DNA from: a virus
Virus record (IMG/VR): IMGVR_UViG_3300020213_000077
Coordinates: 1 to 33,573 of that record
Length of the DNA: 33,573 bases
Reading direction: 5' to 3' (one strand)
Part shown: piece by piece, positions 1-33,573 of the stretch
Position numbering within the stretch: position 1 is the first letter of the stretch
Layout of the letters: the number at the start of each line of letters is the position of its first letter
Made by a program: the position numbers and the translations under genes
Notes under the pieces: model-generated
Seen by the model: the letters and a program-made list of their open reading frames with translations, nothing else
Databases searched by the model: none
Told to the model about the DNA's origin: nothing

Positions 1-2
1 CG

Positions 3-152
3 CTCGCGTTTTGTTTGCCGGTGCTGGTCGCCGGAGTTGCGGGCCTGTGTTGGTTCGCGCTGGCGACCGGCCGATACCCTGCGGACGAGAATGCGAGTGA
101 CGATGCCAGCCCATTTGCGTATGATGCGCGAGACTACTTCACCCGGAAATGA
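3..152 (+). CDS. C-terminal part of a small membrane protein (partial)
   Basis: An open frame enters from the left edge and gives 49 residues before a TGA. The visible part starts with a hydrophobic stretch of about 20 residues (LAFCLPVLVAGVAGLCWFAL), which should span the membrane, followed by an acidic, aromatic-rich tail ending DYFTRK. The start codon lies outside the window. The stop overlaps the next gene in an ATGA arrangement, so it belongs to the lysis-side operon. If the genome is circular it could be the continuation of the gene that begins at 33544, but the two pieces do not join in frame directly. Function unknown. Confidence 0.5.
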   Translation, partial: LAFCLPVLVAGVAGLCWFALATGRYPADENASDDASPFAYDARDYFTRK

Positions 153-379
153 AACTATGGAAAACCCTGATCAAGCTGTTACAATCAATCCGACCGTGGG
201 TGAGGGTGGAGATAGATCCGAAAACGGGCATGCCAATCCCGAAATCAATCGGGATAAAGGGGGGGGTAACATTTCTCTCGTCGCCCAGCAAAGAGCATCT
301 CGGCTGCGATCGCTCTGTCTCACCCACGGGGTCGCATACGGCGAGGGGTGCGAGGACCGACTCGCAGAGGCCGGGGTGA
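149..379 (+). CDS. Small basic protein, unknown
   Basis: A 76-residue frame begins at an ATG that overlaps the previous stop (ATGA) and ends where the next gene starts (GTGA), which favours it over the longer overlapping frame. The N-terminus is basic and amphipathic (MKLWKTLIKLLQSIRPW) and is followed by a segment resembling a beta hairpin (VRVEIDPKTGMPIPKSIGIKGGV). The last 35 residues are polar and probably disordered. It sits between two membrane-associated genes upstream of holin- and endolysin-like genes, so a role in lysis or membrane association is possible. I do not recognise the family. Confidence 0.5.
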   Translation: MKLWKTLIKLLQSIRPWVRVEIDPKTGMPIPKSIGIKGGVTFLSSPSKEHLGCDRSVSPTGSHTARGARTDSQRPG

Positions 380-858
380 GCACGGGCTCGGCAACACATC
401 ATCAACCGCCAGGCGCACCCGGTTCCGCGCCGTCCAATGGGGTGGGGATCGATCTTCTCCCCCCCGCCGCGCCGGGAGTCGCGCCCTCCAATGGGCGCCC
501 CCGTGGCGCGCGGACTTGGCTGCTGGCGGGGCTGGCGCTGGCTGCGGCGGTTGTCGGCGGGCGGGCGACTGCGCCGGTGGAGATCCGCACAGTGACGGAG
601 TCGCGGTCGGTGCAGGTCGAGGATCCGCAGCTCCGCAGTTGGGTGCAGGCGATGTGGTCGGATCTCGTGGCAGATAAAATCATCCAGTTCGACGTCGATA
701 CGGGGGTCCCGAGAAAACTGACCCGACAGGAGATCGAGGGGCGATGGAGCGACATGGACTCGCAGGCGGCGAATGCCGCCATGGGTATCCTTGACACGCC
801 CACATTGATACCCCCGCAGAGGGTGTCGGCAAAAACCACCTCCAAAAAAACACGATGA
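376..858 (+). CDS. Single-pass membrane protein with Pro/Ala-rich N-terminus
   Basis: A 160-residue protein is read from a GTG that overlaps the previous TGA; the same frame is open much further upstream, but that part overlaps the 149-379 gene. Residues 11-40 hold two copies of a PPxAPGxAPSNG-like repeat, then one transmembrane segment at about 47-63, then a soluble domain of about 95 residues ending in a basic tail (KTTSKKTR). One membrane anchor plus an extracytoplasmic domain next to holin- and endolysin-like genes would fit a spanin-like or accessory lysis protein, but no spanin signature is visible, so that is inference. The stop overlaps the next start (ATGA). Confidence 0.55.
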   Translation: MSTGSATHHQPPGAPGSAPSNGVGIDLLPPAAPGVAPSNGRPRGARTWLLAGLALAAAVVGGRATAPVEIRTVTESRSVQVEDPQLRSWVQAMWSDLVADKIIQFDVDTGVPRKLTRQEIEGRWSDMDSQAANAAMGILDTPTLIPPQRVSAKTTSKKTR

Positions 859-1103
859 AAATCACCATCTCACTCGTCACCCGATGGTTGCTCGCGCATT
901 GGGCGGACATCGCGAAAATCATGCAGGCGACCTCGGCGCTGGTGGAGGAGCTCGCGCAGCACCCGCTTTTGACGGGGCCGGAACGTCGAGGCCGGGTGGT
1001 CGCGAAGCTCGCCACTCTTTTCCCAGCGGCGGGGGCGGGCCGGATCAATGTGATCGTGGAGCTGGTCGTATCCGTGCTCCGCTGGAGGAAAGTAATCAAA
1101 TGA
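855..1103 (+). CDS. Small hydrophobic protein in lysis operon, unknown
   Basis: This 82-residue protein is translationally coupled on both sides by ATGA overlaps. It has a hydrophobic N-terminus (ITISLVTRWLLAHWADIAKI), a central segment HPLLTGPERRGRVVAKLATLF and a hydrophobic C-terminal helix (INVIVELVVSVLRW). The helices look amphipathic rather than clearly transmembrane. Its position directly before a holin-like gene suggests an accessory lysis role, which is inference from context. No family recognised. Confidence 0.5.
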   Translation: MKITISLVTRWLLAHWADIAKIMQATSALVEELAQHPLLTGPERRGRVVAKLATLFPAAGAGRINVIVELVVSVLRWRKVIK

Positions 1104-1420
1104 TCACGAACAAAATCTTTTCCTTTCTGCTTGGCGCGGCGGGATCCGTGTGCCGGAAGCTCGCACTGCTGCTCGTGGGGTATCTGGTACAGTACGGATT
1201 TTTTAAGTCGGACGAAATTGCGGAGCAGGCTGCGGTGGTGTTCGCTGCACTGCTCTATGGACTGATGGAGTACGGAATTTTTGCCTGGCGGACGCGGAAC
1301 GGCAAAGCGCTCCAGCAGATCGTGGACCCGACCGGGAAACTACTGAGGCATGATGGGATCAACGGGCTGCGCACGGTGGCGCAGGCTCGCCGCGCAGTCC
1401 GCACAGCGCCGAATCACTGA
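1100..1420 (+). CDS. Holin-like membrane protein
   Basis: A 106-residue protein starts at the ATG overlapping the previous stop. Two hydrophobic segments are visible, about residues 18-36 and 43-63, joined by a short charged loop (FKSDEIAEQ) and followed by a basic cytoplasmic-type tail. Size, two helices, charged C-terminus and position immediately upstream of an endolysin match phage holins, which permeabilise the inner membrane so the endolysin can reach peptidoglycan. There is no diagnostic family motif, so the call rests on topology and context. Confidence 0.5.
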   Translation: MITNKIFSFLLGAAGSVCRKLALLLVGYLVQYGFFKSDEIAEQAAVVFAALLYGLMEYGIFAWRTRNGKALQQIVDPTGKLLRHDGINGLRTVAQARRAVRTAPNH

Positions 1421-1421
1421 G

Positions 1422-1943
1422 ATGATCGGGGGCCTGTCCACTATAGCGCTGGCGCAGGTCGGCGCGCGGGAGTCGGGCAATAACGGCGGGCCCGACGTGC
1501 GGCGCTACCAGGCCGCCACCACGCTACCGCCCGGGCCGTGGCCCTGGTGTGCGGCTTTTGTTTGCTGGTGTCTGCGGTATTGGATCGCGGATCCGGAGTC
1601 GGCGCGCTGGCTGCGCCTGCGCGTGACCACTCCCGACGCCTGGCGCCCCAAGACAGCGCGCGCTTTTGGGCTCATCGACTGGGCACGAGCCCGCCCTGTC
1701 ACGGTGCAAATCCTGCCGGAGTCGGCGAGGGCGCGCCCCGGCGACGTGGTCGTATTCGATTTTTCGCACACCGGGATCGTGGTGGACGACACCCCGCATT
1801 GGGTCCGCACAGTCGAAGGGAACACGGACGCGGGCGGCAGCCGGGAGGGCGATGGGGTATGGCAGAAACAGCGTTCCCGCGCGCTAGTGCAGGTATTTTT
1901 GCGGATCCACCCGAGCACCGCGGGGGCTGGCAAGGTCGGGTGA
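1422..1943 (+). CDS. CHAP-type endolysin
   Basis: The 173-residue protein carries the layout of a CHAP/NlpC-like cysteine amidohydrolase. A Cys at about residue 43 lies in WPWCAAFVCWCL at the start of a helix. A His at about 116 lies in a strand (GDVVVFDFSHTGIVV), and an acidic or Asn residue follows in VEGNT at about 131-135. Such enzymes cut amide bonds in peptidoglycan peptides and release phage progeny. No separate cell-wall-binding domain or signal peptide is present, so it would depend on the adjacent holin-like protein for export. ATG 1422 follows the previous stop by one base. Confidence 0.8.
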   Translation: MIGGLSTIALAQVGARESGNNGGPDVRRYQAATTLPPGPWPWCAAFVCWCLRYWIADPESARWLRLRVTTPDAWRPKTARAFGLIDWARARPVTVQILPESARARPGDVVVFDFSHTGIVVDDTPHWVRTVEGNTDAGGSREGDGVWQKQRSRALVQVFLRIHPSTAGAGKVG

Positions 1944-2079
1944 TCAAGTTTTTTTAACACCGGGGAGCGGCGGCCGACATTGCGGGCTGACGGGGCAACC
2001 CGATCCGCAGGTTCTGGGGGGAACACAGGTCGCCGCTTCCCGACCTTTCCCTCCCCCCGGTCGCCAACGCATCCGCTCC

Positions 2080-2117
2080 CCGCCCGCATTCGGCGGGCGG
2101 CCGCCCAATGCGGGCGG
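2080..2117. repeat. Nested inverted repeat (possible terminator or processing hairpin)
   Basis: Perfect 11-bp arms CCGCCCGCATT and AATGCGGGCGG enclose a smaller perfect palindrome GGGCGGCCGCCC. The result is a very stable GC-rich hairpin about 140 bases after the endolysin stop. There is no U-run directly after it, so intrinsic termination is not certain. Confidence 0.6.
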
Positions 2118-2164
2118 CGCCGCGACCGGCATTCTCAACGCCGCGCTGAGAGAGGTGGCGGAAA

Positions 2165-2189
2165 GACAGGGACATCCCGCGCCTGTCCC
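2165..2189. repeat. Small hairpin with two alternative stems
   Basis: GACAGG can pair with CCTGTC, and shifted by four bases GGGACA can pair with TGTCCC, over a loop of about nine bases. An outer pair GCGCTG (2143) and CAGCGC (2206) could enclose it. No U-run follows. Confidence 0.4.
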
Positions 2190-2276
2190 GTTGCTCGTGC
2201 CACGCCAGCGCATCTCACCCGCTTTTCCGTGCTCGCCCGGTTTTATGCGCCAAAAAAAGGAATAGGCAAATCGCCG

Positions 2277-2306
2277 TTGACGCATGACGCATAGATGGCG
2301 TAAAAA
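2277..2306 (+). promoter_or_regulatory. Putative sigma70 promoter for the RHH gene
   Basis: A TTGACG -35 box, an 18-base spacer and a TAAAAA -10 box lie just before the ribbon-helix-helix gene. Two direct GACGCAT copies (2279-2285 and 2286-2292) overlap the -35 box and spacer and would be a natural operator for the encoded regulator. Inference from sequence pattern. Confidence 0.5.
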
Positions 2307-2322
2307 ATGCACTACAAGCACC

Positions 2323-2493
2323 ATGGCTCGCCCACGAATCCACCGAAATCCCAGCAAAATGAACCTTTCCATCTCCGCAGATGTGAAGCGGGCGGCTTAC
2401 CGCCTCGCCACAAAACGCGGGATCAGCGTCTCCGCGTTGGTCGCGGAACTGATCCGCGCCGCGATGTCGGTGGACCAAGCCCCGGCCCAATAA
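2323..2493 (+). CDS. Ribbon-helix-helix DNA-binding protein
   Basis: A 56-residue protein (longer, 69 residues, if ATG 2284 is used). The pattern MNLSISADVKRAAYRLA followed by KRGISVSALVAELIRAAM is a strand-helix-turn-helix arrangement typical of Arc/MetJ/CopG-type regulators. These bind DNA as dimers through a paired beta strand, here NLSIS. ATG 2323 is preferred because the longer version starts inside the putative promoter. Direct repeats overlapping the promoter suggest autoregulation. It heads a run of small early genes and probably controls it. Confidence 0.65.
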   Translation: MARPRIHRNPSKMNLSISADVKRAAYRLATKRGISVSALVAELIRAAMSVDQAPAQ

Positions 2494-2497
2494 TCCA

Positions 2498-2713
2498 ATG
2501 ACCCCGCTCAAACTTTGCGACCTGTTCTTAACCGCGCCCGACAGCCGGGAGTTGGTCCGCGCGATGGAACGCGTGTGGGAGTCGGCATGGGCGGAGGTCG
2601 AGGCCCATCCGAGGCCGTGCAGCTATCGCTCGTCCGGGCTGATCCGGATCGGCGTGATGGCTCAGATGGAGATCATCCGGCGCCACAGCACACGGAAAAA
2701 CGAATCAAAATGA
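2498..2713 (+). CDS. Small protein, unknown
   Basis: A 71-residue frame starts four bases after the RHH stop and overlaps the next gene by ATGA. The sequence (TPLKLCDLFLTAPDSRELVRAMERVWESAWAEV and onwards) is mostly helical and mixed-charge with no recognised motif. Close packing and balanced composition support a real gene co-transcribed with the regulator. Confidence 0.5.
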   Translation: MTPLKLCDLFLTAPDSRELVRAMERVWESAWAEVEAHPRPCSYRSSGLIRIGVMAQMEIIRRHSTRKNESK

Positions 2714-3054
2714 GCGTAGGATCCCGTGTGAAAACAATGCTGCGAAGGGAAGGCCAGGTCGCTGGCATCGCGATCGCCGGGGGAGTGGTGACCGCGTGCG
2801 GATGGGGGGTGTGGTCCGTGGGGGTCGCCTTGGCGGCCTGGTCTCCATCGCAGCCCACGCTACAGGGTATATTTTTGGCGGCTGGCGCGCTGCTGGTGGG
2901 CACGCTCTGCGTCACCGCGTACTCTTTGGGGATCGAGTCCGGCGAGCGGAGTGAGCGGCGGTGGTGGATGCGTGCACCGATGCATCGGATCATCGCTGCT
3001 CGAGAAACGCCGGGGCGCGCCACCGCCCAGCACCACAGGAGGGCGCCGAGGTGA
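2710..3054 (+). CDS. Two-helix membrane protein, unknown
   Basis: This 114-residue protein starts at the ATG overlapping the previous stop. Two hydrophobic segments are clear, about residues 18-43 (glycine/alanine/valine-rich) and 52-74. A basic arginine-rich tail follows (ERSERRWWMRAPMHR onwards). It could be an exclusion or host-membrane protein of the early region, or a second holin-like protein, but nothing in the sequence decides. The stop overlaps a GTG start of the next gene. Confidence 0.5.
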   Translation: MSVGSRVKTMLRREGQVAGIAIAGGVVTACGWGVWSVGVALAAWSPSQPTLQGIFLAAGALLVGTLCVTAYSLGIESGERSERRWWMRAPMHRIIAARETPGRATAQHHRRAPR

Positions 3055-3299
3055 GCCGCATGAACGGTCTCATCCTGCGGATGGAAGTGGAGGAGGAGGG
3101 GGCAGCCAAGCACCTGCGACTCAATTCGATAAACGCAGCGTGCGCGCGGTTTCGACTCAATTCGATAAACGCAGCGTGCGCGCGGTTTTTCGCGCGCCGC
3201 GGCATTCATCAGCCGACATTGCAACAGGCGATTGCGAAAAAATGCTCGCGGATGCGGGACAAAAAGCGCCGCAATCGCTCCCGCAATCACACTGCCTGA
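3051..3299 (+). CDS. Small basic protein with internal tandem duplication
   Basis: An 82-residue frame starts at GTG overlapping the previous TGA; ATG 3060 is an alternative. After an acidic start (LILRMEVEEEGAAKHL) it contains two identical copies of the 12-residue unit RLNSINAACARF, encoded by a perfect 36-bp tandem repeat. A basic C-terminus follows (KKCSRMRDKKRRNRSRN). The duplication is in frame and apparently recent. Function unknown; the basic tail could bind nucleic acid. Confidence 0.45.
   Translation: MSRMNGLILRMEVEEEGAAKHLRLNSINAACARFRLNSINAACARFFARRGIHQPTLQQAIAKKCSRMRDKKRRNRSRNHTA
3117..3188. repeat. Perfect 36-bp tandem duplication
   Basis: Two adjacent identical copies (3117-3152 and 3153-3188) each begin CGACTCAATTCGATAAACGC. 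With no spacer between them this is a tandem duplication rather than a CRISPR unit. It keeps the reading frame of the surrounding small gene. Confidence 0.9.
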
Positions 3300-3306
3300 G
3301 CCCACC

Positions 3307-3567
3307 ATGGCACACGTGCTTCTCCGAGTCATCCGCACCCCGCTCTTCACGCAGGGGGCGTGCGGGGTCTGCGCCGGCGCGGTGATTGCGCAGCATTACG
3401 ATCACGATCTGCGCACGATCATTGGTCGGTGTTGCAAGACCGAATTGATCTCCGCCGAAATTTTCCTGCTCGCTGTCGGTCTCGCGCATCCACCGCTTCG
3501 CGGGAAGAACGATCCGACCGACGACCGCACGCACGGCGATGCGCGCACTGATGGGGGGGGCGAGTGA
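3307..3567 (+). CDS. Small Cys-containing protein, unknown
   Basis: The 86-residue protein from ATG 3307 has several cysteines (ACGVC, then RCC) and a hydrophobic patch (ISAEIFLLAVGLAH), followed by a polar tail ending DGGGE. The cysteines might bind a metal or reflect a small hydrophobic core. The stop overlaps the GTG start of the next gene, so the two are coupled. No family recognised. Confidence 0.45.
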   Translation: MAHVLLRVIRTPLFTQGACGVCAGAVIAQHYDHDLRTIIGRCCKTELISAEIFLLAVGLAHPPLRGKNDPTDDRTHGDARTDGGGE

Positions 3568-3752
3568 ATCCGCGAGTGGCGGAGAAAATTCGCCGGGTCA
3601 TGCGTGTGCGCGGCGTGGATTGGTGGGCCGCGGCATCTGAGCTGGGGCGGCGGTCAGGGGTCAGGCGACGTGCGGTCGCGCGAAGATCCGCGGCGTCGAG
3701 GGACGCTTTCGAGCGAAATCAACAACTGATGGAAAGGATGAAGCTGCTATGA
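3564..3752 (+). CDS. Small arginine-rich protein, possible HTH
   Basis: A 62-residue, strongly basic protein is read from a GTG overlapping the upstream stop; it ends with an ATGA overlap into the next gene. The segment VDWWAAASELGRRSGVRRRAVARR resembles a short helix-turn-helix, and the C-terminus is a charged helix. DNA or RNA binding is plausible from charge and fold pattern only. Confidence 0.45.
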   Translation: MNPRVAEKIRRVMRVRGVDWWAAASELGRRSGVRRRAVARRSAASRDAFERNQQLMERMKLL

Positions 3753-4270
3753 CAAGGACAAATAACGGAGACAACATCGAACGATGGGGGTCGGATAGCC
3801 CTTTCGGCTGGTCGGGCACAGTGGATCCGTCGGACATCGACCGCGCCGAAGAGCTGCTCGCCGAAGAAATCGGCTGCTCCGTCGAGCAGGCGCAACGGGC
3901 GATCGTGTGGTGGCGCACGCGATATCAGGATGACATCGTGCGCTGCGCGTCGCGGCTGGTGGGGATGGCGATCGGCGACCTCGTGGCAGAGACGCAGGTG
4001 GCATCCTTGCGACCCAAGTTAGTCGGCCTAATGTTTGCTGCGGGCCTGGACACGGGCCGATTCGGGTCGCAGGCACAGGCGGCGAGGGCGTTCGGCTGCA
4101 CTCGGGCATTGATCTCCCATTACGTGCATTATTGGCGCGAGAAATTCTTTTTGCACTGGAATGCGCATCAAAAATCCGATGACGCGGGGGCAGTTTACTC
4201 CCGGGTCCAGACTGCGGATCATTTTCGCCGCCGGCCTGCGAGTCGGGCAATCAAGCACTCCCACAACTAA
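3749..4270 (+). CDS. Putative HTH DNA-binding protein
   Basis: A 173-residue protein starts at the ATG coupled to the previous stop. The N-terminal half is helical and acidic (DIDRAEELLAEEIGCSVEQAQRAIVWW). Residues about 108-135 (FGSQAQAARAFGCTRALISHYVHYWREKF) form a good helix-turn-helix of the type found in phage regulators and small terminase-like proteins. The C-terminal tail is polar. Placed among small early genes, it is most likely a transcription or replication regulator. Confidence 0.5.
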   Translation: MTRTNNGDNIERWGSDSPFGWSGTVDPSDIDRAEELLAEEIGCSVEQAQRAIVWWRTRYQDDIVRCASRLVGMAIGDLVAETQVASLRPKLVGLMFAAGLDTGRFGSQAQAARAFGCTRALISHYVHYWREKFFLHWNAHQKSDDAGAVYSRVQTADHFRRRPASRAIKHSHN

Positions 4271-4293
4271 CTAGAATCACCTCAATCATCATC

Positions 4294-4950
4294 ATGACAA
4301 CACAACCTATCGAGTCGACCAAAAATATTACGCTCCCCGCGGGGGTGGTGCTGGGCGAGACACTGGCTACCTTTCCGGCGGACATGCAGGAGCCGGAGAT
4401 GATGGCTGTGTTCACTTTTTTGCGCCGTGCGCGGCGATCCACTACGTGTTGGATGGCGTCAGCGATGCAGTTCTCGACCTCAAGGTTCGGCGAGGATTGG
4501 ACGGCGGCGGCGGTGGACCAACTCGCCTTCGCTTTTGACTCGATTCATTCGTCGCAGCAACTGCTCTCGCTGCCTCCGCAACTGCACCAGATTTCGGATC
4601 TCGGCCCCGAACGCCTTCTGGTGATCTCCCGGTGTAAGCTCGAGCCCGATGACGCGGTGAAATGGGCTGAGACGGCTGTGCAGCACAATTTATCCGCTCG
4701 CGCTCTCCAGGTGAGTATCCGCAGGGGATCCGTGATCACGGATGAGGATCTCGCTGAGGAGCAGCGACCGGTGGGGATGCTGTCGTTCCAGGCGGTCTCG
4801 GCGGAGTGCATGCGACTCCGCCGCCAGATCGATGATGCCCCGGTGCCTTATCGAGCGTGGTCAGAAAAACAGTTTCGCGCGGCGTGGGACGCAGCGCAGC
4901 CCGCGTGGGAGATCCTGGAAGATTTGCGGCGCCGCACGTTCGGCATGTGA
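4294..4950 (+). CDS. Unknown early protein with ParB/KorB-like helical segment
   Basis: 218 residues starting at ATG 4294 behind an A/C-rich leader without a Shine-Dalgarno sequence. The middle segment (LHQISDLGPERLLVISRCKLEPDDAVKWAETAVQHNLSARALQVSIRRG) follows a pattern seen in ParB/KorB-type and related mobile-element proteins: a helix ending at the hatch of an HTH, then a segment like wSvreLr. The C-terminal part is helical (YRAWSEKQFRAAWDAAQPAWEILEDL). A DNA-binding replication or partition accessory role is possible. The family assignment is weak. Confidence 0.5.
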   Translation: MTTQPIESTKNITLPAGVVLGETLATFPADMQEPEMMAVFTFLRRARRSTTCWMASAMQFSTSRFGEDWTAAAVDQLAFAFDSIHSSQQLLSLPPQLHQISDLGPERLLVISRCKLEPDDAVKWAETAVQHNLSARALQVSIRRGSVITDEDLAEEQRPVGMLSFQAVSAECMRLRRQIDDAPVPYRAWSEKQFRAAWDAAQPAWEILEDLRRRTFGM

Positions 4951-4977
4951 CGCACGCCTACGGGGCACGAAAAACTC

Positions 4978-5616
4978 ATGAAAAGATCAACATACGACAG
5001 AAACATCGAAGCCTTTTTTGCCAAGAGAGCCGCAAAAGCTTTCGCTGAAGATCCTGAACTGATAACCTACGGCCTCCACGCACCACAACCGGCACCTCTG
5101 CTCGCGGTGCGGGGGAATAACGGTACGGTTCTCGTCGTGCGACTTGACGAGAATCATACCCCCTCCTGTTACGAGTCCGCCGATCCGCCCGGAGTTGATC
5201 CTCGCGGCTGGCGAGGAGCAACGCGGGCTTATCGGCGGGCTCCCCGCCAGCCCATCGGCGACGCGCCGTTCGTGAGTATGACCCGTTTTGCCGAGGCTGT
5301 CGGCCTGTCGAAGTGCACGCTCCGGCGTCTTGAGTTACGTGGGTGGCTGAAAGTGACGAAGCTCGCTGGTCGGAATTACGTCACGGCAGCGGACCAGGCG
5401 GAGTTCATGCGCCGAATGTCCGCTGTCTGGTTCGCCGGCACCGTGCAAAAACCGCACGCGAATCACCAGAATGTGAGAAATCGCGTGCCATTGCTAGTCT
5501 GGAATGCGCTAAGTACCGCAGTGAACATGTCTTGTTCATGCGGCGGGAACCCCGCCGGAACAGAGGCGTGCCCGGCCTGCATGGTGTGGCATCGAATGTC
5601 GCGTCGTTTTTCATAA
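4978..5616 (+). CDS. MerR/excisionase-like HTH protein with C-terminal Cys cluster
   Basis: 212 residues. Residues about 99-146 (FVSMTRFAEAVGLSKCTLRRLELRGWLKVTKL then RNYVT) match the winged-helix pattern of excisionase and MerR-like DNA-binding domains, in which a recognition helix is followed by a short wing. The C-terminus has a compact cysteine cluster, CSCGG-x6-CPAC, likely to bind zinc. The stop codon lies directly against the first attC-like hairpin. Without an integrase in view, a regulator is more likely than a recombination-directionality factor. Confidence 0.5.
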   Translation: MKRSTYDRNIEAFFAKRAAKAFAEDPELITYGLHAPQPAPLLAVRGNNGTVLVVRLDENHTPSCYESADPPGVDPRGWRGATRAYRRAPRQPIGDAPFVSMTRFAEAVGLSKCTLRRLELRGWLKVTKLAGRNYVTAADQAEFMRRMSAVWFAGTVQKPHANHQNVRNRVPLLVWNALSTAVNMSCSCGGNPAGTEACPACMVWHRMSRRFS

Positions 5617-5729
5617 GGCGAACTCCTGAGATGAGCCACGACCCCGCAGATTTCCAACTGGTGTCCGAACCCGCTGTCGCTCCCGAAAACGGACAGGCCG
5701 GGGTCGTTGGCTCTGGCGATTTGTTGGGC
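5617..5729. other. attC-like hairpin E
   Basis: GGCGAAC on the left and GTTGGGC on the right place AAC (5621-5623) and GTT (5723-5725) at mirror positions, each nine bases from a long stem. The stem pairs 5633-5646 (GAGCCACGACCCCG) with 5699-5713, leaving one unpaired T on the right arm. The layout matches hairpins A, B and C downstream, but the outer nine bases pair poorly. The upstream gene stops one base before the left box. Confidence 0.45.
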
Positions 5730-6374
5730 CGGGTGCTGGTGGCCTGCGAATACTCCGGCGCGGTGCGCGCTGCCTTCGCGGCTCTCGGATGGGATGCCTG
5801 GAGCTGTGACTTGCTGCCGAGCGAGAAGCCGGGCCAGCACTACGTCGGCGACGTGCGCGACATCTTGGGCGACGGGTGGGACGTAATGATAGCTCACCCC
5901 CCATGCACGCATCTTGCGGTGAGTGGCGCACGATGGTTCAAAGACAAGGTGCGCGAACAAGCCGAGGCTCTGGAATTTGTGCGACTGCTACTGGACGCGC
6001 CAATCGAACACATCGCGCTCGAAAATCCGGTCAGCGTCATCTCGTCGGAAATCCGAAAGCCCGACCAAATCATTCAGCCCTTCGAATATGGCGACCCCTT
6101 CCGTAAAACAACTTGCCTTTGGCTTAAAGGTCTGCCAAAGTTGAAGCCAACATGTATAATGCAAGAGCGAAAACAACAGTGCTGGCTGGAGCCTCCGGGA
6201 CCGGACAGATGGAAGCGAAGATCAAGAACATATCCGGGAATAGCGCGAGCGATGGCGCAGATGTGGTCAGATTTCGTAATTGGGATAAAGCAAAACCAAT
6301 CACACCAGGTGTCCGAAGTGGCCGACTTACCGTTGTTCGACTCTCTAAAAAACGGTCATCGGACCGCCAGATGA
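5631..6374 (+). CDS. Cytosine-5 DNA methyltransferase-like protein with exchanged C-terminus
   Basis: The 247-residue frame has a SAM-binding start (RVLVACEYSGAVRAAFAALG) and a PPC motif (IAHPPCTHLAVSGARWF, Cys about residue 92). It also has the ALENPVS and DPFRKTTCLWLKGLPKL segments typical of short phage cytosine methylases. These methylate DNA, often against restriction. The first 34 residues are encoded inside hairpin E and look non-native; TTG 5724 or GTG 5733 may be the true start. From about 6100 the DNA becomes more AT-rich and the C-terminus seems to have been replaced together with the HNH gene that follows, whose frame overlaps this one. Confidence 0.65.
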   Translation: MSHDPADFQLVSEPAVAPENGQAGVVGSGDLLGRVLVACEYSGAVRAAFAALGWDAWSCDLLPSEKPGQHYVGDVRDILGDGWDVMIAHPPCTHLAVSGARWFKDKVREQAEALEFVRLLLDAPIEHIALENPVSVISSEIRKPDQIIQPFEYGDPFRKTTCLWLKGLPKLKPTCIMQERKQQCWLEPPGPDRWKRRSRTYPGIARAMAQMWSDFVIGIKQNQSHQVSEVADLPLFDSLKNGHRTAR

Positions 6375-6988
6375 TGTATGACTGCATTTGTGACTGCGGC
6401 TCTGCGGCAACCGTGAGAGGGCAATTCTTGAGAAAGCAAATCACACTTTCTTGCGGTTGCTTACAGCGCGAGGCAACGGCTGATCGCAGTCTGGTTCACG
6501 GTCACTCTGTCGGCTATAAGCGGACGCGACTTTACCGAATCTGGACAAACATGATGAGTAGATGCACAAACCCAAATGTAAAATCCTGGGAGGATTACGG
6601 CGGGCGCGGGATTGTTGTTTGCAGGGCGTGGCAAAACTTCAAGACATTCATGTCTGATATGGGAGATCCACCAAGTGGACTGACCCTCGACCGCAAAAAC
6701 AACGACGGGAACTACGAGCCGGGGAACTGCCGGTGGTCAACATGGCAGGAACAAGCCGCAAATAGGAGAAAATCTTGTCGCGCTCGCATGCCTGTGGCTC
6801 AAGAATCTCCCGAAGCTCACGCCGACAAATATCGTCTCGGGCCGCGAGGCTCGCGTGCATCGGATGCCGCCCGGCCCCAACCGCTGGAAAGAACGCTCGC
6901 GCACACTTCCGGGGATCGCTCTTGCGTTCGCCGGCCAGTGGACGCGCGCCACACGGCCCAACGCAGAGGTCAGAGACGGCGGAGGTGA
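6263..6988 (+). CDS. HNH homing endonuclease inserted in the methyltransferase gene
   Basis: The frame contains the classic parts of phage HNH endonucleases: PGVRSGRLTVV, a Cys pair cluster (YDCICDCG then LSCGCL), RLYRIWTNMMSRCTNP, the DYGGRGIVVC segment, and the metal-finger end LDRKNNDGNYEPGNCRW followed by EQAANRRKS. Homologues usually stop near NRRKS; here the frame runs another 75 or so residues out of phase through the displaced methyltransferase end. The open frame begins at 6152; GTG 6263 fits the family's N-terminus, while ATG 6371 overlaps the methyltransferase stop and lacks the first strand. It probably cuts methyltransferase-gene DNA lacking the insertion. Confidence 0.75.
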   Translation: MVRFRNWDKAKPITPGVRSGRLTVVRLSKKRSSDRQMMYDCICDCGSAATVRGQFLRKQITLSCGCLQREATADRSLVHGHSVGYKRTRLYRIWTNMMSRCTNPNVKSWEDYGGRGIVVCRAWQNFKTFMSDMGDPPSGLTLDRKNNDGNYEPGNCRWSTWQEQAANRRKSCRARMPVAQESPEAHADKYRLGPRGSRASDAARPQPLERTLAHTSGDRSCVRRPVDARHTAQRRGQRRRR

Positions 6989-6995
6989 GGCGTGA
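6789..6995 (+). pseudogene. Displaced 3' end of the methyltransferase gene
   Basis: In the frame ending at TGA 6993-6995 the sequence reads CLWLKNLPKLTPTNI, then PPGPNRWKERSRTLPGIALAFAGQW. It aligns with CLWLKGLPKLKPTCI and PPGPDRWKRRSRTYPGIARAMAQMW at the end of the intact methyltransferase upstream. It has no start codon of its own. It looks like the original C-terminus, cut off when the HNH element and a replacement C-terminus came in. Its last residues (NAEVRDGGGEA) are encoded by hairpin A. Confidence 0.8.
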
Positions 6996-7041
6996 TCTCG
7001 CGTGAGGCGTTCCCGCCGTTCTCTGGACCGTCTTGTTCGCG
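6956..7041. other. attC-like hairpin A
   Basis: Left box GCCCAAC and right GTTCGCG flank a stepped stem. CGGCGG/CCGCCG pair, then one unpaired T (7019), CAGAGA/TCTCTG, one unpaired G (7026), GGT/ACC, one unpaired G (7030), AGA/TCT, and AAC/GTT at the ends. The apical loop is about 30 bases. The pseudogene stop lies inside. Hairpins B and C have the same order of 6-bp stems and extrahelical bases. This is the secondary structure by which integron attC sites are recognised. Confidence 0.65.
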
Positions 7042-7070
7042 CTCCATTTTCAGCCTCTCGAAAATAAATC
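6960..7070. repeat. Direct repeat, copy 1 (hairpin A plus CGAAAATAAATC)
   Basis: About 110 bp, closely similar to 7886-7994. It runs from the left AAC of hairpin A through the stem and on to CGAAAATAAATC (7059-7070). Both copies encode NAEVRDGGGEA-stop at the end of otherwise unrelated frames. Confidence 0.85.
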
Positions 7071-7086
7071 AAAATACTTTCGATTT

Positions 7087-7119
7087 ACGCTTGACGTTGC
7101 GCTACGTCGAGCGTAGTCT
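7087..7119 (+). promoter_or_regulatory. Sigma70-like promoter with overlapping palindromic operator
   Basis: TTGACG (7091-7096), 17 bases, TAGTCT (7114-7119). An imperfect palindrome ACGCTTGACGT-TGCGCT-ACGTCGAGCGT (one mismatch) covers the -35 box and most of the spacer; its core is GACGT-N6-ACGTC. The same core lies at the promoter at 9620. A repressor bound here would block polymerase. Confidence 0.7.
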
Positions 7120-7165
7120 GTAGGTAGATCGCAGCCCCAGTAAGGCCGCGACTAAACCAAAAAAA

Positions 7166-7462
7166 ATGAACACTACCGAAACGAAAACCGAAACCCCATT
7201 CCGCGGTGAGCACTACGGAGTTTTTTGCAGCGACGGAAACGGCTGGTATGTCGCGGGGGTTGACTCGAGTGGGACGCATCGCCAGCAGCGCGGCACAATG
7301 GAGATTGGGGAGGCAAATAAGCAGGCCCGCCAAATGGAGCAAACTTACACCGCCGCCCTCGCCCGAGGGCCGATCACCGATCAAGACGGCCGCACATGGA
7401 GTGCGGCAGAGATCGCCGATGAAGAAGTGAGCACGATGCCATTCGGCGACAACGAAGACTGA
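7166..7462 (+). CDS. Small acidic protein, module 1 first gene
   Basis: 98 residues, starting at an ATG after an A-rich leader with no Shine-Dalgarno sequence, about 75 bases downstream of the -35 box. The protein is polar and acidic (HYGVFCSDGNGWYVAGVDSSG, then EIADEEVSTMPFGDNED). It resembles in style, though not clearly in sequence, the first gene of the second module at 9693. The leaders of the two genes are homologous (TAGATCG onwards). Small acidic early phage proteins often target host enzymes, but no specific function can be named. Confidence 0.6.
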   Translation: MNTTETKTETPFRGEHYGVFCSDGNGWYVAGVDSSGTHRQQRGTMEIGEANKQARQMEQTYTAALARGPITDQDGRTWSAAEIADEEVSTMPFGDNED

Positions 7463-7626
7463 TGGACGCGAAAGAAATGCAAGCCCGCTCCGCCGAGAAA
7501 CGGTGGGGCGGGCTCACGCCCGAAGAGCGGTCCGAAAAAATGAGTGCGGTTCGAGCGAAGGGTCTAAAAAAGCGCCCGAAAAAGAAGGCGCGTTCCAAGA
7601 GCGCGAACGACCAAGATCAGGTATGA
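7462..7626 (+). CDS. Small basic protein, module 1 (paralogue of 9924 gene)
   Basis: 54 residues, coupled to the previous gene by a TGATG overlap. The core RWGGLTPEERSEKMSAVRAKGL is matched by RWEGMTPEQRSREMKRVRKKGL in the 54-residue protein at 9924-10088, and both end in a lysine/arginine-rich tail. The two are therefore paralogues with the same length and the same position as second gene of a module. The short helical core with a basic tail suggests nucleic-acid binding. Function unknown. Confidence 0.65.
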   Translation: MDAKEMQARSAEKRWGGLTPEERSEKMSAVRAKGLKKRPKKKARSKSANDQDQV

Positions 7627-7862
7627 CTCCCGCGCCGCTGACTCCAAATCCAGATGCCGCTCCACCGCGGGAGTCATTACCTGCATCGCCGGGTTCGGGG
7701 ATTCCTGCGCCCGACCCAACGCGCGAAGCGCCTGCCTTTGATGCCCGTGCGCTGCACCTCGAACTGTGCCGAGAATGGGGGCGCAAGAACATCGGACGCG
7801 AGCTGACGGCGGACGAAATCATCGCGGACTGGAATAGCCGCTCGCCGGAGGATCAATGGTGA
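7623..7862 (+). CDS. Small Pro-rich protein, unknown
   Basis: 79 residues from the ATG overlapping the previous stop. The first 38 residues are proline-rich and disordered (TPAPLTPNPDAAPP onwards). The rest is a small helical unit (DARALHLELCREWGRKNIGRELTADEIIADWNSRS) that could be a protein-interaction domain. It is the last full gene of module 1 and stops about 20 bases before hairpin B. Confidence 0.5.
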   Translation: MTPAPLTPNPDAAPPRESLPASPGSGIPAPDPTREAPAFDARALHLELCREWGRKNIGRELTADEIIADWNSRSPEDQW

Positions 7863-7881
7863 AAACAGAAGCGCAGGATTC

Positions 7882-7968
7882 CCCGAACGCCGAGGTCAGA
7901 GACGGCGGAGGTGAGGCGTGATCTCGCGAGAGGCGTTGCCCGCCGTTCTCTGCACCGTCTTGTTCTGG
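7882..7968. other. attC-like hairpin B
   Basis: Left CCCGAAC and right GTTCTGG. Stems in order from the loop: CGGCGG/CCGCCG, unpaired T (7946), CAGAGA/TCTCTG, unpaired C (7953), GGT/ACC, unpaired G (7957), GA/TC, then AAC/GTT. Same architecture as A with changed bases at the unpaired positions. A short frame (7856-7921) ends inside with NAEVRDGGGEA. Confidence 0.65.
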
Positions 7969-7994
7969 CCCGTTTCGACGCTCGAAAATAAATC
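7886..7994. repeat. Direct repeat, copy 2 (hairpin B plus CGAAAATAAATC)
   Basis: Second copy of the roughly 110-bp repeat at 6960-7070, again ending in CGAAAATAAATC (7983-7994). A candidate -35 box TTGCAT (8017) follows, 76 bases before the next start codon. That spacing is close to the two better promoters at 7091 and 9620, but no good -10 box is visible. Confidence 0.85.
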
Positions 7995-8092
7995 GTAAAA
8001 AAGCCGAAAATAGTTCTTGCATCCATCCGTAAAGAAGACGAGACTGCATGTGTCGAAGGAATTAACCGGAGACGCAAAAAGGAAATTCAAAA

Positions 8093-8308
8093 ATGAAAAT
8101 CGAAACCACCAACTACGTAGCCACGGGAAACGAAACCCCAGCCATGCGGAAAGCCCGCGAGAGAGAACAATACTGGGCTGAACAGCGCAACCAAGCGACC
8201 ACCGAAAACGAACTAAACCATGCTCGCAAAATGGAAATCAAGGCGGCACGGGCATGGTCCGCGGCCGAGGAGTCTCGCTGCGAAATAATCGCGGCACTGG
8301 ACCGCTGA
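8093..8308 (+). CDS. Small charged coiled-coil protein, unknown
   Basis: 71 residues, mostly one charged helix (AMRKAREREQYWAEQRNQATTENELNHARKMEIKAARAWSAAEES) that should form a coiled coil. It follows an A-rich leader with no Shine-Dalgarno sequence. First gene after hairpin B and its CGAAAATAAATC element. Function unknown. Confidence 0.55.
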   Translation: MKIETTNYVATGNETPAMRKAREREQYWAEQRNQATTENELNHARKMEIKAARAWSAAEESRCEIIAALDR

Positions 8309-8332
8309 ACCCAACCCCAAACAAACAACCAA

Positions 8333-8545
8333 ATGAAAATCCAAAACACCGCAGCAGCCGAATGGGCGAAAAAAGAAGTCGCCAACGACCCAGATGGGAA
8401 TCGCGAAAGCGACCTGGCCGAATTGGAGTCGGCATACGAGGCGATCTTCGGGGAGCGTTTCCCGGCCGAGTCGGGTCGCGAGGAAGATGCCGAACCTCGG
8501 GGATACTCGATGTGGTCAGACATCCGCTCGGCTCTGGACATCTGA
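8333..8545 (+). CDS. Small acidic protein, unknown
   Basis: 70 residues from an ATG behind an A/C-rich leader (CAAACAACCAA). Acidic and helical (AAAEWAKKEVANDPDGNRESDLAELESAYEAIFGERF), ending GYSMWSDIRSALDI. One base separates its stop from the HTH gene that follows. No family recognised. Confidence 0.5.
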   Translation: MKIQNTAAAEWAKKEVANDPDGNRESDLAELESAYEAIFGERFPAESGREEDAEPRGYSMWSDIRSALDI

Positions 8546-8546
8546 C

Positions 8547-8768
8547 ATGGATTTCGCCAAGCAACTCAAGTCGGCACGCCAGCGCCTCGGCCTAACACAG
8601 TCCGAGGCGGCTCTCGTGGTCGATATGTCCGCCGAATGGGTGAGCAAGTGCGAGCGCGGACTCACGATCCCGCCGGGGATCTCGCAAGAAGGGGCGCTGG
8701 AAAGGCTCCGCGCCGCCAAAAAGCGCGGAACTCGCAAGGGCCAGAACGACCAAGGTGACTCACGATGA
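8547..8768 (+). CDS. XRE-family HTH regulator
   Basis: 73 residues. Residues 1-55 read MDFAKQLKSARQRLGLTQSEAALVVDMSAEWVSKCERGLTIPP. This is the lambda Cro/CI-type helix-turn-helix: LGLTQ, then the positioning helix, then the recognition helix ending in ERG. A basic tail follows. It is a candidate for the repressor acting at the GACGT-N6-ACGTC operators on either side, but that link is inference. The stop overlaps the next ATG. Confidence 0.75.
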   Translation: MDFAKQLKSARQRLGLTQSEAALVVDMSAEWVSKCERGLTIPPGISQEGALERLRAAKKRGTRKGQNDQGDSR

Positions 8769-9142
8769 CCGCGCCTAAAACCGTCGCCAGCAAATTGGAC
8801 TCCAACGCGGTCATCGTTGAGTCCACCGCCTTGTTCGGCACGTCGTATTGGCGGGCGGACGGGTGGGAAGATATAGAGGCATCCGCGCAGACTGGGGATC
8901 GGATCGAGGGCGACTTCCCCGCTGGAAAAATCTGCGGAACGATCCGGGTCCGAAATGGAGTTTTCGAGCGCAAACCGATCCGGGCAGTCTATGTGCGAAA
9001 GGACGGAGCAAACTACGAATGGCCGCTGGAATACTTCGCGACCCTCGCCCGGACGGTGACTCGTCTGCTGAACGCCATGATGAGGAACGGTCAGGAGCCG
9101 TCCTCAGACTCACCCAACAAATCGGACGCTCACGGCTCCTGA
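8765..9142 (+). CDS. Unknown protein ending inside hairpin D
   Basis: 125 residues from the ATG overlapping the HTH stop. The body looks like a small beta-rich domain (VIVESTALFGTSYWRADGWEDIEAS, IRVRNGVFERKPIRAVYVRKDGANYEWPLEYFATLARTVTRLL). The last 22 residues (MRNGQEPSSDSPNKSDAHGS) are polar and encoded entirely by the hairpin, so the native domain probably ends near LLNAM. Function unknown. Confidence 0.5.
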   Translation: MTAPKTVASKLDSNAVIVESTALFGTSYWRADGWEDIEASAQTGDRIEGDFPAGKICGTIRVRNGVFERKPIRAVYVRKDGANYEWPLEYFATLARTVTRLLNAMMRNGQEPSSDSPNKSDAHGS

Positions 9143-9167
9143 CCGTTTGCTCCATCAAATGTTAGAC
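9067..9167. other. attC-like hairpin D (weaker)
   Basis: A perfect 16-bp stem pairs 9086-9101 (AACGGTCAGGAGCCGT) with 9132-9147. Outside it, AG/CT, GATG/CATC and AAC (9071)/GTT (9161) can pair with short bulges. The right end GTTAGAC is a standard core-site heptamer (GTTRRRY). The stop codon of the upstream gene lies in the right arm. The inner architecture differs from A-C. Confidence 0.4.
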
Positions 9168-9178
9168 CTCATTAAATT

Positions 9179-9415
9179 ATGGACCCTACACTGAAACCAA
9201 TAACAGAACCGAAACCAAGCACCGAAATCCGCGAGAAAATCCTAGCAATCCTAGACGGAAAATGTAGCGCATTCTGGAGCGATTTTTACCACGCGCTAAT
9301 CCCCCCGCACGGGGCTGAAGAAGTGGGGATCGCCCTCAACAGTCTCGTCGTGGATCGGACACTCCGAATGAAGGAAGACGAATCGGAGCATGACTGGGAA
9401 TACCGCCGGGTCTAA
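9179..9415 (+). CDS. Single-gene cassette protein, unknown
   Basis: 78 residues. It starts 12 bases after GTTAGAC, and its TAA stop lies inside GTCTAAC, the left box of hairpin C. The two boxes are perfectly complementary, which is the textbook relation for the ends of one gene cassette. The protein (IREKILAILDGKCSAFWSDFYHALIPPHGAEEVGIALNSLVVDRTLRM) reads like a small winged-helix fold, in which EEVGIALNSLVVDRTLR would be recognition helix and wing. Function unknown. Confidence 0.6.
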   Translation: MDPTLKPITEPKPSTEIREKILAILDGKCSAFWSDFYHALIPPHGAEEVGIALNSLVVDRTLRMKEDESEHDWEYRRV

Positions 9416-9535
9416 CGCAGCCTTCAGCGATGGCTTTGGAGGCCGCGCGTGAATCGTAGGACCGAGCTGTCGCGCGTCTGCGGAGCGCCGCGCGAAGAGC
9501 GGCGCGAAGCCATTCGCTGCAAGGCTTTGTTCGGC
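9410..9535. other. attC-like hairpin C (best example)
   Basis: Left GTCTAAC and right GTTCGGC. Stems: TGGCTT/AAGCCA, unpaired T (9513), CAGCGA/TCGCTG, unpaired C (9520), AGCCTT/AAGGCT, two-base spacer, AAC/GTT. Every pair in the three 6-bp stems is Watson-Crick. The long apical part contains more GC-rich pairing (CGCCGCGCG-like). The stop of the 9179 gene lies in the left box. Confidence 0.7.
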
Positions 9536-9619
9536 GCCGCGAATTTACTTGCCGCGCCCTTCGTAGAATTGGAGCGGGGGGCAGGTGCGGAGCATCCGAA
9601 AATAAATCAAACAATCTCG

Positions 9620-9648
9620 TTGACGTGCGCGCACGTCGGGCATATTGT
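9620..9648 (+). promoter_or_regulatory. Sigma70-like promoter with perfect palindromic operator
   Basis: TTGACG (9620-9625), 17 bases, TATTGT (9643-9648). A perfect 16-bp palindrome GACGTGCGCGCACGTC (9622-9637) overlaps the -35 box and spacer. CGAAAATAAATC (9597-9608) lies just upstream and could act as an UP-like element. The leader downstream (9654-9692) is homologous to that at 7125-7165. Confidence 0.75.
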
Positions 9649-9692
9649 CCGTGTAGATCGAGGCGCCAGTAACGCTGAGACGAACCAACAAA

Positions 9693-9923
9693 ATGAGCAC
9701 CAAAATCGAAGAGATCATCGAAGCGAAAAACGAAGCCGGCAAACGCGCCTACCTCTGGCTGCACGACTCTGGCGACTGCATCCTCTGGCCGGACGAAAAA
9801 TCGAGCGTGAACGACAACGGGGCGAACGCAATCGAGCGGTGGCAACTGACGAAAGAGGAAGTCCAGGAACTGGAGGACGCCGATACCGACTCCCCGCGCG
9901 GGCTCATCGACGATCGTGGCTAA
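9693..9923 (+). CDS. Small acidic protein, module 2 first gene
   Basis: 76 residues, acidic (TKIEEIIEAKNEAGKRAYLWLHDSGDCILWPDEKSS, later LTKEEVQELEDADTDSPRGLIDD). It follows a 5' leader homologous to that of the 7166 gene and is transcribed from the TTGACG/TATTGT promoter. The stop abuts the next ATG. Like its counterpart in module 1 it is small and acidic, but no function can be assigned. Confidence 0.6.
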   Translation: MSTKIEEIIEAKNEAGKRAYLWLHDSGDCILWPDEKSSVNDNGANAIERWQLTKEEVQELEDADTDSPRGLIDDRG

Positions 9924-10088
9924 ATGATCTGCCCGCACTGCCGAAAGGAAATCGAGACGCAGCAGAATCGCGCTGCTGCGTCTCGTTGGGAAGGCATGAC
10001 GCCGGAACAACGGTCGCGAGAAATGAAGCGCGTGCGCAAGAAGGGCTTGGTTGGGGCTGGTGGGAAAAAGCGTCGGACGAAGAAGTAG
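9924..10088 (+). CDS. Small zinc-ribbon-like protein, module 2 (paralogue of 7462 gene)
   Basis: 54 residues. It begins MICPHCRKEI, a CxxC knuckle that could be half of a zinc site, then RWEGMTPEQRSREMKRVRKKGL and a KKRRTKK tail. The middle matches the 7462-7626 protein, which lacks the CxxC start. So the pair share a helical core and basic tail while the N-termini have diverged. Possibly a nucleic-acid-binding early protein. Confidence 0.6.
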   Translation: MICPHCRKEIETQQNRAAASRWEGMTPEQRSREMKRVRKKGLVGAGGKKRRTKK

Positions 10089-10092
10089 CTCA

Positions 10093-10104
10093 GGCGCCGA
10101 ACAA
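10093..10104. repeat. 12-bp inverted copy of the right end of hairpin C
   Basis: GGCGCCGAACAA is the exact reverse complement of TTGTTCGGCGCC at 9527-9538. The pair brackets module 2 as a cassette-like unit. I could not find a complete hairpin attached to this copy. Confidence 0.6.
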
Positions 10105-10149
10105 GCAGATATACCAATCGGGGCGGCTGCCTGATCAGAGAAAAATCCC

Positions 10150-10398
10150 ATGAGCTACGAGACGAGAAAGATCAAAGCTGCCCGGGAGCGGGGTCGGCGG
10201 ATGGCAACCCGCCGATGGGAGTTGGACCGGGCGCGTCGTGCTCGGTGGGCAGCTGCGGAGCCGGTGTTTTCTGCGCGCACTATCGTGCGGCGGGTAGTGG
10301 TGATCGACCGCGAAACGGTCGTGCGCGAGGTGACGATTTTTGCCGACGACTCTTTGCGGGACGCCCGCCGGAAAATCCGGCGCGTGTTGGGGAGCTAA
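10150..10398 (+). CDS. Small arginine-rich protein, unknown
   Basis: 82 residues. The first half is extremely basic (RKIKAARERGRRMATRRWELDRARRARW). The second half looks like a small alpha/beta unit (TIVRRVVVIDRETVVREVTIFADDSLRDARRKIRRVL). It lies 7 bases before the primase-like gene and is probably co-transcribed, so a replication accessory or DNA-binding role is plausible. Family not recognised. Confidence 0.5.
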   Translation: MSYETRKIKAARERGRRMATRRWELDRARRARWAAAEPVFSARTIVRRVVVIDRETVVREVTIFADDSLRDARRKIRRVLGS

Positions 10399-10405
10399 AA
10401 AAATC

Positions 10406-11440
10406 ATGTCGCGGCAGAGAATCGCAGAAGAGCTACTGGGAACGCGCGTGGACGAAAATGGGTTTTCCGCTTGCCCGGGCGCGCACCTACACTCGCGCCC
10501 GGGCGGGAAAAGGGATTTCCAGGTGCTTTTGGATGGCGCGCCAACGGCCTTTTGTTTTCACTCGTCCTGCTCCGCGACTGTCGCGCTTTTTAACGCGGAA
10601 TTGCGGCGGCGGATCCGACAGCATGAGGGCGGCGCACAAGTGGAGGTGGACGCGCGGTGGAAGAGTCGCCCCCCGCCCCGGGCGGCACAGGCAGCCAAGC
10701 GCCCGGAGGTAGACATGGATCGGGTTCGGCGGGTGGCTGCGAAATCGTCAGTCCCTGCGGATTGGATCGGCTGGCTCGCGGCGCGGTCGCCGCTCCCGGT
10801 GGCGGGCGTAACTAGTGGGCGGTTTCTCGACTCGGTCTATGCCCGCGGGGAGAAAGTTCTGGTGTTCACTCGACAGTTTTCTCAGGGCGATTATCTGCAC
10901 TGGGTCGGCGCTGGGACGTTCCGGCTGTCACCGGACGTGCGAGTAAGGGCGCGCAGGGAGGATATGCCTGCCGGCGGTCCGGAGGGGGTGTGGTTTTTGG
11001 CCCAGCCCGTCAGTGGGACGTGGGAGATCAATGCCCGGTTCCGCAATCCTGACGGTTCTCCGCGGCTCTCGCGACGATCGGAGGAGGCGGTGACCGCGTT
11101 TCGTTTTGCTGTGCTGGAGTCGGATTCGCTTCCGCCTGATATATGGATCCGTGTGCTGGCGCAGGTGGCGCTGCCCATAGCGGCCATATACTCGAGCGGC
11201 GGCAGGTCGATCCACGCTTTGGTTCGGATCGACGCGGCGAGCAAAGCGCAATGGGATGCCTACAAAGCAAAAGCACTGGTCCCGCTGATGTGCGTGCTGG
11301 GTGCTGACCCCGCGGCGCTGACGGCAGTGCGATTGACTCGTCTTCCGGCGTGCCAGCGTGGGGACCGCACCCAAGAACTTTTCTATCTCGCTCCCTCCCC
11401 CGGCTGGGTTGCCCTCGAATCGATGATCCCCCACGTATGA
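10406..11440 (+). CDS. Primase-like replication protein
   Basis: 344 residues. The N-terminus carries a CHC-type zinc-binding pattern (FSACPGAHLHS, then AFCFHSSC), as in the DNA-recognition domain of phage and plasmid primases. The C-terminal half has a primase-like core ending GGRSIHALVRIDAAS, then LGADPAALTAVRLTRLPACQRG and QELFYL; this block is common in RepB/primase-type proteins of mobile elements. It should make RNA primers at the origin downstream. It overlaps the helicase gene by ATGA, as expected for a primase-helicase pair. The catalytic acidic residues could not be placed with confidence. Confidence 0.65.
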   Translation: MSRQRIAEELLGTRVDENGFSACPGAHLHSRPGGKRDFQVLLDGAPTAFCFHSSCSATVALFNAELRRRIRQHEGGAQVEVDARWKSRPPPRAAQAAKRPEVDMDRVRRVAAKSSVPADWIGWLAARSPLPVAGVTSGRFLDSVYARGEKVLVFTRQFSQGDYLHWVGAGTFRLSPDVRVRARREDMPAGGPEGVWFLAQPVSGTWEINARFRNPDGSPRLSRRSEEAVTAFRFAVLESDSLPPDIWIRVLAQVALPIAAIYSSGGRSIHALVRIDAASKAQWDAYKAKALVPLMCVLGADPAALTAVRLTRLPACQRGDRTQELFYLAPSPGWVALESMIPHV

Positions 11441-13041
11441 CCCCCCCCGACCTGATGGTGCAGGTGCCAGCGAGTGTGTTGCGTTCGTTGGCTCCGCTGG
11501 CCGCGGAGGCGGGTATCGATCTACCCGAGTCGGATCGGCTTGTCCCTATGGTGGATATGGGACGCCCCGTCCGGGAAATCGCGATGGAGCTTGGGCGGTT
11601 ACTAACACGCGCGCCGATTTTTTTGCGCGCGGAGACCGTGGTGACGGTGGATCAGGCCTCCGGGGATGTGCGGATGATGGAGCGGGAGGCGTTTGTCAGC
11701 TGGGTCGAGGATTACGTGACGATGATCAAAATGCGGCAAGCTCAGGGAGGGGCGGAACCCCGAGCGGAGTCGATGAGTAAGGACCTTGCGGCAAAGCTGA
11801 TTCATTCTCCGCAGTTCCGTCGGCTACTGCGGCCGCTGAAAGAGGTGCATCAGGTGCGGATGCCAGTGCTGCGCGAGGGAGGCACGGTGGAGTTGCTTCC
11901 GTCGGGCTACGACGATCAGTCGGAGATTTACACCGTCGAGACAGTCCGTTTCGTTCTGGATTGGTCGCGGGAAAAGGCTGAATTGTATTTGTCGGAGCTG
12001 TTGTCGGAGTTCCCCTGGAGCGACCTTGAGGTGGATTCCGCGGTGTCGCAATGCAGGGCTGCATCGGTGACGTTCGCGGCTATGCTGGGAGGTTTTTTGC
12101 GCGGCATGTTTGCCCCGGGCACGCCACGACCTGGGATTGCGTTTCTATCTAACCAACCAGGCACGGGGAAATCTACGCTCGCTGCGGCCACGCACGCTGG
12201 CCCATTTGGGGTCGTCGGAAACACGGATCTGCCTACCAGTGGGGAGGAGATGATCAAGACGCTGGCGGCTGAGGCGCAGTCGTTTTCTCCCGTCGTGTGG
12301 TTCGACGATATCGGCAAAGCAATCTCATCTCCGCAGCTTAATAGATTCATCACGTCGTCGCAGCATCGCGGGCGGGTGCTGGGATCTAAGGAGAATTTTT
12401 CGGTGCCCAACGTGTCGCAGGTAGTAGTGACCGGCAACGACCTGCGATGGACGGCGGATCTGCAACGGAGATTTTTGCAGGCTTCGCTTTTTTTGGCGGG
12501 AGACGTCCGCGGGAGAAAATTTCGGAAAACCATCACCCCGCGCTGGCTGGCGCAGGATAGCGTGCGGGCGGAGATCCTCGCGGCGCTGTGGGCGGTAGTA
12601 CGAAATTGGATCGATGCCGGCATGCCGCGTCACGCGCGCCCAATGGAGACTTTCGAGGAGTGGTCGTCCCTCGTCGGCGGGTGCGTGCAGGCTTTCGGCT
12701 GGGCCGATCCGCTGGCGACTCCCGAGGTAGATGGTAGTGGAGACGTCGAGGGCGAGGAGTGGCGGCAACTGTTCGGCGCACTCGCCATGGAGCAGGCGGC
12801 CGGCCAGGCGCGGGAATGGTCACGCGCAGAGGTGGTGGGCACTGCGCGCTCCATGGGGGTCCTGGAGGACATCATGGGGGCAGATGGAGACGGCGACCTG
12901 CGCACGCAGGAAAACAAGCGACTCGGCTACAAATTGCGAAAGTGGCGGGGAAGGGAATTCACCGACCCGGCAGGCAGGCGGTATGTCGTCGGCAGTCGCA
13001 GGTCGCACGGCGTGAGGTCATTGCTGATCACACTACTGTGA
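11437..13041 (+). CDS. SF3-type replicative helicase/AAA ATPase
   Basis: 534 residues. Walker A NQPGTGKST lies at about 239-247 and Walker B VVWFDDIG at about 287-294. A sensor/motif C strand follows (QVVVTGNDLRW, about 328-338), then an arginine-containing segment (DLQRRFLQASLF). This order matches superfamily 3/D5-like ATPases that unwind DNA at phage origins. The N-terminal 200 residues are unassigned. The gene is coupled to the primase-like gene and is followed directly by the iteron region. No DNA polymerase is encoded in the window, so host polymerase is probably used. Confidence 0.75.
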   Translation: MTPPDLMVQVPASVLRSLAPLAAEAGIDLPESDRLVPMVDMGRPVREIAMELGRLLTRAPIFLRAETVVTVDQASGDVRMMEREAFVSWVEDYVTMIKMRQAQGGAEPRAESMSKDLAAKLIHSPQFRRLLRPLKEVHQVRMPVLREGGTVELLPSGYDDQSEIYTVETVRFVLDWSREKAELYLSELLSEFPWSDLEVDSAVSQCRAASVTFAAMLGGFLRGMFAPGTPRPGIAFLSNQPGTGKSTLAAATHAGPFGVVGNTDLPTSGEEMIKTLAAEAQSFSPVVWFDDIGKAISSPQLNRFITSSQHRGRVLGSKENFSVPNVSQVVVTGNDLRWTADLQRRFLQASLFLAGDVRGRKFRKTITPRWLAQDSVRAEILAALWAVVRNWIDAGMPRHARPMETFEEWSSLVGGCVQAFGWADPLATPEVDGSGDVEGEEWRQLFGALAMEQAAGQAREWSRAEVVGTARSMGVLEDIMGADGDGDLRTQENKRLGYKLRKWRGREFTDPAGRRYVVGSRRSHGVRSLLITLL

Positions 13042-13115
13042 TCTCGCGGTGCCCCCACGGCCGGCTATTCGGAGTGACCGATGAGACTACGGCGCAAGGC
13101 CTCTGCCTCGGTCGG

Positions 13116-13400
13116 GTGCCGATGCGCCGCCGATGCGCCGCCGATGCGCCGCCGATGCGCCGCCGATGCGCCGCCGATGGGCTGCTCCCGCCCCCTTGTT
13201 TTGGGCACGGGTGCCGATCGCCCCTTTTCATCGGCACCCATCATGTCCATCGGCACCGCATCGGCACCCACCTATCTGCTTCTCCCCTAGTGGTTTGTCC
13301 CTTTGGGTGCCGATGGTGCCGATGAATAACCCAATGCTGAGCAGAATCCGGCAGTGCGTCAGCGTAAAGGGATATGGCTCTCGATCGGCACCATCGGCAC
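13116..13400. repeat. Nine GTGCCGAT iterons in both orientations
   Basis: Forward copies begin at 13116, 13211, 13307 and 13316; reverse copies (ATCGGCAC) at 13230, 13249, 13260, 13384 and 13393. Four of the copies form pairs 9 bp apart and two more are 11 bp apart, about one helical turn, which suits cooperative binding by an initiator. Confidence 0.85.
13121..13175. repeat. Five tandem copies of GATGCGCCGCC
   Basis: Five perfect 11-bp units follow directly from the first GTGCCGAT site, with a partial sixth (GATGGG). The 11-bp period keeps each unit on nearly the same face of the helix. The CCGAT inside links the unit to the surrounding iterons. Confidence 0.9.
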
Positions 13401-13496
13401 CCGCAAGGGGGGGGGAAGGAATCTCTTTTTCTCCGTCTGAATCCTTCGGTTTCCAGTCATACTTGGCCGCTTGGGTGAGCAATTGCCGCCGGCTTA

Positions 13497-13573
13497 CGGA
13501 AGGTCGTGGCGGAAGCGAGAACTTCCGCGCTTCCGAATTGACACCCATTCTTCCGTGTGGCGCGCAACGGAAG
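13497..13573. repeat. Cluster of six CGGAAG/CTTCCG sites
   Basis: CGGAAG at 13497, 13510 and 13568; CTTCCG at 13522, 13530 and 13550. They lie immediately before and at the start of the small terminase gene. Lambda-type small terminases bind repeated R sites in cosB, next to their own gene, so these may be equivalents. Confidence 0.6.
13538..13544 (+). promoter_or_regulatory. TTGACAC motif 12 nt before the small terminase start
   Basis: TTGACAC, then 12 bases, then GTG 13557. It is one of five late-gene starts with this exact spacing. Confidence 0.55.
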
Positions 13574-14147
13574 ACAACACGCGGAGCTAGTCAAGGCCTG
13601 CGCGGCGACTCATGGAGTCTCGCCCCGCAGCGTGCGAAACTGGAAGCGCGCGAACGATCCGCGGTGGATAGCGTGGATGTCGGAGCGAGCGGTGGCATGC
13701 ATCGATCCCCCCCAAAATGGCGACACACTGGTCCCCGTGGTTTTCGCTCCGGAGATCGATGGGTCTGGGCTGGAGTACGAAATCGCACGGATGAAATACG
13801 AGTGCCTGTCGCTCGGGCGGCTGCTTGCTCGGGCGATCGTCATCTCGGATCTCGATACCATACAGTCGGTGTCGCGAACGCTGGATTCCAAGCGCGACGC
13901 GCTGCGAGCGATGACTCGAGACACACCCAAAATTCACCAGGCGGAAAAAAACGCAATCGGTCGGGAGAACGTGGAGGCAGCGTTCCTCCGTTACGTGACA
14001 GAGGTGTCGGCGAAAGTGTCACAGCTGGCCCCTAGGATTCTCTCGATCCTCCCCGCCGAACTGGCTGCGGCAACTGGTGACCAGATCCGCAGAGAGATCG
14101 ACGCGGTGCGGGAATCGGCCGCTGTGATACGGCTGGATCTGGCATGA
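13557..14147 (+). CDS. Terminase small subunit-like protein
   Basis: 196 residues from a GTG. The N-terminus (HAELVKACAATHGVSPRSVRNWKRANDPRW) is a helix-turn-helix of the kind that binds packaging sites. The central and C-terminal parts are helical (SRTLDSKRDALRAMTR, FLRYVTEVSAKVSQLAPRILSILP), resembling the oligomerisation regions of Nu1-like proteins. It sits directly before the large terminase gene, overlapping it by ATGA, and next to a cluster of CGGAAG sites it may bind. The call rests mainly on position and the HTH. Confidence 0.65.
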   Translation: MARNGRQHAELVKACAATHGVSPRSVRNWKRANDPRWIAWMSERAVACIDPPQNGDTLVPVVFAPEIDGSGLEYEIARMKYECLSLGRLLARAIVISDLDTIQSVSRTLDSKRDALRAMTRDTPKIHQAEKNAIGRENVEAAFLRYVTEVSAKVSQLAPRILSILPAELAAATGDQIRREIDAVRESAAVIRLDLA

Positions 14148-15919
14148 CCGAGACCGTCGACGAGGTCGCCGCGCGGCTGTGGCGTCCGCGGCAGCGGGTG
14201 GGTCCGTTGGAGTGGTCGCGCGAAAACGTGACGCTATCGGAGCGGTACACCCGCCGACCAGGCGCATACGATCCCGAGTGGACGCCGTACATGATGATGC
14301 CGCACGAGTGGTTCGGGGATCGGGGGATTCGTCAAATCACAGGAGTCAAAGCCGCTCAACTCGGTGGCACGACGTGGATCGCGAATCTGATCATGTGGGC
14401 TGCGGTCGAGGATCCCGGGCCGATGCTCTATGTGACGGCGAGTTTGGATGTGGCCAAATCATGGAGCGAGCGGGAATTGTCACCGCGTTTTCGCGAATGC
14501 CAGGCGATGCGCTCAATTCTTCCGACCGACCCCGACGATTTTCGAAAATTGGAGATGCACCTAAAGACGTGCACGATCCGGCTGCAAGGCTCGAATTCCC
14601 CCGGCAACCTAGCGTCGCGGCCGGTGCGCTACCTATTCTGCGACGAGATAGACAAGTGGCCCGACCAGTCAGACGCCGAAGCGCCCGCCCTGGAACTCGC
14701 GATGGTGCGGACGGCGGCATTCGCGGATTGCTCGAAAGTCGTCATGATCTCCACGCCGACTCTTGAGACGGGGGCAATCTGGCAGCAATTTTTGGCGGGC
14801 ACACAACATCGATTCCGCGTGCCGTGCCCGGCGTGCGGACACCGACAGGAATTAGTGTTTGCGCCCGATAAGCAGGGGGAACGAGGCGGTGTTCGGTGGC
14901 CACGATCGCATCGCGACATGCTGAGCAAGTGGGATTTGCGCGGGGTTGAGCGGGACGCGGCGTATGAGTGCAGCGCGTGCGGCGATCACTGGTCGCAGGA
15001 GCACGCGCGCGCGATCATCGCGCAGGGGGAATGGGGGCCGACAAATTTGCAGGCGACCGGCGAACATGTGTCGTTTCACATTTCGTCCCTTTACTCACCA
15101 AACATCACTTGGGGCAAGCTTGCGCGAATGTTCCTTGAAAAGTCCGACCAGATAGGCGGCCTCCACGATTTTCGGAATAACTGGCTCGGCCTGCCATGGG
15201 AACCGCAGGCCGCCGCGGTAAAGGACGAGTCAGTCCTGCAACTTGTGAACCCGACGCACCAACTCAAGTTGGTTCCGATCGTCCCCGCCGCTCTGACTAT
15301 GTGCGCGGACGTGGGTCAGGATCGGACGCATTGGTCGGTGCAGGCGTGGTCGGAGACTGGAGAGACCTGGATGGTGGATTACGGGACAACGTTGTTGGTC
15401 GAAGATCTGCTAGGCATTTCAGAGAAAAAATACACAGGCCCCGACGGCGTCGAGCTGACGATTACCGGGGGCCTCGTAGACTCCGGCGACCAGACGATGC
15501 GGGTCTATGATGTTTGCGCAGCGAGTGAGGGCAGGCTGTGGCCGGCAAAGGGGACGGACGCCGCGTTTGGTGCCTGGGGCAGGTCGCTGCTGAAGACTCA
15601 CCCTGGCATGATTCTGTACACGTTTGTTGACCACACCGCGAAAATCGAACTGTACCTCAACCGGATCGGGAAGCGAATGCCCCCGCCCTGGCATTTACCG
15701 CGTGATGTCGGCCAGGATTTCATCGCCGGCCACACCGGGCAGACGCTTCTCCGGGTGCGGACGCCACGAGGATGGGGGACAAAATGGAAAAATCTCCGCG
15801 GAGATCACTATGGAGACTGCTCGAAATTACAGCTGCTGTGTTGGTGGATTCTCAAGGACGACATCGCAGCCGAAGCCGCGGTGGTCGCAGTAGAGGAGAC
15901 AGAACCGTCGGTCTCCTGA
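14144..15919 (+). CDS. Terminase large subunit, GpA family
   Basis: 591 residues, about the size of lambda gpA-type terminases. The ATPase has a deviant Walker A (KAAQLGGTTW, Lys about residue 69, placed before rather than after the glycines, as in lambda). Walker B is YLFCDEIDKW (about 163-172). Two CxxC knuckles (CPACG about 227 and CSACG about 275) suggest a zinc site. The nuclease domain begins with MCADVGQDRTHW (Asp about 389), followed by further acidic motifs. It pumps DNA into proheads and cuts concatemers. Confidence 0.9.
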   Translation: MTETVDEVAARLWRPRQRVGPLEWSRENVTLSERYTRRPGAYDPEWTPYMMMPHEWFGDRGIRQITGVKAAQLGGTTWIANLIMWAAVEDPGPMLYVTASLDVAKSWSERELSPRFRECQAMRSILPTDPDDFRKLEMHLKTCTIRLQGSNSPGNLASRPVRYLFCDEIDKWPDQSDAEAPALELAMVRTAAFADCSKVVMISTPTLETGAIWQQFLAGTQHRFRVPCPACGHRQELVFAPDKQGERGGVRWPRSHRDMLSKWDLRGVERDAAYECSACGDHWSQEHARAIIAQGEWGPTNLQATGEHVSFHISSLYSPNITWGKLARMFLEKSDQIGGLHDFRNNWLGLPWEPQAAAVKDESVLQLVNPTHQLKLVPIVPAALTMCADVGQDRTHWSVQAWSETGETWMVDYGTTLLVEDLLGISEKKYTGPDGVELTITGGLVDSGDQTMRVYDVCAASEGRLWPAKGTDAAFGAWGRSLLKTHPGMILYTFVDHTAKIELYLNRIGKRMPPPWHLPRDVGQDFIAGHTGQTLLRVRTPRGWGTKWKNLRGDHYGDCSKLQLLCWWILKDDIAAEAAVVAVEETEPSVS

Positions 15920-15923
15920 ATCT

Positions 15924-15930
15924 TTGACAC
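15924..15930 (+). promoter_or_regulatory. TTGACAC motif 12 nt before the gpW-like gene
   Basis: TTGACAC lies in the short gap after the large terminase stop, exactly 12 bases before GTG 15943. Confidence 0.55.
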
Positions 15931-15942
15931 CAACGCCCGGTC

Positions 15943-16221
15943 GTGGCATCACCTTCCATCCGTGCGATTGTCGATTTTGCGGCCACGGCCGGCCGCGACT
16001 GGCTGGTCGCTGAGCGCAATCGCGTGTTGGCCGAATACATAGCCGGCGCAGTCGAGGTGGACGCCGTGTCTTTTGAGGGGGCGAGCGCGTCCGGGCGGCG
16101 AAGGGTTTCCGCGGAAAAATTATTGAGCGAGTTGCAAACCGCCCTTGATGAGTTTGATCTTTCCTCCGCGCGCCCCGGAGTAGCCTTTATAGATTACTCC
16201 GGAGCGGACATCCAATCATGA
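15943..16221 (+). CDS. gpW-like head-tail joining protein
   Basis: 92 residues from a GTG. Size, position between large terminase and portal, and the segment LVAERNRVLAEYIAGAVEVDAVSFEGASASGRRRVSAEKLL are reminiscent of lambda gpW-type small proteins, where YxxG/S and R/E-L segments precede a short helix. These complete the head so tails can attach. The stop overlaps the portal start. The evidence is context plus weak pattern. Confidence 0.6.
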   Translation: MASPSIRAIVDFAATAGRDWLVAERNRVLAEYIAGAVEVDAVSFEGASASGRRRVSAEKLLSELQTALDEFDLSSARPGVAFIDYSGADIQS

Positions 16222-17753
16222 GTCGCCCGACCCCGAAACGCAAAGCCAGGAGCAAGTCTCTCGCACCCATCGCCGCTTACGGATCCTTTCAAGGCGCCGA
16301 GCAATCGTCTTCCCGGGGATATGTGTATTTCCCGAGCATTGACACTCGGCGCGAGGTGGACACTTACAGCCGACTGGAATTGCTTCGCCGCGCCCGATTT
16401 TTGTACAACAACGTCGGACTGGTTCGCCGAATCGTGAATGGCATTTCGCGACTAGTCGCCGGCACCGGGCTTTCTCCGCAGGCGCTCACAACCGATTCCG
16501 CATGGAATGCCAAGGCCGAGCGTCACTTCACAGAGCGAGCCGGTCAACGTTTTGTTTTTGACGTTGGCGGTCGGTATGATTTTTTTTCCGCGCAGCGTGC
16601 GATCATGAGGCAGCGGCTCCGCGACGGAGACTGCGCAGCGATCCTCACCGAGAGCGCAGCCGGGACCCCCCGCGTTCGGATGTATGAGTCGCACCAGATT
16701 GGCGACATCGACAAGCCGTGGGGAGCATCGGCTGACGCGACCGATCCCTGGCGCGACGGAGTAATGCACAACCGCGACAACCGCCCGGTGGCCTACCGGA
16801 TTCTCGGGGATGCCGGGGCAAGCGTTGTGGTTCCCGCTGAGGATGTGATCTTTTTTGCGGATTACGAACGCATCGGCCAGAGCCGCGGGCTTACGATCCT
16901 TTACCACGCCGTTAACAACCTTCTGGACACCACCGAGATCGTGTCCTTTTTCAAGCAGGGAATCAAAGCAAGTAACCAGCTCGGATTCTATATTTCGGAA
17001 GACGCGACCAAGGACGGGCCGCAGGGTTTGCCCGGTCGGATCCGCGCGGCGAAAGCGACCACGGTTGGCGGAACGGCGGCGACAGTTACGCAGGACAAGC
17101 TCTTTGCGGCGGGTCAGATTCAAGAATTGAATCCAGGTCAGGAATTGAAGGTTCTTCACGATCAGCGACCGCATCCTAATGCGCTCGGGCTGCTCGACTG
17201 GTGCATCCGAGACATCTCGTGGGGGTGCGGTCTCTCCCCCGAGGTGCTGTGGAACATCGCAAGCCTGGGCGGCGCCAACACCCGTTTTGTGATGGCGGAC
17301 ACCCAGACGTTTGTCGAGGAGCAACAACAGGAACTGATTGATTTATATTGCAGTCGTTTTTGGGTGTACTTTGTCGCGAAGGAAATCAAGTCCGGTCGGA
17401 TTGATAAGCCATCAGATCCAGAATGGTGGAAACACGGATGGGTGCCACCGCCCCGGCAAACCGTAGATTTCGGCCGTGACGGGCGTCTCTATCTGGAGCA
17501 GCACCGAGCCGGACTTCTCACGAGCAAGCGGTGGAACATGATGCAGGGACTCGACTGGAAAACCGAAGCCGACCAGTTCATCGAGGAGCGCGTGTATTTG
17601 CGCGACACCGCCGCTGCGCGCGGGCTAAGTTTCGCCGAGCTATTACCCCCCGCGCCAGGCCAGGCACCTGCCGCGGCTGCCCCGCCCACCTCGGCGGACG
17701 AAGATCCCGAGCCAACAGGGAACAAATCGACAGAACAACCCGCCGACTCATGA
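16218..17753 (+). CDS. Portal protein, lambda family
   Basis: 511 residues, the usual length for lambda-type portals. Recognisable segments are RRARFLYNNVGLVRRIVNGISRLV (start of the core), MYESHQIGDID, PAEDVIFFADYERIGQSRGL, and the C-terminal LSPEVLWNIASLGGANTRFVMADTQ. The last 35 residues are proline/alanine-rich and disordered. Portals form the dodecameric ring through which DNA enters and leaves the head. It starts with ATGA overlap on the gpW-like gene and ends with ATGA overlap on the protease. Confidence 0.9.
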   Translation: MSRPTPKRKARSKSLAPIAAYGSFQGAEQSSSRGYVYFPSIDTRREVDTYSRLELLRRARFLYNNVGLVRRIVNGISRLVAGTGLSPQALTTDSAWNAKAERHFTERAGQRFVFDVGGRYDFFSAQRAIMRQRLRDGDCAAILTESAAGTPRVRMYESHQIGDIDKPWGASADATDPWRDGVMHNRDNRPVAYRILGDAGASVVVPAEDVIFFADYERIGQSRGLTILYHAVNNLLDTTEIVSFFKQGIKASNQLGFYISEDATKDGPQGLPGRIRAAKATTVGGTAATVTQDKLFAAGQIQELNPGQELKVLHDQRPHPNALGLLDWCIRDISWGCGLSPEVLWNIASLGGANTRFVMADTQTFVEEQQQELIDLYCSRFWVYFVAKEIKSGRIDKPSDPEWWKHGWVPPPRQTVDFGRDGRLYLEQHRAGLLTSKRWNMMQGLDWKTEADQFIEERVYLRDTAAARGLSFAELLPPAPGQAPAAAAPPTSADEDPEPTGNKSTEQPADS

Positions 17754-18676
17754 ACTACCCACGTCTTTTTCGCCGCGTTTATGCTGAGCCGCTCTGCATT
17801 TCCCGCGCGAGCTGGGCATCGATCCACGCCGTGCTGTTGCCGCGTATTGCGGGGACGGTGGCGGAGGGAGCGCCCCCCCCGATAGCCGGCATCAATCGCC
17901 GTCCAGCACTAGCGCCCTCCCGGATGAGCGCGCAAGCGTGCCGCGCATCCTCGGTCGGAGCGCCTATGGATGAGGAGAACGCCGAACCCAACGCCGCATG
18001 GACGCTGGCTGCGCCGGGCGTTGCGTGCGTGCCGTTGTATGGAGTGCTCGGAAAAAATATCTCCCTGATGGAGGCGATGTGCGGCGGCGTGGATGTCGGC
18101 ACCGTGAGCGCAGCGATCACCGCATGCAACGCGGATCCCCGAGTCCTCGCCATTGTGCTCGATATCGCGAGTCCCGGCGGGTCCGTGACCGGCATACCCG
18201 AGTTAGCGCAGCAAGTCGCGCAGAGCGTCAAGCCGGTGTACGCATTCACCGATGACGAATGCTGCTCCGCCGCGTATTGGGTCGCCAGCCAGACCCGCGG
18301 AGGAATTTACGCGACGCCGTCAAGTATGATTGGCAGCATTGGAGTGTATCTCGCGCTGCTGGATCAATGCGTAGCGATGGAATTGCAGGGTCTCAAGCTG
18401 GAGCTGTTTGTCGCTGGCGCCCACAAGGGCCTCGGGCTGCCTGGCCGCCCGCTCTCCGATGAGGATCGCGCACTACTCCAGGGCGGAGTCGACAAGATTT
18501 ACGCTTGGTTCTCCTCCCAGGTGCAGGCGACCCGCCCCGGCGTAGCTAGTGCCAGCATGCAGGGGCAGGTATTCGACGGACAGGACGCCGCGGCTGCGGG
18601 TTTAGTGGATTTTGTCGTCACCGGCTGGCACGAGATGATCGACGCGGTTGCGGAGATTTCCCGCGGCGGACTTTGA
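17750..18676 (+). CDS. S49-family head maturation protease
   Basis: 308 residues from the ATG overlapping the portal stop; the frame is open upstream, but that part lies inside the portal gene. The ClpP/SppA-like fold is visible in LAIVLDIASPGGSVTG, then DECCSAAYWVASQ with the nucleophile Ser about 173, and IGSIGVYLALLDQ. The likely general base is Lys about 226 in AGAHKGLGLPG. The Ser/Lys arrangement is that of lambda gpC. It would clip scaffold, portal or coat during head maturation. The first 75 residues may be a removable leader. Confidence 0.9.
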   Translation: MNYPRLFRRVYAEPLCISRASWASIHAVLLPRIAGTVAEGAPPPIAGINRRPALAPSRMSAQACRASSVGAPMDEENAEPNAAWTLAAPGVACVPLYGVLGKNISLMEAMCGGVDVGTVSAAITACNADPRVLAIVLDIASPGGSVTGIPELAQQVAQSVKPVYAFTDDECCSAAYWVASQTRGGIYATPSSMIGSIGVYLALLDQCVAMELQGLKLELFVAGAHKGLGLPGRPLSDEDRALLQGGVDKIYAWFSSQVQATRPGVASASMQGQVFDGQDAAAAGLVDFVVTGWHEMIDAVAEISRGGL

Positions 18677-18679
18677 CAC
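18673..18679 (+). promoter_or_regulatory. TTGACAC motif 12 nt before the scaffold-like gene
   Basis: TTGACAC overlaps the protease stop codon and lies exactly 12 bases before ATG 18692. Confidence 0.55.
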
Positions 18680-18691
18680 GCCGCTCTTGGC

Positions 18692-19138
18692 ATGTCCGCA
18701 ACTCCATCGCTCCTCGAAACTTTCCGCGCCAGCATATCCGACAAGGCAGATCTTCAATCGCAGATCGTCGGGCTGACTGAACGAGCAGTGTCTGCGGAGG
18801 CAGATCGCGACCTACTCCAGACTCAGATCGACACCCATCTCCGCGAGCAGGCCGACGTGATCGAGGCACTTACCTCGCTCCGCGGCGATCTCGAAGGAGC
18901 GCGCACAGAGGTGACCCGACTGAGCACCGACCTCGCCACGGCGCGCGCCGCAGCAACCACGGTTGCGGACCAGACCATCGAGACCGTCGCCGCCCTGGGA
19001 TTCCCCGCCGCTGATCTCCCCGCCTCCACCGATACGGCCACCGGAGGTTCTCTGGCCGAGCAGTTCGACGCGATCAGCGATCCCGCAGCCCGCACCGCGT
19101 TTTACGAAAAACACCGCACCGCGATCCGCGGCCTTTGA
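18692..19138 (+). CDS. Scaffold-like coiled-coil protein
   Basis: 148 residues. Residues 12-90 are a long charged, heptad-like helix (DKADLQSQIVGLTERAVSAEADRDLLQTQI, LREQADVIEALTSLRGDLEGARTEV). The C-terminal part (FPAADLPASTDT through DPAARTAFYEKHRTAIRGL) resembles the short capsid-binding end of phage scaffolds. Placement between the S49 protease and the coat gene supports an internal scaffold that is degraded during maturation. No sequence family is certain. Confidence 0.65.
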   Translation: MSATPSLLETFRASISDKADLQSQIVGLTERAVSAEADRDLLQTQIDTHLREQADVIEALTSLRGDLEGARTEVTRLSTDLATARAAATTVADQTIETVAALGFPAADLPASTDTATGGSLAEQFDAISDPAARTAFYEKHRTAIRGL

Positions 19139-19141
19139 CAC
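19135..19141 (+). promoter_or_regulatory. TTGACAC motif at the scaffold/coat junction
   Basis: TTGACAC overlaps the scaffold stop, 42 bases before the coat ATG. A second near-copy (CTGACAC) is at 19153. Same motif as at other late junctions but at a different distance. Confidence 0.4.
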
Positions 19142-19183
19142 TTACGCACAAGCTGACACCCAACATTTTTCCAACCACAACTC

Positions 19184-20062
19184 ATGTCCACCATCAATTT
19201 CAACGACAAGATTTTTTCGCAGGAAATTCTGAAAGCGTTTGTTGCGAATCTTCCGCTTCTCGGCGCGTTCGCAAAGGATTTTTCCAGCGTGACTAAAGCC
19301 AAGGGCGACGCCGTCGCCGTGCCGCTCCTCTCTGCACTGACGGCAACCACATTCGCAAGCTACGAAACCGCTGGCGGGACGCTCTCCACCGTCACGGTCA
19401 ACTTGAACGTGCATCGTCATGTCCCCGTCGACATCTCCGACATCCAGTCGGCGAACAGCTCCGCCGCAAAGTTCGACAATTTCGCAGCGAATGCAGGCGC
19501 GGCGCTCGCCGAATCAGTGATTGCCCGCGTGCTCTCGCTGGTCACGACCGGCGGCTACGGCGCCGCGGTGATCACCACATCCGCCGCACTCTGGACTCGC
19601 ACGCAAGTGCGTGCTTTTCGCAAGGCACTCAACGTGCTCCGCGCTCCAAGTCGCGGACGTATCTTCGTGAGCAATCTCGACATCGAGGACGCGCTTCTCG
19701 GCGACACAAACATCACACAGGCCTACGCCTACGGCGGCTCCGAGGCAATCCGTGAAGGCAAGGTGCCCCGGCTGATGGGATTCGATATGTTTGGCACTGA
19801 CATGATCCCGCTGAATGGGATCTCGCTCGCCGCCTTCGCGTGCGTTCCCGATGCCATCGCCGTCGCGATGCGCTACCTCGCCCCGCAGGACCCCACCGAT
19901 CTGAGCGCCGCGGAGATGGCGACCGATCCCGCCACCGGCATCACCATCGGCTACCGCCGCCACTATGCGCGCGCGACCGGTGTGATGTACGCGAACGTCG
20001 AGTGCCTTTTCGGTTTCGCGGCCGGACTTACACCCGGCCTTGTGCTGGCAACCATTCCGTAA
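19184..20062 (+). CDS. Major capsid protein
   Basis: 292 residues, placed right after protease and scaffold. The pattern is that of an HK97-fold coat: N-terminal NFNDKIFSQEILKAFVANLPLLGAF, then VTKAKGDAVAVPLLSALTATTFASYETAGG (an extended-loop-like region). The core segments are RTQVRAFRKALNVLRAPSRGRIFVSNLD and GSEAIREGKVPRLMGFDMFGTDMIP, and the C-terminus is RHYARATGVMYANVECLFGF. It lacks a fused scaffold domain, in line with the separate upstream gene. The leader (CAACCACAACTC) has no Shine-Dalgarno sequence even though this should be the most expressed protein. Confidence 0.85.
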   Translation: MSTINFNDKIFSQEILKAFVANLPLLGAFAKDFSSVTKAKGDAVAVPLLSALTATTFASYETAGGTLSTVTVNLNVHRHVPVDISDIQSANSSAAKFDNFAANAGAALAESVIARVLSLVTTGGYGAAVITTSAALWTRTQVRAFRKALNVLRAPSRGRIFVSNLDIEDALLGDTNITQAYAYGGSEAIREGKVPRLMGFDMFGTDMIPLNGISLAAFACVPDAIAVAMRYLAPQDPTDLSAAEMATDPATGITIGYRRHYARATGVMYANVECLFGFAAGLTPGLVLATIP

Positions 20063-20083
20063 GAAGCCCGCTGGTGGGGATAG

Positions 20084-20115
20084 CCCGCCGCCGAACGGCT
20101 GAGACCGGCGGCGGG
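20084..20115. terminator. GC hairpin after the capsid gene
   Basis: Perfect 10-bp stem CCCGCCGCCG/CGGCGGCGGG over a 12-base loop, 21 bases after the coat stop. No long U-run follows, so it may attenuate or protect the mRNA end rather than stop transcription fully. Confidence 0.55.
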
Positions 20116-20139
20116 TTCCAAATCAATTCGGTTCGATAA

Positions 20140-20175
20140 GACCCGGTGTGCGGACTCAGCCCCGCCCGCCGGGTC
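20140..20175. terminator. Second hairpin with short T-rich tail
   Basis: GACCCGG pairs with CCGGGTC over a 22-base loop and is followed by GATTGTTTATT. A weak terminator candidate just before the glycosyltransferase gene. Confidence 0.4.
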
Positions 20176-20191
20176 GATTGTTTATTCCCCC

Positions 20192-22561
20192 ATGAAAATA
20201 ACTCTTTGCGCCATTGCCGGTCAACGATCCGAGTGCATCGCACAAATGCTAGAATCTTTTCGTCCGCTCTATGACGATGCTGTCGTGGTGATGGCGCTCG
20301 GCTCCAATGAGGACGACGGCACGGCAGTGATCGCCGCGAATTGGGGCGCGACCGTCAGCCGTTACGAAAATCAGATCCACCCTGAATGGGATGGTGTGGA
20401 TGACTTTGCCGCCGCGCGAAATCGCGCCTGGCAAATTGGCGCTGACTGCGGAGCCGACTGGCTGCTGTGGGCGGATACTGACGACGTGATCACGCCCGAG
20501 GCGTGTGCGCTTCTGCGCGAGGCGTGCGTGCAGGCCATGGAGCAAGACATGGACATCGTCGCATGCAACTACGCCGTTCCGCAAGAAGGAGTAAAACTCA
20601 TGCGCGAGCGACTCGCCCGCCCCGGCCGAGCCCGGTGGATGTCCCGCATCCACGAGCATCTCGGCCCCATGACCGACGAGCAGGTGCTCAAGGTCTGCGA
20701 GGTGCCGAACGCCGAGGTGATCCACTCCCCCGCCGCGCAGAAGAGCGGGAGCCTTGAGCGGAACCTTCGCATCTTGGAGGACATTCCCGCGCGCGATCGC
20801 ACCGCATCGCACCACTTTCATATGTTCAACAGCCTCTTGGCCGCCGGTCGCACCGACGAGATGATGATGGCAGGCATGCAATTCTTGCAAGCGCCTTCGA
20901 TGGGCCAGGCCGAGCGATATGAGGTGCTAATGCAAATGGGGCTTGCCTCCACCGACATCGAGGTAAGTCTTAAGTTCGCCCTGTCCGCCTATGCCGAGGA
21001 TCCGGCACGGCGAGAGGCACTCGGCGAGTTGTCGCACATGTCCATTCGCCGCGGAGACTGTGCTGCCGCACTGGCGTACTCAACCGCCATGATGTCGCTC
21101 CCCGATCCGCCGCAGGCACCTTGGGCGCTGCGCCGCTCGTTTTGGGGTGTGCAGGGTCTGCACATCCACACGAGGGCATTGAGACTTAACGGAAGACCCG
21201 AAGAGGCGGAGGCCAGGGAGTACAATCATTTCCGCGCCCACGGCGGCGGAATATCGCTGTTGCACGCGACTCGCTGCCGCCCCGCCATGGCGCTGAACGC
21301 GCGGCGGCTGTGGTATGCGCGCGCCGAGAATCCCGACGCAGTGGAGCACATATTCGCGGTCGATGCGGATGACGATGAGTCCGCCGCTCTCCGCGGCTGG
21401 CGCCACGTAGTCGTGCAGCCCGGTGGCGGCTGCGTGCGCGCGTGGAACAGTGCAGCCGGGGCGAGCGAAGGAAATGTTCTCGTGCAGATGTCCGATGATT
21501 TCGAGCCGCCGATGGGCTGGGATCGAAAGATATTGGATCGATTGGAACCCGCCTTGGCCGCCGATGGAGAGGCGGTGCTCCATGTTTCAGACGGGCATCG
21601 CACGGACGATCTCATGTGCATCGCGATCCTCACCCGCAAGCGCTGGGCGCGACAGGGATATCTATTTCACCCCCAGTTTTTGTCCATGCACTCCGATGCT
21701 TGGTTTTCGGCCGCCGCCTATCGGGATGGAGTGGTTATCCCAGCCCCCGATCTGGTGTTTCATCACCGGCATCCGTTTTTTTGCGGCGCGCCCGGATGGG
21801 ATTCGACTTACGCCGAGAGCAACTCTCCCGAGCGATATAATGAGGGAGCCGCCGTATTTGATCGCCTCCGCCGCGGTGTGCCGACGAGCCACGAGATCAT
21901 TGGGTACTGCGATTTTGCGGACTATTATTCGGCAGTCGCGGATCGGCTGCAAGACGGCGACATTTTCGTGGAGGTCGGAAGCTTTTTGGGCCAGAGCATC
22001 ATTCATCTTGCCCAGACATTGCAGGACCGCGGCAAGCACGGCGTGCGGCTGGTGTGCGTGGACACGTTTCTGGGCGAGCCCGGGCAACCCGAGCACAGTG
22101 AGATCGTCGCGCAGAGCGGCGGCAGCATCCGCGAGGCATTCGCGGCAAACATTCTCCGCGCCGAGGTCGCCTGCATGATCGAGATACGCGAAGCGGACAG
22201 CGCGGCGTCCGCAGCCGCCTTCGCCGATGCGGGCGTGGCAGGCGTGTTCATTGACGCCGCGCACGATTACACGAGCGTCGCGCGGGACATCGCCGCCTGG
22301 TCGCCGAAAGTCCGGCCCGGCGGTTTCCTCGCTGGCCACGACTACCCGTGGCACGAGGTGGCACGCGCCGTCACGGAACACGCCATCGCCCGCGGTGTGC
22401 GGGTGAGGCAGATAGGCAGGGTTTGGGAGACGTGCGATAAGTCTGCGAATATTTTGTCGAACGTCCGCATCAGCGACTGCAAACCGGAGGAGCGACCATC
22501 GGATTCGCCGAACGAAAAGATCAGCTACAGCGAAGGCGAGTCTGCGAGCTGGAGCGGTTAG
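20192..22561 (+). CDS. Glycosyltransferase/SAM-methyltransferase fusion protein
   Basis: 789 residues with three parts. Residues 1-120 are a GT2-like fold (MKITLCAIAGQRSECIAQML, DDFAAARNRAWQIG, DxD-type WADTDD at about 93-98). Residues about 360-560 look like a second GT-A unit (HIFAVDADDDES, LVQMSDDFEPPMGW). Residues about 585-745 are a class I methyltransferase (DIFVEVGSFLGQSI, FIDAAHDYTSVARDIAAW, GGFLAGHDYPW). It would build and methylate a sugar, perhaps on the virion, since it lies directly after the coat gene. The last 30 residues look unrelated and may be read-through of another gene's frame. Confidence 0.75.
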   Translation: MKITLCAIAGQRSECIAQMLESFRPLYDDAVVVMALGSNEDDGTAVIAANWGATVSRYENQIHPEWDGVDDFAAARNRAWQIGADCGADWLLWADTDDVITPEACALLREACVQAMEQDMDIVACNYAVPQEGVKLMRERLARPGRARWMSRIHEHLGPMTDEQVLKVCEVPNAEVIHSPAAQKSGSLERNLRILEDIPARDRTASHHFHMFNSLLAAGRTDEMMMAGMQFLQAPSMGQAERYEVLMQMGLASTDIEVSLKFALSAYAEDPARREALGELSHMSIRRGDCAAALAYSTAMMSLPDPPQAPWALRRSFWGVQGLHIHTRALRLNGRPEEAEAREYNHFRAHGGGISLLHATRCRPAMALNARRLWYARAENPDAVEHIFAVDADDDESAALRGWRHVVVQPGGGCVRAWNSAAGASEGNVLVQMSDDFEPPMGWDRKILDRLEPALAADGEAVLHVSDGHRTDDLMCIAILTRKRWARQGYLFHPQFLSMHSDAWFSAAAYRDGVVIPAPDLVFHHRHPFFCGAPGWDSTYAESNSPERYNEGAAVFDRLRRGVPTSHEIIGYCDFADYYSAVADRLQDGDIFVEVGSFLGQSIIHLAQTLQDRGKHGVRLVCVDTFLGEPGQPEHSEIVAQSGGSIREAFAANILRAEVACMIEIREADSAASAAAFADAGVAGVFIDAAHDYTSVARDIAAWSPKVRPGGFLAGHDYPWHEVARAVTEHAIARGVRVRQIGRVWETCDKSANILSNVRISDCKPEERPSDSPNEKISYSEGESASWSG

Positions 22562-22573
22562 CCGTGGCGCTTG

Positions 22574-22585
22574 GTTAGGACTCTT
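22574..22585. repeat. Left arm of a 12-bp inverted repeat flanking the regulator gene
   Basis: GTTAGGACTCTT, exact reverse complement of 23167-23178. It ends two bases before the ATG of the regulator. Confidence 0.8.
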
Positions 22586-22587
22586 TT

Positions 22588-23157
22588 ATGAAAGTCACAG
22601 CAATAACTAGATTCAAACACGGGGAGATTCACGAAAGGCTGAAACGCCTTGGGTGGACGCAATGGGATTTAGCGAGGAAGTCGGGTCTAGGAATCGGAAC
22701 CACGCGCGATGTAATAAACCTGGTTAGAAGGCCAACAATCGAACAGGCCACCGCAATACAAAAAGCCTTCGGGGAAGCCGGGGACTATTTCGATGTGCTC
22801 GCAGAATGGCCGGAAGCATTCGCGGGCATGGCGCGCGGATATAAGCTGGAGCAAACCACCGAAGTGGAAATGGAAAACCTGCTCTCGTGTCGGGAGGCAA
22901 TGATGCTGCCAGCCCCGCAAAACGATAGCGATACAACTGCGGTGGATGAGGCACTGGAAGCGCATATCTCGAAATTGGGTCCGCTTGCATCCGAGGTCAT
23001 TCGGCTGCGTTTCTGGCACAACAACTCGTTGGCCGAAGTAGCGAGGAAGACAAATCGTTCAGGGGATTCCGTGCGGCGAATAGAAGCGCGAGCACTCCGT
23101 AAATTGCGGAATCAGACTACTGATCTGATCGTACTCAGAAACTCTCGAAACACCTGA
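22588..23157 (+). CDS. XRE HTH fused to sigma70 region 4-like domain
   Basis: 189 residues. Residues about 12-45 (GEIHERLKRLGWTQWDLARKSGLGIGTTRDVINLVRRP) are an XRE-type helix-turn-helix. Residues about 127-175 (ISKLGPLASEVIRLRFWHNNSLAEVARKTNRSGDSVRRIEARALRKLR) fit sigma70 region 4, the part that reads the -35 box. Regions 2 and 3 are missing, so it is not a full sigma factor. The DNA is less GC-rich than its neighbours and is bracketed by a perfect 12-bp inverted repeat, suggesting a later insertion. A late-gene transcription regulator is the likely role. Confidence 0.75.
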   Translation: MKVTAITRFKHGEIHERLKRLGWTQWDLARKSGLGIGTTRDVINLVRRPTIEQATAIQKAFGEAGDYFDVLAEWPEAFAGMARGYKLEQTTEVEMENLLSCREAMMLPAPQNDSDTTAVDEALEAHISKLGPLASEVIRLRFWHNNSLAEVARKTNRSGDSVRRIEARALRKLRNQTTDLIVLRNSRNT

Positions 23158-23166
23158 CGTATGCGC

Positions 23167-23178
23167 AAGAGTCCTAAC
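23167..23178. repeat. Right arm of the 12-bp inverted repeat
   Basis: AAGAGTCCTAAC, exact reverse complement of 22574-22585, nine bases after the regulator stop. A small AACGT/ACGTT hairpin followed by CTTTTT comes next and may end the regulator transcript. Confidence 0.8.
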
Positions 23179-23225
23179 GTCTGAGATCTCCAACGTTCTT
23201 TTTGACCAACCCAAACGCCCCCAAC

Positions 23226-23837
23226 ATGACCACACCTACGCTATCGATCCTTATCCCATCGGTGCCGGTTCGCCGCGCAGCTGCCGAGGCGCTGCAAACC
23301 AAACTGATCGCCCAGGCGGACGCCGCCGGGGTGGACGCGGAGATCCTGTGCCTCAGCGATAATTTCCGCCGATCAATCGGGCTGAAACGGCAGGCGCTGC
23401 TGGATATCGCCCGCGGAGATTACGTCGCGTACTGTGATGACGACGACGATGTGACGGACACATACATGGCCGCCCTGGCTGCCGCCGCGGCGCGCGGGCA
23501 GGATGTGATCACATTCGAGCAGGACGCGACATGGAACGGTCATAGGTCGACGGTGGAGTTTCGGCTTGGGGCGGAGGATCGGGAGTTCGCACCGGGCGGG
23601 CGGACGCTGCGCGGGCCGTGGCACTCGTGCGCATGGCGGAGGCAACTGGTGACTAACTGTCAGTTCCCCGACAAAAACTGGGGGGAGGATTACGACTGGG
23701 TCCGACAAGCTCGACGCTGTGTCCGCAGTGAGAGTCACGTTCGCGCCGTGCTGCATATTTACTGCCACTCGGACGCGACATCGCTGGCGATGGCCGACCG
23801 CTCCGGGCGGGCGTCAAGCCCGGCCATGGCCGGTTGA
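23226..23837 (+). CDS. Family 2 glycosyltransferase-like protein
   Basis: 203 residues from ATG 23226 behind a C/A-rich leader; the frame is open from TTG 23202. The N-terminus TLSILIPSVPVRRAAAEALQ and AEILCLSDNFRRSIGLKRQALLDIARGDYVAYCDDDDDV show a GT-A nucleotide-sugar fold with an extended DxD at about 70-75. NWGEDYDWVRQA is the usual ED acceptor-side motif. It is the second sugar-transfer gene among the head genes and probably acts with the 20192 fusion protein. The short length suggests a minimal catalytic domain. Confidence 0.8.
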   Translation: MTTPTLSILIPSVPVRRAAAEALQTKLIAQADAAGVDAEILCLSDNFRRSIGLKRQALLDIARGDYVAYCDDDDDVTDTYMAALAAAAARGQDVITFEQDATWNGHRSTVEFRLGAEDREFAPGGRTLRGPWHSCAWRRQLVTNCQFPDKNWGEDYDWVRQARRCVRSESHVRAVLHIYCHSDATSLAMADRSGRASSPAMAG

Positions 23838-23840
23838 CAC
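23834..23840 (+). promoter_or_regulatory. TTGACAC motif 12 nt before the head-tail joiner
   Basis: TTGACAC overlaps the glycosyltransferase stop and lies exactly 12 bases before GTG 23853. Confidence 0.55.
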
Positions 23841-23852
23841 CACCTCCCCCGT

Positions 23853-24170
23853 GTGGACGCACGCGCTTTGTATCTAATGAATTCCGCCCGGCTGGTGTCG
23901 CAATACTCCCTCTTCGGTGTGGCGGCGACCATTGCGGGGCAGTCGGTGCGGGTGTGCCATACGGCTCCGCGGTCGAGCAAGTCACTTCGTTCCGGCGGGC
24001 TGGCTGGCTTGTACGACATGGTCGTCCGGGTGCGGAAGCGGGATCTGACGGCAGCGCCCCTGCTGGAGGCTGCGATTACGGTTAATAGCGTGAGCTATCG
24101 AATCAAAGAAATCGTGGATCATCCGCAGAGCGGGGAGTATCGGCTCGGTGTGCGGGGGGCGGTGGAGTGA
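23853..24170 (+). CDS. Head-tail joining/head completion protein
   Basis: 105 residues from a GTG. The content is beta-rich (SVRVCHTAPRSSKSL, DMVVRVRKRDLTAAPLLEAAITVNSVSYRIKEIVDHPQSGEYRLGVRGAV). The sequence ITVNSVSYRIKEIVDHP followed by a final strand is typical of small head-tail attachment proteins (lambda gpFII/phage neck type). Position between head and tail genes fits. It is coupled to the next gene by a GTGA overlap. Confidence 0.6.
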   Translation: MDARALYLMNSARLVSQYSLFGVAATIAGQSVRVCHTAPRSSKSLRSGGLAGLYDMVVRVRKRDLTAAPLLEAAITVNSVSYRIKEIVDHPQSGEYRLGVRGAVE

Positions 24171-24817
24171 GCAAGCGCGTCGTGCTTCTCGATAAGTCGG
24201 GATTCAACCGCAAGCTCGCGGCGTTTCTGCTGACGACCAAGCGGCCGCCGGTGGAGGTGCTGAAGACTCAGGCGAAGGGAGTGCTGACGACGGCGATCGC
24301 CTACACTCCTCCCGGCCATGCGGGGTCACCACTTTCCCGATCCCGGCAAGCCGGGGAGGGTGCGGTGAGGTCGGATGTCGGGCGGGTGTTTTTTGAATCT
24401 CGCAACGTAGTGAGATCAGATCTGTCCCCGCTTCATTCCCGGGCGAGATCGCGGGCGACCGGGCGCGTGCAGCGCGGGATTACCCGCGCGCCAACGGACG
24501 CCGCCGCGCTGGAGGGTTATGCCAACCGACAGGCGGCGAAAGTGGGTTTTTTCGCCAGCGGGTGGAAGCGCGCCGCCGCCGCGCTGGGCGCGAAGCTCCC
24601 CGCGTGGTGCCGTCGTCATAATGCGCCCGGCGATTACGGACTGCGATCCGTAGGCGCGCGCCATGGAATAAGCTTCGCAAACCTCACGGCGTTCGGAAGG
24701 CAGCATCCCCAACTTTCCCGGCTGCTGGAACTCGCGCTGCGCGTGCAGGAGGGTAAGATGCGACGGCAGACAACGAGCTATTACAAGCGGATGGGAAAAC
24801 AATCTGGTTTTCGCTGA
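24167..24817 (+). CDS. Tail completion/minor tail-like protein
   Basis: 216 residues starting at GTG, very basic. It begins with KRVVLLDKSGFNRKLAAFLLTTKRPPVEVLKTQAKGVLTTAIAYTPPG, a pattern seen in HK97 gp10-like and related tail-completion proteins where two helices precede a tyrosine/proline turn. The rest is arginine-rich with small helices (GRQHPQLSRLLELALRVQEGKMRRQTTSYYKRMG). Position between head joiner and tail terminator supports the call; the family match is moderate. Confidence 0.55.
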   Translation: MSKRVVLLDKSGFNRKLAAFLLTTKRPPVEVLKTQAKGVLTTAIAYTPPGHAGSPLSRSRQAGEGAVRSDVGRVFFESRNVVRSDLSPLHSRARSRATGRVQRGITRAPTDAAALEGYANRQAAKVGFFASGWKRAAAALGAKLPAWCRRHNAPGDYGLRSVGARHGISFANLTAFGRQHPQLSRLLELALRVQEGKMRRQTTSYYKRMGKQSGFR

Positions 24818-24848
24818 CCGAGACCACCCGGAGACTTAACGAAAAACC

Positions 24849-25274
24849 ATGGCAAACGAATTTCCCACGCATCGGAAGGTCGAGAAAGCAGTGGCTTCCG
24901 CGTTGGCGGCAGCGTTCACCACCGCGTCTGTCGCACACACCGTGCAGGCAGGCGTGCGCGCTGGGGCGTACGCGGAGCCATGCGCGGTGGTTCGGTGCGA
25001 TTCCTCCGCGGTGTTGGGCCAGGGCACGCGGCAGCATGAGGTGGAGGTCGTGGTCGAGATCCGCTCGCACGCGGTGGACACCACGCAGGCAGCGCATGAT
25101 CTTGCGGCCTATGTGGCGGAGACCACATTCCACGAGACTACGGCGCTCGTCGCTGTGGCCGGCGGTCTCGCGCTCCAAGTCTTCGCGATCTTCCCACAGT
25201 CGCTGGGGGATGATGAGGCGGATGAGCGCTGGATCACGCGCGTGGTTTTTCGCGTGGTTGCAGTGCATGTTTGA
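24849..25274 (+). CDS. Tail terminator-like protein
   Basis: 141 residues from ATG 24849 behind an A-rich leader. The order helix (PTHRKVEKAVASALAAAFTT), strand (PCAVVRCDSSAVLGQGTRQHEVEVVVEIRSHAV), helix (TTQAAHDLAAYVAETTF) and strand (RVVFRVVAVHV) fits the small alpha/beta fold of lambda gpU-type tail terminators that cap the tail tube. Position immediately before the tube gene agrees. Confidence 0.6.
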   Translation: MANEFPTHRKVEKAVASALAAAFTTASVAHTVQAGVRAGAYAEPCAVVRCDSSAVLGQGTRQHEVEVVVEIRSHAVDTTQAAHDLAAYVAETTFHETTALVAVAGGLALQVFAIFPQSLGDDEADERWITRVVFRVVAVHV

Positions 25275-25277
25275 CAT
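25271..25277 (+). promoter_or_regulatory. TTGACAT motif 15 nt before the tail tube gene
   Basis: TTGACAT overlaps the previous stop, 15 bases before ATG 25293. A purine stretch GGAAAAGG between them could serve as a ribosome-binding site here. Confidence 0.45.
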
Positions 25278-25292
25278 CCCGGAAAAGGCACC

Positions 25293-25652
25293 ATGGCAAC
25301 GACTTTCGGCACCTCGGCACTGTACGGCATTTCGGGCGTCGTCACGCTCGCCAACATCCAAAGCAGGTCACTCACCCGGACCAACCGACTCACATCCGAG
25401 ACGATTAACGATTCAGGCCAGCTCGTCGGCGAGCGCGTGGACGACTGGCAAGAAACGGGCACGGTAACGATCGAACTCAAGACAGGCTGGGTTAATGCGG
25501 ACTTCGACGTGGTCGATAGGATCGTGATGCCGAACACCATGGGGGTGACGACCACCTATCGCATCACCGACCACGCGCTGGAGGAAAGCAACACGGCGAA
25601 CAAGCGCGTGACCCTTTCCGTGCGCGCATCGGAAAACTTGACGCTCACGTAA
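25293..25652 (+). CDS. Tail tube (major tail) protein-like
   Basis: 119 residues, strand-rich: ALYGISGVVTLANIQSRSLTRTNRL, DDWQETGTVTIELKTGWVN, VTTTYRITDHALEESNTANKRVTLSVRASENLTL. The alternation of strands with an exposed loop, and the position two genes upstream of the tape measure, match small tail tube proteins that stack into the DNA channel. It is short for a siphovirus tube protein, so it might carry only the core domain. Confidence 0.6.
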   Translation: MATTFGTSALYGISGVVTLANIQSRSLTRTNRLTSETINDSGQLVGERVDDWQETGTVTIELKTGWVNADFDVVDRIVMPNTMGVTTTYRITDHALEESNTANKRVTLSVRASENLTLT

Positions 25653-25674
25653 GTCCCCCCCGAAGCCCCGCCCC

Positions 25675-26181
25675 GTGAATGAAAAATGCGCCGAGGCATG
25701 GATCAACCGGACCGATCACGCGGTCTATGGACTGACGCTGCGGCCGTTCTCGCTCCGGGTTAGTTTCATTTTGGACGCACTGCGCAGCCCGTTTCTTTCC
25801 GGGTTGCCGCTTGATCCGCACACACTTTGGATCGCAGCGCAAGTATGCGCCAACGCCGGGTGGTGCCCTCGCCTCCGCCCGCTGGGATTTCTTAGGGCAG
25901 CGCGCCATCGCTTCCACCACGAGCATCACGCGTTTCTCGCCTATATAGCGGACTATCAGACGCCGCCAGAGTTCTGGGCTAAAGTGGAGCCCGGCAAAGA
26001 GCCCGCGGATCGCGCGGTGCCGTGGTCGCTCCAGATGGTGCGACTGTTGTCGCAGCGGCTCGGGCTATCTCTCTCCGAGGCGTGGGAGTTGCCGACGGGC
26101 CAGGCGTGGTGGTTGCACGCCGCGATTGCCGAGGGCGAGCGGAGTTACTGGGAACCTTCCCCCGTGGTGACGGGATCATGA
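25675..26181 (+). CDS. Unknown protein in tail assembly chaperone position
   Basis: 168 residues from a GTG. Helical, with conspicuous histidines and aromatics (LRAARHRFHHEHHAFLAYIADYQTPPEFW). Lambda-like phages place tail assembly chaperones (G and GT) between tube and tape measure, which makes that role likely by position. I did not find a convincing slippery sequence for the usual frameshift, and there is only this one frame. The stop overlaps the tape measure start by ATGA. Confidence 0.5.
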   Translation: MNEKCAEAWINRTDHAVYGLTLRPFSLRVSFILDALRSPFLSGLPLDPHTLWIAAQVCANAGWCPRLRPLGFLRAARHRFHHEHHAFLAYIADYQTPPEFWAKVEPGKEPADRAVPWSLQMVRLLSQRLGLSLSEAWELPTGQAWWLHAAIAEGERSYWEPSPVVTGS

Positions 26182-27377
26182 GCGCCGATCTGAGAGTGTC
26201 TATGGGGATCGACACCGGTCCATTGGCGACCGGCCTTTCGGCCGCACGCCAATCCGTGGCATCGTTTGCGTCCGGCGTGGGAGGGATGCTTTCCGGCGCT
26301 TTGTCCGTTGCCGGAGTGATCGGTTACGCGCGCGCGCTGGGGTCCATGTCGGGCGAGATCCGCGATACCGCGGATGCCACGGGGCTGAGCGTAGAGGCCG
26401 TGCAAAAACTTGGTGGAGCATTTAGCGAGGGGGGTGTGAGCTCGCAAAAATTTTCTGTCGCGATGGGGCGGCTGAACGCCACGCTCGGCGAAGCGGGAAA
26501 TGGAAATAAGACCGCGCAGGCCACGCTCCAATCTCTCGGGATTACTTTGGGCGACCTTGGCTCGATCACGCCCGAGCAGGCACTCATGCGAGTGGCGGAT
26601 ACACTTGCAGGAATCCATGACCCCGCAGAACGTGCCCGGCTCGCGATTGACCTTTTCGGCCGCGGCGGCGCGGCGATGATCCCCACACTCTCTCAGGGGA
26701 GCGCCGCAATCGCTAAGATGGGGGAGGGATTTTCTGCGCTGAGCGACTCCGCCATCACAGCTATTGACGCTGCATCCGAGCGGATGGATCGATTTTTTAA
26801 GAAACTCTACGCGCTCCCCGTACTTATCGCGGACGCAGTGCACCAGATCGATAAAGCGACCGTCGACAACAAGGTGATCGACGCAGCGAACGCGATGATG
26901 AATTCGAGCGACCCCCTCGAACGAGAACGCGGACACATCCTGGCGCGCAATATCCTCGCCGGTGACGTGACAAAGCCCGCGGCCACCGCCGCATCGACCG
27001 CCCCCGCCCCCGCACTAACCCGCACGGTGCGCGATCTGAGCGGATCTGAGGAGGACTTCCTCGCTTCCCTGGCGACGGATGGGATCGAGGTCAAAAATCG
27101 TGGCAAGAAGATCGCGACGTTGGATTTCGGTCCGACTGAGGAAGAGTTTATCGCCGACCAAGAGCAGCGCAGTGCGCGTAACGACTCGCTCCGTGGCGAC
27201 ACGGACGCATTGCGCCGGATCGGCGGGTCGCTTGGCGGAGTCAATTACGGTGGGGTGAAGGATCCCCTGCAAGAGAAGTTTCTCAAAGTCTCACAGGATC
27301 AGCTGAGCACCCTCAAGCGGATCGAGGAAAAGACGGGCAGCGCCGCCTCGGCGGCGCAGTTCTCCGGCAACTTCTGA
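26178..27377 (+). CDS. Tape measure protein
   Basis: 399 residues starting at the ATG coupled to the previous stop. The beginning (ADLRVSMGIDTGPLATGLSAARQSVASFASGVGGMLSGALSVAGVIGYARALGSMSGEIRDTADATGLSVEAVQKLGGAFSEGG) is characteristic of phage tape measures, which set tail length and help DNA ejection. It contains an alanine/glycine-rich hydrophobic stretch (35-60) and a conserved APER-like block (AERARLAIDLFGRGGAAMIPTL). At 399 residues it is short, predicting a short tail if the usual length rule applies. Confidence 0.85.
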   Translation: MSADLRVSMGIDTGPLATGLSAARQSVASFASGVGGMLSGALSVAGVIGYARALGSMSGEIRDTADATGLSVEAVQKLGGAFSEGGVSSQKFSVAMGRLNATLGEAGNGNKTAQATLQSLGITLGDLGSITPEQALMRVADTLAGIHDPAERARLAIDLFGRGGAAMIPTLSQGSAAIAKMGEGFSALSDSAITAIDAASERMDRFFKKLYALPVLIADAVHQIDKATVDNKVIDAANAMMNSSDPLERERGHILARNILAGDVTKPAATAASTAPAPALTRTVRDLSGSEEDFLASLATDGIEVKNRGKKIATLDFGPTEEEFIADQEQRSARNDSLRGDTDALRRIGGSLGGVNYGGVKDPLQEKFLKVSQDQLSTLKRIEEKTGSAASAAQFSGNF

Positions 27378-27382
27378 GAGCC

Positions 27383-28045
27383 ATGGCCAACACTTACGGC
27401 ACGACCCCTAACGGCGGCAGCGTAATCGCCCAAGCCGGCGATGAATACGACCTGACCGACAAATCATTTACCGGCACGCGCAAGTACCTCACGGCGTTCA
27501 CCGGCTGGGCAAGCACAATTCCCGATCAGGGAGATCCCCACCCCGAGAAGCCACTGCTGAAATTCAAGGGCGCGCGGGTGAAACAACTCGAGGCAGACCC
27601 GACATCATGCGAGGTGACGCTGCAATACGCGCAGATTCTCCAGGACGACGGATCGTCCTACGAGCCCACGGAGCCCGTGCCTCCGCAAGAGGTGGAGCTC
27701 AGCGGCTCCTCCATCGACGTGGATATCCGGCAGCACCCCAAATTCACTGCCGACTTCGAGCAATACTGGGACTCGAACTTGAGCCGCTTCGCCGACTCCG
27801 CTCCCGAATATCTGCAAGGCGTTACGAGTTACCTCGTCGGGAGTTACACGGCGAGCGTGCGCACTCACTATCGAGCCAAGCCGGCGGTCCCCTCGCTGGG
27901 CGTGCGGGCGAATCCGCCGGGATACACAGAGGCGGGGCAGTGGCTGCGGCTGACCTGCGCGCTGGGACGCAGCGGTCCTTTCTGGGTGCGCACGGAGATC
28001 TATCAGTTTTCCGCTTTGCCGTTCCCCCCGCAGATTTATTCGTGA
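27383..28045 (+). CDS. Minor tail protein, unknown
   Basis: 220 residues. Mixed strands with prolines (TYGTTPNGGSVIAQAGDEYDLTDKSFTGTRKYLTAFTGWA, VTLQYAQILQDDGSSYEPTEPVPPQEVELSGSSIDVDIRQHPKFTADFEQYWDSN). It follows the tape measure by five bases, the place for distal-tail or tail-tip proteins. No specific motif recognised. A structural role is inferred from position and composition. Confidence 0.55.
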   Translation: MANTYGTTPNGGSVIAQAGDEYDLTDKSFTGTRKYLTAFTGWASTIPDQGDPHPEKPLLKFKGARVKQLEADPTSCEVTLQYAQILQDDGSSYEPTEPVPPQEVELSGSSIDVDIRQHPKFTADFEQYWDSNLSRFADSAPEYLQGVTSYLVGSYTASVRTHYRAKPAVPSLGVRANPPGYTEAGQWLRLTCALGRSGPFWVRTEIYQFSALPFPPQIYS

Positions 28046-28051
28046 CCGGAC

Positions 28052-28693
28052 ATGCCTGCGCACGATCCGAATCTCGAAGGGCTGCGGATGACCGCCGGCG
28101 GGGCGGTCCCCGCCGCCGCATGGAATCGGCTGCTGGATCTTGCGATCTCTTCCCGGGTGGTCAGCTTCCTCGGCGGCCGCATCCGCCGCAATCGGCTGGG
28201 AACGTCGCTTGAGATATCGCCCGGCAGTGGTACTACGCATCCTTTCAAGCTGATCAATGCGAGCACGGAGGCGGAGGGCGCGCGCGTGCGGGTGGTGTAT
28301 GGGACGGTGAAGGTGGGCGGCACCACGTGGGTGCCGAAAATCTGGGTAGGCGGCGCATTAGTCTCTCTGGATGCTGCTACCGCGGTGCTCGCAGTCTCTG
28401 CGACCGGCAATGTGTATCTGGAGCCCGAATGGAGTTACACTCGCGTTGCGCGCCAAGTGCGCGTAAAATTCGTCGCGGGCGCCGCTCCCGCGGATGCTTT
28501 GCCCACATCCACTTCAGTGACCGAATCGGAGTCTCTCTCCCAAAACGCGACCGCCAGCTACGGCATACAGAATATAGTAATCGGTCAGGTCTCCGTAGCG
28601 GGCGGCGCGATCACGGATATCGCGCAAGGATTGCATTCCTCGCTACAGGCGGAGCTGGGGTGTAACGGCACGTATTATCACTGGAGCGCATGA
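28052..28693 (+). CDS. Tail tip/fibre-region protein, unknown
   Basis: 213 residues, serine/threonine/alanine-rich with repeated strand patterns (GTSLEISPGSGTTHPFKLINASTEAEGARVRVVYGTVKVGGTTWVPKI, TAVLAVSATGNVYLEPEWSYTRV). Such beta-rich proteins with an N-terminal helix (GGAVPAAAWNRLLDLAISSRV) are common near tail tips. It is coupled to the next gene by ATGA. Function otherwise unknown. Confidence 0.5.
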   Translation: MPAHDPNLEGLRMTAGGAVPAAAWNRLLDLAISSRVVSFLGGRIRRNRLGTSLEISPGSGTTHPFKLINASTEAEGARVRVVYGTVKVGGTTWVPKIWVGGALVSLDAATAVLAVSATGNVYLEPEWSYTRVARQVRVKFVAGAAPADALPTSTSVTESESLSQNATASYGIQNIVIGQVSVAGGAITDIAQGLHSSLQAELGCNGTYYHWSA

Positions 28694-29379
28694 TGAGCAC
28701 GCATCTGTTTTTCCCGGGTCAGCGCATCGAATACCGGGCGCTCAATATTTGCGTGACTCGCGTCGCCTTGGAAGCCGACCTCGACGCGGATGTGCTCTGG
28801 GGGCCTGGGTGGCCGGCCGCAAAGGTCGGGCTAATCCAGGTGCCCATCGAGACCATTTACCTCTGGATCTACGGAACGAAGGAGTGGACTATTGGCGCGA
28901 GTAGTTACGGTTTCATCCCACTCACACCCCCGCAAACTTTTCCAGCAAATCACGGGTACGTCGAATTCGAGCACTACGGCGCAGACACGTTTTATCGCTC
29001 ATGGAACAGCCTGGTGTGGCCCGAGCTAGAGTCGGGAGAGGCGGACGTTGGGGCCGGCGTGATGATGCGCGAGGCGCCGCCAGCAATCAAACTCGGCCGA
29101 TGGGCGACGCCGTGCTACGCGACGCTGCTGCTCAACAATGACGGGGGATCTAGTTACGCGGCGCTGACTATTCCGGCCCAGATTTATTACGTCGAGGAGT
29201 CCGGCGCCTACTGGTTTCAGCTCGATTATGAAGAGGGTATCGGCCAGGCGTTCACGGACCCCTCGGGGCGGCTAGCCACGACAGCCGTAGCCGGCACTAT
29301 CATGTTCCAGGGGCACTCGGTCACGGCCTACGGCCTCTTGACGGGCTACGCCTGCTCGATTACGGGTTCGCCGCGGTAA
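28690..29379 (+). CDS. Tail-region protein, unknown
   Basis: 229 residues, strongly aromatic (STHLFFPGQRIEYRALNICVTRVALEADLDADVLWGPGWPAA, YLWIYGTKEWTIGASSYGF, YYVEESGAYWFQLDYEEG). A beta-sandwich-like pattern is likely. It starts at an ATG overlapping the previous stop and is the last gene before a 300-bp gap. A tail-tip or receptor-associated structural role is inferred from its neighbours. Confidence 0.5.
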   Translation: MMSTHLFFPGQRIEYRALNICVTRVALEADLDADVLWGPGWPAAKVGLIQVPIETIYLWIYGTKEWTIGASSYGFIPLTPPQTFPANHGYVEFEHYGADTFYRSWNSLVWPELESGEADVGAGVMMREAPPAIKLGRWATPCYATLLLNNDGGSSYAALTIPAQIYYVEESGAYWFQLDYEEGIGQAFTDPSGRLATTAVAGTIMFQGHSVTAYGLLTGYACSITGSPR

Positions 29380-29678
29380 CGCCGCTTGGGTGATGTGACG
29401 GCAAAGATCGCGCAGGTGCGGGGACTAGCCATGTCGAGATCGGCAGCGTCGCAGTGACGAGCGGCGTGCCACGGAGATCCGGAGACCGACATACAGCACG
29501 GCCACCCGCCGCCGCGCGAACGTGGGGGCGTGGAGCGCGTGGACAGTGTCGCCCGTGGACATACTACAGGCGGGGTTGACGCTCACATTCAGGTCGCGAT
29601 TACCTGATCGCAAGCCCCGGCAGATCCATTTCATTTCGTCCCGCCCTTCGTTTTTGTTTTTGACATTTATCGAGATGC
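29380..29678 (+). other. Gap with possible decayed gene
   Basis: No intact gene. Short stretches look protein-like in shifting frames: SHVEIGSVAVTSGVP in one, and RANVGAWSAWTVSPVDILQAGLTLTFRSRLPDR in another (about 29510-29620). This is what a small gene with frameshifts would leave. A T-rich stretch precedes the next gene. Low confidence. Confidence 0.3.
29660..29666 (+). promoter_or_regulatory. TTGACAT motif 12 nt before the 29679 gene
   Basis: TTGACAT follows a T-rich stretch and lies exactly 12 bases before ATG 29679. It does not overlap any stop codon, so the motif is not just a by-product of a TGA. Confidence 0.55.
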
Positions 29679-30311
29679 ATGGCCACGGAAACGATTCGCC
29701 TGCCGGTGAATATCATCGTCGAAGGAAATCTCGCAGTGATGGGAGACCTGCCTGCGTATGCGCGATCGCAACTTATCCAGGATGATTTCCAGGCGTTCCC
29801 GCTCGACCACCAACTGTTCCGGGTGTGGGACGCATTTCTCACTTCACTCGGCACAGCCGCAGCAGATGACCTCGGCATCGCCACAGGGGTGTTCGCGACA
29901 GGTCTTCCGTATATCACCGCCGGCGACCTCAAGGCGGCGGGCGCGACCACGCGCTACGGCCGCATCGCCTTCACACTCCCGCACAATTACGTTGCCGGCC
30001 AGACGGTGCGGCTCCGCGTGTCGGCCGGCATGCTCACGACAGTGGCGGACACCTCATGCACGGTCGATTGCGAGGTATACAAAAGCGCCCGCAACACGCT
30101 CAAGACCGGGAGCGACTTGGTCGCGACGGCGGCGACAACGATCAATTCACTCACGTTCGCAGAAAAAACTTTTGACGTCACGGCGACCGGCCTTGCCGCT
30201 GGGGATGTGCTCGACATACGCGTGGCAGTTGCCTGCACGGACGCCGCGACAGTGACGGCCGTGACCCCGGCTCTCGCCCATGTGGAGATGCAGCTTGACG
30301 TGAAGGGCTGA
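29679..30311 (+). CDS. Minor structural (decoration/fibre-type) protein
   Basis: 210 residues. The sequence DFQAFPLDHQLFRVWDAFLTSLGTAAADDLGIATGVFATGLPYITAGDLKAAGATTRYGRIAFTLPHNYVAGQTVRLRVSAGM belongs to a type common in phage and metagenome structural regions. It is a beta-sandwich with the hallmark FRVWDA, yvaGqTV, and a final AGDVLDIRVAVACTDAATVTAV strand pair. The first 15 residues (ETIRLPVNIIVEGNL) form an additional strand. A virion surface or fibre-associated role is likely. Confidence 0.6.
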   Translation: MATETIRLPVNIIVEGNLAVMGDLPAYARSQLIQDDFQAFPLDHQLFRVWDAFLTSLGTAAADDLGIATGVFATGLPYITAGDLKAAGATTRYGRIAFTLPHNYVAGQTVRLRVSAGMLTTVADTSCTVDCEVYKSARNTLKTGSDLVATAATTINSLTFAEKTFDVTATGLAAGDVLDIRVAVACTDAATVTAVTPALAHVEMQLDVKG

Positions 30312-30314
30312 TCA

Positions 30315-31151
30315 ATGCGGCTTTTTTATGACATAGACCGCAACACCTGGGTGACCGACGCTTTGTCGGGATCCCCCGCATGGTCGGCGCCAGTGCGATG
30401 CAAACAGGGTGATACGGCATGGCCGGTAACCATCCAATTCCTTCGCGATGGCTCGGTCCACGATTACGGCGCCGGCGCCACCGGCAAGTTCGGAATCAAA
30501 GCAGGCGCCGATCTCTCCGGCGATTTTCTCGCCTACGACTCCTCGTGGACCCGGTCCGGATCTGGAGTCACGGCGGTGTTTGCTTTTTTGGTCAGCTTGA
30601 ACACGACGGAAATTACCGCCGCGATCGCCGCTGCCGCCGCCCCCGTGGGCGCAGTGCTGGAGGTGGAGGTCACCACGGCGGATGGGATCGAGAGCACAGT
30701 GAGTCTCCCCCTGCTGATCGAGCGCCCCGCGATCACCGGTAACGAGGGCGTGCCCACAAGCGGGACACCCAGCTATCCCGCCGCCACCGATGTGCTGACG
30801 ATAAGCGGGAACCTCGTTGAGCTGGCATCGGCGCCTACGGCACATACCGCTCGCGTAAATCTGGGACTGTCCGATGTGAGCGCCCACGCCGGCGTGCTGT
30901 ACACCTCGATCTTCCCGCAGATCTTGCCCTACATCACCGGGCTCACCGGCGGCGGTGCCACGAACCTCGATGGCATCCCGACCGTCGACCTCGGCGCCGG
31001 CGGCAGCCTCATCGCGATCATCATCCTCGATGGTGTTGCCAAGGTCTACCAACTCAAGTCCAGCGTGGAGGCCGAAGCCTCCCCCGGCTTCATCCGACCT
31101 GATGACTTCGAACAATTCGATAACCAAAAAGTATGGCGCCAAATTCTTTAA
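30315..31151 (+). CDS. Tail fibre/baseplate-type protein, unknown
   Basis: 278 residues. The N-terminal half resembles the upper-baseplate/fibre-anchor type domain (CKQGDTAWPVTIQFLRDGSVHDYGAGATGKFGIKAGADLSGDFLAYDSSW, VSLPLLIERPAI). The second half is loop-rich with glycine/threonine (LTISGNLVELASAPTAHTARVNLGLSDVSAHAGVLY, LTGGGATNLDGIPTVDLGAGGS), similar to fibre shafts. It overlaps the open frame of the spike that follows and probably links that protein to the tail tip. Confidence 0.5.
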   Translation: MRLFYDIDRNTWVTDALSGSPAWSAPVRCKQGDTAWPVTIQFLRDGSVHDYGAGATGKFGIKAGADLSGDFLAYDSSWTRSGSGVTAVFAFLVSLNTTEITAAIAAAAAPVGAVLEVEVTTADGIESTVSLPLLIERPAITGNEGVPTSGTPSYPAATDVLTISGNLVELASAPTAHTARVNLGLSDVSAHAGVLYTSIFPQILPYITGLTGGGATNLDGIPTVDLGAGGSLIAIIILDGVAKVYQLKSSVEAEASPGFIRPDDFEQFDNQKVWRQIL

Positions 31152-31156
31152 CTCCC

Positions 31157-33391
31157 ATGCGTTTCTTCATACTACTTGCGGTTGTTCCCGGCCTGCTCTG
31201 CGCGCAGTCCGCAGCGGTGCCTTACAACCCAAATACGGGCAATCTCTCCGCGAATCTCACGTTGGGACCGACGCGGGTGATCACGCTCTCGGGGGGATCG
31301 ATTGCAAATCTGACGATCTCCACGGCGAACATCACCGCGCCCGGTAACTCAACGACGCTGCTATCGTCGGCGTTTGGGAATGTGACCATCGGCGCTAATC
31401 TCACGCTGTCCAATGGGACGCTGAGCTCGACCGGCGGCGGTGTCGCCACCACCAATGCGTCACTCCTTACGTCGGGCACTCTTGCAGACGCTCGGCTCTC
31501 TGGGAACGTGGTGATCACGGCGGCGAATAACACATTCACGGGAGCCAACGCTTTCTCCAACGCGATCACGCTGAACGGAACGGCGAACTCGACCATTACG
31601 GGCAACGCAATCAAAGGTTTCGATGATCGCGGATCATTCGCAGCGCGTCTGTACCGCACGCAGGCCGCAATGCAGGCCACCATCGGCGCACAGAACGGCA
31701 CGCGGCTACGCGTGCTTGAAGTGGGAGACTCTTGGCGGATTAATCTGTATCGACAATTCTACAAACAATTCGGTTTTCTCGGCGAGGGACAGCCTACCTA
31801 CACGCTGGAGGGGACTGCCACGGTGAACTACTCATGGACCATTTCCCCGCGGTTCGAGTATTACACGCTCGCCAACGGCACCGGGAACGTGAGCTTTTTT
31901 GGTCGGAACGGCACGGTGGCAACCAAGATATTCGTGCCCTACCGCACTCAAGCAGGCGGCGGCAATTTTGCCATTGACACGCGCACCGTCGATAGCTTTG
32001 GAAATTCGTCTTGGACTACTGAGGGCAACTATTCCTGCGACTCCGGGAACGCGACCATGCAAGGCGCGAACGTGACGATCACAAAGGCATACGCAGCGCC
32101 CTATCATGTCCGGGTGAGATCTCTCAATGGGACGTGCCTGGTTCGCGAGCCGATGATTTCGTTCAACCCTCTCCCCCAACAAGGTGATCGGTCTGGAGTA
32201 TTGATCGGCTCCGTGGGCTGGGGCGGCACAGACGCCGATGGTTGGGAGCAGACCCCACAACAAATACTTACGAATGACATGTCGTTTTTGAATCCGAACA
32301 TCATGTTGATTCGAGTGGCCCCAGGTGATTACGCGGGGGCCAACTGGACGGCATCCATGATTGTGTATTTGGACAAGCTGAGGATTGCATGCCCGAACGC
32401 CGACATGGTGTTCATCGGATCCCACCCGACCTACGACCTCCCCGACCCGTACGACGATGGGGGGTACGTCGATGCAGGATTCCGGGCGCTATCAGACAAA
32501 TACGGCGGCACATTCCTCGACGTTCGCCGTTACTTCCCGAGTCACCCGGAGATGGTGACGGCAAATCTTTCAGGGGCGCTGAATGTGCATTTGTCCAACG
32601 CGGGTAATTTTTTCCTCGAAAATGTGGTGTGGACGCTGCTGCGCCCACTACTCACTCCGGGCGGCGGCACATATGGCGAGCGGAACGGCACAAACCGATT
32701 GGAGATGCTGCAAAATGTCGGGGGCTCAGTCTATCGCGACGCGACTCCGCCGGTTTGGAAGATCGTCGGAAACCTACAACAAGGCGCCGTCGGCACCATC
32801 GACATTGCAGATATCGGCCTGGCCAATTCCGAATCGAACTATCACGCCGGCAACTCCGCGTGGAGGCTCAGCGCAGGTACAGCGAGTTGGACAATGGGAG
32901 TGGGCGGCGGCACGTCGCACGTCTACGCGAAAAACACCTTTCCCCGATGGTGGTTCACGCCATACAGCTACACCCGGACTCCCACGGCACGGCTTGAGAT
33001 CACGCAGGAGGGCGCCGAGGGGTCCAACGCGGCAGTGGTCATTGGTGGGGCGCCGGGCGCGACCGGGGCGATGCTGGAGCTGCGGACTGGCGCAAACGGC
33101 ACGGTGACGGGCAATTTAGTAATGCGAGTGACCAACAATGGAACGCTGAGCTTCAATGGGACCGGGACCTCGGGGCGGGTCGGAAACTTCACTTTGTCCA
33201 GCGGCAATGCGACCGTGTCGAACACGGCCGTGACCGCGAACAGTTCAGTGTTTTTCACCCTGCAAACTCCAAGCGGCACGGTGGATCAGCACCCCTACGC
33301 TTCGAGCATTGTGGCAGGAGCAAACTTCACCGTGACCGCGACGGCGAGTGACAACTCGACGTATTCGTTCCTAATCATTGATCGATTTTAG
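31157..33391 (+). CDS. SGNH-hydrolase tail spike-like protein with signal peptide-like start
   Basis: 744 residues from ATG 31157; the frame is open from ATG 31133, but that overlaps the previous gene. The start MRFFILLAVVPGLLCAQS looks like a cleavable signal peptide. Residues 20-160 are N/T/G-rich repeats. Residues about 185-500 form an SGNH-type esterase: GDSW at about 189-192 (block I Ser), MVFIGSHPTYD, and DVRRYF with HLSNAGN near Asp 455 and His 478. Such enzymes deacetylate surface polysaccharides. The C-terminal part is fibre-like and ends in a beta-rich knob. Most likely the host-recognition spike. Confidence 0.65.
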   Translation: MRFFILLAVVPGLLCAQSAAVPYNPNTGNLSANLTLGPTRVITLSGGSIANLTISTANITAPGNSTTLLSSAFGNVTIGANLTLSNGTLSSTGGGVATTNASLLTSGTLADARLSGNVVITAANNTFTGANAFSNAITLNGTANSTITGNAIKGFDDRGSFAARLYRTQAAMQATIGAQNGTRLRVLEVGDSWRINLYRQFYKQFGFLGEGQPTYTLEGTATVNYSWTISPRFEYYTLANGTGNVSFFGRNGTVATKIFVPYRTQAGGGNFAIDTRTVDSFGNSSWTTEGNYSCDSGNATMQGANVTITKAYAAPYHVRVRSLNGTCLVREPMISFNPLPQQGDRSGVLIGSVGWGGTDADGWEQTPQQILTNDMSFLNPNIMLIRVAPGDYAGANWTASMIVYLDKLRIACPNADMVFIGSHPTYDLPDPYDDGGYVDAGFRALSDKYGGTFLDVRRYFPSHPEMVTANLSGALNVHLSNAGNFFLENVVWTLLRPLLTPGGGTYGERNGTNRLEMLQNVGGSVYRDATPPVWKIVGNLQQGAVGTIDIADIGLANSESNYHAGNSAWRLSAGTASWTMGVGGGTSHVYAKNTFPRWWFTPYSYTRTPTARLEITQEGAEGSNAAVVIGGAPGATGAMLELRTGANGTVTGNLVMRVTNNGTLSFNGTGTSGRVGNFTLSSGNATVSNTAVTANSSVFFTLQTPSGTVDQHPYASSIVAGANFTVTATASDNSTYSFLIIDRF

Positions 33392-33395
33392 CGCC

Positions 33396-33539
33396 ATGAT
33401 CCTCGACCGACCAGAGCATGTGGGATGGGTATTAGTTCTCGCGCTGCTGACGTTCGCGCTGCTTGCGCTGACGAGCTGCGCCGCGCGACCTGCGGGTGAG
33501 GCGGAGGCAATTCGGTTTCTCAATGCGAAAGGATTGTAA
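33396..33539 (+). CDS. Small lipoprotein-like protein
   Basis: 47 residues. A hydrophobic segment (WVLVLALLTFALLALTSC) ends in a lipobox-like LTSC with Cys about 28, followed by a short charged tail (AARPAGEAEAIRFLNAKGL). This is the layout of a small outer-membrane lipoprotein such as an o-spanin, although the mature part is very short. It comes four bases after the spike stop. With the lysis genes at the other end of the window it would fit a lysis cassette crossing the ends. Confidence 0.5.
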   Translation: MILDRPEHVGWVLVLALLTFALLALTSCAARPAGEAEAIRFLNAKGL

Positions 33540-33543
33540 TATA

Positions 33544-33573
33544 ATGGATAAAGAGCCAGACACGAACCGCGGA
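33544..33573 (+). CDS. Start of a gene cut by the window end
   Basis: ATG after an AT-rich leader, reading MDKEPDTNRG before the edge. If the genome is circular, the membrane protein at position 3 may be its continuation, allowing for missing bases. Confidence 0.35.
   Translation, partial: MDKEPDTNRG

Follow-up and report, generated by a model that had tools for sequence, protein, structure and literature searches.

Hairpins that resemble integron attC sites recur between small genes in a 33.6-kb tailed-phage record from environmental DNA (IMGVR_UViG_3300020213_000077; its 33,573 nucleotides are referred to as the window). Integrons are known chiefly as bacterial platforms, in which expression from the Pc promoter requires cassettes that face like their attC. 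The locus raises the question of whether a phage carries such a cassette array and of which kind it is. Judged from the sequence, positions 6956-9535 probably represent an integrase-less integron-type cassette array (CALIN) that belongs to a wider, phage-adapted integron form with inverted genes (probability about 0.87).

attC sites of the array

The hairpins A, B, and C, whose positions the first-pass annotation had given exactly, have AAC/GTT ends and paired arms, with two extrahelical bases spaced by about 6 bp. Two covariance models were applied to the window. R1 was trained exclusively on attCs of bacterial and class 1 integrons and is independent of the window, and R2 was built from phage sites only. 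R1 matches A, B, and C and additionally two full-strength sites that had been missed (7602-7699 and 8741-8839, Table 1). All five matches lie on the minus strand with E ≤ 4e-7, and no further significant R1 match is found elsewhere in the window. An R1-type bacterial attC model gave zero matches in 468 kb of DNA from other phages. Searches with the filters switched off shortened or lost sites such as C, which were restored by the default filters.

A structure scanner returned eight candidates in the window, six of them at a score of at least 14. Dinucleotide-shuffled windows gave on average 0.05 candidates each (0.01 at ≥14), and 490 kb of DNA from other phages gave six, none of which reached 14. 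The first-pass annotation had proposed five hairpins, A to E. A, B, and C hold, D shows the architecture with a weak model match, and E lacks model support. Two more distant candidates, 20094-20182 (scanner 12.3, no model match) and 22507-22580 (R2 E 0.002, R1 E 0.6), are located near a 789-aa gene that follows the major head gene. Single-strand DNA folding, which had been suggested as a check, does not single out A and B, as they show no excess stability (z near 0), while the architecture rises above the shuffled background. The evidence for attC is architecture and homology, without stability.

Table 1 Features of the array and its flanks
Feature	Position	Strand	Evidence or remark
Candidate E, unconfirmed, possibly degenerate	5617..5729	-	scanner 12.3 (floor); R2 8.5 bits, E 4.5, filters off
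DNA methyltransferase gene left of A, start codon uncertain	5631..6374	+	phrog_757, E 1e-71
attC A	6956..7041	-	R1 40.1 bits, E 1e-7; R2 60.1 bits
R′ box of A (cut end)	left end of A		GCCCAAC on +, GTTGGGC on -
Promoter-like module after A	7060..7119	+	GAAAATAAAT; TTGACG at 7091, 17 bp, TAGTCT at 7114
Genes of unit A (ORFs 7166-7462, 7462-7626)	7166..7626	+	ORFs, composition
attC 7602, not in first-pass annotation	7602..7699	-	R1 37.8 bits, E 4e-7; scanner 15
ORF of unit 7602, start inside the attC	7623..7862	+	sequence; no family found
attC B	7882..7968	-	R1 44.1 bits, E 1e-8; R2 63.3 bits
Promoter-like module after B	7984..8022	+	GAAAATAAAT and TTGCAT
Genes of unit B (ORFs 8093-8308, 8333-8545; HTH gene 8547-8768)	8093..8768	+	ORFs, composition; HTH_31, E 2.5e-9 (8547-8768)
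attC 8741, not in first-pass annotation	8741..8839	-	R1 39.1 bits, E 2e-7; R2 41.3 bits
Gene of unit 8741, start in the 8741 attC, end in D	8765..9142	+	ORFs, composition
Candidate attC D	9067..9167	-	scanner 14; weak partial R2 match, E 0.55; no R1 match; perfect GTTAGAC box at right end
Cassette gene in the D-C interval; its stop codon lies within R′ box of C	9179..9415	+	ORFs, composition, sequence
attC C	9410..9535	-	R1 43.8 bits, E 1e-8; R2 50.1 bits; GTCTAAC box holds stop codon of preceding gene
Promoter-like module after C	9598..9648	+	GAAAATAAAT; TTGACG at 9620, 17 bp, TATTGT at 9643
First gene past C	9693..9923	+	ORFs, composition

Cassette exchange among viral contigs

Ends of similarity between viral contigs lie no more than 10 bp from a site end in 12 of 108 cases, where about one is expected, and 11 of these 12 are located at R′, the end that is cut by IntI. 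Two near-identical phages (L171 and L212) differ by an insertion that carries GAAC at both ends. Cassettes are thereby seen to be gained and lost at cut points in other phages of the inverted-array kind. A terminase-based search of the collections for close relatives of the present phage yielded one distant locus only (28%), so that exchange is demonstrated in other phages only. Near-copies of A and B (91-94% identity) occur in unrelated viral contigs, where they are flanked by different genes. In one contig (L006) the hairpin is 94% identical to A, and an ORF resembles ORF 7462-7626 (38-bp DNA match, 89%). The assumption that all junctions arise by R′ cuts was abandoned, since the pairs L172/L190 and L184/L199 share a gene with differing hairpins on both sides.

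The hairpins could also act in the sense transcript, as terminators or as RNA processing/stability hairpins, and be attC-like in shape only. Such a role would fit their location between co-directional genes, their folding from the coding strand, and the occasional overlap with a stop codon. However, terminators need neither conserved AAC/GTT ends nor extrahelical bases, and an Rfam search returned no family. Recognition also works in both directions: the bacterial attC model detects the hairpins of the window as well as sites in the phages TJE1 and PH101, and the phage-only model detects 107 sites in IntI-bearing bacterial loci. Among 38 phage sites, taken from a scanner that favors Watson-Crick pairs, no one-sided (G-U type) stem changes were found. 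Considering also the breakpoints at R′ ends and the IntI gene that adjoins many similar arrays, the RNA explanation is very unlikely.

Inverted genes and phage integrases

The array covers 2.6 kb and contains five attC sites of uniform minus orientation with one to three small genes between sites. The extrahelical bases are situated in the 3′ arm of the plus strand, which puts the attCs in minus orientation with the genes on plus. As genes and attCs point in opposite directions, the order within a unit is attC, promoter-like module (A, B, and C), and gene(s). The module recurs after some sites and is restricted to the gene side of the attC; after A, a palindrome lies between the TTGACG and TAGTCT boxes.

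In class 1 and chromosomal integrons, 88 genes share the direction of their attC and 4 oppose it, whereas in IMG/VR phage arrays 69 genes oppose it and 9 share it. By the model used here, the published phage PH101 is inverted and TJE1 is canonical; together with L187, L204, L205, L226, L340, and L350, TJE1 belongs to a canonical or mixed minority among viral arrays. The opposed direction would be an artefact, and the array an ordinary canonical CALIN, if attC orientations or gene strands had been misread. Orientation is indeed inferred from the arm that carries the extrahelical bases, gene strands come mostly from composition, and a few shared segments stop at R″, not at R′. Yet the arm rule yields canonical polarity in class 1 integrons and in 21 of 22 bacterial loci, R1 and R2 agree on the strand of the sites, and all but one of the 12 site-end breakpoints fall at the R′ end that the rule defines. 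Homology is concordant with composition where present, and protein families confirm the strands in the window and in L075, L198, L224, L165, and L218. In PH101, the annotated genes run opposite to its sites. A misread polarity is very unlikely.

A phage IntI is encoded by about 50 IMG/VR contigs, and many of these IntIs fall in a phage-only clade; long-branch phage IntI groups were left out of any single-origin argument. These IntIs retain the catalytic residues and the IntI-specific motif. In the arrays beside them, the attCs are directed away from intI and the genes toward it (64 versus 6). The identified cargo of phage arrays consists mostly of DNA methyltransferases, and this DNA-modification cargo is probably used against host restriction. 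The opposition of genes and attCs, like the IntIs that many such phages encode themselves, had been overlooked in the first-pass annotation.

Alternatively, the array may be a dead piece of a bacterial chromosomal integron that was captured and has no current exchange. The record is without IntI, D and E appear degenerate, and donors exist, since IntI is present in 109 of 388 genomes sampled from the phylum to which a Lentisphaerae genome belongs (taken to be Verrucomicrobiota). In the integrons of these Verrucomicrobiota-assigned genomes, however, the genes are co-directional with attC, so that simple capture does not give the inverted polarity. Moreover, near-perfect structure is kept at five sites, the nearest copies of A and B belong to viral contigs other than this one, and a search of the genome collection for the exact gapped A/B pattern gave no match. 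A dead fragment is considered very unlikely.

In the favored integrase-less phage array, IntI would act in trans, coming from the host or from a co-infecting phage, and would bind the hairpin folded from the coding (plus) strand. Recombination would take place at the R′ box at the left end of the hairpin (AA/C on plus, G/TT on minus) and would insert, excise, or swap units. Own promoters or phage read-through could stand in for the missing Pc promoter. In the wider group, inverted arrays are often accompanied by an IntI of the phage's own. A broader proposal is modestly favored, namely that phages possess an integron lineage of their own with a largely phage-only IntI clade, a separate inverted cassette pool, maybe own promoter modules, and largely DNA-modification cargo; the window would represent a member without integrase that relies on the IntI of a partner.

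Relation to known integrons

A CALIN comprises at least two nearby attC sites of one orientation without an integron integrase nearby. The window holds five such sites, and a match to TIGR02249 is absent from the 33.6-kb record, which is possibly incomplete. Scanner and full-length model alignments agree on R″/R′ boxes, an unpaired spacer, paired arms, and extrahelical bases. The attC sites without an integrase in the record indicate a phage-borne CALIN, in line with the first-pass annotation; contrary to the outcomes it had named as adverse, the sites match attC models, and other phages of this kind gain and lose cassettes at cut points instead of keeping fixed RNA structures. A complete integron, in which intI and attI adjoin the array, is not seen in this intI-less record, nor is a standard array with genes directed like attC. 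The inverted-cassette phage integrons share R2-type attCs and opposed genes with the window; a phage-type IntI is absent from the record, and the window would be a member of the group that lacks the integrase.

If the widespread phage form is real, phages use the shuffling device for themselves, plausibly swapping counter-restriction genes, and hold a cassette pool apart from the bacterial one. The cause of the polarity difference, the birthplace of cassettes, and the exchange of units between phage and host would become testable.

CALINs in phages are already known: Qi et al. 2023 (PMC9892861) screened isolated-phage genomes and described intI-less attC clusters in virulent phages (TJE1, P12002L, PH101, and others) that likewise have methyltransferase cassettes and standard attC structure. 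Their attCs, including those of TJE1 and PH101, were recombined with attI1 by IntI1. Genes opposed to attC and a phage IntI clade are not discussed in the accessible portion of that paper, and the opposed gene direction appears to be new. Sedentary chromosomal and class 1 integrons share the attC architecture, the IntI cut position, and the cassette array with the window, but their genes run with the attC and rely mostly on Pc for expression, whereas those of the window are inverted and have their own promoter-like modules. The reverse integrons of Spirochaetota, mentioned in PMC9668308, depart from the standard layout as well; there IntI is reported to be reversed, whereas in the phage form the relation of attC to intI is standard and the cassette genes are inverted.

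attC sites of a tailed phage

The window corresponds to an entire IMG/VR record of 33,573 bases and is a real tailed phage, with matches to an endolysin, primase, primase/polymerase-like protein, terminase, portal, major head protein and tape-measure protein. Its terminase is closest to that of Akkermansia phage Moulinsart at just 33% identity, which weakly hints at a Verrucomicrobiota host. The array is flanked by the endolysin side and by the primase gene, and the record is devoid of intI.

The first-pass annotation had proposed five attC-like hairpins (A to E). R1, a covariance model built solely from bacterial attCs (34 sites, in class 1 and IntI-adjacent integrons), yields exactly five significant matches in the whole window, all full length and on the minus strand (E 1e-8 to 4e-7, which are rough values from a home-built model), and zero matches across 468 kb of DNA from other phages. 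This confirms A, B and C as attC sites and adds two further ones, while D (9067-9167) stays a candidate and E (5617-5729) is unconfirmed.

attC sites of the window matched by R1
Site	Position	Strand	R1 score (bits)
attC B	7882-7968	-	44.1
attC C	9410-9535	-	43.8
attC A	6956-7041	-	40.1
attC added	8741-8839	-	39.1
attC added	7602-7699	-	37.8

A scanner that looks for AAC, a spacer, 3-5 bp, an extrahelical base, 5-6 bp, a second extrahelical base, a 6-bp stem and GTT, in this order, detects eight candidates in the window (six with a score of at least 14), compared with 0.05 per shuffled window (0.01 at this score). Other phage DNA, 490 kb in all, contains six (zero at this score). The reverse-direction model R2, built from 38 phage sites with the window excluded, recovers 107 sites in bacterial loci that carry IntI, class 1 integrons among them. 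R1 also detects sites in the isolated phages TJE1 and PH101; attCs of these phages recombined with IntI1 (PMC9892861).

Outside the array, the window contains a perfect tandem direct repeat (3117-3188, 2 × 36 bp) and an imperfect 38-bp palindrome (2080-2117). Directly after the major head gene lies a 789-aa glycosyltransferase-methyltransferase fusion with a weak attC-like site on either side (20094-20182, 22507-22580); the region 20094-22580 is possibly a further cassette within the structural cluster.

Inverted cassette polarity, putative promoters and cargo

Class 1 attCs carry both extrahelical bases on the R'' arm, and this orientation rule renders attC and cassette genes co-directional in control plasmid integrons. 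In the window, the extrahelical bases lie on the opposite arm, so that the attCs point leftward and the genes rightward; the genes with homology support (methyltransferase, HNH, HTH) are all on the plus strand, in agreement with this direction.

A wider set of arrays exists beyond the window. A degenerate attC pattern search of IMG/VR gave about 40 contigs with attC candidates and arrays of up to 14 sites, although scanner and pattern are biased to one sequence family of attC. A terminase match occurs in 15 of the 33 array records tested. Counting genes between adjacent sites, 69 are opposite to the attC and 9 are in the same direction in 27 de-duplicated viral contigs (22 mostly opposite), versus 4 opposite and 88 same in 22 bacterial integron loci, with strands assigned mostly by composition on metagenomic contigs that are partly fragments. 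Inverted polarity is thus frequent among the phage arrays and seldom seen in those of bacteria. Homology confirms the strands of GNAT and C5 methylase (L075), Mom (L198), N6/N4 methylases (L224, L218) and MT-A70 (L165). PH101 is inverted (annotated genes minus, model matches plus) and TJE1 canonical. Among the bacterial loci are integrons of the phylum to which a Lentisphaerae genome belongs, assumed to be GTDB Verrucomicrobiota; IntI occurs in 109 of its 388 genomes, and its arrays are mostly canonical. The genes of L162 (5452-9586), a Gallionella integron locus from GTDB, were tentatively scored as opposite to attC in an initial polarity scan.

After A, B and C comes a GAAAATAAAT module and then a TTGAC or TTGCA box, with a -10-like box 17 bp further on after A and C. 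The same module follows sites in three other loci (L006, L198, L224), on the gene side only; at most other sites the gene is directly next. If active, promoters of the module would free the units from the cassette promoter Pc. The palindrome TTGACGTTGCGCTACGTCGA (7091-7110) lies between the -35 and -10 boxes after A, is almost the same in L006 and looks like an operator.

Most cassette genes lack a known family. Among the cargo that could be identified, DNA methyltransferases predominate, and HNH endonucleases, Mom and a PAPS reductase-like protein also occur; this suggests a role in protection from restriction. At 5631-6988, an HNH endonuclease gene appears to split a DNA methyltransferase gene, and around 6780-6988 there is a second, similar methyltransferase C-terminus (LWLKNLPKLTPTN...), perhaps a replacement supplied by the insertion.

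Phage integrases and signs of exchange between arrays

IntI is present in 5 of the 32 first array records. Searches with phage IntIs retrieved 51 IMG/VR contigs with two queries and 3 with two more, some being duplicates; a terminase or portal match also occurs in 11 of the 31 IntI records tested. In the aligned phage IntIs the catalytic residues are intact, as is the LP..L..KYP...W motif specific to IntI. With intI drawn rightward, the arrays are nearly always 5' of intI and the attCs directed away, as in standard integrons, but the genes run toward intI (64 opposite versus 6 same, near-identical contigs counted). Two viral contigs (L340, L350) combine IntI with canonical polarity, and both forms exist among phages. 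In a quick tree of 102 IntI sequences without outgroup, 25 of the contigs' IntIs constitute a fully supported phage-only group; the remaining phage IntIs are scattered, some with long branches.

No close relative of the window phage was found in the collections searched, and exchange is therefore seen only in other arrays. Phages L171 and L212, although 99.7% identical, are set apart by an insertion (2.78 kb, GAAC at each end) and by a junction that falls on an attC's AAC. Within a backbone of 75-79% identity, L242 and L241 share a 91% identical segment, which stops at an attC GTT. Of the 108 ends of similarity in the full set of viral array loci, 12 come within 10 bp of the end of a site, where about one is expected; they represent about seven independent junctions as several are reciprocal or duplicate. 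Eleven of the 12 breakpoints sit at the end assigned by the orientation rule to R', where IntI cuts, which supports the orientation calls. Junctions at R'' occur too (L172/L190, L184/L199). There, one and the same gene is flanked on both sides by differing hairpins (L184 4328-4921/L199, L172 3215-3366/L190), and gene and attC thus seem to exchange separately. The A/B hairpin adjoins different genes in L006/L040 and L029 at 91-94% identity. In L241 (7585-7672) and L242 (4467-4557), homologous genes stop at differently placed attCs, the L241 attC falling within the L242 version of the gene; this displacement may be a vestige of cassette formation or of attC insertion.

Proposed working and known systems

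We infer that IntI may act in trans on the window array, with the coding strand as the folded substrate. Own promoters or phage read-through could make inverted polarity workable, and the benefit would be counter-restriction. In the standard view, bottom-strand selectivity imposes the orientation required for expression from Pc (PMC11023631). Searches of open-access papers, a set with few subscription articles or preprints, yielded no account of cassettes with inverted polarity or of an IntI clade specific to phages, and both may be new. CALINs, attC clusters without an integrase, are themselves already known from phages (PMC9892861).
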